Assembly: GCA_947625705.1 (NCBI GenBank)
Contig: CANQPG010000001.1
Coordinates: forward strand, 1 to 56,962
DNA: 56,962 nt
Direction of reading: 5' to 3'
DNA from: an uncultured Peptococcaceae bacterium
Lineage (GTDB): Bacteria > Bacillota > Dehalobacteriia > UBA4068 > UBA4997
The notes under the pieces are model-generated. The model saw nothing but the letters and a program-made list of their open reading frames with translations. It searched no databases and had not been told where the DNA came from. The position numbers and the translations under genes were made by a program. This document shows positions 1 to 56,962 of the stretch, piece after piece (the first letter of the stretch is position 1; every line of letters starts with the position of its first letter).

Positions 1-1
1 G

Positions 2-1444
<1,443 letters not shown>

Positions 1445-1464
1445 GAGAGGAGGAGCGATCAACC

Positions 1465-4065
1465 ATGAGTGAGATTTACAACAGCGGCAACATCAAGCGC
1501 AGCGAGATCAGCCACGAAATGCGCTCCGCCTATCTGCGGTATTCGATGAGCGTGATCGTGGGGCGCGCGCTCCCCGATGTGCGCGACGGCTTAAAGCCGG
1601 TGCACCGCCGTATTCTTTATGCGATGTACGAGCAGGGCGTGACGCCCGACAAGCCGTATAAAAAATCCGCCCGTTCCGTCGGCGATATCATGGGTAAATA
1701 TCACCCGCACGGCGACTCGGCCATTTACGACTCGCTGGTGCGTATGGCGCAGGATTTCTCCATGCGCTATCCCTTTATCGACGGCCACGGCAACTTCGGC
1801 TCGATCGACGGCGACAGCGCCGCCGCTATGCGTTACACCGAGGCGCGTCTGCAAAAATTCGCGCTGGAGATGATGCGCGACATCGACAAGGACACCGTCG
1901 ATTTTATGCCCAACTATGACGGCGAGGAGCAGGAGCCGACGGTGCTGCCCGCGGTGGTGCCGAACCTGTTGGTGAACGGTTCCTCCGGTATCGCCGTCGG
2001 CATGGCCACCAATATACCCACGCACAACCTGACGGAGGTCTGCGACGGTATCTGCGCCCTGCTCGACAACCCGGAAATTGAAATTGACGAGCTGATGCAC
2101 TACATCAAAGGGCCGGACTTCCCCACCGCCGGGCTGATCCTCGGCACCGACGGCATTAAGGACGCCTACCGCACCGGGCGCGGCGCCATCAAAATGCGCG
2201 CCAAGACGCATATCGAGGTGACGGCGCGCGGCAAGCAGCGCATTGTGGTGACCGAGCTGCCCTATCAGGTGAACAAGGCGCGGCTGATCGAGAAAATTGC
2301 CCAGCTGGTGCGCGACAAGCAGATCGAGGGGATCACCGAGCTGCGCGACGAGACCAGCCGCGACGGCGTGCGCGTGGTCATCGAACTGAAATCCGACGCC
2401 GTGGCGCAGGTCATCTTGAACCGGCTTTACAAGCACACGCAGATGCAGGACACGTTCGGCGCCATCATGATCGCGCTGGTGGACGGCGAGCCGAAGCTTT
2501 TAAACCTGAAGCAGATTTTGGAATGTTACGTCAACCACCAGAAGCAGGTCGTCACCCGGCGCAGCCGCTTTGAGCTGGCGCGCGCCCAGGAACGCGCCCA
2601 CATTCTGGAGGGCTTGAAAATCGCCATCGACTACATCGACGAGGTGGTGGCCACGATCCGCAACGCCGCCAATCCCGAGGAGGCGCGCACCAAGCTGATG
2701 GAGCGCTTCGGCCTTTCGTTCAAGCAGGCCAGCGCGATTTTGGAAATGCGGCTGCGGGCTTTGACCGGCCTGGAGCACGGCAAGATCGACGCGGAATACG
2801 CCGAGCTGATCAAAACCATCGCCTATCTGGAGCAGGTGCTTTCCAGCGAGCGCATGGTGCTGGGCATTATCAAAGAGCAGCTTATCCAGCTGAAGAATAA
2901 ATTCGGCGATGACCGCCGCACCACCATTGTCGGCGACGAGGGCGAGATGAGCGACGAGGACTTGATCGCCGAGGAAGACATGGTTATTACCATCTCCCAC
3001 GCGGGCTACATCAAGCGGCTGAACCTGAACACCTATCGCCAGCAGCGGCGGGGCGGGCGCGGCGTCACCGGCATGACGACGCGCGACGAGGACTTTGTGG
3101 AGCAGATGTTTATCGCCTCCACCCACGATTATCTGCTGATCTTCACCAGCCGCGGGCGCTGCTTCCGCCTGAAAGTGCATGAGATACCCGAGGTGAGCCG
3201 CACGGCGCGCGGCTCGGCGCTTGTCAACCTGCTGGCGCTGGAGGGCGGCGAGAAGCTGCGCACCGTTATCCCGATCAAGAGCTTCGACCAGGGCGGCTAT
3301 CTGGTGATGGCCACCCGCGCCGGTATCGTGAAGAAAACGGCGCTGGATCAGTACCACAGCCGTAACAATGGCATTATCGCTCTTTCGCTGGACGATGACG
3401 ACGATTTGATCGCCGTTATGCTGACCGACGGCAATTCCGACCTGATGCTTTCCACCGCCGCCGGTCTGGTTATCCGCTTCAGCGAAACGGACGTGCGGCC
3501 GATGGGGCGCGTGGCGCGTGGCATGAAAGGCATTACGCTTAATGCGGGCGACGAGCTGGTGGCGATGACCAAGGCCGAGGAGATGAGCTATCTGATGGTC
3601 GTCTCCGAAAAGGGCTTCGGCAAGCGCACCCCGCTCTCCCTGGAGAATTACCGGCGGATCACCCGCGGCGGCAAGGGCGTCCATACGCTGCGCTGCAATG
3701 AGAAGACCGGCCGCTTGGTGGCCGCGATGAATGTGAAAGACGGCGACGAGCTGATGCTGATCACCAAGGGCGGCATCATTATCCGCATCAACACCAGCGA
3801 CGTTTCCGAACAGGGTCGCATGACGCAGGGCGTGACGCTGATCAATCTGGGCGAGGACGACCAGGTGATGGACGTGGCGCGCGTGATGACCAAGGAGGAG
3901 GAGCCGGACAGCGCGAAAAACGCCGCCCAGCAGGTACCGGACGACTCCGTGGCTCCCGCGCAGCTTGGCTTAAAGCAGGAGATCGACGATACGGCGGAGG
4001 AAGCGCGCCAGATCTCGCTGCTGCTGGAACGCGCCGAGGCCGACCAGAAAGATAAAGACAAATAA
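1465..4065 (+). CDS. gyrA: DNA gyrase subunit A
   Basis: 866 residues, full length. It is the breakage-reunion subunit of gyrase. The catalytic tyrosine is Tyr124 in the RYTEAR motif, preceded by the quinolone-resistance region ([14 protein letters not shown]). The C-terminal beta-pinwheel contains the GyrA box QQRRGGRG at about residues 527-534, which distinguishes gyrase from ParC. The last ~50 residues are an acidic, charged tail. The ATG is preceded by GGAGGAG. The gene is coupled to gyrB and ends at a bidirectional terminator (4082-4113). gyrB-gyrA adjacency is typical of the origin-proximal dnaA-dnaN-recF-gyrBA order in Bacillota, so the window probably begins near oriC (inference). Confidence 0.98.
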
Positions 4066-4081
4066 TTTGACTGCACAATAT

Positions 4082-4113
4082 AAAAGAGACATACCGCCTG
4101 GTATGTCTCTTTT
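4082..4113. terminator. bidirectional intrinsic terminator between gyrA and the HAD phosphatase gene
   Basis: A 14-bp perfect stem (AAAAGAGACATACC and its complement) closes on the loop GCCT, with a T run on the plus side and an A run on the other. It serves gyrA (+) and the convergent riboflavin operon (-). Confidence 0.9.
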
Positions 4114-4128
4114 TGGTTCGTTTGCAGT

Positions 4129-4785
4129 TTAGGCGCGGGCAATTTCGGCCACCAGCGCCGGTATCTCCTGCACGTCATGGGCGATATATGAGGCTTCGCT
4201 CAATTCGTCCGCCGTGCCGTAGCCATAAGCGCAGCCGATAGCGGGCAAATTATGCGCCGCCGCCACCGCCATATCATGCCGCCGGTCGCCGATCATCACA
4301 TAATCGCCGGGGTAAGCCGCCGCAATTTGCGGGAAAATTTCGGCCTTGGTCAGCCAGCCGCAGGCCTCCGCGCAGTAACAGGCGGTGAAATAATCGTCCA
4401 AATGAAACGCCGCCCGGTGTGCCGCCAGATATGCCCGCTTGCAGTTGCTGAGCAGGAACAGCCGGTGCCCCGCCGCCTTAAGGTCACGCAGCACTTCCGC
4501 CGCGCCGGGATAAAGCCGCGCCTGCCCGGCCTTGATGGCCGCCACCATGCCCTCGCCCACCGTTTGGCTGGCGCTCTGCTGCTGCTCCTCCGCCAGATCG
4601 GGCGCAAAGGTATGCCACATTTCCGGTGCGGGCAAGCCCAGCCAGCTGCCGATCTCGGCGTCCGTTGCCGTAAGCGGCGGCAGCAGCCCCTCGCGCTCAA
4701 GCTCCGCACAGGCGGCGCGGAACGCCGGGGCGTAGATCAGCAGGCAGTTATGCAGCGTGCCGTCGTAATCAAACAGCAGGTTCAT
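4129..4785 (-). CDS. HAD-superfamily hydrolase, phosphoglycolate-phosphatase-like
   Basis: 218 residues from the ATG at 4785. The four HAD motifs are visible: DYDGT at residues 6-10 (nucleophile Asp6, acid/base Asp8), the Ser of LLSNC, the Lys of TKAEIF and GDRRHD near the C-terminus. A helical cap is inserted after motif I. The start overlaps the ribH stop by ATGA, so it is the last, translationally coupled gene of the riboflavin operon. Known riboflavin pathways need a HAD phosphatase to dephosphorylate 5-amino-6-ribitylamino-uracil 5'-phosphate before the RibH step. Position and family make this a good candidate for that enzyme, but this is inference; a general phosphoglycolate or sugar-phosphate phosphatase cannot be excluded. 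Confidence 0.85.
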
Positions 4786-5258
4786 CGGGCGGCCTCGATA
4801 TCGTGCAGCAGGTTGACCATTTCCAGCGCCGAAAGGGCGCAATCATAGCCCTTGTTGCCCACCTTGGTGCCCGCGCGCTCGATCGCCTGCTCGATATTCT
4901 CGCAGGTCAAAACGCCGAACAGCACGGGGAGGCCGCTTGCCAGCCCCACCTGGGCGATACCTTTCGAGACCTCGGCGCAGACGTACTCATAATGCCCGGT
5001 GTTGCCGCGGATCACCGCGCCCAGGCAGATGATGGCGGCATAGCGCCCGGTCTGCGCCATTTTTTGGGCGGCCAGCGGTATCTCAAACGCGCCCGGCACC
5101 CAGGCCAGCTCGACGTCGTCCTCCGAGATACCGTGGCGGGTCAAGCCGTCCACCGCTCCGGAGATGAGCTTCGATGTGATAAACTCGTTGAAGCGCGCCG
5201 CCACAATGCCGATTTTCACCGGGCGCTGCGGCAGCAGATTGGCGGAAAATGTTTTCAT
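4782..5258 (-). CDS. ribH: 6,7-dimethyl-8-ribityllumazine synthase
   Basis: 158 residues, normal length. It condenses 5-amino-6-ribitylaminouracil with 3,4-dihydroxy-2-butanone 4-phosphate to give lumazine, the penultimate step of riboflavin synthesis. The family signatures are the N-terminal [12 protein letters not shown] and [14 protein letters not shown], containing the catalytic His. The ATG follows TAAGGAGGACTTAAC. It lies 17 bp after ribBA and overlaps the HAD gene by 4 bp, within the FMN-riboswitch-controlled operon. Confidence 0.98.
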
Positions 5259-5275
5259 GTTAAGTCCTCCTTATA

Positions 5276-6481
5276 TTAATAGTCCAAAATATGGCCCATT
5301 TTATCGCGTTTGGTTTCCAGATACTTCTTGTCGTAATCGGTGGCCTGCATTTGCAGCGGCACCCGCGAGAGTATTTCCAGCCCGAAATCGGCCAGCTGAT
5401 ACACCTTGTCGGGGTTGTTGGTAAGCAGGCGCATGGTTTTGACGCCCAGATCGCGCAAAATCTGTGCCCCGATGTAATACTCCCGCTGATCCGGCTGAAA
5501 GCCCAGCGCCAGATTGGCGGCCACGGTGTCCAGACCCTGCTCTTGCAGCTCATACGCCTTAAGCTTGTTGATCAAGCCGATACCGCGCCCCTCCTGCCGC
5601 ATATACAGCAGCACGCCGCGCCCCTCGCGCTCAATCTGCGTCATCGCGGCGGCAAACTGCTGGCCGCAGTCGCAGCGCAGCGACCCAAACGTATCGCCCG
5701 TCAGGCACTCGGAATGTACGCGGCAGAGCAAATTCTGCCCGTCGCCGATATCGCCCTTTACCAGCGCCACATGATGTTCGCCGTTCAGGCGGTTCACATA
5801 GCCATAGGCGACAAAATCGCCGTATCTGGTCGGCATCTGCGCCCGCGCCACCCGCTCCACCAGCACCTCATGGCGTTTGCGGTAATTTTGCAGATCGTGT
5901 ATCGTGATGAACTTCAGACCGTGCCGCTTGGCCATTTCAGCCAGCTCCGGGGCGCGCATCATCTCGCCGTCTGCCCGCATGACCTCACAGCAGAGGCCGC
6001 ATTGCACGAGCCCCGCCAGCCGCAGCAGATCCACCGTGGCCTCGGTATGCCCGGCGCGCTCCAACACGCCGCCAGACCTAGCCACCAGCGGGAACATATG
6101 CCCCGGCCGGCGAAAATCCTCCGGCCGGCTCGCGGGGTCGGCACATTGGCGTGCCGTCAGCCCGCGCTCCACCGCCGAAATGCCGGTAGTCGTCTCGATA
6201 TGGTCGATGGAAACGGTGAACGCCGTTTCGTGGTTGTCGGTGTTGTGGCTCACCATCTGCGGCAGGCCCAGGCGTTCGGCCTCCGCCGCGGCGATCGGCA
6301 TACAGATCAGGCCGCGCCCCTCCGCCGCCATAAAATTGACGTTTTCGGTGGTGGCAAACTGCGCCGCGCAGATGAGATCGCCCTCGTTTTCGCGCGCCGG
6401 GTCGTCCGTCACCAAAATCAGCTCGCCCCTTTGCAGCGCGGCCAGCGCTTCTTCCACCGTGTTATAAGCAATATGCCCCAT
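5276..6481 (-). CDS. ribBA: bifunctional 3,4-dihydroxy-2-butanone 4-phosphate synthase / GTP cyclohydrolase II
   Basis: 401 residues from the ATG at 6481, chosen because AGGAGG sits 5 nt upstream; an in-frame upstream start adds 8 residues but has no ribosome site. The N-terminal half is RibB ([11 protein letters not shown], then the [13 protein letters not shown] region) and makes DHBP from ribulose 5-phosphate. The C-terminal half is RibA (GTP cyclohydrolase II), with the zinc cysteines in [16 protein letters not shown] and the RQEGRGIGL substrate loop. Both feed the two branches that RibH joins. It is the third gene of the riboflavin operon. Confidence 0.98.
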
Positions 6482-6501
6482 ATTGCCCTCCTTTTGCTGT
6501 A

Positions 6502-7143
6502 TCAAAAACCGTGTTCGCGCAGAAACTCCCGCGTCAGACCCGACTGCGGCATTGCCTGCGGCGCCAGCAGTTTTTCCACATATTTGGCCAGTATATCACA
6601 TTCCAGGTTCACGCTGTCGCCCGCCCGGCGTTCAGTAAGCGTCGTGGCCGCCGCCGTGTGCGGGATAACCGAGACCGCAAAGCCCGCCGCATTGACCCGC
6701 GCCACCGTCAGGCTGATACCGTCCACGGCGATCGAGCCTTTCTCCACCACGTAGCGCAGCAGCTGCGGCGCGGCGGCTATTTCATACCAGATGGCGTTAT
6801 CGTCCCGCCGCGTCGCCTGCACCCGCCCCACGCCGTCAATATGCCCGGAGACGATGTGCCCGCCAAAACGCCCGTTCGCGGCAAGCGCCCGCTCCAGATT
6901 GACCCGGCCACCCGGGGCAAGCGCGCCCAGATTGCTGCGCGAGAGCGTTTCCGGCATGACGTCGGCGGCAAAGCCGCCGGAAGTAAGCTCCGTCACCGTC
7001 AGGCAGACGCCGTTTACGGCCACACTGTCGCCGATATTCAAGTCCGCCGTCACCGTGTTCGCGGCAATTTGCAGAACGGCGGAACGCGCCCCGCGGCGCA
7101 CCGCCTGCACACGGCCAACCTCCTCAATTATCCCGGTGAACAT
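6502..7143 (-). CDS. ribE: riboflavin synthase, alpha subunit type
   Basis: 213 residues. It dismutates two molecules of 6,7-dimethyl-8-ribityllumazine to riboflavin. It opens with the diagnostic [12 protein letters not shown] and contains two lumazine-binding barrel repeats (about residues 1-95 and 96-190), the second again carrying [13 protein letters not shown]. The ATG is preceded by GGAGGTGGCGGGCG inside the end of ribD, giving a 20-bp overlap and probable translational coupling. Also called ribC in some genomes. Confidence 0.97.
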
Positions 7144-8239
7144 CGCCCGCCACCTCCGCTTCGATTAGAAAGTCATCGCCGATTTGGCTGATCACGGGGT
7201 CACGCAAGCGCATCCCCGCCGCAGGATTGGGAAACCCCGCGCCGCCCAGCGGGCTTTTGGCGTTTGCCCCCGCCAGCAGCAGCGGCGCGATATACGCCTG
7301 AACCCGCTGCACCAGCCCGGCCTTAAGCATTGACCACGCCAGCTCCGCGCCGCCCTCCAGCAGCAGCGTATCAATTTCCGCCGCCGCGAGCTTCTGCATT
7401 AAAAGCGTCAAATCGGGGTGGCCGTCCGCGCCGGGCGGCAGCTGCCACACCCGGCAGCCGGCGCTCTCATAGGCCGCGATTTTGGCGTCATCTTGGCAGC
7501 AGGTGGCAAACAGCGTCGGCGTTTCCCTGGCCGTGCGCACCACGTTGGCGGAAATAGAGGTGCTCAGGTTGGTGTCGCAGATGACCCGGAGCGGCGAGGG
7601 CTCGCCGGGAATACGGCAGGTAAGCCGCGGATCGTCCGCCTGCACCGTGCCGCGCCCCACCATGATGGCCTTATGACGTGCGCGCTCCTGCTGCACGTGG
7701 GCGCGCGCCGCCTCGCCGGTTATCCACTTGGATTTGCCGGTATAGGCCGCGATCTTGCCGTCCAGCGTCATCGCGTATTTCAGCGTAACGTATGGCATGC
7801 CGCGGCTGATGTAGTGCATGAACACGCGGTTCAGCGCCCGGCACTCTGCCGCCAGCACGTTTTCGGTAACTTCTATGCCCGCGTCGCGCAGTATCCTGAT
7901 ACCCCGCCCCGCCACCTTGGGGTTGGGGTCGCCGCAGCCCACCACCACGCGGCCGATTTGCGCCGCGATCACCGCCTCCACACAAGGCGGCTGATGGCCG
8001 TGGTGGCAGCAAGGCTCCAGCGTCACGTACATCGTCGCCCCGGCGGGGTCTTCGGTGCAGGCGAGGAGAGCGTTGCGCTCTGCATGCGGCTCGCCGAAGC
8101 GTTGGTGATACCCCTCGCCGATGATTTGATCGCCGCGCACGATGACCGCGCCGACCATCGGGTTGGGAGAAGTGGCTCCCTCGCCCCGCTTGGCTAGCTC
8201 CAGCGCCCGGCGCATATAGAATTCGTCCTGGCTTGTCAC
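7124..8239 (-). CDS. ribD: bifunctional diaminohydroxyphosphoribosylaminopyrimidine deaminase / reductase
   Basis: 371 residues from a GTG at 8239. I chose it because GGAGG lies 8 nt upstream; a TTG at 8254 overlaps that ribosome site and is unlikely. The N-terminal cytidine-deaminase fold has HAERNAL and the zinc site PCCHHGHQPPC. The C-terminal half is the NADPH-dependent reductase (GKIAAYTGKSKWITG; LLLEGGAELAWSML). It carries out the second and third steps from GTP. It is the first gene of the rib operon, directly behind the FMN riboswitch and its terminator. Confidence 0.97.
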   Translation of the reverse strand: MTSQDEFYMRRALELAKRGEGATSPNPMVGAVIVRGDQIIGEGYHQRFGEPHAERNALLACTEDPAGATMYVTLEPCCHHGHQPPCVEAVIAAQIGRVVVGCGDPNPKVAGRGIRILRDAGIEVTENVLAAECRALNRVFMHYISRGMPYVTLKYAMTLDGKIAAYTGKSKWITGEAARAHVQQERARHKAIMVGRGTVQADDPRLTCRIPGEPSPLRVICDTNLSTSISANVVRTARETPTLFATCCQDDAKIAAYESAGCRVWQLPPGADGHPDLTLLMQKLAAAEIDTLLLEGGAELAWSMLKAGLVQRVQAYIAPLLLAGANAKSPLGGAGFPNPAAGMRLRDPVISQIGDDFLIEAEVAGDVHRDN

Positions 8240-8256
8240 ACGCCACACCTCCAATC

Positions 8257-8286
8257 AAAAAGCCCCAAGGCCAAACGCCCCGGGGC
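8257..8286 (-). terminator. riboswitch-controlled terminator in the rib leader
   Basis: On the minus strand a 10-bp stem (GCCCCGGGGC with GCCTTGGGGC, two G-U pairs) and the 5-nt loop GTTTG are followed by TTTTT. It lies between the FMN aptamer and the ribD ribosome site, the position expected for an FMN-induced transcription terminator. Confidence 0.88.
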
Positions 8287-8338
8287 AAAGGATACGCAAA
8301 CAAAGCGGCGGCAAAATGCCAAACCACCTGTGTCTCGC

Positions 8339-8447
8339 CGTATTCTTCCATCCAGACTGTACTGTCGGCTTCGGAATTGCACCGAATCATGCCTTGCGGC
8401 TCGTGGGCTATACCACCGGTCGGGAATTGCACCCTGCCCCGAATACG
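8339..8447 (-). promoter_or_regulatory. FMN riboswitch (RFN element)
   Basis: The minus strand reads GGGGCAGGGTGCAATTCCC, then ACCGG, then AGCCCACGAGCCGC, then GATTCGGTGCAATTCCG, then AGCCGACAGTACAGTC and TGGATGGAAGAATACG, the hallmark RFN sequence blocks in order. The P1 stem pairs CGTATTC (8447-8441) with GAATACG (8345-8339). Binding of FMN is expected to favour the downstream terminator at 8257-8286 and switch off ribD-ribE-ribBA-ribH-HAD. Confidence 0.97.
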
Positions 8448-8465
8448 TTATGTAACTGTACATAT

Positions 8466-8494
8466 AGTATAAACCGAATCGGCTCGGCTGTCAA
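8466..8494 (-). promoter_or_regulatory. sigma-A promoter of the riboflavin operon
   Basis: TTGACA (8494-8489), 17-bp spacer, TATACT (8471-8466) on the minus strand, about 20 nt upstream of the FMN aptamer. The TGA inside TTGACA is the stop codon of mtnN. Confidence 0.85.
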
Positions 8495-9186
8495 GCGTCA
8501 ATCGCCGCTGCCAGCCGCCGTAAGAAGCCGGACGCCCGCGCCGCCGCCAAGTCGAGGTTTTCGTCGAAGCTCTCTGCCGCCTTCTGCCCTGCAATGTCCG
8601 ACATTGAGCGCACATTCAGAAACGGCACGCCGCACTGATAGGACGCCTCGGCGATCGCCGCGCCCTCCATGTCCGAAGCATAAGCCTCGGGAAACGCCGC
8701 CATGATCCCCGCCACCCGCGCCGGGTCGCTCATAAAGGAATCGGAGGTCAAAATCGGCCCAAACGCCACCCGCCCGGCAAATTCCGCCGCCGCGGCCAGG
8801 CTTCGCGCCGCCGCCAAAAGTTTTTCGTCGCCCGGATAGCTGGGCGGCATCTGCGGCACCTGCCCCAGCCGGTAATTAAAACAAGTCGCGTCCACATCGC
8901 TGTAAAGCGTCTCGGTGCCGACCACCACGTCCCCCACCCTAACGTGGGGCGCAAAGCCGCCCGCCGAGCCGATATTGATCAATGCGCTCGGGTGAAAGCG
9001 CTCGATCACAATGGCCGCCGCCGCCGCCGCGTTGGCCTTGCCGATACCCGTCTGCACCAGCAGCAGCGGTTTATCCCCCGCCGTCTGCCGCACCTTCACC
9101 ACCTTGTTCGCATAAACCTCCGTACAGGCCAGCTCCCCCAAAAGGGGCGCCAGCTCCTCCGCCATCGCGGCCAAAACTGCAATCAT
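8491..9186 (-). CDS. mtnN: 5'-methylthioadenosine/S-adenosylhomocysteine nucleosidase
   Basis: 231 residues, usual length. It hydrolyses MTA and SAH to adenine plus methylthioribose or S-ribosylhomocysteine, for methionine and SAM recycling. It has the typical MIAVLAAMAEEL start, the purine-nucleoside phosphorylase fold glycine motif (INIGSAGGFAPHVRVGDVVV), the substrate motif SDMEGAAIAEASYQCGVPFLNVRSMSD with the catalytic Glu, and the Asp of SDIAG. The ATG has GGAGG 7 nt upstream. It stands alone upstream of the rib operon promoter. Confidence 0.97.
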   Translation of the reverse strand: MIAVLAAMAEELAPLLGELACTEVYANKVVKVRQTAGDKPLLLVQTGIGKANAAAAAAIVIERFHPSALINIGSAGGFAPHVRVGDVVVGTETLYSDVDATCFNYRLGQVPQMPPSYPGDEKLLAAARSLAAAAEFAGRVAFGPILTSDSFMSDPARVAGIMAAFPEAYASDMEGAAIAEASYQCGVPFLNVRSMSDIAGQKAAESFDENLDLAAARASGFLRRLAAAIDA

Positions 9187-9297
9187 TTTTCGCCCTCCGT
9201 TCCATCGCGTTTGCCGGTTTAGTTAATTTTACACTTTTTCCGCCGCTTTTGCAACACCCCAGCCGTCCCGCCGCATATATTAGGCCGAGGTGATATT

Positions 9298-9738
9298 ATG
9301 TATATTCCAACTGAACGCTTAATTGCCGTGGCCTGCCTTGCCGGCGGCCCGGCCAACCCGGAGCTTTGCGGCGACGTCAAGTTCTACCAAACCGCGGGCG
9401 GCACACTGGTGGTGGCAGACGTCTATAACCTGCCGGCGGAGGGCGGCGTGTTTGCCCTGCACGTCCACGCGGGGGAAAGCTGCGAGGGTGAAGATTTTGC
9501 GGCAAGCGACGGGCATTTTAACCCCACCAATATGCCGCACCCCTATCATGCGGGCGATCTGCCGCCCCTGTTTGCCGCCCGCGGCCACGCGCTGCTGGCC
9601 GTGCTCACCGACCGCTTTACACCGGAGGAGGTGCTGGGGCGCACCGTTATCGTCCACGCCGGGGTGGACGATTTCACCAGCCAGCCCGCCGGCAACTCCG
9701 GCGCCAAAATCGCCTGCGGCGTTATCCGCGCCGTCTGA
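9298..9738 (+). CDS. sodC: Cu/Zn superoxide dismutase family protein, apparently cytosolic
   Basis: 146 residues. Expected copper ligands are His55, His57 (FALHVHAG), His73 (GHFNP) and His120 (VIVHAG). Zinc ligands are His73, His81, His84 and Asp87 (HPYHAGDLP). Cys62 and Cys140 can form the conserved disulfide. All ligands are therefore present although the zinc loop is short. There is no signal peptide, unlike the secreted SodC of Gram-negative bacteria. GAGGTG lies 6 nt before the ATG. It is a single-gene unit ended by the terminator at 9758-9791. In an anaerobe it may protect oxygen-sensitive enzymes (inference). Activity is not proven by the residues alone. Confidence 0.88.
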   Translation: MYIPTERLIAVACLAGGPANPELCGDVKFYQTAGGTLVVADVYNLPAEGGVFALHVHAGESCEGEDFAASDGHFNPTNMPHPYHAGDLPPLFAARGHALLAVLTDRFTPEEVLGRTVIVHAGVDDFTSQPAGNSGAKIACGVIRAV

Positions 9739-9757
9739 AGCGCCAAGCAAAGCGAAA

Positions 9758-9791
9758 GAAGCGGGGCAATCACCCCGCTTCCGTTTATTTG
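9758..9791 (+). terminator. intrinsic terminator after the sodC gene
   Basis: A 9-bp stem (GAAGCGGGG with CCCCGCTTC) and 6-nt loop are followed by CGTTTATTT. Confidence 0.8.
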
Positions 9792-9863
9792 CCGCGCCCA
9801 CGCAACTATACTTTAAAGCTTTAAGGATACTATAAACCATAAAATTACGGCAAATAATATCTT

Positions 9864-9930
9864 TAGTATATATCAACCAACAATAAAAATCAATAGTATA
9901 TTTATTGTCGGGTATAATATTTGTAGTATA
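9864..9930 (+). repeat. three TAGTATA direct repeats at exact 30-bp spacing in the XRE gene promoter
   Basis: TAGTATA occurs at 9864-9870, 9894-9900 and 9924-9930, start to start 30 bp each. A TATAAT hexamer at 9913-9918 lies between the second and third copies. This is a plausible operator array, possibly for the XRE protein encoded immediately downstream (autoregulation is inference). Confidence 0.6.
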
Positions 9931-9949
9931 GAAGCAAGGAGGTGGCGTA

Positions 9950-10288
9950 ATGTCACAAATCACCAAGGAGCTGGGCGAGCGGCTGCGGGCGCTGCGGCTG
10001 GCGGCGGGGCTGACGCAGGAAAAGCTGGCGGAGCGAGCGGACGTTCACGCCACCTATGTCGGCCAGCTGGAGCGCGGCGAAAAGAATGCCACGATCGAGA
10101 GCGTCTGCAAGCTGACGCGGGCATTGGGCGCTGATCCCTCGGCGCTTTTGGCTCACCTGCCGGGGGCGGCGGCCACCCAGCCAACGCCGGCGGAGGAGAT
10201 ATACCAGCTCATTCAGGGCTGCACCGAAGCCGAGCAGCGTGAACTGTTGCAGCTGCTGACCGCCATCGTCAAATTCAAGCGCGGCTGA
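9950..10288 (+). CDS. XRE-family helix-turn-helix transcriptional regulator
   Basis: 112 residues. The N-terminal HTH_3 domain (about residues 6-65) is ELGERLRALRLAAGLTQEKL, with recognition helix HATYVGQLERGEKNATIES. The C-terminal ~40 residues (EEIYQLIQGCTEAEQRELLQLLTAIVKF) look like a short oligomerisation helix pair, as in SinR/SlrR-type repressors. AAGGAGG lies 7 nt before the ATG. The 160-bp AT-rich upstream region carries three spaced TAGTATA repeats. Targets are unknown. Confidence 0.9.
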   Translation: MSQITKELGERLRALRLAAGLTQEKLAERADVHATYVGQLERGEKNATIESVCKLTRALGADPSALLAHLPGAAATQPTPAEEIYQLIQGCTEAEQRELLQLLTAIVKFKRG

Positions 10289-10307
10289 GGCATAAATTGG
10301 CAAAAAG

Positions 10308-10352
10308 AATAACCGCTCACCAACCAAGGTGTGCGGTTATTTTTTAATTTTT
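10308..10352. terminator. bidirectional terminator between XRE gene and pyrB
   Basis: AATAACCGC pairs with GCGGTTATT, extended by CACC/GGTG around the loop AACCAA, followed by TTTTTTAATTTTTTT. The opposite strand has TTATTCTTTTTG after the same stem, so it can also end pyrB. Confidence 0.85.
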
Positions 10353-11357
10353 TTATTCCGCCCAGGCGGGCTTGAAGCTGCCTTTCACCTGGCCGCAGGT
10401 CATCGCCAAGAGAGCCATGCGCACAAACAGGCCGTTCCCGGCCTGACGGAAGTAGGCCGCGCCGGGGTAATCGTCCACCTCCAGCGCAATTTCGTTGACA
10501 CGCGGCAGGGCGTGCATGATGATGGCGCCCGGCTTGAAGTGCTGCACCGTCTCACCCGTCATCAGGTACATATCTTTCACGGCCTCATACTCGCCCAAGT
10601 CCATGAAGCGTTCTTTCTGCACCCGCGTCATGTAGATAATGTCGGCGTCTTTAACCGCCGCGTTAATGCCCTCGCGGAACTCCACCTCGATACCCGCCGT
10701 CTGCATTTTCTGCACAATGTCCAGCGGCATGGTCAGCTGCTCGGGGCTGGCCAGTATCAGTTTGCACTTGTAATACTTCAAAAACTCCACCAGCGAATGT
10801 ACCGTGCGGCCGTATTTCAGGTCGCCGATCAGCGCCACCGTCAGCCCCTCCGGGCTGCCCTTTTCTTTCACGATAGTGTACATGTCCAGCAGAGCCTGAC
10901 TGGGGTGCTGGCCGAAGCCGTCGCCCGCGTTGATGACGGGGTGGGTGGCCGCCGCCGCCGCGATCTGCGCGTCGCCCGTGCGGGGGCTTCTGATCACGAT
11001 AACGTCCGCATAATTATTCACCATTTTGATGGTATCATGCACCGTCTCGCCCTTGGAGGTGGAGCTGATCTGGTTATCCGGTGACTCCGCCAGCGTGATG
11101 ACCCGGCCGCCCAGCCGGTGCATAGCCGTCTCAAAGGAAAGACGCGTACGGGTGGAGGGCTCGAAAAACAGCGCCGCCATCACTCTGCCGTCCATATCCC
11201 AAAGCCGTTTGCCCTCGGCGAGCGCCTTTTCATAGAACGCGGCCACGCCCAGCACCGCTTCCATCTCCGCCTTGCTGAACTGCGGCGCGCCCAGGATATC
11301 CTTGCCCACAAAGCTTTGCAGCATAGCCGCGTCAGGAAACGCAAAATCCGTCAACAT
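10353..11357 (-). CDS. pyrB: aspartate carbamoyltransferase catalytic subunit
   Basis: 334 residues from the ATG at 11357, which has GAGGAGG 9 nt upstream; an extra 8 upstream codons lack a ribosome site. It transfers carbamoyl phosphate to aspartate, the committed step of pyrimidine synthesis. Motifs are FEPSTRTRLSFE (carbamoyl-phosphate loop), SPRTGD, HPSQALLDMYTI and the C-terminal MHALPRVNEI. The SSTSKGET 80s loop carries the catalytic Ser/Lys. No pyrI regulatory subunit or other pyr gene is adjacent, and no PyrR attenuator was recognised, so it is isolated here. Confidence 0.96.
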   Translation of the reverse strand: MLTDFAFPDAAMLQSFVGKDILGAPQFSKAEMEAVLGVAAFYEKALAEGKRLWDMDGRVMAALFFEPSTRTRLSFETAMHRLGGRVITLAESPDNQISSTSKGETVHDTIKMVNNYADVIVIRSPRTGDAQIAAAAATHPVINAGDGFGQHPSQALLDMYTIVKEKGSPEGLTVALIGDLKYGRTVHSLVEFLKYYKCKLILASPEQLTMPLDIVQKMQTAGIEVEFREGINAAVKDADIIYMTRVQKERFMDLGEYEAVKDMYLMTGETVQHFKPGAIIMHALPRVNEIALEVDDYPGAAYFRQAGNGLFVRMALLAMTCGQVKGSFKPAWAE

Positions 11358-11423
11358 TAAACACAGCCTCCTCGAAAACACACTAACTCTATCTTATATA
11401 AACCCAATGCTTATACACAAAAT

Positions 11424-14183
11424 TTAGGCTTCCGGCTGCCCCGGCAGCTGGGCCAGCACCTCGGCGCAGCGCGGGCAGACCTCGGCGTGTTCGCCGTCGT
11501 GGCCGATATGCTCGCTGTAGATCCAGCAGCGGGCGCACTTGATACCCTTGGCCGGCTCCACCGTCACTTTAATATCCGCCGCCGCCGCGTCCTCGATCAA
11601 CCGGCACTGCGAGACGATGAACAGGTGCGCCAGCTCGTCCTTGGCCGCCGCCAGCAGCTGATACGCTTCGCCGCCGGCCACGAGCGTCACCGCCGCGTCC
11701 AGCGAGTGGCCAATCGTCTTGGCCTGGCGCGCCAGCTCCAGCTCGCCCGCCACCTGCTCTTTCACGGCGGCCAGCTTCTGCCATTTTTCGTCCAGCTTAT
11801 CGTCCAGATACGCCGGGTTGACTTCCGGCATCGACAAAAGCTGCACGCTCGCCGGCGCTTCGCCCTGCTTCGGCATATAGCGGAAAATCTCCTCCGAGGT
11901 AAACGCCAAGATCGGCGTGATCAGCCGCACCAGCGCGTCCAGGATTTGATACATCACCGTCTGCACCGAGCGGCGCTGGGGGTCGCCCGGCAGCTCAGAA
12001 TACAGCGTGTCCTTGGTGATATCCAGATAGAGGTTGCTCATCTCCACCACGCAGAAGTGGTGAATGGCGTGATACACCCCGTGGAACTCGTAAGCGTCAT
12101 AGGCCGCGCGCACCTGCTCGATCAGCTTTTGCAGGCGGTGCAGCTGCCAGCGGTCAACCTCGCGCAGCTTGGCATACGGCAGCGCGTCTTTGGCCGGGTC
12201 AAAATCGTTCAGGTTGGAGAGCAGGAAGCGCGCCGTGTTGCGGATCTTGCGGTATGTCTCGCTGACCTGCTTCAAAATGCCGTTGCTGATGGCCAGATCA
12301 GAGCGGTAATCCGCCGAGCTGACCCACAGGCGCAGCACGTCCGCGCCCATTTTGTTGATAATTTCCAGCGGGTCGAGCGTGTTGCCGAGCGATTTGCTCA
12401 TTTTGCGGCCTTTCTCGTCCACCAAAAAGCCGTGGGTCAAAACGGCCTTATACGGCGCGTGCCCCTTGCAGGCCACGCCGATGTTCAGCGAGGAATTGAA
12501 CCAGCCGCGGTGCTGATCCGAACCCTCCAGATAGAGGTCGGCCGGCCAAGTCAGCTCCGGCCGCTTTTCCAGCACTGCCAAGTGGCTGCTGCCGCTGTCA
12601 AACCAGACGTCCATAATGTCGGTTTCCTTGCGGAAGTTATGGCAGCCGCACTCGCAGGTCAGTCCCTCGGGAATTAGATCCTTGGCCTCGCGCTCAAACC
12701 AGACGTTGGAGCCATACTCGGCAAACAGCGCCTGAATGTGCTTGATGGTCGCGTCGTTCACAATCTCCTTGCCGCAGTCCTCGCAGTAGAAGATCGGAAT
12801 GGGCACGCCCCAGGTGCGCTGACGCGAAATGCACCAGTCGCTGCGGTCTTTCACCATATTATAAATGCGGTCATGCCCCCAGGCGGGGATAAACTGCGTT
12901 TTGTCGATCTCGGCCAATGCCTGCTCGCGGAAGCCCTCGATCGAGCAGAACCACTGCTCCGTCGCGCGGAAGATGATGGGCTTTTTGCAGCGCCAGCAAT
13001 GCGGATAAGCGTGGGTGATCCATTGCAGCTTCAGCAGCGCCCCCGCCGCTTCGAGGTCTTTCACGACCTGCTTGCCGCCCGCGTCCAAGTCCATGCCGGC
13101 GTATTTGCCCGCTTCCGCGGTGAAGTGGCCGGTGTTGTCCACCGGCGAGAGGATATCCAGCCCGTAACGCTGCCCCACCTCAAAGTCGTCAACGCCATGC
13201 CCCGGCGCGGTATGGACGCAGCCGCAGCCGGCGTCCAGCGTCACATGGTCGCCCAAGATGACGACGGAGGGACGGTCGATCAGCGGGTGGCGGCAGGTGA
13301 TGCCCTCCAGCTCCTTGCCCTTGAACTCCTGCAAAATCTGTACATCTTTGGCGCCGATATCCTTGGCCACGCTGTCCAGCAGCTCTTTCGCCATCACCAG
13401 CTTCCGGCCGTCCACCAGCGCCACGGCATAGATATACTCGGCGTGGATACAAATGGCCAGGTTGGCGGGTATCGTCCACGGGGTGGTCGTCCAGATCACG
13501 AACGAAACGTCGTCCGCGAGTATTCCCTTGCCGTCCAGCAGCGGGAATTTAACGTAAATGGCCGGGCTTTTCACGTCGGCGTATTCCACCTCGGCCTCGG
13601 CCAGCGCCGTTTCACAGTCGGCGCACCAGTAAACGGGCTTCTTGCCCTTATAGATGTAGCCCTTTTTCACCATCTCGCCGAAAGCGCCGATCTGCGCCGC
13701 CTCAAATTCCTTTTGCAGCGTGATATAGGGGTGATCCCAATCGGCGCGCACGCCCAGCCGCTTAAACTGTTCGCGCTGGGTGTTCACAAACGAGCGGGCA
13801 AACTCCTCGCATTTCTGGCGGAAAGCCGCCTTATCCTCGCTGTGCTGGTTAATGCCCAGCTCCTTGATGGCGCGCTGCTCGATCGGCAGGCCGTGGGTAT
13901 CCCAGCCCGGCACATAGGGCGCGTCAAAGCCGGCCATGCTCTTATATTTCACAATGATGTCCTTTAACACCTTGTTCAGCACGTGACCGGTGTGAATGTT
14001 GCCGTTGGCATAAGGCGGGCCGTCATGCAGGACGAATTTGGGCAAGCCCTTGGTATGCTCCTGCACGCGGTTATAAATGTCCATCTCCTGCCAATGCTTC
14101 AGCGTTTCCGGTTCACGCTCCGGCAGGTTGCCGCGCATGGGAAAATCAGTTTCGGGCAGGTTCAGCGTCTTTCCGTAATCCAT
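11424..14183 (-). CDS. ileS: isoleucyl-tRNA synthetase
   Basis: 919 residues, class I synthetase of bacterial type. The HIGH-like signature is HTGH at residues 64-67 within [11 protein letters not shown]. The KMSKS loop is at about 594-598. The editing domain (CP1, with [11 protein letters not shown]) lies between them. The C-terminus has the zinc site [15 protein letters not shown] plus CPRC. Only 73 bp separate it from the upstream yggT gene, leaving no room for a T-box. It is the last gene of yggS-sepF-yggT-ileS, a standard Bacillota cell-division-linked order in which divIVA commonly sits before ileS; divIVA is absent here. Confidence 0.98.
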
Positions 14184-14256
14184 AACTAAAACTTCTCCTC
14201 ACTTCCAAAACAAACTATATAATCAGGCGTGCCAAAGGCCGGCATCAAATACCGGC

Positions 14257-14529
14257 CTAAAGCAGCAGCGCTAACAAACGAAACACCAGCGTTTCCAATA
14301 TATACAGGGCAAAAATAGCCAGCACCGGCGAAAAATCCACCGGAAAGCGCGGGCTCACCGGCAATATCCGCCGAAAGATGCGCAGAAACGGCTCGGTCAT
14401 CTCATAGATAAACGTCGTTATGGCATTGCCCCGCACCAGCGGAAACCATGAAAGCAGAATGTTCGCCAAGATCAGAATATAATAAACCTCAAAGGCGAAA
14501 TGGATAAAATTATAGGTAAATGCGTGCAT
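14257..14529 (-). CDS. yggT: YggT family membrane protein
   Basis: 90 residues, a single YggT repeat with two hydrophobic segments (about 5-28 and 65-88) flanking the conserved FYEMTEPFLRIFRRILP-like region (here IYEMTEPFLRIFRR). The family is a small integral membrane protein found next to sepF in Gram-positive bacteria and implicated in cell shape or division, with an undefined biochemical role. It sits 18 bp downstream of sepF in the yggS-sepF-yggT-ileS operon. Confidence 0.92.
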   Translation of the reverse strand: MHAFTYNFIHFAFEVYYILILANILLSWFPLVRGNAITTFIYEMTEPFLRIFRRILPVSPRFPVDFSPVLAIFALYILETLVFRLLALLL

Positions 14530-14547
14530 ATTTCGGCCTCTCGCCCC

Positions 14548-15036
14548 TTAACGCCGCCACGAAACAGGCGTTTCCGCCGCCGCGCCGCTGAACGCCTGCA
14601 CCTCGGGATCCATGATCTGCCCGGCCAGATCGACCTGGCTGGAGCTGAACAGGAAAGTGGAGCCGCTGACTTTCTTCGGCTCGCCGTTCAAGGCAAACAC
14701 CGCGCCGGAGAGAAAATCCACCATACGCTGCGCCGTCTCCTTATCCAGATCCTCGAAGTTGACGATGACCACCTTTTGGTCTTTAATGTTCTGGGCGATA
14801 TTCTGCAAATCCTCGTATGCCTTGGCTTTCACCAGCACCATCTCGCAGGCCTTTTTCGGGGTGGCGTTGCCGGGTATCGCCATAACCTGGTTGCGGCGCG
14901 CCTTTTTGGGATCCTGCTCCTGCCAGACGTCCTTTTCTGCGGCAGCAGCGATCTGATCCATCTCCTCCGGCTTTAAGGTGTCGTCTTCCTCCTCCTGAAA
15001 GAATACGCTGGTAACCTTGTTCCAAACTCCCGCCAT
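14548..15036 (-). CDS. sepF: cell division protein SepF
   Basis: 162 residues from the ATG at 15036 (AAGGAGG 8 nt upstream). It begins with the short amphipathic membrane-targeting helix MAGVWNKVTSVFF, followed by an acidic linker. The SepF core lies at about residues 60-140, with the VIVNFEDLDKETAQRMVDFLSGA segment. SepF anchors and bundles FtsZ filaments at the division septum. It lies between yggS and yggT, the standard Bacillota/Actinobacteria arrangement. Confidence 0.96.
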   Translation of the reverse strand: MAGVWNKVTSVFFQEEEDDTLKPEEMDQIAAAAEKDVWQEQDPKKARRNQVMAIPGNATPKKACEMVLVKAKAYEDLQNIAQNIKDQKVVIVNFEDLDKETAQRMVDFLSGAVFALNGEPKKVSGSTFLFSSSQVDLAGQIMDPEVQAFSGAAAETPVSWRR

Positions 15037-15097
15037 GTGAAAAACCTCCTTAAATAATCCAACCTGCCATATCACTTATATAATAGGTAAACCTAAG

Positions 15098-15811
15098 CTA
15101 ACGGTAGACCCTTCCGCCGAAGATACGGCTGCCCACCCGAACGATGGTGGCGCCTTCCTCAACGGCAATCTTATAATCATTAGACATTCCCATCGAAAGT
15201 TCCTGCATATTCAGGCGATTTAGCGCAAATTTTTCTGCTTTGCGGCGAATTTCGTCCCGAAGTTCCCGAAGCTCGGCAAACACCGGGCGCACCTCCGCCG
15301 CCGGCGCGTTGGGCGCCACCGTCATCAGCCCGTCCAGCGCGATATGCGGCATATCCTGCGCGATCTCCGCCGCCAGATCCCAAACCTCGGCCGGAGCCAG
15401 GCCGAATTTGCTTTCCTCGCCCGCCACGTTCACTTCCAGCAGGCAATGCACCGTTAAACCGGCCGCTGCCGCGCGCTTTTCCAGCTCCTCCGCCAGCCGC
15501 AGGCTCTCCAGCGAATGGATCAGCTCCACCTCTCCGATGATTTGGCGCGCCTTGTTGGTCTGCAAATGACCGATCAAATGCCATTTTGCCGCCGGCGGCA
15601 GCTGCGCTTTTTTACTCAAAAGCTCCTGCACGCGGTTTTCGCCGAGGCCGTCCACACCGAGCTGCCAGCAGGCCGCCACTTTCGGCGCTTCCACCGTTTT
15701 GGAGACGGCCAGCAAACGCACCGTCCGCGCGGCGTGTTCGCCCTCCGCCTGTGCCTTGGCGATCGCCGCCTTGACCTCGGCCAGATCAGCCGCCAGCTCC
15801 GGATACTCCAT
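15098..15811 (-). CDS. yggS: YggS family pyridoxal-phosphate-binding protein
   Basis: 237 residues from the ATG at 15811; a GTG four codons upstream is an alternative and neither has a clear ribosome site. The alanine-racemase N-terminal fold carries the PLP lysine in LLAVSKT, with family motifs GENRVQELLSK, WHLIGHLQTNK and the C-terminal ELSMGMSNDY followed by RVGSRIFG. It is known as a PLP homeostasis factor (PLPBP) without catalytic activity. First gene of the operon with sepF, yggT and ileS, behind the promoter at 15855-15883. Confidence 0.94.
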   Translation of the reverse strand: MEYPELAADLAEVKAAIAKAQAEGEHAARTVRLLAVSKTVEAPKVAACWQLGVDGLGENRVQELLSKKAQLPPAAKWHLIGHLQTNKARQIIGEVELIHSLESLRLAEELEKRAAAAGLTVHCLLEVNVAGEESKFGLAPAEVWDLAAEIAQDMPHIALDGLMTVAPNAPAAEVRPVFAELRELRDEIRRKAEKFALNRLNMQELSMGMSNDYKIAVEEGATIVRVGSRIFGGRVYR

Positions 15812-15854
15812 TGGACGCCCCACCCCCAGACTTCCGCCAATAAACTGATATTAT

Positions 15855-15883
15855 ATTGTACCATATTATGCAGCGGTTTGCAA
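15855..15883 (-). promoter_or_regulatory. sigma-A promoter of yggS-sepF-yggT-ileS
   Basis: TTGCAA (15883-15878), 17-bp spacer, TACAAT (15860-15855) on the minus strand, about 45 nt before the yggS ATG. Confidence 0.75.
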
Positions 15884-15999
15884 AGAGTTTTCCCGTAAAA
15901 AATTGCGCCCGCCCGCCGCCTTAAAAATTTTTTTTCGGCAAAATCCGCACCGGAAGCGGGTTTGGCGTTTTACCACCATATTTATTGGTATTTTTGCTA

Positions 16000-16028
16000 T
16001 TGACACCCAACATTTTGTATGAGATAAT
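16000..16028 (+). promoter_or_regulatory. sigma-A promoter of nrdD
   Basis: TTGACA (16000-16005), 17-bp spacer, GATAAT (16023-16028), about 75 nt before the nrdD ATG. The surrounding 200 bp is AT-rich. Two imperfect palindromes flank it (TACCA...TGGTA at 15971-15990 and TGC-CAC...GTG-GCA near 16033-16054). They do not match the NrdR box well enough to call. Confidence 0.75.
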
Positions 16029-16101
16029 ATTTTTGCTCACTGGATTTGTGCAGCATTCAGCATGATTAATATAATATAGTATGGTTTTTTGCAGGAGAGG
16101 A

Positions 16102-18444
16102 ATGGTTCAAATGTTTACCAACATCATCAAACGCGACGGGCGGCTGGCGCCCTATGACATCAGCAAGATCTCAACGGCGATCAATAAGGCGATGGAGGCC
16201 TGCGGCCGAAACTCAGAGGAAGCGGAATGTGACCGTCTGGCCGGGCTGGTGGAGGCCAAGCTGGAGGAAGCATTCCAGAGCGAGGCTCCCGGTATCGAGG
16301 ACATTCAGGACATGGTGGAGACCGTTTTGATGGAAAACGGCTACGCCATCGTGGCGCGGAAGTATATCATCTACCGCACCGAGCGCACCCGCAGCCGCGA
16401 AATGAACACGCGCCTGATGCGTATCTATGACGAGCTGACCAACACGGACTCGCTGCTTTCGGATATGAAGCGCGACAACGCCAACATCGACGGCGACACC
16501 GCGATGGGCACCATGCTGAAATACGGCAGCGAGGGCGCCAAGGATTACTACGAAAAATACGTTCTGACCCCGGCGCAGAGCAAGGCGCACAGCGAGGGCG
16601 ATATCCATATCCACGATTTCGATTTCTATACCCTGACCACCACCTGCTGCCAGATCAACCTGCTGGAGCTGTTTAAGGACGGCTTCTCCACCGGGCACGG
16701 CTTCCTGCGCGAGCCGAACGATATTTCCAGCTACACGGCGCTGGCCTGCATCGCCATCCAGTCCAACCAGAACGACCAGCACGGCGGCCAGAGCGTGCCG
16801 AACTTCGATTACTGCATGGCTCCCGGCGTCGCCAAGACGTTCAAGAAGCTTTATATCAGCAACTTCCATAAGGCGGCGCAGCTGCTTTGCCCCGAATATA
16901 CGCTGACACAGGCGGAGACCAAAGCCGTTTTTGCCGGGCTGGAGGAAGCCGGCAAAGGCCGCCCCACCCTGGAAATGGACAAGAAATTCCTGGCGGCTCT
17001 CGCCAAGGCGTTTGCGGACAAGCTGCCGCAGGACGTTTACGACAAAGCGGCGGAATTTGCCTACAAAAACGCCCTCGCCGAAACGGACAAGCACACCTAT
17101 CAGGCGATGGAGGCGCTGGTGCACAACCTGAACACCATGCACAGCCGCGCCGGTGCGCAGACGCCGTTTTCTTCCATTAACTACGGCACCGACACCTCGC
17201 CGGAGGGGCGCATGGCCATCAAGAACATTCTGCTGGCGACGGAAGCCGGCCTCGGCCAGGGCGAGACCCCTATCTTCCCGATCCACATCTTCAAGGTGAA
17301 AGAGGGCGTCAGCTTCAACCCCGGCGACCCGAATTATGACCTCTTTAAGCTGGCCTGCCGCGTTTCGGCCAAGCGTCTGTTCCCGAACTTCTCGTTCATC
17401 GACGCGCCGTTCAACCTGCAATACTACAAGCCCGGCCACCCCGAGACCGAGGTATCCTACATGGGCTGCCGCACCCGCGTTTTGGGCAATAATTACGACC
17501 CCACGCATGAGATCACCTATGGCCGCGGCAATCTGAGCTTCACCTCCATCAACCTGCCGCGTATCGGTATCAAGGCCAACCACAGCCTGGAGCTCTTCTT
17601 CGACGACCTGGAGCGCAAAATGGATCTGGTGGCCAACCAGCTGCTGGACCGCTTCAAAATTCAGTCGCATAAGCACGTCCGCAACTTCCCGTTCCTGATG
17701 GGGCAGGGCGTGTGGATCGGCTCGAAGGATCTGGATATCGACGACGAGGTGGGCGAGGTGCTGAAGCACGGCACCCTCTCCATCGGCTTTATCGGCCTGG
17801 CGGAAACGCTGGTGGCGCTCACGGGGCACCATCACGGCGAAAGCATGGAAGCACGCAACCTGGGGCTGGAAATTGTCGGCTTCATGCGGGAATACTGCGA
17901 CAGAAAAAGCAAGGAGACCGGCCTTAACTTCACGCTGCTGGCCACCCCGGCCGAGGGGCTTTCCGGCCGCTTCGTGCGTATCGACAAGAAAAAGTTCGGC
18001 ATTATCCCCGGCGTGACCGACCGCGAGTATTACACCAACAGCTTCCACGTGCCGGTATATTACAACATCAGCGCCTATGACAAGCTGCGCATTGAAGCGC
18101 CCTATCACGCGCTGACCAACGCCGGCCATATCTCCTATGTGGAGCTGGACGGCGATACCGCCAAAAATCTGGAAGCGTTTGAAAGCGTCGTCCGCTTCAT
18201 GAAAGAAGTCGGTATCGGCTACGGCTCCATCAACCACCCCGTCGACCGCGACCCCGTCTGCGGTTACAGCGGTATTATCAACGAGGTCTGCCCGCGCTGC
18301 GGCCGGCATGAGGGCGAGGGCGTACCCGTCGAAAAGCTGCGCCAAATCAAGGCCACCAACCGCGGCAACGCCGACACCTGCGGCTATTGCGGCGATATCG
18401 GCGAGGAGAGCGAGCGCGAACAACACCCCAACAAGTTGGGCTAA
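16102..18444 (+). CDS. nrdD: anaerobic ribonucleoside-triphosphate reductase, large chain lacking the glycyl-radical segment
   Basis: 780 residues from the ATG at 16102 (AGGAG upstream; ATG at 16111 is possible). It reduces ribonucleoside triphosphates to deoxy forms under anaerobiosis. An ATP-cone occupies about residues 3-95 (IIKRDGRLAPYDISK). The ten-stranded barrel core contains TTTCCQINLLELF and the active-site cysteine Cys456 in MGCRT. The C-terminal zinc region has Cys720, Cys730/Cys733 and Cys760/Cys763. Family members continue from here into the radical motif RxxGY. This protein instead ends with GDIGEESEREQHPNKLG and has no such glycine. The missing segment is encoded by the separate ORF at 18545-18703. 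nrdG follows and nrdR is convergent. Confidence 0.95.
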   Translation: MVQMFTNIIKRDGRLAPYDISKISTAINKAMEACGRNSEEAECDRLAGLVEAKLEEAFQSEAPGIEDIQDMVETVLMENGYAIVARKYIIYRTERTRSREMNTRLMRIYDELTNTDSLLSDMKRDNANIDGDTAMGTMLKYGSEGAKDYYEKYVLTPAQSKAHSEGDIHIHDFDFYTLTTTCCQINLLELFKDGFSTGHGFLREPNDISSYTALACIAIQSNQNDQHGGQSVPNFDYCMAPGVAKTFKKLYISNFHKAAQLLCPEYTLTQAETKAVFAGLEEAGKGRPTLEMDKKFLAALAKAFADKLPQDVYDKAAEFAYKNALAETDKHTYQAMEALVHNLNTMHSRAGAQTPFSSINYGTDTSPEGRMAIKNILLATEAGLGQGETPIFPIHIFKVKEGVSFNPGDPNYDLFKLACRVSAKRLFPNFSFIDAPFNLQYYKPGHPETEVSYMGCRTRVLGNNYDPTHEITYGRGNLSFTSINLPRIGIKANHSLELFFDDLERKMDLVANQLLDRFKIQSHKHVRNFPFLMGQGVWIGSKDLDIDDEVGEVLKHGTLSIGFIGLAETLVALTGHHHGESMEARNLGLEIVGFMREYCDRKSKETGLNFTLLATPAEGLSGRFVRIDKKKFGIIPGVTDREYYTNSFHVPVYYNISAYDKLRIEAPYHALTNAGHISYVELDGDTAKNLEAFESVVRFMKEVGIGYGSINHPVDRDPVCGYSGIINEVCPRCGRHEGEGVPVEKLRQIKATNRGNADTCGYCGDIGEESEREQHPNKLG

Positions 18445-18466
18445 AAAATAATTTTACAACTACATA

Positions 18467-18495
18467 TTGACAAAAGCGCCAAGGTAAGTTAAAAT
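18467..18495 (+). promoter_or_regulatory. near-consensus sigma-A promoter inside the nrd locus
   Basis: TTGACA (18467-18472), 17-bp spacer, TAAAAT (18490-18495), 50 nt before the small glycyl-radical ORF. A 5-bp inverted repeat, AGGTA (18482-18486) and TACCT (18497-18501), brackets the -10 box and could be an operator. It gives the radical-domain ORF and nrdG expression independent of nrdD. Confidence 0.8.
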
Positions 18496-18544
18496 ATACC
18501 TACAACACGCCAAACAATACTCATACATAAAGGAGACGATAAAT

Positions 18545-18703
18545 ATGACACCGGCAAAGAAAATTCAAAACACTGAACTGATCGGCGAGGGCGTCGGCTT
18601 TGAACGTATCCGCCGCATCACCGGCTATCTGGTTGGCACGCTCGACCGCTTCAACGACGCTAAGCGCTGCGAGGAAAAGGATCGCGTAAAGCATGGCCTT
18701 TGA
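18545..18703 (+). CDS. stand-alone glycyl-radical domain of class III ribonucleotide reductase (52 aa)
   Basis: Translation from the ATG at 18545 gives 52 residues. Positions 20-50 contain ERIRRITGYLVG, then TLDRFNDAKR, then EEKDRVKH: the canonical NrdD C-terminal glycyl-radical loop, with the radical residue at Gly27 (RITGY). The first 19 residues are a short linker. AGGAG lies 9 nt before the ATG. The ORF starts 100 nt after the nrdD stop, has its own TTGACA-17-TAAAAT promoter and overlaps the nrdG start by 11 bp. It supplies what NrdD at 16102-18444 lacks, so the two probably form one enzyme by non-covalent docking (inference). The concept resembles YfiD/GrcA, which replaces an oxygen-cleaved radical domain of pyruvate formate-lyase. 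Confidence 0.9.
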   Translation: MTPAKKIQNTELIGEGVGFERIRRITGYLVGTLDRFNDAKRCEEKDRVKHGL

Positions 18704-19232
18704 TCCCGCTGATTTGAACAAAAAGAATATCCGGTTGGCCGGCGTCGTCAACGACTCGATAACCGACGGGCCGGGTATTCGTTTCACCGTTTTTGTGCAG
18801 GGCTGCCCGCACCATTGCCCGCATTGCCAAAACCCGCAGACATGGGATTTTGACGGCGGCGAGCTGGTATCGGCGGCAGAGCTTTTGGCCGATATCGAGC
18901 AAAACCCCCTGCTTGGCGGCGTAACGTTCAGCGGCGGCGAGCCGCTGGCGCAGGCGGAAGCGCTGCTGCCGCTGGCCGAAGCCGTTCGGCAGAAAGGCCT
19001 GGGCTTGGCGATCTACACCGGCTATACGTTTGAACGGCTGCTGGAAATGCAGGATAAGGCGATCATGCAGCTGTTGGCGCTGGCCGATACGCTCGTTGAC
19101 GGGCCGTTCATCATGGCGGAGCGCAACCTGGAGCTGAACTTCCGCGGCTCAAGCAACCAACGCATTATCGACCTGCCCCAGTCTTTGGCGGCAGGCAAAG
19201 CGATAATCGACACATCAGAAAGATGGAATTAA
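18693..19232 (+). CDS. nrdG: anaerobic ribonucleoside-triphosphate reductase activating protein
   Basis: 179 residues. Radical-SAM activase with the CxxxCxxC iron-sulfur motif at Cys38, Cys42 and Cys45 (GCPHHCPHCQNP) and the SAM motif TFSGGEPLAQ. It generates the glycyl radical on NrdD, which here should be Gly27 of the separate 52-residue protein. The ATG lies inside the end of that ORF (11-bp overlap in another frame), so the two are translationally coupled. It ends 1-2 bp before a strong terminator. Confidence 0.96.
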   Translation: MAFDPADLNKKNIRLAGVVNDSITDGPGIRFTVFVQGCPHHCPHCQNPQTWDFDGGELVSAAELLADIEQNPLLGGVTFSGGEPLAQAEALLPLAEAVRQKGLGLAIYTGYTFERLLEMQDKAIMQLLALADTLVDGPFIMAERNLELNFRGSSNQRIIDLPQSLAAGKAIIDTSERWN

Positions 19233-19260
19233 AAAAGACCTCGCAATGCGAGGTCTTTTT
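19232..19260. terminator. bidirectional terminator after nrdG
   Basis: AAAAAGACCTCGC pairs perfectly with GCGAGGTCTTTTT around the loop AAT. It also serves the convergent nrdR side. Confidence 0.9.
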
Positions 19261-19277
19261 GTTATGTATCGGCACTT

Positions 19278-19337
19278 TTTTCGCACGAACACTCAGAAGC
19301 GCATAAGCGTTCTTTTCGCACGAACACCAGAAGCGCA
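19278..19337. repeat. direct repeat, about 25 bp twice, between nrdG and nrdR
   Basis: TTTTCGCACGAACAC(T)CAGAAGCGCA occurs at 19278-19303 and, one base shorter, at 19313-19337. The 180-bp stretch 19261-19443 otherwise holds no gene I can support. Confidence 0.7.
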
Positions 19338-19443
19338 GGAGTGCGTCAGATTTGGGCGCGTACGGCATTTTGTTGAGCAAGCTGCACTTATAGTGCGCGT
19401 GGCGAAACAAAATGACAACAAGCCCAAAGATGATGTGCGCCTG

Positions 19444-19899
19444 TTATTTCTGAGACATCATGTTGTGAATTTCTTTCATAAAGGTCTCAATATCTTCAAA
19501 TTTGCGGTAAACCGACGCAAACCTAACATAGGCCACGTCGTCCACCTGGCGCAGGCGTACCATCACCATGTCGCCGATCTGCTTGGCGGTGACCTCTTTT
19601 TCCATCGAGTTGCGGAGCTCTTTCTCGATGTCGGACACCATATCCTCCAGCGTGCTCATCGGCACGGGGCGCTTATCGCAGGCGCGCACCAGCCCGGCCA
19701 GTATCTTGTTTTTGTCAAAAATCTCCCGGCTGCCGTCGCGTTTGACGACCAAGAGGCTCATTTCCTCCACCCGCTCATAGGTCGTAAACCGCTTGCCGCA
19801 GCGCTGACACTCACGCCGCCGCCGAATACTGCGCCCTTCTTCCACCGGGCGGGAATCCAGCACCTTGGAATCCTCATAGCCGCAAAATGAACAACGCAT
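19444..19899 (-). CDS. nrdR: transcriptional repressor NrdR
   Basis: 151 residues from the ATG at 19899 (GGGAGGG 7 nt upstream). The N-terminal zinc ribbon is MRCSFCGYEDSKVLDSRP, followed by RRRRECQRCGKRFTTYER. An ATP-cone occupies residues ~47-137 (VVKRDGSREIFDKNKIL). It represses ribonucleotide reductase genes in response to ATP/dATP. It lies convergent to nrdD, the radical-domain ORF and nrdG, consistent with local regulation of that locus, although I could not find a convincing NrdR box. Confidence 0.97.
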   Translation of the reverse strand: MRCSFCGYEDSKVLDSRPVEEGRSIRRRRECQRCGKRFTTYERVEEMSLLVVKRDGSREIFDKNKILAGLVRACDKRPVPMSTLEDMVSDIEKELRNSMEKEVTAKQIGDMVMVRLRQVDDVAYVRFASVYRKFEDIETFMKEIHNMMSQK

Positions 19900-19968
19900 G
19901 ATCAAACCCTCCCTAAACAGGAAATACCGTTTTGAATTATCTTTCGACGTTAAACGGCAAATTCCTGC

Positions 19969-20271
19969 CTAATCCTCCGTTTCCTCCTCCGAGGGCGGCA
20001 AACCGAAGCCAAAACGGCTGCCGCGCTCGGGGATCTGGCCGCTGTATTCCACCAGCACCACGTCGCGGCCGATCTTTTTGATCTGCTCCCAGGGTATGAT
20101 CACGTCCTCGCCGCGGGTGAACACGCCGAGAAAGCGCCCCGCCCCCGGCAAAATCAGCGCCAGCACCCGCCCCGCCGCCAGATCCACCTCCACGTCACGC
20201 ACCGGCCCCAAGCGGCTGCCGTCTAAGATACTCACGATATCCTTGCTGCGCAAATCGGAAATTTTGAACAT
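19969..20271 (-). CDS. YlmC/YmxH family PRC-barrel protein
   Basis: 100 residues from the ATG at 20271 (GAGGGGGGC upstream). The first ~75 residues form a PRC-barrel ([26 protein letters not shown], then [16 protein letters not shown]). Proteins of this family are conserved in spore-formers and are annotated as sporulation proteins YlmC/YmxH, but no biochemical role is established. The C-terminal tail is short and acidic. It lies between nrdR and spoIIR on the same strand. Confidence 0.85.
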
Positions 20272-20292
20272 ATGCCCGCCCCCCTCACACAG

Positions 20293-20335
20293 CAAAAATA
20301 TGCGGACAGCCCACAAAAAATGACCGTCCGCATAT
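20293..20335 (-). terminator. intrinsic terminator after spoIIR
   Basis: On the minus strand ATATGCGGAC pairs with GTCCGCATAT and is followed by TTTTTG. Confidence 0.85.
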
Positions 20336-20352
20336 CAGGTTATACCGCGCCT

Positions 20353-21069
20353 TTACTGCGCCTGGTTGAACACCTCGCATATTTTCAGCCGCACCACGCG
20401 GTCGCCCGCCAGCAGGTCGTCCGCCGCCGCCGCGTCCCGCGCCGAGACCGTGCCGCACTCGTCCACAAAGCAAAGCGGCGGGAACAGCACGCACCACCAG
20501 TTATGCCCCGCGCCCTCGCCCAAAACCAGCCGCAGCGCCCGGTAATCACCCGCCGGCATAACAATATGCCCGTAGCGCTTGGCCGGAAAGCCGAACGTGC
20601 CGATCTCGCCCGCCGCACCGTAGCCGAAATCCGCGGTGATGCCCGCAGCCAGCCGCTCCAGCTGCGGCAGCTCACGCGTCACAATCTCCTCCGCCTCGGC
20701 CTGGGTTTTAACATCGGCCAAAAGCGGCGTCAGATACTCCACCACCGCGTCACGCACCTGCAATTTTACGGCCTGGTCAGAGGCGCTCTCGCTGTTGGCG
20801 ATGATATGCAGGCGGAACGGCAGCGCCGCGGCGCCGGCCTGGTGCGGCCAGAAGCTGAACACGCCCAGCGCCGCCCCGATCGCCAGCGCCAGCAGCAAGA
20901 ACCGCCAATCCCAATTAAACGCACGCTGCTTTTTGGGCAAATGCAGGCTGGCCGTCAGATCCAGCTTGTAATCGCCCGCCCGGCGGAAACGCTGCTCGCC
21001 CGGGGCGCCGCCCAGCTCGTCAGCCGCAAACGTCTGCGGCGGGTATTTATTATCGTGATAGTCCGGCAT
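20353..21069 (-). CDS. spoIIR: stage II sporulation protein R homologue
   Basis: 238 residues. A charged ~54-residue cytoplasmic N-terminus and one membrane segment (about 55-74) are followed by the SpoIIR core: LHIIANSESASDQAVKLQVRDAVVEYL and HNWWCVLFPPLCFVDE. In Bacillus, SpoIIR is made in the forespore and secreted to activate SpoIIGA, which processes pro-sigma-E in the mother cell. The extra N-terminal cytoplasmic stretch is longer than in Bacillus. This is the strongest marker that the organism belongs to a spore-forming lineage. Confidence 0.9.
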   Translation of the reverse strand: MPDYHDNKYPPQTFAADELGGAPGEQRFRRAGDYKLDLTASLHLPKKQRAFNWDWRFLLLALAIGAALGVFSFWPHQAGAAALPFRLHIIANSESASDQAVKLQVRDAVVEYLTPLLADVKTQAEAEEIVTRELPQLERLAAGITADFGYGAAGEIGTFGFPAKRYGHIVMPAGDYRALRLVLGEGAGHNWWCVLFPPLCFVDECGTVSARDAAAADDLLAGDRVVRLKICEVFNQAQ

Positions 21070-21144
21070 AATGCTCCCCCCCTTGGTGTTGATGTTTTCC
21101 TTATGCCACCAAGCGGGCGGTTTTATACCTGCCCCACGTAAAAA

Positions 21145-21324
21145 TCATGCGTAATCGTCCTCGCCGCGCCGCCAGCTTCGCCAGCTTTCCAGCACCCACC
21201 AGCCTAATTGCAGCCAGCCCACCAGCGCCAGCACACCAAACAAAAGCAGCCAGCCGCCTGCCGCACAACAAAGCAGGGCGGGCAGCACCAGCAGCAGCAC
21301 GGATATCACCAACAGCGCCAACAT
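21145..21324 (-). CDS. small membrane protein coupled to the cysteine desulfurase gene (59 aa)
   Basis: The ATG at 21324 overlaps the TGA of the upstream cysteine desulfurase gene (TGATG). The protein has a long hydrophobic region, MLALLVISVLLLVLPALLC then GGWLLLFGVLALVGWLQLG, probably two membrane segments, and ends with a charged Trp/Arg-rich tail (WVLESWRSWRRGEDD). A GGGGGG-rich sequence is the only ribosome site, so reinitiation is likely. Function unknown. Confidence 0.65.
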   Translation of the reverse strand: MLALLVISVLLLVLPALLCCAAGGWLLLFGVLALVGWLQLGWWVLESWRSWRRGEDDYA

Positions 21325-22487
21325 CAGCCCCGCCCCCCTTCCGCTTCACCCCGCAGCCAGTTCACCTGCTCATAGATGGTCTGCGCCGCGAGTTTCGCTT
21401 CCTCCGGCGTGTTCTCCCAGCCAAACGTCAGGCGTATCGCGCCGGCGAGCCGCCAGTCCTCCAGCCCCAGCGACGTCAGCACATGCGACGGCTCGGAGCT
21501 CCCCGCGCTGCACGAGGAGGCCGCGCTGGCCGCCACCCCCGCCATATCCAGCAGCAGCAGCAGCGCCCCCGCCGAGACCCCACGGAAGCTCAGGTTCAGA
21601 TTGCCGGGGAGCCGTCTGGACCAATCTGCCGCCTCGCCGTTCACCGCAAAATCCGCGAGTTTCAGCCGCTTTAATTCGCGCAGCAGCTCATCACGCGCCA
21701 GCCTTGCCTGCTGCGCCTGCTCCGGCCAACGCTCGCGCGTCAGCTCTGCCGCGCGGCCAAAGCCCACAATGCCGGGCATATTTTCCGTGCCGCTGCGAAG
21801 CTTATTCTCCTGCCCGCCGCCGAAAAGCCTGGGCGCGATATCCACGCCGTGCCGCACATACAGCGCCCCCACGCCCTTGGGGCCGTTCAGCTTGTGGGAG
21901 GAAAGCGTCAGCATATCCACGCCGAGTTCGCCGACGTTCACCGGAATTTTGCCGACGGACTGCACCGCGTCGGTGTGCAGCAGCACGCCGCGGTCTTGCA
22001 GCAGCCGCCCGATCTCCGCGACCGGCTGGATCGTGCCGATCTCGTTATTGGCGTGCATAATGCTGACCAGCAGCGTATCCGGGCGGAGGGCTGCCGCCAC
22101 CTGCCGGGCAGATATAAAACCCGCCTCGTCCGGTTGGAGATACGTCACGTCAAAGCCCTGCTGCTCCAAGTGGCGGCAGGAGTTCAAAATAGCCGAATGT
22201 TCCATGGCGCTGGTGATGATATGGCCGCGGGCAAAGCGCCCCGCCACCCCCAGCACCGCCAGATTATCGGCCTCCGTGCCGCCGGAAGTGAAATATATCT
22301 CCTCCCTCTCCGCCCCGATCAGCTGCGCCACCTGCCCGCGCGCCGCGCTCATCGCGTCAAACGCGTCCCGCCCAAAGCTGTGAATACCGCTGGGATTGCC
22401 CCAATTATCCGTTAAAACCGCCGTCATCGCCGCCACCGCCTCGGGATAAGGCCGGGTGGTGGCGCTGTTATCCAAGTATATCCGCAT
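21324..22487 (-). CDS. cysteine desulfurase (NifS/IscS family)
   Basis: 387 residues. PLP enzyme that removes sulfur from cysteine for Fe-S cluster or thio-cofactor assembly. The PLP lysine is Lys199 in LSSHKLNGPKG. The active-site loop cysteine is Cys326 in SAASSCSAGSSEPSHVL, whose length puts it in group I (IscS/NifS). The N-terminus MRIYLDNSATTRP is typical. No iscU/nifU or thiI gene is adjacent in this window, so the sulfur acceptor cannot be inferred. The gene is followed by a coupled small membrane protein. Confidence 0.95.
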   Translation of the reverse strand: MRIYLDNSATTRPYPEAVAAMTAVLTDNWGNPSGIHSFGRDAFDAMSAARGQVAQLIGAEREEIYFTSGGTEADNLAVLGVAGRFARGHIITSAMEHSAILNSCRHLEQQGFDVTYLQPDEAGFISARQVAAALRPDTLLVSIMHANNEIGTIQPVAEIGRLLQDRGVLLHTDAVQSVGKIPVNVGELGVDMLTLSSHKLNGPKGVGALYVRHGVDIAPRLFGGGQENKLRSGTENMPGIVGFGRAAELTRERWPEQAQQARLARDELLRELKRLKLADFAVNGEAADWSRRLPGNLNLSFRGVSAGALLLLLDMAGVAASAASSCSAGSSEPSHVLTSLGLEDWRLAGAIRLTFGWENTPEEAKLAAQTIYEQVNWLRGEAEGGRG

Positions 22488-22553
22488 AGTTTGCCCCCCA
22501 AAGCGCCGGATTTCCCCTATGCTTCAAGTTATGCGGCGGCGGGCGGCTTGGTT

Positions 22554-22590
22554 AAAAAGAAAAATACCCGCCGGTGAGGTGGGCATTTTT
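22554..22590 (-). terminator. intrinsic terminator between terC and the cysteine desulfurase gene
   Basis: On the minus strand AAAAATGCCCACC pairs with GGCGGGTATTTTT (one G-U, one mismatch) and is followed by CTTTTT. It would end the antiporter-terC transcript. Confidence 0.7.
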
Positions 22591-22601
22591 GGAAGAGGGA
22601 G

Positions 22602-22667
22602 GGGCTTCGATAATTTTTTTCGCGAAATTTGCGCAGGTCATGTAGCGAAAAAATTTATCGAAGACCC
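22602..22667 (-). repeat. dispersed palindromic element, copy B (type 2 loop)
   Basis: 66-bp imperfect palindrome with arms GGGCTTCGATAA... and ...TTATCGAAGACCC. Read on the minus strand it carries the type 2 loop, CTACATGACCTGCGCAAATTTCG, shared with the copy at 40081. It lies between the terminator and copy A. Confidence 0.75.
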
Positions 22668-22687
22668 TTTTATGCTGATTGTTCGCA

Positions 22688-22764
22688 GGGCTCGGATAAA
22701 ACTTTTCCACTTCATGACCTCCGCTTCGCTTCGCTAAATCAGTGGAAAAGTATTATCCGAGCCC
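22688..22764 (+). repeat. dispersed palindromic element, copy A (type 1 loop)
   Basis: 77-bp palindrome with arms GGGCTCGGATAAAACTTTTCCAC and GTGGAAAAGTATTATCCGAGCCC around the type 1 loop TTCATGACCTCCGCTTCGC. It ends just before terC. Confidence 0.85.
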
Positions 22765-22768
22765 TTGT

Positions 22769-23608
22769 TCAACGACTACGAGTGTAAATAAGCGAGCTTA
22801 ATATACTAAGAAGCAGCATAGCCAGAATAAACCCGATAGAAACGGGGATTGAAATGTGAACGTCAAATATAAGCAGCGCCAGTTTGACGCCGGTGAACGT
22901 CAATATCGCCGCCACGCCGTATTTCATAAAGCAGAAGCGGTTCTGCATATGCTCGATGACGAAAAACAGCTGCCGAAGCCCCAAAATGGCAAAGATGTTG
23001 GCCGCGTATATCACATACATATGGCCGGAAACGGAAAACGCCGCCGGCACGGAATCGATCGCGAACATGATGTCGGACGATTCAATAACGATCAACACCG
23101 CCAAAAGCGGCGTCATCATCAGGCGGCCATGCTCGCGGGCAAAGAAATGATTGCCGACAAAATCCCGCGTCACCGGCAAAAAGCAGTTCAGCACTTTCAG
23201 CACGGGATTATCGTGCGGTGACCGCTGCTTGCCCGCGCCATGCTCGCGGAACATTTTCAGCCCGCTGTATATCAGCAGAAAACCGAAGATATACAGCACC
23301 CAGGCGAAGCTGTGGACGATGGCCGACCCCAGCATGATGAACAGAAACCTAAGCACCATCGCGCCGATAACGCCGTAAGCCAGGCAGCGGTGCTGGTATG
23401 GCTCCGGCACGCCGAAGCTGGCGAATATCGAGAGGAACACGAACACGTTATCCATGCTCAGGCTGAACTCCAGCAGGTAACAGCCGACAAATTCCAGCGC
23501 GTAAGTCTGGTCGATGCACAGGTATATGCCCGCCGCCGTAAGCGCGGCGCAGGCCATCCAGATGAACACCCACTTGAACGAGTGTTTGACCGATCTACTC
23601 ATACTCAT
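22769..23608 (-). CDS. TerC/Alx family integral membrane protein, probable manganese exporter
   Basis: 279 residues with about eight membrane segments. TerC-family motifs are LEFSLSMDNVFVF and VIESSDIMFAIDSVPA, whose Asp/Glu residues lie in membrane helices. Bacterial homologues Alx, MeeY and MeeF export Mn2+. It is the second gene after a CaCA antiporter whose leader is a yybP-ykoY Mn2+ riboswitch, so a manganese role is well supported by context. The 71-bp gap before it contains a GC-rich hairpin. The ribosome site (GGAGG) is rather far, about 14 nt, from the first ATG. Confidence 0.9.
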   Translation of the reverse strand: MSMSRSVKHSFKWVFIWMACAALTAAGIYLCIDQTYALEFVGCYLLEFSLSMDNVFVFLSIFASFGVPEPYQHRCLAYGVIGAMVLRFLFIMLGSAIVHSFAWVLYIFGFLLIYSGLKMFREHGAGKQRSPHDNPVLKVLNCFLPVTRDFVGNHFFAREHGRLMMTPLLAVLIVIESSDIMFAIDSVPAAFSVSGHMYVIYAANIFAILGLRQLFFVIEHMQNRFCFMKYGVAAILTFTGVKLALLIFDVHISIPVSIGFILAMLLLSILSSLIYTRSR

Positions 23609-23679
23609 AAGCGTTTAATCAGCCTCCCACCCGCATAATATGCCCCAGCGCGGCGGAAAATTACCGCCGGGGCAGGAGA

Positions 23680-24606
23680 CTAACCCAAAAGCATATAGAC
23701 AAAGTAAACGGCATAGCAGGCAAGCAGCAGGATACCGCTGCGGCGGGAAAGTTCACCGCGGCGGCAGACGCACAAAAGCAGCAGCGCCGCCGCCAAAACC
23801 GCCGCCAGCGAATCCAGCCAGAACGCGGGGGAATAGGCGATGGGGCTGATCAAGCTCGCCGTGCCCAGCACGAACAGAATATTAAAAATGTTGCTGCCGA
23901 CGATATTGCCGATGGCGATATCGGCCTCCTGCTTGCGCGCGGCGGTCACCGAGGTGATCAGCTCCGGCAGGCTGGTGCCGAAAGCGACCACCGTCAGCCC
24001 GATGATGCGGTCACTGACGCCCAAGGCTTCGGCAATCAGCTCGGCGTGGGTCACCGTCAGGTCGCTGCCCCAGACTACCGCCAGCAGGCCGCCCAGAATA
24101 TAGACCAGTATCAGCGGCAGCGCCAGCTTTTTGCTGCCCGTCTCGTCCGCCTGCATATGCCGCGCCTGATAGAACAGATAGACGAAATAAAGCAGGAACA
24201 GCACCCAGAACAGCATGCCCGTGAAGCGGTTCAGCTCGCCCAGCCAAAGCCCCGCCGCCGCCAGCACCGCCGTTACCAGGATCATATAGGGTATCTCATA
24301 GCGCACCGTGGTTTTGCCCACCTTAAGCGGCGAAAGCACCGCCGTCACGCCCAAAATCAGCAGGATATTCAAGATATTGCTGCCGAGAATATTGCCGATC
24401 GCGATACCGCCGCTCTCCTTAAACGCGGCGTTGATACTGACGGAAGCCTCCGGCAGGCTGGTGCCCATCGCCACGATGGTTAAGCCAACGATCAGCGGGG
24501 GTATGCCCAGCCGGTCGGCCAGCGCCGACGCGCCGTCCACGAAAAAATCCGCGCCTTTCAGCAGCAATATGAAGCCCGCGGCCACCAACAGCAAATTCAA
24601 CCACAT
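23680..24606 (-). CDS. CaCA superfamily cation antiporter (YrbG-like sodium/calcium exchanger)
   Basis: 308 residues from the ATG at 24606 (GGAGG 8 nt upstream). It has two homologous halves, each with an alpha-repeat: VGLTIVAMGTSLPEASVSINAAFK with GNILGSNILNILLILG, then IGLTVVAFGTSLPELITSVTAA with GNIVGSNIFNILFVLG. About ten membrane segments. The family is annotated for Ca2+/Na+ exchange. The Mn2+ riboswitch upstream and TerC downstream suggest it moves manganese out of the cell (inference). Confidence 0.92.
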   Translation of the reverse strand: MWLNLLLVAAGFILLLKGADFFVDGASALADRLGIPPLIVGLTIVAMGTSLPEASVSINAAFKESGGIAIGNILGSNILNILLILGVTAVLSPLKVGKTTVRYEIPYMILVTAVLAAAGLWLGELNRFTGMLFWVLFLLYFVYLFYQARHMQADETGSKKLALPLILVYILGGLLAVVWGSDLTVTHAELIAEALGVSDRIIGLTVVAFGTSLPELITSVTAARKQEADIAIGNIVGSNIFNILFVLGTASLISPIAYSPAFWLDSLAAVLAAALLLLCVCRRGELSRRSGILLLACYAVYFVYMLLG

Positions 24607-24643
24607 TGTTCTTCCCTCCAACCAAAATTTTTACCAAACAACC

Positions 24644-24683
24644 AAAAAGACCTTAATGCTTGTCCATGACAGGCATTAAGGTC
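24644..24683 (-). terminator. terminator of the manganese riboswitch
   Basis: On the minus strand GACCTTAATGC pairs with GCATTAAGGTC and is followed by TTTTTGG. The 5' arm is the same sequence that closes the aptamer P1 stem, so aptamer and terminator are mutually exclusive. Confidence 0.92.
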
Positions 24684-24760
24684 TTACTTCCGCTTCGGGA
24701 TACAGCGCCGGGCTTGCGCCGGGAATGACGACGCTGTAATTTACAAGTTACTCCCCTTAA
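24676..24760 (-). promoter_or_regulatory. yybP-ykoY manganese riboswitch
   Basis: The minus strand begins TTAAGGGGAGTAAC, continues with ACAGCGTCGTCATT and a GC hairpin, and ends GAAGTAAGACCTTAA. P1 pairs TTAAGG with CCTTAA. Mn2+ binding is known to stabilise this fold. Here that sequesters the terminator arm and turns on the CaCA antiporter and terC. Confidence 0.93.
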
Positions 24761-24785
24761 TAGGCAATTCAGTTATAACGGGGTT

Positions 24786-24810
24786 ATTATACAGGATAAC
24801 CGCGTTTTTG

Positions 24811-24814
<4 letters not shown>
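24786..24814 (-). promoter_or_regulatory. consensus sigma-A promoter of the manganese riboswitch transcript
   Basis: TTGACA (24814-24809), 17-bp spacer, TATAAT (24791-24786) on the minus strand. The TGA within TTGACA is the stop codon of trmO. Confidence 0.88.
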
Positions 24815-26822
<2,008 letters not shown>

Positions 26823-28337
26823 TTATTTTATTATCAGGCTTGCGCCCGTCATCTCCTTAGGCTGTTCGATGCCCATCATCTCCAGCAGCGTTGGCGCCAG
26901 GTCGCAGAGCGCCCCGTCTTTAAGCCTGCCGGGATAGCCCACCATGATAAGCGGCACTCGCGACGTGGTATGCGACGTGACCGGCTGCCCGTCATCGTCC
27001 AGCAGGCACTCCACATTGCCGTGGTCGGCGGTGATCAGCAGCGCGCCGCCCGCCGCGAGTATCGCCTGCTCGATTTGGCCGATACAGCCGTCCACCGTCT
27101 CCACCGCCTTGACGGCGGCGGGGATAACCCCCGTATGCCCCACCATGTCGGGGTTGGCCAGGTTCAGAATTATCGCGTCATAGGCACCGCTTTGAATGGC
27201 CGCGAGCGTTTTTTGGCAGACCTCCGCCGCGCTCATTTCCGGCTGAAGATCGTACGTCGCCACCTTGGGCGAGGGCACCAGAACGCGCTCCTCGCCGGGG
27301 TTCGGCTCCTCCACGCCGCCGTTAAAGAAGAACGTCACGTGGGCGTATTTTTCCGTCTCGGCAATACGCAGCTGCTTAAGCCCCCGCGCCGCGATGACCT
27401 GCCCCAGCGTCTGCTGCGGCGGGCGGCGCAGAAACGCCACCGGGAGACCAAAGCTCGCGTCATATTCCGTCATGCAGCAATAGGCAAGGCGGGGAAACTT
27501 CGGCCGCGCAAAGGCCGCAAAATCCGCCTGCATCAGCGCCCGCGTAATTTCCCGCGCCCGATCCGCCCGGAAGTTATAGAAGATCACCGCGTCGCCGTCG
27601 GTAAGTTGGGCGCCCGCGTCCGTAGGTATTATCGGCTCGACGAATTCGTCCGTCACGCCGGCGGCATAGCTCTCCCGCAGAGCCTGCGGCAGATCCGCCG
27701 CCGGTTTGCCCTCGCCCAGCACCAGCGCCCGCCAGGCCTTTTCCACCCGCTCCCAGCGCTGATCGCGATCCATCGCGTAGAAGCGCCCGCAGACCACGCC
27801 GGGCTTGCCGTAACCCGTCTGCTTAAAATGCGCCAGCAGGCGCTCCAGATAGTCGATACCGCTCGCGGGCGGCACGTCCCGCCCGTCCAAAAAGCAGTGC
27901 ACGTATGTATCCGCCACGCCCTCGCGCCGCGCCATCGCGAGCAGCGCCAGCAGGTGGCTGAAATGGCTGTGGACGCCGCCGTCGGAGAGCAGCCCCATCA
28001 GGTGCAGCCGCCCGCCGTTCGCCTTGGCCTGCCGCATAGCGGCCAGCAGCGCATCGTTTTGGTAAAAATCGCCGTCCGCGATGGCCTTGTCGATGGCCGT
28101 CAAGTCCTGATAGACCACCCGACCCGCGCCGATATTCAAATGGCCGACCTCGGAGTTGCCCATCATACCGTCCGGCAAGCCCACGGCAAGGCCGCTCGCC
28201 GCCAAAGTGGCGGTGGGATATTCGCGGCACATGCGGTCAAAATTCGGCAGGTTCGCCAGAGATAGCGCGTCGCCCGGTTTGCCGGTTTTCAGCCCCCAGC
28301 CGTCCATAATGCACAGCATGACCGGTTTTTTCTTCAT
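26823..28337 (-). CDS. gpmI: 2,3-bisphosphoglycerate-independent phosphoglycerate mutase
   Basis: 504 residues from the ATG at 28337 (AGGAG 7 nt upstream, overlapping the tpiA stop). Mn2+-dependent mutase of the alkaline-phosphatase superfamily. The N-terminus is MLCIMDGWGL. The catalytic Ser lies in MMGNSEVGHLNIGAGR, and metal sites are in NLANPDMVGHTG and ITADHGNVE. Mn2+ dependence links this step to the manganese export genes nearby only as a thought. It lies between tpiA and eno. Confidence 0.98.
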   Translation of the reverse strand: MKKKPVMLCIMDGWGLKTGKPGDALSLANLPNFDRMCREYPTATLAASGLAVGLPDGMMGNSEVGHLNIGAGRVVYQDLTAIDKAIADGDFYQNDALLAAMRQAKANGGRLHLMGLLSDGGVHSHFSHLLALLAMARREGVADTYVHCFLDGRDVPPASGIDYLERLLAHFKQTGYGKPGVVCGRFYAMDRDQRWERVEKAWRALVLGEGKPAADLPQALRESYAAGVTDEFVEPIIPTDAGAQLTDGDAVIFYNFRADRAREITRALMQADFAAFARPKFPRLAYCCMTEYDASFGLPVAFLRRPPQQTLGQVIAARGLKQLRIAETEKYAHVTFFFNGGVEEPNPGEERVLVPSPKVATYDLQPEMSAAEVCQKTLAAIQSGAYDAIILNLANPDMVGHTGVIPAAVKAVETVDGCIGQIEQAILAAGGALLITADHGNVECLLDDDGQPVTSHTTSRVPLIMVGYPGRLKDGALCDLAPTLLEMMGIEQPKEMTGASLIIK

Positions 28338-28341
28338 ATCA

Positions 28342-29121
28342 TTACTCCTGACTGTTTTCCGCAAACGCCGTACGGCAGATATCGGCAAACGCCGCCGCCT
28401 TAAGGCTGGCGCCGCCCACCAGCGCGCCGTCCACGTCCGCGCCGGACATCAGCTCCGCCGCGTTTTCGGGGGTCACGCTGCCGCCGTATAAGATACGAAT
28501 TTTATCGGCAAAGCTCCCGCCCTTTTCGCGCAGGTTGTCGCGGATAATGGCGCAGGCCGCCTCAGCGTCCGCCGCAGTGGCCGCCTGGCCGGTGCCGATC
28601 GCCCAGATCGGCTCATAGGCCACAACAATTTCACTTTTGCCGTCCCAAAATTCCAGGCTTTCATAAAGCTGCGCTTCCAGCCATTCCTGCGTCAGGCCGC
28701 CCTCGCGGATACTCAGAGTCTCGCCAACGCAGAGGATCGGCACCAGACCCGCCGCCACCGCCGCGCCGCATTTTTTCGAGATCATCTCGCTGCTCTCCTG
28801 CAGCAGCGTGCGCCGTTCGGAATGGCCGCAGATAACGTATGACACGCCGCATTCGGCCAGCATGCCCGGCGAAATTTCGCCGGTAAACGCGCCCGCCTCC
28901 TGCCAGAAGATATCCTGCGCGCCAAGGCAGATGTCCATCTTCTGGCCGGCAATGGCCTGGTGCAGCGGATAAAGCGCCGTAAACGGCGGGCAGAACACCG
29001 CGTCCACCTCTTTATTGTCCAGCACGTCGGCGGCCTCGCGGTCAAAATCAGCCAGCCAGCCGAGCGATTCGGCCACCGTCTGGTTCATCTTCCAGTTGGC
29101 GGCCAGCAAAGGTCTTCTCAT
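28342..29121 (-). CDS. tpiA: triosephosphate isomerase
   Basis: 259 residues from the ATG at 29121 (AGGAGG 7 nt upstream). Motifs are AANWKMN (Lys), VICGHSERRTL (catalytic His) and VVAYEPIWAIGTGQAA (catalytic Glu). It interconverts dihydroxyacetone phosphate and glyceraldehyde 3-phosphate. It follows pgk after 16 bp and is followed by gpmI after 4 bp. Confidence 0.99.
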   Translation of the reverse strand: MRRPLLAANWKMNQTVAESLGWLADFDREAADVLDNKEVDAVFCPPFTALYPLHQAIAGQKMDICLGAQDIFWQEAGAFTGEISPGMLAECGVSYVICGHSERRTLLQESSEMISKKCGAAVAAGLVPILCVGETLSIREGGLTQEWLEAQLYESLEFWDGKSEIVVAYEPIWAIGTGQAATAADAEAACAIIRDNLREKGGSFADKIRILYGGSVTPENAAELMSGADVDGALVGGASLKAAAFADICRTAFAENSQE

Positions 29122-29137
29122 AATCAAACCTCCTGAG

Positions 29138-30334
29138 CTATCGGGCGTTCTGCAGCGCTTCCACGCCCGGCAGATGTTTGCCCTCAAGATATTCCAGCGT
29201 GGAGCCGCCGCCGGTGGAAATATGCGTGATCATATAGCCCACGCCCGCCTGGTCGATGGCCGCCAGCGAATCGCCGCCGCCCACGATCGTCGCGCCCTGG
29301 CATTTGGCGCAGGCCACGGCAATGGCTTCCGTCCCCTTGGCAAAGGCGGGCATTTCAAACACGCCCATCGGGCCGTTCCAGATGACCGTCTGCGCGCTCT
29401 CAATGATCGCCGCATAGGTCTGCACCGTCTTTCTGCCCATATCCAGCGCCATCCAGCCCTTGGGCACGCGGTCAATGCCGACGTTGCGGTGCCGGGCGTC
29501 CGCGTCAAACGCTTCCGCCGCCACCAGATCCTGCGGCAGTACGATCTTCTTCGCCACGTCCTTTTTCAGCAGATCGCGCACCAGATCCACGTAATCCGGC
29601 GAAATCTTGGAAGCGCCCATATCATAGCCCAGCGCGTAAAGGAACGTGTTGGCCATCGCGCCGCCGATCAGCAGGCGGTCGACGGCGGGGAGCAGATTTT
29701 TGATCACCCCGATCTTGTCGTCCACCTTGGCGCCGCCCATCACCGCCACCACCGGGCGCGCGGGATTGGCAAGCAATTTGCTCATCATCACCAGGTCTTT
29801 TTCCAGCAGGAAGCCCGCCACCGCGGGGAGATATTTCGTCACCCCCACCAGAGAGGCATGCGCCCGGTGTACCGCGCCGAACGCGTCGCAGACGAACACC
29901 TCGCCCAGCTTAGCCAGCTTCTTGGCGAAAGCGTCGTCGTTCTTTTCTTCTTCCTTATAAAAGCGCAGATTTTCCAGCAGCAGCACCTCGCCGGGCTGAA
30001 GCGCTTTGGCCATCTTTTCGGCCTCCGCCCCGATACAGTCGGGGCAGAACGATACCTTCGCGTCCAGCAGGCGCTGCAAGATCGGCGCCAGGTTTGCCAA
30101 AGAATATTTCAGGTTCTTTTCACCCTTGGGGCGACCCAGGTGGCTCATCAAGATCACCTTTGCCCCCCGCTTCAGCAGATATTGCAGCGTGGGCAGCGTC
30201 CCGTTGATACGCGTCAGGTCGGTCACGTTGCCCGCGTCGTCACGCGGCACGTTATAATCCACCCGCACCAAAACGCGCTTGCCCGCCACGTCGATGTCGC
30301 GAATAGTCTTTTTGTGATAGAAAACGATAGACAT
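29138..30334 (-). CDS. pgk: phosphoglycerate kinase
   Basis: 398 residues. Motifs are GKRVLVRVDYNVP, LMSHLGRPKG, the MGGAKVDDKI hinge region and WNGPMGVFE, GGGDSLAAI. It makes ATP and 3-phosphoglycerate from 1,3-bisphosphoglycerate. TAAGGAGAGATCAT precedes the ATG. The 91-bp gap from gap contains an intercistronic hairpin (30379-30409). Confidence 0.99.
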   Translation of the reverse strand: MSIVFYHKKTIRDIDVAGKRVLVRVDYNVPRDDAGNVTDLTRINGTLPTLQYLLKRGAKVILMSHLGRPKGEKNLKYSLANLAPILQRLLDAKVSFCPDCIGAEAEKMAKALQPGEVLLLENLRFYKEEEKNDDAFAKKLAKLGEVFVCDAFGAVHRAHASLVGVTKYLPAVAGFLLEKDLVMMSKLLANPARPVVAVMGGAKVDDKIGVIKNLLPAVDRLLIGGAMANTFLYALGYDMGASKISPDYVDLVRDLLKKDVAKKIVLPQDLVAAEAFDADARHRNVGIDRVPKGWMALDMGRKTVQTYAAIIESAQTVIWNGPMGVFEMPAFAKGTEAIAVACAKCQGATIVGGGDSLAAIDQAGVGYMITHISTGGGSTLEYLEGKHLPGVEALQNAR

Positions 30335-30378
30335 ATGATCTCTCCTTATCCTCTCATATTAAAAAGGCGCTTATGCAA

Positions 30379-30409
30379 CAAAAGTACCGGCCGGCAGCCG
30401 ATACTTTTG
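30379..30409 (-). other. intercistronic hairpin between gap and pgk
   Basis: CAAAAGTATCGGC pairs with GCCGGTACTTTTG (one G-U) around a short loop. No T run follows on the coding strand, so it looks like an mRNA-stability or processing hairpin rather than a terminator. Confidence 0.6.
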
Positions 30410-30425
30410 CTAAACTTAAATCTGT

Positions 30426-31436
30426 TTATCCGGCAATGCCCTTGCCTGCAATGTATTTCACCAGATCGACCACGCGGTTGCTGTAACCCCATTCGTTGTC
30501 ATACCAGGCGATAACTTTCACCAGATTGCCCTCGATCACCATCGTGGAAAGCGCGTCCACCGTCGAGGAGTTTTGGCAGCCGTTGAAGTCCACCGATACC
30601 AGCGGCAGCTCGCAATAACCGAGGATCCCTTTCAGCTCGTTTTCGGCGGCGGATTTCAGCGCGGCGTTGATCTCCTCCACCGTGGCGGGGGTTTTCAGCT
30701 CGGCCACCAGATCGACCAGCGACACGTTGGCAGTGGGAACACGTACGGCAAAACCGTTCAGCTTGCCCTTAAGCTGGGGCAGAACCAGCGCCACGGCCTT
30801 GGCAGCGCCCGTGGTGGTGGGGATCATCGAGCAGGCAGCCGCCCGCGCCCGGCGGAAGTCTTTATGGTCGCGGTCAAGGATCCGCTGATCGTTGGTATAG
30901 GAATGGATCGTGGTCATCAGACCGCGTTCAATGCCGAATTTCGCGTCCAGCACCTTGGCGACGGGAGCCAGGCAGTTGGTGGTGCAGCTGGCGTTGGAGA
31001 TGATATGGTGCTTGGCGGGGTCGTAAGCGTCCTCGTTGACGCCCATCACAATGGTGATATCCTCATTTTTGCCGGGGGCGGTCAAAACGACTTTTTTCGC
31101 CCCCGCGGTGATGTGCGCGCAGGCCTTTTTGGCGTCGTTAAACACGCCGGTGGCCTCCACCACCACGTCAACGCCCAGCTTGCCCCACGGAAGCGCGGCA
31201 GGATCCTTTTCATTAAAGACCTGAATCTCCCGGCCGTCCACCAGCATCGCGCCCTCCTTAGAGCCGATCTCCTTATCCCAGGTGCCGTGGACTGAGTCGA
31301 ATTTCAGCAGATGGGCGTTGATCTCGGCGTCGGCCATGTCATTGACCGCGACGATCTCTACTCCCGGCTGACCGAAAGCGGCGCGGAACACCAACCTCCC
31401 GATGCGTCCGAAGCCGTTGATTGCAATTTTTACCAT
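30426..31436 (-). CDS. gap: glyceraldehyde-3-phosphate dehydrogenase, type I
   Basis: 336 residues. NAD-binding [15 protein letters not shown] and the catalytic Cys151 in [17 protein letters not shown], followed by the GRARAA-like [21 protein letters not shown] and [16 protein letters not shown]. It is the first gene of the glycolytic operon. AAGGGGAG precedes the ATG, with a promoter at 31552-31581. No cggR-type repressor gene is adjacent. Confidence 0.99.
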
Positions 31437-31551
31437 GTTTTAGAACTCCCCTTTCCGTTTTTTTAATATTATTTACAGCAAGCATCTTGCTAATTCACGC
31501 GAAAAAAACGAGCCTAAAGCGGCCAAGCGGAACGCCTCACCCTTTAAGCTC

Positions 31552-31581
31552 ATTGTAACATAAATCCAAATCAAATAGCAA
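31552..31581 (-). promoter_or_regulatory. probable sigma-A promoter of the gap operon
   Basis: TTGCTA (31581-31576), 18-bp spacer, TACAAT (31557-31552) on the minus strand, leaving a leader of about 110 nt. Confidence 0.6.
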
Positions 31582-31626
31582 TATATTTCCCGATTTTTGC
31601 CAAGGAATTTACCGCGGCCTTATCCC

Positions 31627-32583
31627 TCATTTCGCCAGCTCCGCCGCCAGCTTTTCCAGCTTTTGCAGGCGGTGATAAAGCCCCGTCTTGGAGATCGGCT
31701 GATCAAAAAGGTCTTTCAGCTCGGCCAGGGGCAGCTCCGGATTTTCCAGACGCAGCGCCGCCGTCTCACGCAGGGGGCGGCTCAAATCCTTAAGCACGCC
31801 CGCCGCCGCCAGCCGCTTTATCGCCATAACCTGCCGCTGCGCCGCGTCCACCGCCTTATCGGTGTTGGCGGTATCGCAGTTGATGACGCGGTTGATGTTG
31901 TTGGCGGTGTCCTTGATAACGCGCACGTTCTCCATATCCAGCAGCGCCCCGTGCGCCCCGATGACGTTCAGAAAATCGCAGATCTGCTCCGCCCCCTTGC
32001 AATAGACGAGGAAGCGGCCTTTGCGCTCGCTGATCTTCAAATTCAGCCCGTATTCCGCCCCCAAAGCGGCGAGGAAATGCGCCTGGTAAATATCCTGGCA
32101 CACCAGCTCCAGATGATAAGCGCGGTTGGGGTCGCTGACAAAGCCGCCGCCCAGAAACGCCCCCCTGAGATACGCGCGGCGGCAGCATTCCCCGGCGAAA
32201 ACGTCGGATAAGCTCGTCACCCGCCCCACGTCCTGCCCGGCGTTCCACGGGTTGCCGTCGGGGATTTTGGCCAGAAGCGCCAGCACCTGCCGCACCCCCT
32301 CCTGCGGGGGGATACGCAGCGTGTACAGGCGGTTTTTCTTGAAATGGCGGCTGTCGCGCATCAAAATCTCGGCGTGCAGCCCCCAAACCTCTTTCACCAG
32401 CTTAAAATAGCGCCGCGCAATGCCCGCGCTGCCGGTGGTGGCCAGCAGACCGGGCTTGCCGCCCGCCGCAATGCTCACGTTGCCGCACATACGCAGAAAG
32501 GCCAGGAATTCCGTCTCGCGGCAGCAGCGGCGGCTGGTGCTTATGCGCAAAAGCTGCTCTTTTACGTCCAGCGTAAACGTCAT
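31627..32583 (-). CDS. whiA: WhiA family DNA-binding protein
   Basis: 318 residues from the ATG at 32583 (AAGGAGGGG upstream). It opens with TFTLDVKEQLLR, has the two LAGLIDADG-derived lobes (RAYLRGAFLGGGFVSDPNRAYHLELV; AAEYGL-like LGAEYGLNLKISERKGRFLVY) and a C-terminal helix-turn-helix (LRETAALRLENPELPLAELKDLF). WhiA controls sporulation genes in Streptomyces and influences division in Bacillus. It is the last gene of the canonical rapZ-yvcK-whiA set. Confidence 0.97.
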   Translation of the reverse strand: MTFTLDVKEQLLRISTSRRCCRETEFLAFLRMCGNVSIAAGGKPGLLATTGSAGIARRYFKLVKEVWGLHAEILMRDSRHFKKNRLYTLRIPPQEGVRQVLALLAKIPDGNPWNAGQDVGRVTSLSDVFAGECCRRAYLRGAFLGGGFVSDPNRAYHLELVCQDIYQAHFLAALGAEYGLNLKISERKGRFLVYCKGAEQICDFLNVIGAHGALLDMENVRVIKDTANNINRVINCDTANTDKAVDAAQRQVMAIKRLAAAGVLKDLSRPLRETAALRLENPELPLAELKDLFDQPISKTGLYHRLQKLEKLAAELAK

Positions 32584-32594
32584 GTTGCCCCTCC

Positions 32595-33548
32595 TTATGC
32601 GTCCAAAAGCCCGGCCAAAGCCCGCTTCAGCTTGGCACGGTTGTGCTGCCAGAAATTTATTTCGTCTACAAAATCGGCCTGCAATATGTCCACCCCGGAA
32701 AGCCGCTCGGCGTCGCAGACGATGGGGCGGCTTTTGCGCTCTGCCAGCGCCGCCAGCGCCGTTTCGGGGTATGCTCCGTTGTTGGCGATGATCACGTCGA
32801 TCAGCCGCGCCCCGCCGGCATAGCTTTCCAGCAGCGCATAGGCGCGGGAAAGCTCCGCCGCGTCCAGCTCCGCCGGCTCCGTCGCCATGTTGGCCAGATA
32901 ACACACCCGCGCGGGGCTTTTGATCAGCGCCGGCGCCAAACCCGGCACCAGCAGATTGGTGATCAGGCTGGAATAGACGCTGCCGGGGCCGATAAATATG
33001 TAATCCGCCGCCGCCACGGCGTCCAGCACCTCCGGTTGGGGGCGGCAGTTTTCCGGCTGCAAAAACAGCTTCTTCACGCGGCGGCTGTCGGCGCAGATGG
33101 CCGTCTCACCGGAAAGCACCGCCCCGTCCTCCAGCACGGCGGCCAGACGCACGTCGTCGCAGGTGGCGGGCAGCACCCGCCCCGTGATTGCCAGCAGATT
33201 GGAAAGCCTGGCCACCGCCCCGGCAAAATCCAGCCCCTCGGCCTGCTGCAATGCCGCCAGCAGAATATTGCCCACCGTGTGGCCGGAGAGCGTCCCCTCC
33301 TCCGGGAAGCGATAGGAAAGCAGCGCGTCCATCGCGGGCTCCGCGTCGGAAAGCGCCACCAGGCAGTTCCTGACGTCGCCCGGCGGCAGGATACCGAATT
33401 CCTCCCGCAGCTTCCCGGAGCTGCCCCCGTCGTCCGTCACCGCCACCACCGCCGTCAAATGCGGCGTCAGTTCTTTCAGCACCCGCAGCAGATTGGCCAG
33501 CCCCGTGCCGCCGCCGATCGCCACCACGCGCTTATGTTTATCGGGCAT
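32595..33548 (-). CDS. yvcK: YvcK/GlmR family protein (UDP-GlcNAc-binding gluconeogenesis factor)
   Basis: 317 residues from the ATG at 33548 (GGGGGAG 6 nt upstream; an ATG 7 codons earlier has a poorer site). It has the CofD-like Rossmann fold with VVAIGGGTGLANLLRVL, AVVAVTDDGGSSGKLREEFG and PPGDVRNCLVALSD. Homologues bind UDP-GlcNAc and direct carbon into peptidoglycan precursors on gluconeogenic substrates. Located between rapZ and whiA. Confidence 0.96.
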   Translation of the reverse strand: MPDKHKRVVAIGGGTGLANLLRVLKELTPHLTAVVAVTDDGGSSGKLREEFGILPPGDVRNCLVALSDAEPAMDALLSYRFPEEGTLSGHTVGNILLAALQQAEGLDFAGAVARLSNLLAITGRVLPATCDDVRLAAVLEDGAVLSGETAICADSRRVKKLFLQPENCRPQPEVLDAVAAADYIFIGPGSVYSSLITNLLVPGLAPALIKSPARVCYLANMATEPAELDAAELSRAYALLESYAGGARLIDVIIANNGAYPETALAALAERKSRPIVCDAERLSGVDILQADFVDEINFWQHNRAKLKRALAGLLDA

Positions 33549-33590
33549 AGTTTTCTCCCCCAAATTCATTCCCCAACTTCTTACTTCAAT

Positions 33591-34451
33591 TCAGTTCCGC
33601 CGCAGGTCGCGATGACCCACGCGCACCTTGGCGCAGGGCGCGGCCTCGCTTAAACGGCGGCCGATCTCCTCGGCCACGGCAACGGAGCGGTGCTGACCGC
33701 CGGTGCAGCCCACCGCCAGGGATAAATGGTGCTTGCCCTCGGCCAGATACTGCGGCATGATCTCCGCCAAAAGATTGCAGTATTTATCGAGGAAACTCTG
33801 CGTCGCCGGACGGTCAATAACATAATCCCTAACCGGCGCGTCCAGCCCGGTCTGCGGCTTCAGCTCCGCCACGTAGAACGGGTTGGGCAGAAAGCGCACG
33901 TCCATCACCAGATCGACGTCGATGGGCAGGCCGTATTTGAAGCCGAAAGAGGTCACGTTCACCAGCAGGCGCTCGTCGTCGCCCTCGCCCAGCAGATCGG
34001 CGGCCTGCTGCTTAAAATCCTGCACGCGCATATCGGAGGTATCGATAATGATATCGGCCGCCCCGCGGATACGCTGCAGGCGCTTCCTCTCCTCGCGGAT
34101 ACCCTCCAGCACGCTGCCGCTTTTAGCCAGCGGGTGGCGGCGGCGCGTTTCCTTAAAGCGGCGCACCAGCGCCTCATCGGACGCCTCAAGAAAGATTATT
34201 TCGTAATCGATCCCCTTATTCTTCAATTCCTGCAAAACGCCGTAAACGTCCTGGAAGAATTTGCCGCCCCGCACGTCCGCCACCAGCGCCACGCGCGAAA
34301 GATCCGCCTGCGCCTGCAATATCAGCTCGACAAATTTCAAAAACAGGTTGGGCGGCAGGTTATCCACGCAGTAATAGCCCATATCCTCCAAAACCTGCAC
34401 CAGATTGGTCTTGCCCGCGCCGCTCATGCCCGTCACGATCTTCAGTTCCAA
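33591..34451 (-). CDS. rapZ: RapZ/YvcJ family nucleotide-binding protein
   Basis: 286 residues. Walker A is GMSGAGKT at residues 8-15. The N-terminal kinase-like half includes CVDNLPPNL. The C-terminal RNA/metabolite-binding half has FGFKYGLPIDVDLVMDVRFLPNPFY and the C-terminal GCTGGQHRSV. In E. coli RapZ is the adaptor that targets sRNA GlmZ; in Bacillus YvcJ affects competence. It lies 19 bp downstream of uvrC. Confidence 0.97.
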   Translation of the reverse strand: MELKIVTGMSGAGKTNLVQVLEDMGYYCVDNLPPNLFLKFVELILQAQADLSRVALVADVRGGKFFQDVYGVLQELKNKGIDYEIIFLEASDEALVRRFKETRRRHPLAKSGSVLEGIREERKRLQRIRGAADIIIDTSDMRVQDFKQQAADLLGEGDDERLLVNVTSFGFKYGLPIDVDLVMDVRFLPNPFYVAELKPQTGLDAPVRDYVIDRPATQSFLDKYCNLLAEIMPQYLAEGKHHLSLAVGCTGGQHRSVAVAEEIGRRLSEAAPCAKVRVGHRDLRRN

Positions 34452-34469
34452 CGCGCCCGCCTCCTTAGT

Positions 34470-36341
34470 TTACCGCTGCTCGTTATGCAAATATGTGTAA
34501 AGCTGCTCCGCTGCCCGGCGGTTCATGCTCTCCGCCAGCGCCAGCTCCTCGACGCCGGCCTGCATGATCTGCTCCAATGACCCGAACGCCCGCAGCAGCG
34601 CCGCGCGTCTTGTGGGGCCGATACCGGGGATATTATCCAGCGCGCTGGCCTTTTGGCCTTTTTCCCGCAGCCGCCGCTGGTAAGTGATACCAAAGCGGTG
34701 CGCCTCGTCGCGCACGCGCTGCAAAAGCTGCAAGCCGTGGCTGCTTTTGGGGAGGATTATCGGCTCGCTGTCATGCGGGCGGTACAGCCATTCCTCGCTT
34801 TCGGCCAGGCCGAACACCGGGATATCCAGCTGCAATGCCTCCAAAATATCCACCGCCACCGCCAGCTGCCCCTTGCCGCCGTCGATCAGCAGCAGATCCG
34901 GCCATTCCGCCATCGGCGCTTCCTCCGGCTTGATCTCGCCGCGCTTCAGCTGCTCGCGCTGGTTCAGCCCCCAGCCCAGCCGCCGCGCCACCGCCTCGCG
35001 CATGGCCATATAGTCGTCGCCGTTGGTTTCGCCCTTGATCCGCATATGGCGATACAGCGCTTTGGCCGGTTTGCCGCCCAAAAACGTCACCATCGCCGAC
35101 ACGGTGTAAGTCCCCTGCCAATGGCTGTTATCAAAGCACTCGATACGCCACGGCGCTTTCGGGAGACTAAGCACCTGCCGCAGCTCCTCCAGCGCCTCGC
35201 CGCTGGCCGAAGCCGCGTAGTTCTTCTCCTCCAGCTCGCGGGCGATAACCAGCTCCGCGTTCTGCGCCACCAGAGCAAGCAGGCGCTTCTTCTCGCCGAT
35301 CTTCGGCACATTGAGCGTCACCTTGCCGCCCCGCTTGCCGCTCAGCCATTCCGCCAGCGTCGCCGGCTCCGGCGGCTGGTGCGATAAGCATATCTCCGGT
35401 GGGATAAAATCCACCCCGCTGTAATACTGCCCGATGAACGCGGCCAAAATTGCCCCCGGCTCGTCTGCTGCGGGGTTTTGCAGGAAGAAATGCTCCCGCC
35501 CCACGACCTTGCCCTCGCGCACAAAGAATATCTGCACCGCCGCCAGCTCCGGTACACCGGGCGCGGTGGCCGCCGCCAGCATATCGCGGTTATCGCTGCC
35601 GCTGTCCATATTCTGGCGGCTCTGCACGAATTTTACGGCCTCGATACGGTCGCGCAGGGTGGCCGCGTCCTCAAAGCGCAGCTCCGCCGCCGCCTGCTGC
35701 ATTTGCGCTTGCAGCCGCGCCGTGATCGCGCCGCTTTTCCCCTCCAGAAACAGCGCCACCTGCTCGCACATCTCGCGGTAAGCCGCCTTATCCACCTTGC
35801 CCGTGCAGGGCGCCAGGCACCGCCCGATATGATAATTCAAACATGGGCGGTGCTTGCGGCTGAAGCTCTGGTTAGAGCAGCTCCTGAGCGGGAAAATGTC
35901 GCTTAACAGCTTCTGGGTCAGCTTCATTGCGCCGCTGCTGACATAGGGGCCGAAATAGCGGTTGCCGTCGTTTTTCACCGAGCGCACCATGATCAGACGC
36001 GGGTATTCCTCGCGCATGGTCAGGCACAGATAAGGGTAATGCTTATCGTCGCGCAGCAGGATATTATACTTGGGGTTATATTCCTTGATGAGGTTACATT
36101 CCAGCACCAGCGCTTCCGCCGCCGAGGAAACGACGATCCACTCCAGCTCCTCCACCACACGCATCTGCGCCGCCGTTTTGGGCGCCAGGCGGCTTTCCGG
36201 CTGGAAATACGAGCGCACCCGCTGCCGCAGCGACTTGGCCTTGCCGACGTAGACCACCTGGCCGTCCTTGTCGCGCATGATATAGACGCCGGGGCTTTCC
36301 GGCAGCAATGCCAGCTTTTCTTTTAACTTGGGATTTGCCAC
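34470..36341 (-). CDS. uvrC: excinuclease ABC subunit C
   Basis: 623 residues from a GTG (GGAGG 8 nt upstream). It has a GIY-YIG nuclease (GVYIMRDKDGQVVYVGKAKSL), the cysteine region CSNQSFSRKHRPCLNYHIGRCLAPC, a UvrB-binding UVR motif (~residue 205), an RNase H-like C-terminal nuclease (IECFDNSHWQGTYTVSAMVTF; LLIDGGKGQL) and tandem HhH motifs (LDNIPGIGPTRRAALLRAFGS). It makes both incisions in nucleotide excision repair. It heads uvrC-rapZ-yvcK-whiA and follows uvrA. Confidence 0.98.
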   Translation of the reverse strand: MANPKLKEKLALLPESPGVYIMRDKDGQVVYVGKAKSLRQRVRSYFQPESRLAPKTAAQMRVVEELEWIVVSSAAEALVLECNLIKEYNPKYNILLRDDKHYPYLCLTMREEYPRLIMVRSVKNDGNRYFGPYVSSGAMKLTQKLLSDIFPLRSCSNQSFSRKHRPCLNYHIGRCLAPCTGKVDKAAYREMCEQVALFLEGKSGAITARLQAQMQQAAAELRFEDAATLRDRIEAVKFVQSRQNMDSGSDNRDMLAAATAPGVPELAAVQIFFVREGKVVGREHFFLQNPAADEPGAILAAFIGQYYSGVDFIPPEICLSHQPPEPATLAEWLSGKRGGKVTLNVPKIGEKKRLLALVAQNAELVIARELEEKNYAASASGEALEELRQVLSLPKAPWRIECFDNSHWQGTYTVSAMVTFLGGKPAKALYRHMRIKGETNGDDYMAMREAVARRLGWGLNQREQLKRGEIKPEEAPMAEWPDLLLIDGGKGQLAVAVDILEALQLDIPVFGLAESEEWLYRPHDSEPIILPKSSHGLQLLQRVRDEAHRFGITYQRRLREKGQKASALDNIPGIGPTRRAALLRAFGSLEQIMQAGVEELALAESMNRRAAEQLYTYLHNEQR

Positions 36342-36360
36342 GCGGAAAGCCTCCTTTCGG

Positions 36361-36392
36361 TCAAATTTCGTGGAAAAGTATTATCCGAGCCC
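36361..36392 (+). repeat. dispersed palindromic element, partial copy C
   Basis: Only the right half is present (TCAAATTTCGTGGAAAAG then TATTATCCGAGCCC), matching the type 2 element end at 40114-40147. The left half has been lost or replaced by the uvrC leader. It lies between uvrC and uvrA. Confidence 0.75.
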
Positions 36393-36401
36393 GCCTTGCT
36401 T

Positions 36402-39284
36402 CTACCGCAGTTTGGGTGCCAGATACTTACCCGTATAACTTTCGGGGTGTTTTGCCACCTCTTCAGGTGTGCCGACGGCGACAACGCGCCCGCCGCGGCC
36501 GCCGCCCTCCGGCCCCAGGTCGATAATATGGTCGGCGCACTTGATAACGTCCAGATTATGCTCAATGACCAGCACGGTATTGCCCGCGTCCACCAGACGG
36601 TTCAAAACCTCCAGCAGCTTCTTGATGTCCGCCACGTGGAGACCCGTGGTCGGCTCGTCCAGAATATAAAAGCTCTGGCCTTGGCTGCGGCGCGAAAGCT
36701 CCGCCGCGAGTTTGACGCGCTGCGCCTCGCCGCCGGAAAGCGTCGTGCCGCTTTGCCCCAGCTGGATATAGCCCAGCCCCACGTCCTGCAAAACCTGCAA
36801 TTTGTGCGCAATGCGCGGCACGTTGGCGAAGAAATCCACCGCCTCGTCCACCGTCATCGCCAAAACGTCGGCAATGCTTTTGCCCTTATACTTCACGTCC
36901 AGCGTTTCGCGGTTATAGCGCTGCCCCTTGCAGACGTCGCAGGGCACGTAAACGTCGGGCAGAAAGTGCATTTCGATCTTGATAATGCCGTCGCCCTTGC
37001 AGGCCTCGCAGCGCCCGCCGCTGACGTTGAAGCTGAAACGCCCCGGCTTATAGCCGCGCATTTTGGCCTCCGGCAGCTGGGCGAACAGGTCGCGGATCAG
37101 GCTGAACAGCCCGGTATACGTGGCCGGGTTAGAGCGCGGGGTGCGGCCGATCGGGCTTTGGTCGATGTCGATGACCTTGTCCAGCGCTTCCAGCCCCTCA
37201 ATTTTCTTGAATTTGCCGGGCTTGGTGTGGGCGCGGTTTACGCGGTGCGCCAGCGTTTTATACAAACTCTCGTTCACCAGCGTGCTCTTGCCGCTGCCGG
37301 AAACGCCGGTGACGCAGACAAATTTGCCGAGCGGTATCGTCACGCTGATATTCTGCAAATTATTCTCGGCGCAGCCGGTAACTTTCAGCACCTTGCCGCT
37401 GCCGGGGCGGCGCATAATGGGAACGGGTATCTCCTCCCGCCCACTTAAATACCGCCCGGTGATGGAGTTTTCGCATTGCATGATCTCCTGCGGCGTGCCG
37501 GCGGCCACCACCTGCCCGCCGTGCGCCCCCGCGCCGGGGCCGATATCCACGATATAGTCCGCCGCCAGCATGGTTTCGTCGTCATGCTCCACCACGATGA
37601 CCGTGTTGCCGAGGTCGCGCAGACGTTTCAGCGTGGCGATCAGCTGGTCGTTATCGCGCTGGTGCAGGCCGATGGACGGCTCGTCCAAAATATACAGCAC
37701 CCCCACCAGCGAGGAGCCGATCTGCGTCGCCAGCCGGATGCGCTGCGCCTCGCCGCCGGAGAGCGTCCCCGCCGAGCGCGAAAGCGTCAGGTAATCCAGC
37801 CCCACGTTCACGAGAAATTCCAGCCGGGCGCGGATCTCTTTCAGCACCATGTGGACGATACTCTCCTCCCGCTCGGTCAATATGATGCGGCGGAAGAAGT
37901 CCTGTGCCTCAAATATCGTCAGATTGCTGAGCTGGTCGATGTTCAGCTCGGCCGCCGTGCCGTCCGCCTGCCGGTAGCTGAGCGTCACCGCCAGCACCTC
38001 GGGCTTCAGGCGCGCGCCGTGGCAGTCCGGGCAGGGGCTTTCCACCATATACCGCTCGATGTCCTCGCGGATAAAATCGGAAGTCGTTTCGTGGTAACGC
38101 CGCTCCAGATTGTTGATCATACCCTCCCACGGGCTTAACATCGTCTTTTTGTGGTGGTTGTAGTCGATATATTCAAACGCCAGCTTCTCGCTGCCGGTGC
38201 CGTGGAATATCAAGTCCAAATATTCCGGCGCCAGATTACCGACCGGCTCGTCCAGCGAAAAGCCGTACTTTTTGGCCAGCGCCTCAATGAAGCGGAAATA
38301 CCAGCCGCCATAGTTCTCATTCCAATGCGCCAGCGCCCCCTCGCGGAGCGAGAGCGCGTCGTTCACTATGAGCAGATTTTCGTCCACCTTCATGCGGAAG
38401 CCCAAGCCCGAGCAGCTGGGGCAGGCGCCGTAGGGGTTGTTGAACGAGAACATACGCGGCGTAATTTCGTCGATACTGATACCGCAGTCCGGGCAGGAAA
38501 GGTTTTTGTTGAAGCGCAGCTCCTCCTGCTTCGTCGCCGCCGCGCCGTCCTCGCCGACGGTTTTGCTCTCGGCCAGCACCAGCAGCTGCCCGCCCGACAT
38601 CTCCATCGTCACCTCGATAGACTCCGCCAGACGTTTGGCAATGCCGGGGCGCACCGCCAGCCGGTCAACGACAACCTCCACACTGTGCTTCTGCTTTTTG
38701 TTGACGCTGATCTCCTCGTCCAGCGTGCGGATCTCGCCGTCCAGGCGGATACGCAGATAGCCGTCGCTCTTGATATCCGCAAACAGCCGCTGAAACTCGC
38801 CTTTTCGGCCGCTGACCATCGGCGCCAGCAGCTGCAATTTCGTCCCCTCGGGGAGAGCCATCAGCTTGTCCACGATCTGGTCGACGGTCTGCTGGGCAAT
38901 GGGCTTGCCGCAATGCGGGCAATGGGGCTTGCCGACGCGGGCGAACAGCAGGCGCAGGTAATCGTGGATCTCCGTCACCGTGCCGACGGTGGAACGCGGG
39001 TTGCGGTTGGTAGTCTTCTGGTCGATGGCAATGGCGGGGGAAAGCCCCTCGATACTATCCACCGCTGGCTTTTCCATCTGCCCCAGAAACAGCCGCGCGT
39101 AAGAGGATAAGCTCTCCATATAGCGGCGCTGCCCCTCGGCGTAAATGGTATCGAACGCCAGCGAGCTTTTGCCGCTGCCGGATAAGCCGGTGATCACCAC
39201 CAGCGAATTTCTGGGCAGCTTCACGTCGATATTCTGCAAATTATGCTGGCGCGCGCCTTTAACGTAAATGTAATCTTTCTCCAT
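36402..39284 (-). CDS. uvrA: excinuclease ABC subunit A
   Basis: 960 residues, two ABC ATPase modules. Walker A motifs are GLSGSGKS at 33-40 and GVSGSGKS at about 660-667. Signature motifs are [13 protein letters not shown] and [13 protein letters not shown]. Zinc fingers are CPDCGISI...CPSCSGLG and CEACKGDG...CDVCKGQR. It is the damage-recognition subunit that loads UvrB. A GGAG site precedes the ATG. The 167-bp upstream region is AT-rich; no LexA-type GAAC...GTTC box was seen. Confidence 0.99.
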
Positions 39285-39451
39285 ATTTGTTGCTCCGTTT
39301 TATATTCTAATATGTATCATATTATTTTAACATATTATCCAAACAATTTCCACCCTGCCCAAGCAGCAATTTTTGGCGGCGGGCATTGCCAAAGCGCCCG
39401 CGTTAATGTTAGAATAAATCAGATAGTGTCATTATGAGAGGGGATTTTGCC

Positions 39452-39940
39452 ATGTCCAAAAGAAACCTGATAATTTTCGCCCTGCTGGCGGCGGTGCTGG
39501 CGCTTTTTTCCCTGCGGGAGCAGACGCCCGCGCCGGAGAAATATATTGCCAGGGAATATCCCGGCTTCGAAATTGTAAAAACTGCCGAAATAAGCGATTT
39601 GCAGTCTTATCTTATCAAAAAGGACGGCGGCATGATAATAATTTCCTTTTATGACGGCGAGCCTTTGGGGGCGCTGGGCACCGTTGAGCGCACTATTGAT
39701 GATTTCGGCATTTATGAACGCGGCGGCTTCCCCACCGGCAGCAATATCATCATCATCGGCGGCGAGAATATCGACTTAAAGCATACGTCTTATACTCTGG
39801 CATGGCGGATCGAGCAGCGTCAAACAACGGTTACGCAGGATATTACCAACCAGCGGTATGTGCTGGATATTTATCCTCTGGACTGGCATATTTCGCCGAA
39901 TATAATCACCGCCGAATTTGAGGACGGCGAAATTTTCTGA
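39452..39940 (+). CDS. hypothetical membrane-anchored or secreted protein
   Basis: 162 residues from the ATG at 39452 (GAGAGGGG 8 nt upstream; an ATG 6 codons earlier lacks a site). A single hydrophobic N-terminal segment, NLIIFALLAAVLALFSL, serves as uncleaved anchor or signal. The remaining ~135 residues are predicted mixed alpha/beta with no recognised domain (MIIISFYDGEPLGALGTVERTID; YVLDIYPLDWHISPNIITAEF). It is isolated between uvrA and uvrB on the opposite strand, followed by palindromic elements. Confidence 0.75.
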   Translation: MSKRNLIIFALLAAVLALFSLREQTPAPEKYIAREYPGFEIVKTAEISDLQSYLIKKDGGMIIISFYDGEPLGALGTVERTIDDFGIYERGGFPTGSNIIIIGGENIDLKHTSYTLAWRIEQRQTTVTQDITNQRYVLDIYPLDWHISPNIITAEFEDGEIF

Positions 39941-39991
39941 TACGCACACAGCAAAACAGACGGGGAGACTGCCCGTCTGTTGCTCTTTATG

Positions 39992-40067
39992 GGGTATTGA
40001 TAAAACTTTTCACCTCATGACCTCCGCTTCGCTGCGCTAAAATCAGCGAAAAGTATTATCAATACCC
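39992..40067 (+). repeat. dispersed palindromic element, copy D1 (type 1 loop)
   Basis: 76-bp palindrome with arms GGGTATTGATAAAACTTTTC and GAAAAGTATTATCAATACCC and a type 1 loop (CTCATGACCTCCGCTTCGC). The outer stem differs from copy A (TATTGA versus CTCGGA) but both arms changed together. Confidence 0.85.
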
Positions 40068-40080
40068 ATTGGTTTTGGGC

Positions 40081-40147
40081 GGTCTCCGATAAAACTTTTC
40101 CACTACATGACCTGCGCAAATTTCGTGGAAAAGTATTATCTGAGCCC
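40081..40147 (+). repeat. dispersed palindromic element, copy D2 (type 2 loop)
   Basis: 67-bp palindrome with arms GGTCTCCGATAAAACTTTTCCAC and GTGGAAAAGTATTATCTGAGCCC and the type 2 loop TACATGACCTGCGCAAATTTC. It abuts uvrB, 14 bp after copy D1. Confidence 0.85.
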
Positions 40148-40158
40148 GCCGGCAGGGG

Positions 40159-42150
40159 CTATTGCAGCGCCTTTTCGCCATACCGCCCCATAGCTTTCAG
40201 TTCGAGTATGAGGTCTCTCGCTTCGGCGGCTTTTTCAAACTCCAGCCGTCTGGCCGCTTCGCGCATTTCTTTCTCCAATGTGCGGATCATCTTCTCGCGC
40301 TCTTTGCGCCCCAGCTGGCTGAACGCTTTCTTCTCGGCCTTTTCCTCCGTCTCCGGCAGAATGGCGGAGATCAGATCGCGCACGTCCTTTTGCACCGTCT
40401 GCGGCGTGATGTTATGCGCCTGGTTATACGCCATCTGGATAGCGCGGCGGCGTTCCGTCTCGCTGATAGCGGCCTGCATGGAATCCGTCATGTTGTCGGC
40501 GTAGATGATGACCCGCCCGTCAACGTTTCTGGCGGCACGGCCAATCGTCTGGATCAGCGAACGGTGCGAGCGCAGAAAGCCCTCTTTATCACCGTCCAAA
40601 ATCGCCACCAGCGCCACCTCGGGGATATCCAGCCCCTCGCGCAGCAGATTGATGCCCACCAGCACGTCAAACTCGCCCAGCCGCAGGTCGCGCACGATCG
40701 CCATGCGCTCCAGCGTTTTCACGTCGCTGTGCAGATACCGCACCTTGACGCCCGCCTCGGCCAGATAATCCGTCAAGTCCTCGGCCATGCGCTTGGTCAG
40801 CGTCGTCACCAGCACGCGCCCGCCCGCCGCCGTCACCTTGCGGATCTCACCCAGCAGGTGGTCGATTTGGTGCGTGATCGGGTGCAGCTCAATCGGCGGG
40901 TCTAAAAGCCCGGTGGGGCGCAGCACCTGCTCCACCACGCGGGGCGAATGTTCCAGCTCATAATCGCCGGGCGTGGCCGATACGTAAACCGCCTGATGGA
41001 TACGCTCCTCAAATTCCGGGAATTTCAGCGGCCGGTTATCCAGCGCCGAGGGCAGCCGGAAGCCGTATTCCACCAGCGACTGCTTGCGCGAACGGTCGCC
41101 CTCATACATACCACGCACCTGCGGCAGCGTCACATGGCTTTCGTCCACAAACAGGATAAAATCTTTCGGGAAATAATCCAGCAGCGTGTAGGGCGGCTCG
41201 CCGGGGCGCCTGCCGTCCATGTGGCGGGAATAATTCTCCACCCCCTGGCAGTGGCCGATCTCCGCCAGCATTTCCAGATCGAAGCGGGTGCGCTGTTCCA
41301 GCCGCTGCGCTTCCAGCAGCTTCCCCGCCGCGTTCAATTCCTGCAACCGCTCCGCCAGCTCCTTTTTGATACCCGCGATCGCGGCGTCCATCGTGGTGTC
41401 GCCCATCACATAATGACTGTTGGGGAAAATGGTATCGTATGGCAGCCGGTGCACGATCTCGCCGGTCACGGTGTTCACCTCGGAGATGGCCTCAATTTCG
41501 TCGCCGAAAAACTCCACCCGCACCGCCACGTCGCTGTAACCCGCCGGGAATATCTCCACCACATCGCCCTTGGCGCGGAACGTGCCGCGGTGCAGATCGA
41601 GGTCGTTCCGCGTATACTGGTCGTCGATCAGGCGGCGCAGCAGCTCGTCGCGCTCCATCTGCTGTCCGACGCGCAGCGAGATCATCATCTCCTGATAAAA
41701 CTTGGGCGAGCCCAGGCCGTATATCGCCGAGACCGACGCCACCACGATCACGTCCCGCCGCTCCAGCAGCGACGCCGTGGCCGAATGGCGCAGCTTCTCA
41801 ATTTCGTCGTTGATGGACGCATCCTTGGCAATGTACGTGTCGGAGCGCGCGATGTACGCCTCCGGCTGGTAATAATCGTAATAGCTGACGAAATATTCCA
41901 CCGCGTTTTCCGGAAAGAACTCCTTGAACTCGCCGTATAGCTGGGCGGCCAGCGTTTTGTTGTGGGCGATGACCAGCGCCGGGCGCTGCGCCCGTTCAAT
42001 TACGTTGGCCATGGTGAACGTCTTGCCGCTCCCCGTCACGCCAAGCAGCGTCTGGTGCGGCTCGCCCGCCGCCAGCCCGTCGCAGAGCGCGTCCACCGCC
42101 TGCGGCTGGTCGCCCGTCAGCTTAAAATTGCTGTGCAGCTTAAAATCCAT
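40159..42150 (-). CDS. uvrB: excinuclease ABC subunit B
   Basis: 663 residues, DEAD/H-like helicase. Walker A is GVTGSGKT at 37-44. The beta-hairpin region is [16 protein letters not shown], with [11 protein letters not shown] (Walker B), the helicase C domain ([31 protein letters not shown]) and a C-terminal UVR motif that binds UvrC. It verifies damage after UvrA loading. It is transcribed alone, separated from uvrA by the hypothetical gene and two palindromic elements. Confidence 0.99.
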
Positions 42151-42257
42151 ATATATCCCCTAAAAACCGCTTTAACTTATCACAATAGGCAGCAGAATAT
42201 TATAACATATTATATAGATAATTTCTACCCCGCCCCGCCGCTTTGCCGCAGATAACA

Positions 42258-42290
42258 AAAAATCCCAGACCGCCAGGCAGCCCGGGATAA
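42258..42290 (-). terminator. terminator-like hairpin upstream of uvrB
   Basis: On the minus strand ATCCCGGGCTG pairs with GGTCTGGGAT (several G-U) and is followed by TTTTTTG. It would stop transcription reaching uvrB from upstream, or act as a leader attenuator. Confidence 0.55.
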
Positions 42291-42399
42291 ACCACAACAA
42301 TATATAGTCATACCATACAACTGATATAAAATGCAATACGGCTCCATAATAATTTTGCCGGGAAAATGCTAATCTTATCTATAAAGAGAGGTTGGCATT

Positions 42400-42627
42400 A
42401 TGCAGACAAAATATCAGGAACAATTCATCAAATTCGGCTTAAAGGTGCAATATTACCGCAAGCTGCGCGGCCTGACGCAGGAGGCGTTTGCCGAAGCGAT
42501 CGGCAAGTCATGGTCTTTTGTGGCGAAAATCGAAAGTCAGTCCAAACCTTTCGGTGTTTCGATGGAAACATTGTTCCGAATGGCTGAGGTGCTGAATATT
42601 TCCCCAGCCAAACTACTGGAAGATTAA
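42400..42627 (+). CDS. XRE-family helix-turn-helix protein
   Basis: 75 residues, almost only an HTH_3 domain: FIKFGLKVQYYRKLRGLTQEA, then the second helix pair AIGKSWSFVAKIES and LFRMAEVLNISPAKLLE. GAGAGG lies 8 nt upstream of the ATG. The stand-alone domain resembles small clostridial and phage-type regulators. It is isolated and ends at a terminator. Targets are unknown. Confidence 0.88.
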   Translation: MQTKYQEQFIKFGLKVQYYRKLRGLTQEAFAEAIGKSWSFVAKIESQSKPFGVSMETLFRMAEVLNISPAKLLED

Positions 42628-42672
42628 AATAAACGGCAGACAAGCCATGCGCCTGTCTGCCGTTTTATTTTA
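42627..42672. terminator. bidirectional terminator between XRE gene and phosphodiesterase
   Basis: AAAATAAACGGCAGACA pairs with TGTCTGCCGTTTTATTTT (one bulge), with A/T runs on both sides. Confidence 0.9.
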
Positions 42673-43167
42673 CTTGTCAAAATAGATGATTTCGCCCTTG
42701 ACGTCCGTGCCGGAGACGGTCAGTATACCGTAGGACGGACGTTTCACCTCGCCCATCGGCCGCACCGCCGAGCCGGGGTTGAAATACAGCACGCCGTTCT
42801 CCTCGCGGTTGCAGGGGATATGCGAATGGCCGAACACCACCGCCCGCACGGGGCTTTGCGTGAACGCCCGATGCGCCGCCTGCTCCGCCGTTGCGCCGAA
42901 AAGCTGGCCATGCATCAGACCAATTCTGATATCCTCCACGTCCAGCAGACGCAAAAGACCCATTTCCGCCACGATCGGCGCACCGTCGCAGTTGCCGGCC
43001 ACGCCCTCCGTGCGGGCAATGCGGGAAAGATACCCCCAAAGCTGCAAATTCGTCCAGTCGCCGGCGTGCAAAATCAGATCCGGCTTTTCCGCCTCAATAA
43101 GCTGCAACACGCGCGGCAGCTCTCTTCCCGGCTGCCAGTGCGTGTCAGAAACCACAGCAATTTTCAT
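42670..43167 (-). CDS. YfcE/MJ0936-type metallophosphoesterase
   Basis: 165 residues. Calcineurin-like phosphoesterase with metal motifs SDTHWQ (D-x-H), HAGDW, AGNCD (GNxD) and HGQL plus FGHSHIP (GHTH-like), two-metal centre intact. The family hydrolyses phosphodiester substrates such as bis-pNPP in vitro; the natural substrate is not defined. Single gene, downstream of csp on the same strand. Confidence 0.92.
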   Translation of the reverse strand: MKIAVVSDTHWQPGRELPRVLQLIEAEKPDLILHAGDWTNLQLWGYLSRIARTEGVAGNCDGAPIVAEMGLLRLLDVEDIRIGLMHGQLFGATAEQAAHRAFTQSPVRAVVFGHSHIPCNREENGVLYFNPGSAVRPMGEVKRPSYGILTVSGTDVKGEIIYFDK

Positions 43168-43197
43168 AATCCTTCTCCCAAATAATTCCCCAAAAGT

Positions 43198-43395
43198 TTA
43201 CAGCTTGACCACGTTGGCCGCCTGCGGGCCGCGCGCGCCCTCAACCTCGTCAAATTCAACCTCCTGCCCCTCGTCCAGCGTCTTGAAGCCGTCGGACTGA
43301 ATGGCGGAGAAATGCACGAATACGTCGCTGCCCTCGGCTCGCTCAATGAAGCCGAAACCCTTTTCCGCGTTGAACCATTTAACCTTGCCTTTCAT
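43198..43395 (-). CDS. cold-shock domain protein
   Basis: 65 residues, a complete OB-fold cold-shock domain with RNP1 KGFGFI and RNP2 VFVHF. RNA chaperone/antitermination role is known for the family. AAGGAGG precedes the ATG and a TTGCAA-17-TATAAT promoter lies at 43441-43469. A second csp gene is at 56290-56505. Confidence 0.97.
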
Positions 43396-43440
43396 TCATA
43401 AACCTCCTTAAATCAAACCAGGAATAAATTTACAATGCTT

Positions 43441-43469
43441 ATTATAGGCGTTTTGCGGCTGTATTGCAA
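43441..43469 (-). promoter_or_regulatory. sigma-A promoter of the first csp gene
   Basis: TTGCAA (43469-43464), 17-bp spacer, TATAAT (43446-43441) on the minus strand, about 45 nt before the ATG. Confidence 0.8.
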
Positions 43470-43525
43470 GCCCGCCCCGCCAAAACTTTGCCGACACATT
43501 TGGCCAAATTGTGCCCGCCGCCCCG

Positions 43526-43554
43526 TTGCATTTTGCCCGGCGATACCTTATAAT
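43526..43554 (+). promoter_or_regulatory. sigma-A promoter of mntP
   Basis: TTGCAT (43526-43531), 17-bp spacer, TATAAT (43549-43554). No yybP-ykoY aptamer is recognisable between it and the gene. Confidence 0.75.
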
Positions 43555-43626
43555 AGCAATACTAATATTTGCGCCCGCGCCGCCATATGATAAGGCAGAG
43601 CGCGCCAAAGGGAGGTGGCCGTCCGC

Positions 43627-44169
43627 TTGGGCTTCTGGGAGATTTTTCTGATCGGCTTGGCGCTTTCCATGGACGCGTTTGCCGTCTCCGCCGTCAGCGG
43701 TATGAGTATCAAGAATATCCGCCGGGGCGATATTATGCTGCTGGCCTGCGCTTTCGGCGGCTTTCAGGGCTTAATGCCGCTGCTCGGCTATTACACCGGC
43801 AATCTTTTCACCGGCTTTATGAGCACGTTTGCGCCGTACATCGCCTGCCTGCTGCTCTCGCTTGTCGGCGGCAAGATGATCTACGACGCCCTCTCCGAGG
43901 AGGCCGAGCCGCTTGCCGCCATCACGCCGCAGCTGGTACTGGTGCAGGCCGTCGCCACCAGCATTGACGCGCTGGCCGTGGGCGTCAGCTTTGCGGCGGC
44001 GGGCAGCGTCAACATCTGGCAGGCTATCAGTATCATCGCCTGCACCACGTTCTTGCTTACGATACTGGCCGTGAACATCGGCCGCCGCATCGGCTCGCTG
44101 CTGGCCGAAAAGGCCGGGCTGTTCGGCGGCATAATCCTGATCATCATCGGGCTGAAAATGCTGTTCTGA
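43627..44169 (+). CDS. mntP: manganese efflux pump MntP
   Basis: 180 residues from a TTG at 43627, placed 11 nt after GGAGG; a GTG at 43615 overlaps that ribosome site and is less likely. The N-terminus then reads like other MntP proteins, with the repeat signatures LALSMDAFAVS and ATSIDALAVGVSFA (acidic membrane residues) and about six membrane segments. It exports Mn2+. With the CaCA/TerC unit this is the third probable Mn2+ exporter gene in 20 kb. Confidence 0.93.
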   Translation: MGFWEIFLIGLALSMDAFAVSAVSGMSIKNIRRGDIMLLACAFGGFQGLMPLLGYYTGNLFTGFMSTFAPYIACLLLSLVGGKMIYDALSEEAEPLAAITPQLVLVQAVATSIDALAVGVSFAAAGSVNIWQAISIIACTTFLLTILAVNIGRRIGSLLAEKAGLFGGIILIIIGLKMLF

Positions 44170-44175
44170 AACGAA

Positions 44176-44208
44176 AAGAGCTTCCCGCGGGAAGCTCTTA
44201 TTTTTTTA
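44176..44208 (+). terminator. intrinsic terminator after mntP
   Basis: A perfect 24-bp palindrome (AAGAGCTTCCCG and complement) is followed by ATTTTTTT. Confidence 0.9.
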
Positions 44209-44211
44209 TGT

Positions 44212-44928
44212 CTAAAGCTGGCTGAACACCTGCCCGATCGGTTCGCGGATCACCAAGTCCGCCCGCTTATCCGCCGAGGTCACGCTCATATTCACCAGCA
44301 CCAGCCGCCGCCCCTGATAATAGTCGATCAGCCCCGCCGCCGGGTATACCACCAGCGACGTGCCGCCGACGATCAGCAGATCGGCCTCGGAGATGTCGCG
44401 GATACTGTCATAGAGCGTCTGATTGTCCAAGCCCTCCTCATACAGCACCACGTCCGGTTTGATCACGCCGCCGCAGGAGCAGCGCGGCACCCCCGCCGCC
44501 TGCTGCATATACGCCGCGTCATAGAATTTACCGCACTTTTGGCAGTAATTGCGGTGGACGGAGCCGTGCAGCTCCAAAACGCGGCGGCTCCCCGCCGCCT
44601 GGTGCAGTCCGTCGATATTCTGGGTGACGACGGAGCGCAAATGCCCCTGCCGTTCCAGCTCCGCCAGCTTGCTGTGGCAGGCGTTGGGCTTGGCATCCAG
44701 ATACAGCATTTTCTTCTGATAAAAACGGTAGAACTCCGCCGTGTTCCGCTCAAAAAACGTATGGCTCAATATCACCTCGGGCGGATAGGCATACTCCTGG
44801 TTATACAGCCCGTCAGTGGAGCGAAAATCGGGTATGCCGCTTTCGGTGGAAACGCCCGCGCCCCCAAAAAACACCGCCCGCTCGCTTTCGGCCAGCCAGC
44901 GCGCCAAAGTCTCAATTTCCTGCGTCAT
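44212..44928 (-). CDS. cobB: Sir2-family NAD-dependent protein deacylase
   Basis: 238 residues from the ATG at 44928 (GGGGAG 8 nt upstream; a GTG three codons earlier is possible). Motifs are [26 protein letters not shown] with the catalytic His in LELHGSVH, the zinc ligands CQKCGKF and CSCGG, and [14 protein letters not shown]. It removes acyl groups from lysines with consumption of NAD+. 16 bp downstream of yitT on the same strand. Confidence 0.96.
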
Positions 44929-44943
44929 GCTGCTCACTCCCCA

Positions 44944-45822
44944 TCAATTCTCTTCGTCGTCGGTATCCACGATCACGTTATGCCGGTTAAAATGCCCGCT
45001 GATGTCGTTGGTCTCATAGAATGTAATGAACGCCTGCGGGTCAACGGCCAGCACCAGCTCTTTCAGCCGCCCCACCTCCAAAATATTGGTAACGCAGAGC
45101 AGCAGCTTGTAATCCGTCCCGCTGTACAGCCCCTCCGCGTCCAGCATCGTCACCCCGCGTGAGAGCTTTTCCATCAAAAGCCCGCCGACTTCGCGCCCCT
45201 TGGCCGTCACGATAAAGGCGGTGCGCTTGCGGGTTATGCCCTCCAGCACGGCGGAAAGCGTCTGGCCGGAGGCGAAAATCAGTATCAGCGTGTAAAGACC
45301 CTTTTCAATGCCGAACAGGCCGGTGGAAAGCAGTATCACCACCGCGTTGATGCTCATGGTGACGGTGCTGATGGATATGCCGTATTTCTGGCGCAATACC
45401 ATCGCCACCAAATGCGTACCGGAGCTGCCGCTGCCGCTCCTGAGTACCAGCGCGTCGCCCAGCCCCACAAAGACGCCCGCAAAGATGGCGGCCAGCAGCA
45501 GATCGTTGTTGTAGATGACCACGCCGTTGAACATCTGCAAAAAGAACACCTGCAATATCAGCGCGACGCCCGTCAGCACCACAAAACGCTTCTCCAGAAA
45601 GCGCCAGCCCAGCCAAATGCAGGGCAGGTTGAACAGCAGCACCGCCAGCGGAAACGGGATAAAATCCAGAAACCGCACCAATATGCCGGCCAGGCCATAG
45701 GTGCCGCCGGAGAGAAAATCGTTGGCGGAAACGAAGCCCTGATAGCTGTACGCCTCGAACGCGTTGCCCAGCAGAAACAGCAGCAGCTGCGGCAATTTCA
45801 TCAGTTTTAAGTTTTTTTGCAT
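44944..45822 (-). CDS. YitT family (DUF161/DUF2179) membrane protein
   Basis: 292 residues from the ATG at 45822; the ribosome site is weak (AAGAAA) and an upstream ATG adds 15 residues, so the start is uncertain. It has five to six membrane helices in the first ~200 residues (GNAFEAYSYQGFVSANDFLSGGTYGLAGIL; SGSGSSGTHLVAMVL) and a C-terminal DUF2179 domain (GRGVTMLDAEGLYSG-like). Function is not established. Probably co-transcribed with the sirtuin gene. Confidence 0.9.
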   Translation of the reverse strand: MQKNLKLMKLPQLLLFLLGNAFEAYSYQGFVSANDFLSGGTYGLAGILVRFLDFIPFPLAVLLFNLPCIWLGWRFLEKRFVVLTGVALILQVFFLQMFNGVVIYNNDLLLAAIFAGVFVGLGDALVLRSGSGSSGTHLVAMVLRQKYGISISTVTMSINAVVILLSTGLFGIEKGLYTLILIFASGQTLSAVLEGITRKRTAFIVTAKGREVGGLLMEKLSRGVTMLDAEGLYSGTDYKLLLCVTNILEVGRLKELVLAVDPQAFITFYETNDISGHFNRHNVIVDTDDEEN

Positions 45823-45905
45823 AACTTGTATTTCTTTTTGCCCCTTATTCTTATATAATATATACATAATATAGCACAGTTGAACCGGTTTGAAAAGGAG
45901 GATTT

Positions 45906-46688
45906 ATGTTTCCCCTCGCACATAATTACATGACGGAGCGCATTTTGGCGGCGGCGCCCGGGCCGTTTGCGGTCGAGTTTTCGGCGGCGGATAAGCGGCT
46001 GATGCTGGTCGGCTCCATTCTGCCGGATTTTGTGGCCGGCATGGGGCTTAACCGCGATTTCTGGCATGGCTGCGGCGCGGATTTTTACCATTTCGCCGTG
46101 CGGCAAATACCGGAAGCGGCGCCGCTCGCGCTGGGCGTCTGGCTGCACGGCATTGACGGCTGCGGCTTCGACACCTACGCCGACGAGGTGTGGCAGGGCA
46201 AAATGGGCTGGTGTTTTCTGAAGTGCCTGCCGTATATCCCCGACGCGGTGCTGGCCTGCAATCTGCCGCGGCCTTATGCCCTGTGGAAATCGCACAATCT
46301 GGTGGAGATGGCGGCAGAGCTTGAGGTGGCCGCCGCCCGCCCCCGGCTTGGCCCCGACCTGATGGCCGCCATTCACGACGAGACGGTCATGCAGACCATC
46401 ATCACCGCGTTTACCGCGTTTGATACGTCGGACGACGTCAAGGCGGCGAATATCCGCCGCGTTTTGCAGACGATGGACGAACGCTTTTCGATACTGAACG
46501 TCTCACCGGAAGACTCAGCCTGCAAGTACCTGCGCCAGCTGGAGCGCCGCCACCAGATAACCGGCGGCAGCCCCGCCGCGCTGGCCGCGCTTTTGGAGCA
46601 GATACGCAGCGACCTGCATGACGAATATTGGCGGTGGTTTGACGAGGTGGAAGCACTACTGGTTGCTGAATATCGACATCGTTTTTAA
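45906..46688 (+). CDS. zinc-dependent phospholipase C-like hydrolase (predicted)
   Basis: 260 residues. No signal peptide. Histidine/Asp pattern resembles the S1/P1 nuclease-phospholipase C fold: AHNYM (His6), GSILPDF, FWHGCGADFYHF, WLHGIDG and WKSHNLVEMAAE. The family binds a trinuclear zinc cluster in secreted enzymes; intracellular homologues of this kind are common in Clostridia with unknown substrates. AAAGGAGG precedes the ATG. The assignment is by motif spacing only; a general metal-dependent hydrolase is the safe reading. Confidence 0.65.
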   Translation: MFPLAHNYMTERILAAAPGPFAVEFSAADKRLMLVGSILPDFVAGMGLNRDFWHGCGADFYHFAVRQIPEAAPLALGVWLHGIDGCGFDTYADEVWQGKMGWCFLKCLPYIPDAVLACNLPRPYALWKSHNLVEMAAELEVAAARPRLGPDLMAAIHDETVMQTIITAFTAFDTSDDVKAANIRRVLQTMDERFSILNVSPEDSACKYLRQLERRHQITGGSPAALAALLEQIRSDLHDEYWRWFDEVEALLVAEYRHRF

Positions 46689-46696
46689 CGCATAAG

Positions 46697-46773
46697 GGGT
46701 ATTGATAATACTTTTCACCGATTTTAGCGCAGCGAAGCGGAGGTCATGAGGTGAAAAGTTTTATCAATGCCCC
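46697..46773 (-). repeat. dispersed palindromic element, copy E (type 1 loop, inverted)
   Basis: 77-bp element nearly identical to the reverse complement of copy D1 (same TATTGA outer stem, same type 1 loop). It separates the PLC-like gene from folD. Confidence 0.85.
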
Positions 46774-46817
46774 CCAAAAAAATTTCTAACTTTAACTTAT
46801 ACCAAAAGGAGCGATTT

Positions 46818-47687
46818 ATGACAATGGTTGACTTCAAAGAATTATCCGGCAAGCCTGTGGCCGAAAAAATCATGGCCGAAAACCTGACGCGAGCAGAAAA
46901 ATTAAAGGCGGCGGGGCATACGCCGACCTTGGCGCTGTTCCGCGTCGGCGAGCGCCCCGACGACATTTTCTATGAGCGCTCGATCCTGCGGCATTGCGAG
47001 CGCGCGGGGGTCAATGTGCGGCAGACGCTGCTCCCCGCCGAAGCCCCGGAGCAGAAGCTGGCCGGGCTGCTTACCGCCGCCGCGGACGATAAGACGGTGG
47101 ACGCGATCTTCTTCTTCAGCCCGCTGCCCAAAGCGTACAACGAGCCGGCGCTGCGCGAGCTGATCCCCGCCGCCAAAGACGTGGATTGCCTGACCCGCGC
47201 TTCCGCCGCCGCCCTGTTCTGCGGCGAGGGCAGCGGCTTCGCCCCCTGCACCCCCGCCGCCGTCATGGCCATGCTGGCGCATTATGAGGTGCCGCTTGCC
47301 GGCCGCCGCGCCGTGGTGCTGGGGCGCTCGCTGGTGGTGGGGAAGCCCCTGGCCATGCTGCTGCTGGCCGCCGACGCGACGGTGACCATCTGCCATTCCA
47401 AAACGCATGACCTCCCCGCCGTCTGCCGCGAGGCGGATATCCTGCTGGCGGCGGTGGGCCGCCCCCGGCTGGTGCAGGGCGATTTCCTCGCCCCCGGTCA
47501 GGTAGTGATCGACGTGGGCGTGAACGACGACCCGGCAAACCCCGGCAAAATGTGCGGCGACGTGAACTATGCGGCGGCGCAGAAAATCTGCGCGGCGGCC
47601 ACCCCCGCCCCCGGCGGCGTGGGGCTGGTGACGACGGCGATTTTGTGCCAACATATTATTGAAGCGAGTGAGCAAAATGCCAAGTAA
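46818..47687 (+). CDS. folD: FolD-like methylenetetrahydrofolate dehydrogenase/cyclohydrolase homologue with altered active site
   Basis: 289 residues from the ATG at 46818 (AAAGGAG upstream). The family fold is clear: VVLGRSLVVGKPLAMLL, VTICHSKT, VIDVGVND and TPAPGGVGLVT. In FolD the cyclohydrolase/dehydrogenase site uses Tyr52, Lys56, Gln100 and an Asp near 123-125. Here Tyr52 is kept (FYERSI), but position 56 is Ile and position 100 is Phe (FFFSPLP instead of VQLPLP); Asp123 in KDVDCL remains. Loss of Lys56 abolishes cyclohydrolase activity in studied enzymes, so this may be dehydrogenase-only or a different activity (inference). It overlaps the next gene by 11 bp. Confidence 0.88.
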   Translation: MTMVDFKELSGKPVAEKIMAENLTRAEKLKAAGHTPTLALFRVGERPDDIFYERSILRHCERAGVNVRQTLLPAEAPEQKLAGLLTAAADDKTVDAIFFFSPLPKAYNEPALRELIPAAKDVDCLTRASAAALFCGEGSGFAPCTPAAVMAMLAHYEVPLAGRRAVVLGRSLVVGKPLAMLLLAADATVTICHSKTHDLPAVCREADILLAAVGRPRLVQGDFLAPGQVVIDVGVNDDPANPGKMCGDVNYAAAQKICAAATPAPGGVGLVTTAILCQHIIEASEQNAK

Positions 47688-48339
47688 CAGCGTTAAAGTT
47701 TTTCTGACGGAATTTGACGGCGGCATTTTCGGCTATGACGTGCAGGTCATGAACGAGAACGCAACGGTCGGCGATTATCTGGCGGCGCTGGAGGATTTTC
47801 AGACCAAAACGCTGGCTGACTGCAAGGGCTGCGACGGCTGCTGCCATGAGCGCGCGCCGCTCACTCTGGCCGATTTCTACTATTCGGAATACTATCAGCA
47901 GGGCGGGCGCAAAATTGCCGCCTGGCTGGCCGAGGTGGCCGACCTGCAATTTTTCGGCCAGGCGGCCGACCTGACCATTCGGCGCACGGCGGACGGCGCC
48001 TGCCATCTGCTGGACGCGGCAGCAAAATGCTGCGCCAGGCACCAATACCGCACTTTCACCTGCCGCAGCCATTGCTGCCTGCCCAAAAGCGAGCGGGCGG
48101 AGGCATTGCGCGCCGCCATCATCAACGCGGGCGAGGACGAGCTGCTGCGCCGCCTGCTGGCGGAGCTCTCGGAGACCGGGGCGATGGATTTCCTGCCCGG
48201 AAAAGCGCGCCTTTCGGGCGCGGACGCGGCGGATTACGCGGCAAACGGCTTCTCTCGTCTTCCCGGCGAACGCTGGCGTGAAGCCCGGCTGGCCGAGATT
48301 GCCGACGCGGCTTTGTGGCGGGAATTGCAGCAGGCATAG
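47677..48339 (+). CDS. YkgJ-type cysteine cluster protein
   Basis: 220 residues from the ATG at 47677, overlapping the folD-like gene by 11 bp. Cysteine motifs are CKGCDGCCHE near residue 50, then CHLLDAAAKCCARHQYRTFTCRSHCC around 110-135, the pattern of the UPF0153/YkgJ family (CxxCxxCC...C...C), presumed zinc or Fe-S binding. The C-terminal ~80 residues are charged and helical. Function unknown. Translational coupling hints at a link with the FolD-like protein. Confidence 0.85.
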   Translation: MPSNSVKVFLTEFDGGIFGYDVQVMNENATVGDYLAALEDFQTKTLADCKGCDGCCHERAPLTLADFYYSEYYQQGGRKIAAWLAEVADLQFFGQAADLTIRRTADGACHLLDAAAKCCARHQYRTFTCRSHCCLPKSERAEALRAAIINAGEDELLRRLLAELSETGAMDFLPGKARLSGADAADYAANGFSRLPGERWREARLAEIADAALWRELQQA

Positions 48340-56173: not shown

Positions 56174-56202
56174 ATTATAGCATTATGCAGGCTCACTGGC
56201 AA
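56174..56202 (-). promoter_or_regulatory. sigma-A promoter of the ECF sigma operon
   Basis: TTGCCA (56202-56197), 17-bp spacer, TATAAT (56179-56174) on the minus strand. Confidence 0.75.
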
Positions 56203-56231
56203 GCATGGCTTCCTGCCCCGCGCAGGCGCAT

Positions 56232-56270
56232 AAAAAAAACGGCTCCTTAGTTAGTAAGGAGCCGTTTTTT
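56232..56270. terminator. terminator after the second csp gene
   Basis: AAAAAACGGCTCCTTA pairs perfectly with TAAGGAGCCGTTTTTT around GTTAG; A/T runs on both sides. Confidence 0.9.
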
Positions 56271-56289
56271 GGTCAAGCCGACGGATTTA

Positions 56290-56505
56290 TTAGTCAACCT
56301 TTTTGACGTTGGCAGCGCGCAGCTTGTTGGGATTTTTGGGGTCAGCTTCGATATCGAAAGTTACTTTCTGACCCTCGTCCAGAGTGCGATAGCCGTCTGC
56401 CTGAATGGCGGAGAAATGCACGAATACGTCGTCGCCGCCCTCGTCATTGGCAATAAAACCAAAACCTTTTTCTGCGTTGAACCATTTTACAGTACCATTA
56501 GCCAT
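56290..56505 (-). CDS. cold-shock domain protein (second copy)
   Basis: 71 residues from the ATG at 56505 (GGAGG 8 nt upstream). RNP1 KGFGFI and RNP2 VFVHF; the C-terminus is extended ([19 protein letters not shown]) compared with the csp at 43198. The transcript has a ~115-nt leader from TTGACA-17-TATACT, with a hairpin at 56506-56538 that encloses the ribosome site. Long structured leaders are known for cold-induced csp mRNAs. Confidence 0.97.
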
Positions 56506-56538
56506 TTGGGGTACCTCCCATAAAATTTTTGTACCCAA
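56506..56538 (-). promoter_or_regulatory. csp leader hairpin enclosing the Shine-Dalgarno
   Basis: On the minus strand TTGGGTAC (56538-56531) pairs with GTACCCCAA (56514-56506, one bulge). The GGAGG (56518-56514) lies at the 3' edge of the loop and enters the stem; the ATG follows directly. Possible thermosensor or translational switch (inference). Confidence 0.6.
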
Positions 56539-56625
56539 GAGCAAGACCGACCAGCTAAATAATAAAACCCACCCGGCCTTACCAGGCTATGGCGGGCGGC
56601 AAATCAGTAGCTTGAATACCTGCAA

Positions 56626-56654
56626 AGTATAGCACGAAGCGCGCGGTTTGTCAA
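56626..56654 (-). promoter_or_regulatory. sigma-A promoter of the second csp gene
   Basis: TTGACA (56654-56649), 17-bp spacer, TATACT (56631-56626) on the minus strand. Confidence 0.85.
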
Positions 56655-56690
56655 TAAAGTTTGGCGAGATTTTTGCCGCAAATTTCCCGC

Positions 56691-56719
56691 AAAAAACCCC
56701 GCGGCGGGGAACCGCGAGG
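56691..56719 (-). terminator. intrinsic terminator upstream of the second csp promoter
   Basis: On the minus strand CCTCGCGG pairs with CCGCGGGG (one T-G) and is followed by TTTTTT. It ends transcripts entering from the right side of the window. Confidence 0.7.
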
Positions 56720-56962
56720 CTATTTGCCCTGCTGCCTGAACAGGAGGTTGAAAAAGAAAAGAAGTTGGAAAAAAGAATTAGAGAAAAAGGTTGCCTGCTA
56801 ACCGAATTTTGAAAGCAGAGGATAAGTGAAAACCCCGCCCAGAAAAGGCTGGGTGGGGTCAAAAAAACGGCTCGATAACAGGTGAGCCGTATGTAATGCT
56901 GAAAGAAACGGAAGTCTCCGCTCCCTGCCAGTGCCTCCCACCCTCAAGGCAAAAGCAACGCC
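56720..56962. other. non-coding tail with two further terminator-like hairpins
   Basis: No protein gene is supported. On the minus strand CGGCTC...GAGCCG followed by TTTTTTT (56866-56890) and ACCCCACCCAG...CTGGGCGGGGT followed by TTTT (about 56833-56862) form tandem terminators. Something transcribed leftward from beyond 56890 therefore ends here. The terminal ~70 bases (GC-rich, with GCCT...AGGC and CGGA...TCCG mini-hairpins) could be the 3' part of a structured RNA; I do not recognise which. Confidence 0.5.

Follow-up and report, generated by a model that had tools for sequence, protein, structure and literature searches.

The window, a stretch of 56,962 nt (contig CANQPG010000001.1, assembly GCA_947625705.1) from an uncultured Peptococcaceae bacterium, contains a locus for a class III (anaerobic) ribonucleotide reductase, an enzyme that produces DNA building blocks, with an unusual division of its coding sequence. 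In this gut bacterium, nrdD (16102-18444) reaches its stop codon past the zinc cysteines and carries no radical segment with RxxGY. A gap of 100 nt follows—holding the stop, a promoter-like site, a Shine-Dalgarno sequence, and a start—and then come a 52-aa ORF and nrdG, which overlap each other by 11 nt. The features of the locus, numbered from the first letter of the window, are as follows.

16000-16028, + strand: promoter-like site 5′ of nrdD, TTGACA-N17-GATAAT with extended TG (consensus scan 11/12)
16102-18444, + strand: nrdD, catalytic chain without a radical segment (PF13597 positions 1-532, E 1.1e-190; homology to 8p23)
16120-16389, + strand: ATP-cone domain (PF03477, E 1.5e-23; residues 14-103 of the 787-aa ORF)
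17467-17469, + strand: codon of finger-loop Cys456 (MGCR), invariant in alignments A2 and A5
18259-18300, + strand: zinc-ribbon cysteines C720, C730, and C733, aligned to the matching region of NrdD structures
18307-18441, + strand: putative "ghost" radical segment forming the C-terminal tail of NrdD (homology to the small ORF, no RxxGY)
18467-18495, + strand: promoter-like site between nrdD and the 52-aa ORF, TTGACA-N17-TAAAAT (consensus scan 11/12)
18545-18703, + strand: stand-alone glycyl-radical subunit, 52 aa (PF13597 positions 533-562; Gly27 codon at 18623-18625)
18693-19232, + strand: nrdG, radical-SAM activase (TIGR02491, 139 bits against a cut-off of 126; PF13353)
19232-19260, + strand: intrinsic terminator-like hairpin 3′ of nrdG (13-pair stem, then a T run)

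NrdD is 780 aa long from the ATG at 16102 and 787 aa long if the longest ORF, starting at 16081, is taken; an alternative ATG lies at 16111. Tests for the NrdD class found the PF13597 barrel and the finger-loop Cys456, which we take to be the thiyl-radical site, in the large ORF, and a cognate NrdG (TIGR02491, above its cut-off). The RxxGY radical glycine is absent from the large ORF and sits on the 52-aa ORF. The promoter-like site at 18467-18495 is a candidate for driving the small gene together with nrdG. A pattern resembling an NrdR box matches at 18459, and six such matches occur in the window against 1.5 expected.

The 52-aa ORF, with the sequence MTPAKKIQNTELIGEGVGFERIRRITGYLVGTLDRFNDAKRCEEKDRVKHGL, carries Gly27 within RITGY and is preceded by the Shine-Dalgarno sequence AAGGAG (18530-18535), 9 nt 5′ of its ATG. 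PF13597 matches it at profile positions 533-562 (E 2.8e-7; 30 bits, cut-off 26.2), and one Pfam family, NRDD, is thereby parted between two ORFs exactly at 532/533. The ORF coordinates and profile matches agree with the preliminary description, which had NrdD ending past its zinc cysteines without RxxGY and had placed the motif, with Gly27, on a small ORF possessing its own Shine-Dalgarno sequence and overlapping nrdG. The radical motif also aligns with 8p23, the structure of P. copri NrdD, over query residues 19-50, and no second RRITGYL occurs in the six frames of the window. The PFL-type Gly_radical domain (PF01228) has no match in the 52-aa ORF, and neither an intron or intein nor an Rfam match at the gathering threshold was found in the 100-nt gap. 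Beyond PF13597, the small ORF gave one sub-threshold match to an unrelated family.

The same split is present in 9/9 genomes of the genus searched, with gaps, frames, and stop codons that vary. Across the conserved 36 codons, the NG86 dN/dS of the small ORF, comparing the window with eight genus members, is approximately 0.02-0.10, and 430 synonymous against 77 non-synonymous codon differences were counted over 36 genus pairs. Judged from these substitutions, the small ORF is a gene under purifying selection; its conservation throughout the genus and its low dN/dS exclude a chance ORF. Full-length NrdD and PF02867 matches were each absent from 9/9 genus genomes (G066 being the same as G008 by coordinates). 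A second nrdD elsewhere, for which the preliminary description had allowed, was not found in the window genome (a 92%-complete draft of 70 contigs), nor was a class I or II reductase; since that genome is a draft, a missed reductase is possible for it alone. Both chains must be needed jointly if the organism is to own a ribonucleotide reductase.

Splits of this kind also occur outside the genus. Two single-contig genomes of another family, G241 and G285, have a split NrdD as the sole ribonucleotide reductase found, with no match to a class I or II reductase in either. In both, the radical protein has an extra N-terminal domain (the long form). The genes are clustered as nrdD, radical gene, and nrdG in G285, while in G241 the NrdD lacking the radical domain lies at 1.467 Mb and the radical gene with nrdG at 1.038 Mb, 430 kb away. 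In that family, f34, the radical gene adjoins nrdG in all five fetched genomes with an unlinked nrdD (G241, G264, G305, G194, and G363; NrdG exceeds the NCBIfam cut-off in four and was judged by eye in G363), and G288 and G308 have the two fused into one protein. In Ruminococcus and G036, by contrast, the neighbourhood of the radical gene showed no nrdG. Long-form proteins accompany an intact NrdD in 13 of 34 stand-alone genomes in the A4 search, which is tuned to the long form and yields lower bounds. This search superseded a phylum survey with PF13597, which matched 247 of 299 genomes; among the matches listed only the strongest appear, and small ones are not visible. Other split-bearing genomes often possess further reductases: a class I or II enzyme is present in 8/35 and 7/25 of them in two surveys, G061-G063, G079, and G081 have an additional fused NrdD, and that of G074 and G078 is a distant one.

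Phage contigs also bear the long form as a solo radical gene, in most cases with no NrdD at all. Among plasmid records, 17 match one long-form protein and none covers 80% of its length; of two that were inspected, one, from Monoglobus, holds an NrdD gene of full size, and the second has no annotation. No link to Tn1549-type elements was found in the literature, among the matches listed. The preliminary description was right that the split is real. Its picture of a single odd gene was too restricted: such splits are widespread and come in more than one form.

The small ORF and the C-terminal tail of NrdD (HEGEGVPVEKLRQI...CGYCGDIGEESEREQHPN) are homologous by hhalign (86.7%, E 4.3e-6, score 28.4); in a column-shuffle control 0/200 alignments reached 28.4, the highest score being 17.4. 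The tail resembles a degenerate version of the radical segment, which suggests duplication followed by loss of the covalent copy. Most likely, the radical segment was duplicated in tandem, after which the covalent copy decayed, and what is left of it now ends the large chain. On the tree, the fused and split states change 12 times, at least six of these changes being forced. A single clade for window-type splits was rejected by the catalytic-core tree (p-AU 4.5e-5, on a quick tree with groups set by gene arrangement). This rejection and the shared ghost tail fit together awkwardly; it requires that the split arose several times, that the 3′ end was transferred, or that the parts fused again. 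The NrdG tree, a weak guide to any movement of the 3′ module, has 11 changes with one forced, and was built from the 87 of 120 rows having a regular-expression NrdG, the other 33 having been dropped.

The locus very probably encodes a heteromeric class III reductase, in which the glycyl radical is housed on a small subunit of its own that may be exchangeable. The large chain would contribute the ATP-cone, the barrel, finger-loop Cys456, and the zinc ribbon, and the 52-aa chain the RITGY loop and a C-terminal helix. By docking in place of the C-terminus of a fused enzyme, the small chain would bring Gly27 beside Cys456; NrdG would then install the radical on Gly27, from which Cys456 would take it at each turnover. 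Oxygen cuts glycyl radical enzymes at the radical glycine, killing them, so a damaged small subunit might further be swapped for a new one while the large chain is kept.

Comparison with known structures is consistent with this arrangement. Gly27, Tyr28, Arg35, and Glu618 correspond to Gly711, Tyr712, Arg719, and Glu581 of P. copri NrdD, the roles of which are given in PMC11226230; for the P. copri residues we infer a numbering offset of +4. A read-through model of locus L052, with both chains in one polypeptide as a stand-in for two-chain co-folding, superposes on T4 NrdD (1h7b) with Z 39.0 and 2.2 Å over 503 aligned residues, of which the outermost are model residues 133 and 822, the latter adjoining Gly823. 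Docking is partly built into this model, because 29 of the 32 alignment rows are fused NrdDs. Confidence in its glycine loop is low (block means 61 and 48), the naturally fused control L053 likewise falling below 50 at residues 746-751, and the rmsd to 8p23_A over the whole chain is 10.6 Å.

Why the segment is separate can be answered in more than one way. A separate gene may permit fast replacement of oxygen-cut radical subunits, in the manner of YfiD/GrcA with pyruvate formate-lyase; this reading is an addition to the heteromeric enzyme, not an alternative to it, and it is plausible, falling just short of an even chance. The long-form proteins beside intact NrdD and the solo radical genes on phage records are circumstantial evidence for it, as is the promoter-like site ahead of the small gene, which recurs with equally spaced hexamers in G003 and G004. 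Against it, the subunit of the window is obligatory rather than spare, and no such site was found in the other six of the nine genus members, in which the small gene follows nrdD after a short gap. According to PMC8683613, spare parts have been validated for PFL only, and they are possible, though an open question, for other glycyl radical enzymes. A broader version, put forward tentatively and with nearly balanced confidence, is that the radical domain of class III enzymes acts as a transferable cartridge—encoded in trans by bacteria, fused to the activase, and carried on mobile elements, and delivered by phages to re-arm or take over host NrdD, including oxygen-cut NrdD—and that the enzyme of the window lineage has become dependent on it.

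Alternatively, fission may have been neutral, bringing no benefit and being tolerated since the radical segment docks tightly regardless. The decayed covalent copy fits duplication and loss, and the repeated switching on the tree fits easy fission and fusion; however, selection for a protein that stands alone is suggested by the copies on phages and by the N-terminal domain conserved in the long form. The retention of the radical gene with nrdG in family f34 despite an unlinked nrdD also speaks against neutrality, which is the rather doubtful account. Recoding, whereby readthrough or a frameshift yields one fused chain, is very improbable and was set aside. The two parts are in frame and separated by one TAA in L052, L064, and L083, but across 11 measured split loci the nrdD stop lies 83-181 nt from the motif (64-661 nt in a set of 17 downstream splits), all three frames occur, frames also differ among genus members, and the stops are TAA, TGA, or TAG and are doubled in L089 and L114. 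Moreover, the small ORF begins at a start codon of its own, and a simple score gives an SD-like sequence in every window-form row but one. The varied gaps, frames, and stops argue equally against a sequencing error, a possibility raised by the preliminary description; such an error, or a pseudogene, in the 70-contig draft is refuted by a split common to nine genomes, by purifying selection, and by the single-contig genomes, and its probability is negligible.

No description of an NrdD divided in this way, its radical segment in a gene of its own, was found in the available parts of the literature searched, a body largely outside subscription papers and bioRxiv that included PMC9531940, PMC9669993, PMC8683613, PMC11226230, PMC4493059, PMC3653736, PMC4390871, PMC2795772, and PMC12288474. 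The split loci are natural candidates for NrdD spare parts, obligatory as well as spare, and some lie in named strains (such as Anaerotruncus colihominis JM4-15 and Ruminococcus sp. FC2018). Detachable pieces in other anaerobes and phages make the suspected repair by swapping testable, and a separable radical subunit offers a handle on radical installation by NrdG and on the reach of dATP control. The loci further suggest that phages carry a radical subunit to sustain DNA synthesis. Genome annotation of anaerobes would change as well, since the catalytic gene can be taken for a truncated one and the small gene is readily overlooked.

Among known systems, class I reductases (alpha plus beta) likewise store the radical on a separate subunit, though theirs is a tyrosyl/metal radical on a ferritin-like, oxygen-dependent protein (PMC9669993 and PMC4390871). 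Split class II NrdJa/NrdJb of P. aeruginosa is a two-chain reductase too (PMC9669993), but a B12 enzyme whose separate part is an IscU-like plus zinc domain and not a radical carrier. Phage nrdD genes interrupted by introns, inteins, or endonucleases are also in pieces (PMC3653736), their interruptions being due to introns or inteins or of unknown cause, whereas the radical piece described above is an independent gene that possesses a start, is conserved, and in some genomes is unlinked. Like E. coli YfiD/GrcA and T4 Y06I (PMC8683613), the small protein is a stand-alone radical domain that would be activated by its partner's radical-SAM activase and dock into a chain without its own radical glycine. 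It differs in serving NrdD instead of PFL, in belonging to PF13597 instead of PF01228, in length (52 aa against about 127), and in being the sole copy of the radical glycine found in the window genome: the intact full-length partner typical of YfiD/GrcA is replaced there by NrdD without a radical domain, and is present in the 13 stand-alone genomes noted above. With the fused NrdDs of P. copri, T4, and E. coli the locus shares ATP-cone, barrel, finger-loop Cys, zinc site, nrdG, and radical motif; it differs from them in having the radical glycine on a second polypeptide and, at the end of the large chain, a seemingly decayed copy of the radical segment.

Within the window, the class III ribonucleotide reductase is encoded as a large NrdD chain lacking the glycyl-radical domain (GRD, RxxGY) and a separate radical ORF, with the following genes and promoter-like sites.

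16000-16028: promoter-like site ahead of nrdD, 11/12 consensus matches
16102 (ATG; longest ORF from 16081): nrdD, 780 aa, the chain ending just past the zinc cysteines
18467-18495: promoter-like site ahead of the small gene, 11/12 consensus matches
18545-18703: radical ORF, 52 aa, RITGY with Gly27

The radical ORF starts 100 nt past the nrdD stop, with AAGGAG ahead of it, and shares 11 nt with nrdG; RRITGYL occurs only once in the six-frame translation of the window. The preliminary description had reported both a 780-residue NrdD without the radical motif past its zinc cysteines and a separate 52-residue ORF with the Gly27 motif, a Shine-Dalgarno sequence and an nrdG overlap; the ORFs bear this out, as does the division of Pfam NRDD between the large and small ORFs at profile positions 532/533. 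NCBIfam identifies the large chain as an anaerobic reductase (1099 bits) and, at 139 bits versus a cut-off of 126, the third ORF as the activase NrdG. An ORF convergent with nrdG (19444-19905 (-)) may encode an NrdR-like regulator. The window also contains an FMN riboswitch (8336-8450 (-), 114 bits) and a 737-residue open frame antisense to nrdD (16213-18426 (-)), the latter probably a by-product of GC-rich codon usage.

A sequencing error, raised in the preliminary description as a possible source of the split, is ruled out by the genus genomes, by the varying gaps, frames and stops, and by selection. GRD-less NrdD with a separate radical ORF was found in all nine genus genomes searched (G000-G008; in G004 the nrdD pieces are spread over two contigs). 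The motif lies 83 to 181 nt past the nrdD stop (11 loci), a spacing that differs between members, as does the reading frame of the radical ORF relative to nrdD; the nrdD stop codons also vary among relatives, with double stops in two. Across 24 sequences of the small protein, the N-terminal residues are variable and GEGVxFERIRRITGYLVG is nearly invariant. Over the conserved 36 codons, comparison of the window with eight genus members gave dN of 0.01-0.09 and dS of 0.39-1.44 (dN/dS of approximately 0.02-0.10), and the 36 genus pairs summed to 430 synonymous versus 77 non-synonymous codon differences, demonstrating that the small ORF is a gene under selection. An assembly artefact is strongly disfavored because two single-contig genomes have the split: G241, where GRD-less NrdD (positions 1-532) lies at 1.467 Mb and the radical gene with nrdG at 1.038 Mb, and G285, with nrdD, radical gene and nrdG adjoining. 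The survey of other genomes proposed earlier recovered the same arrangement beyond the window.

A second full-length nrdD elsewhere, a further alternative raised, was sought and not found in the window genome: its 70 contigs (1.6 Mb, 92% complete) yielded neither a further NRDD match nor any for class I/II (PF02867; search control positive in 11/14 genomes); the same holds for the other eight genus members, and no class I/II match was found in G241 or G285. More broadly, class I/II reductases are present in 8/35 genomes with GRD-less NrdD or a stand-alone radical gene and in 7/25 stand-alone genomes. Among 22 genomes surveyed, five additionally have fused NrdD, with the radical glycine on the same chain (G061-G063, G079, G081), and two a distant one (G074, G078). 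In the window's genus, the split comprises two genes of one enzyme family, the small one under selection, with no other reductase found.

Comparison of the small ORF with NrdD C-termini, as had been suggested, yielded an alignment to Prevotella copri NrdD (8p23), in which Gly27, Tyr28 and Arg35 correspond to Gly711, Tyr712 and Arg719, and Glu618 of the large chain to Glu581 (offset of +4 inferred), residues whose roles are described in the portion consulted of PMC11226230. Co-folding, also suggested, was approached with a read-through chain of L052, the locus of genus member G008 (RGIG1825, goat cecum; mean pLDDT 75.8, pTM 0.73). The modelled chain superposed on T4 NrdD with an rmsd of 2.2 Å over 503 residues and a final aligned residue, 822, adjoining Gly823; the glycine loop itself was poorly determined, and the whole-chain rmsd against 8p23_A was 10.6 Å. 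In the fused control L053, pLDDT was below 50 at residues 746-751. The model supports compatibility of the small chain with NrdD, not binding. In the mechanism we propose, the small chain would dock into the barrel of the large chain, NrdG would place the radical on Gly27, and the finger-loop Cys456 would receive it in every turnover. An attractive candidate benefit of the split is that a radical subunit damaged by oxygen could be exchanged.

The stretch contains seven promoter-like sites (1.7 expected) and eight terminator-like hairpins (5.3 expected), one of them downstream of nrdG. The site ahead of the small gene recurs with the same spacing in G003 and G004, and was not found in the other six genus members. 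Thus, the window's sublineage may express the radical subunit and activase separately from the large chain; in the other members, both look co-transcribed with nrdD. A palindrome-like ACTATATATTG/ACAATATATAG lies ahead of uvrB (42297-42308), and a relative with one mismatch sits at 18459, close to the promoter-like site of the small gene.

The radical protein occurs in two forms: the window form, with the radical segment behind a short variable N-terminus, and a long form with approximately 55 additional residues ahead of it (eight aligned), a part without convincing Pfam or NCBIfam cover in three proteins tested. The long-form gene lies between nrdD and nrdG (G046, G111, G285, G380, G218, G345), next to nrdG and apart from nrdD (G241, G264, G305, G194, G363), or alone (Ruminococcus, G036), and is also found in genomes with intact NrdD (G038, G361 and G415 among others); NrdG exceeds the NCBIfam cut-off in G241, G285, G264, G305 and G194. 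The G036 NrdD (L043:434-2737 (+)) reads FERIHRITE and then stops, with an activase-like ORF shortly downstream and the long-form gene on another contig, and is a naturally truncated chain with a candidate partner. In G288 and G308, radical domain and NrdG form a single ORF, with PF13597 at 533-562 followed by Fer4_12 in G288, and with the NrdG cut-off passed over residues 123-267, C-terminal to RRITGY, in G308; such fused ORFs lie at L187:1922-3034 (-) and L190:1852-2739 (+). By eye, a flanking ORF there is site-specific recombinase-like; a long-form gene (L163:4049-4321 (+)) lies near a VirD4-type coupling-protein-like ORF, which suggests a conjugative element; and the NrdD C-termini of L050 and L051 (G014, G010) carry a thioredoxin/glutaredoxin-like extension.

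Among the best 80 loci of a genome-contig scan, which are those closest to the split query and bias the counts accordingly, 58 encode fused NrdD, 17 have a radical ORF downstream, its motif 64-661 nt past the stop, and five have GRD-less NrdD in a fetched stretch that lacks a radical ORF; four of these five genomes have the radical gene on a different contig, and three carry fused NrdD too. Named split carriers include Anaerotruncus colihominis JM4-15 (L071) and Ruminococcus sp. FC2018 (L118). In a phylum survey with the long-form profile (398 genomes at least 90% complete, E ≤ 1e-12; a lower bound), 45 genomes matched. On row-by-row reading, 11 of them match only through the C-terminus of a fused NrdD, and 34 have radical proteins that stand alone or are fused to NrdG (25 long form; nine window form, seven from the window's own genus). 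Fused NrdD accompanies the long-form protein in 13/34, and G343, a window-form genome, has a distant fused NrdD; no fused NrdD was found in the other 20/34, 15 of which also lack class I/II matches.

A viral-contig scan with the long form returned 249 relatives, and among the best 80, GRD-less NrdD was recognized by motif in nine fetched stretches. All 45 records of at least 20 kb among these 80, some of them apparent near-duplicates (e.g., G482 and G484) and possibly fragments, were searched whole: nine contain GRD-less NrdD plus a radical gene, 36 have the radical gene and lack any NrdD, and fused NrdD is present in none. A phage context is supported by neighboring genes, namely a clamp loader in L203, a major tail protein and tape measure in L207, a virion protein in L216 and a tail protein in L246; no match was obtained for the single L211 protein tested or for one of the two L203 proteins. 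In L207, the radical gene (3977-4237 (+)) is flanked by the major tail protein and tape measure genes, a position usually occupied by tail assembly chaperones. In INPHARED, nine records match one long-form protein, two covering at least 80% of it.

The large-chain tail of the window form, GEGV..EKLRxI...EExDRxxNP, matches the radical protein, GEGVGFERIRRI...EEKDRVKH (hhalign on the 23/28 tails long enough: 86.7%, E 4.3e-6, score 28.4), a score reached by 0/200 column shuffles (top 17.4); leaving out the GEGV linker gave a score of 18.1 versus a shuffle top of 14.8 (n = 200). The match to fused C-termini was weaker (17.5%, score 19.3, reached by 1/200 shuffles). From these alignments, we read the tail as a covalent copy that would have decayed after duplication of the radical segment. 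A tree of the catalytic core, built from 120 rows by a quick method with SH-aLRT support, requires 12 changes between fused and split, at least six of them forced. The window's genus forms one clade (support 100; eight rows, the fragmented G004 left out) within a mostly fused 26-row clade, and a single clade for all 28 window-form rows was rejected, implying, if the test holds, repeated origins, 3′-end transfer or re-fusion. At least two cysteines occur in the large-chain tail in 17/28 window-form pairs (CGYC in the window; related rows, not independent), none of which has a small-chain tail cysteine; six of the other 11 do. A cysteine pair in the large-chain tail and a cysteine in the small-chain tail never coincide in these 28 pairs. 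These complementary cysteines are located at 18307-18441 of the window and in the small-ORF C-termini of relatives. In a comparison set, 11/60 fused NrdDs have at least two cysteines past the radical segment.

In the literature searched, no account was found of an NrdD whose radical subunit is a separate chain, nor of an NrdD spare part. According to the portion consulted of a 2021 JBC article (PMC8683613), spare parts have been validated only for pyruvate formate-lyase (PFL), and ones for other glycyl radical enzymes are considered possible.
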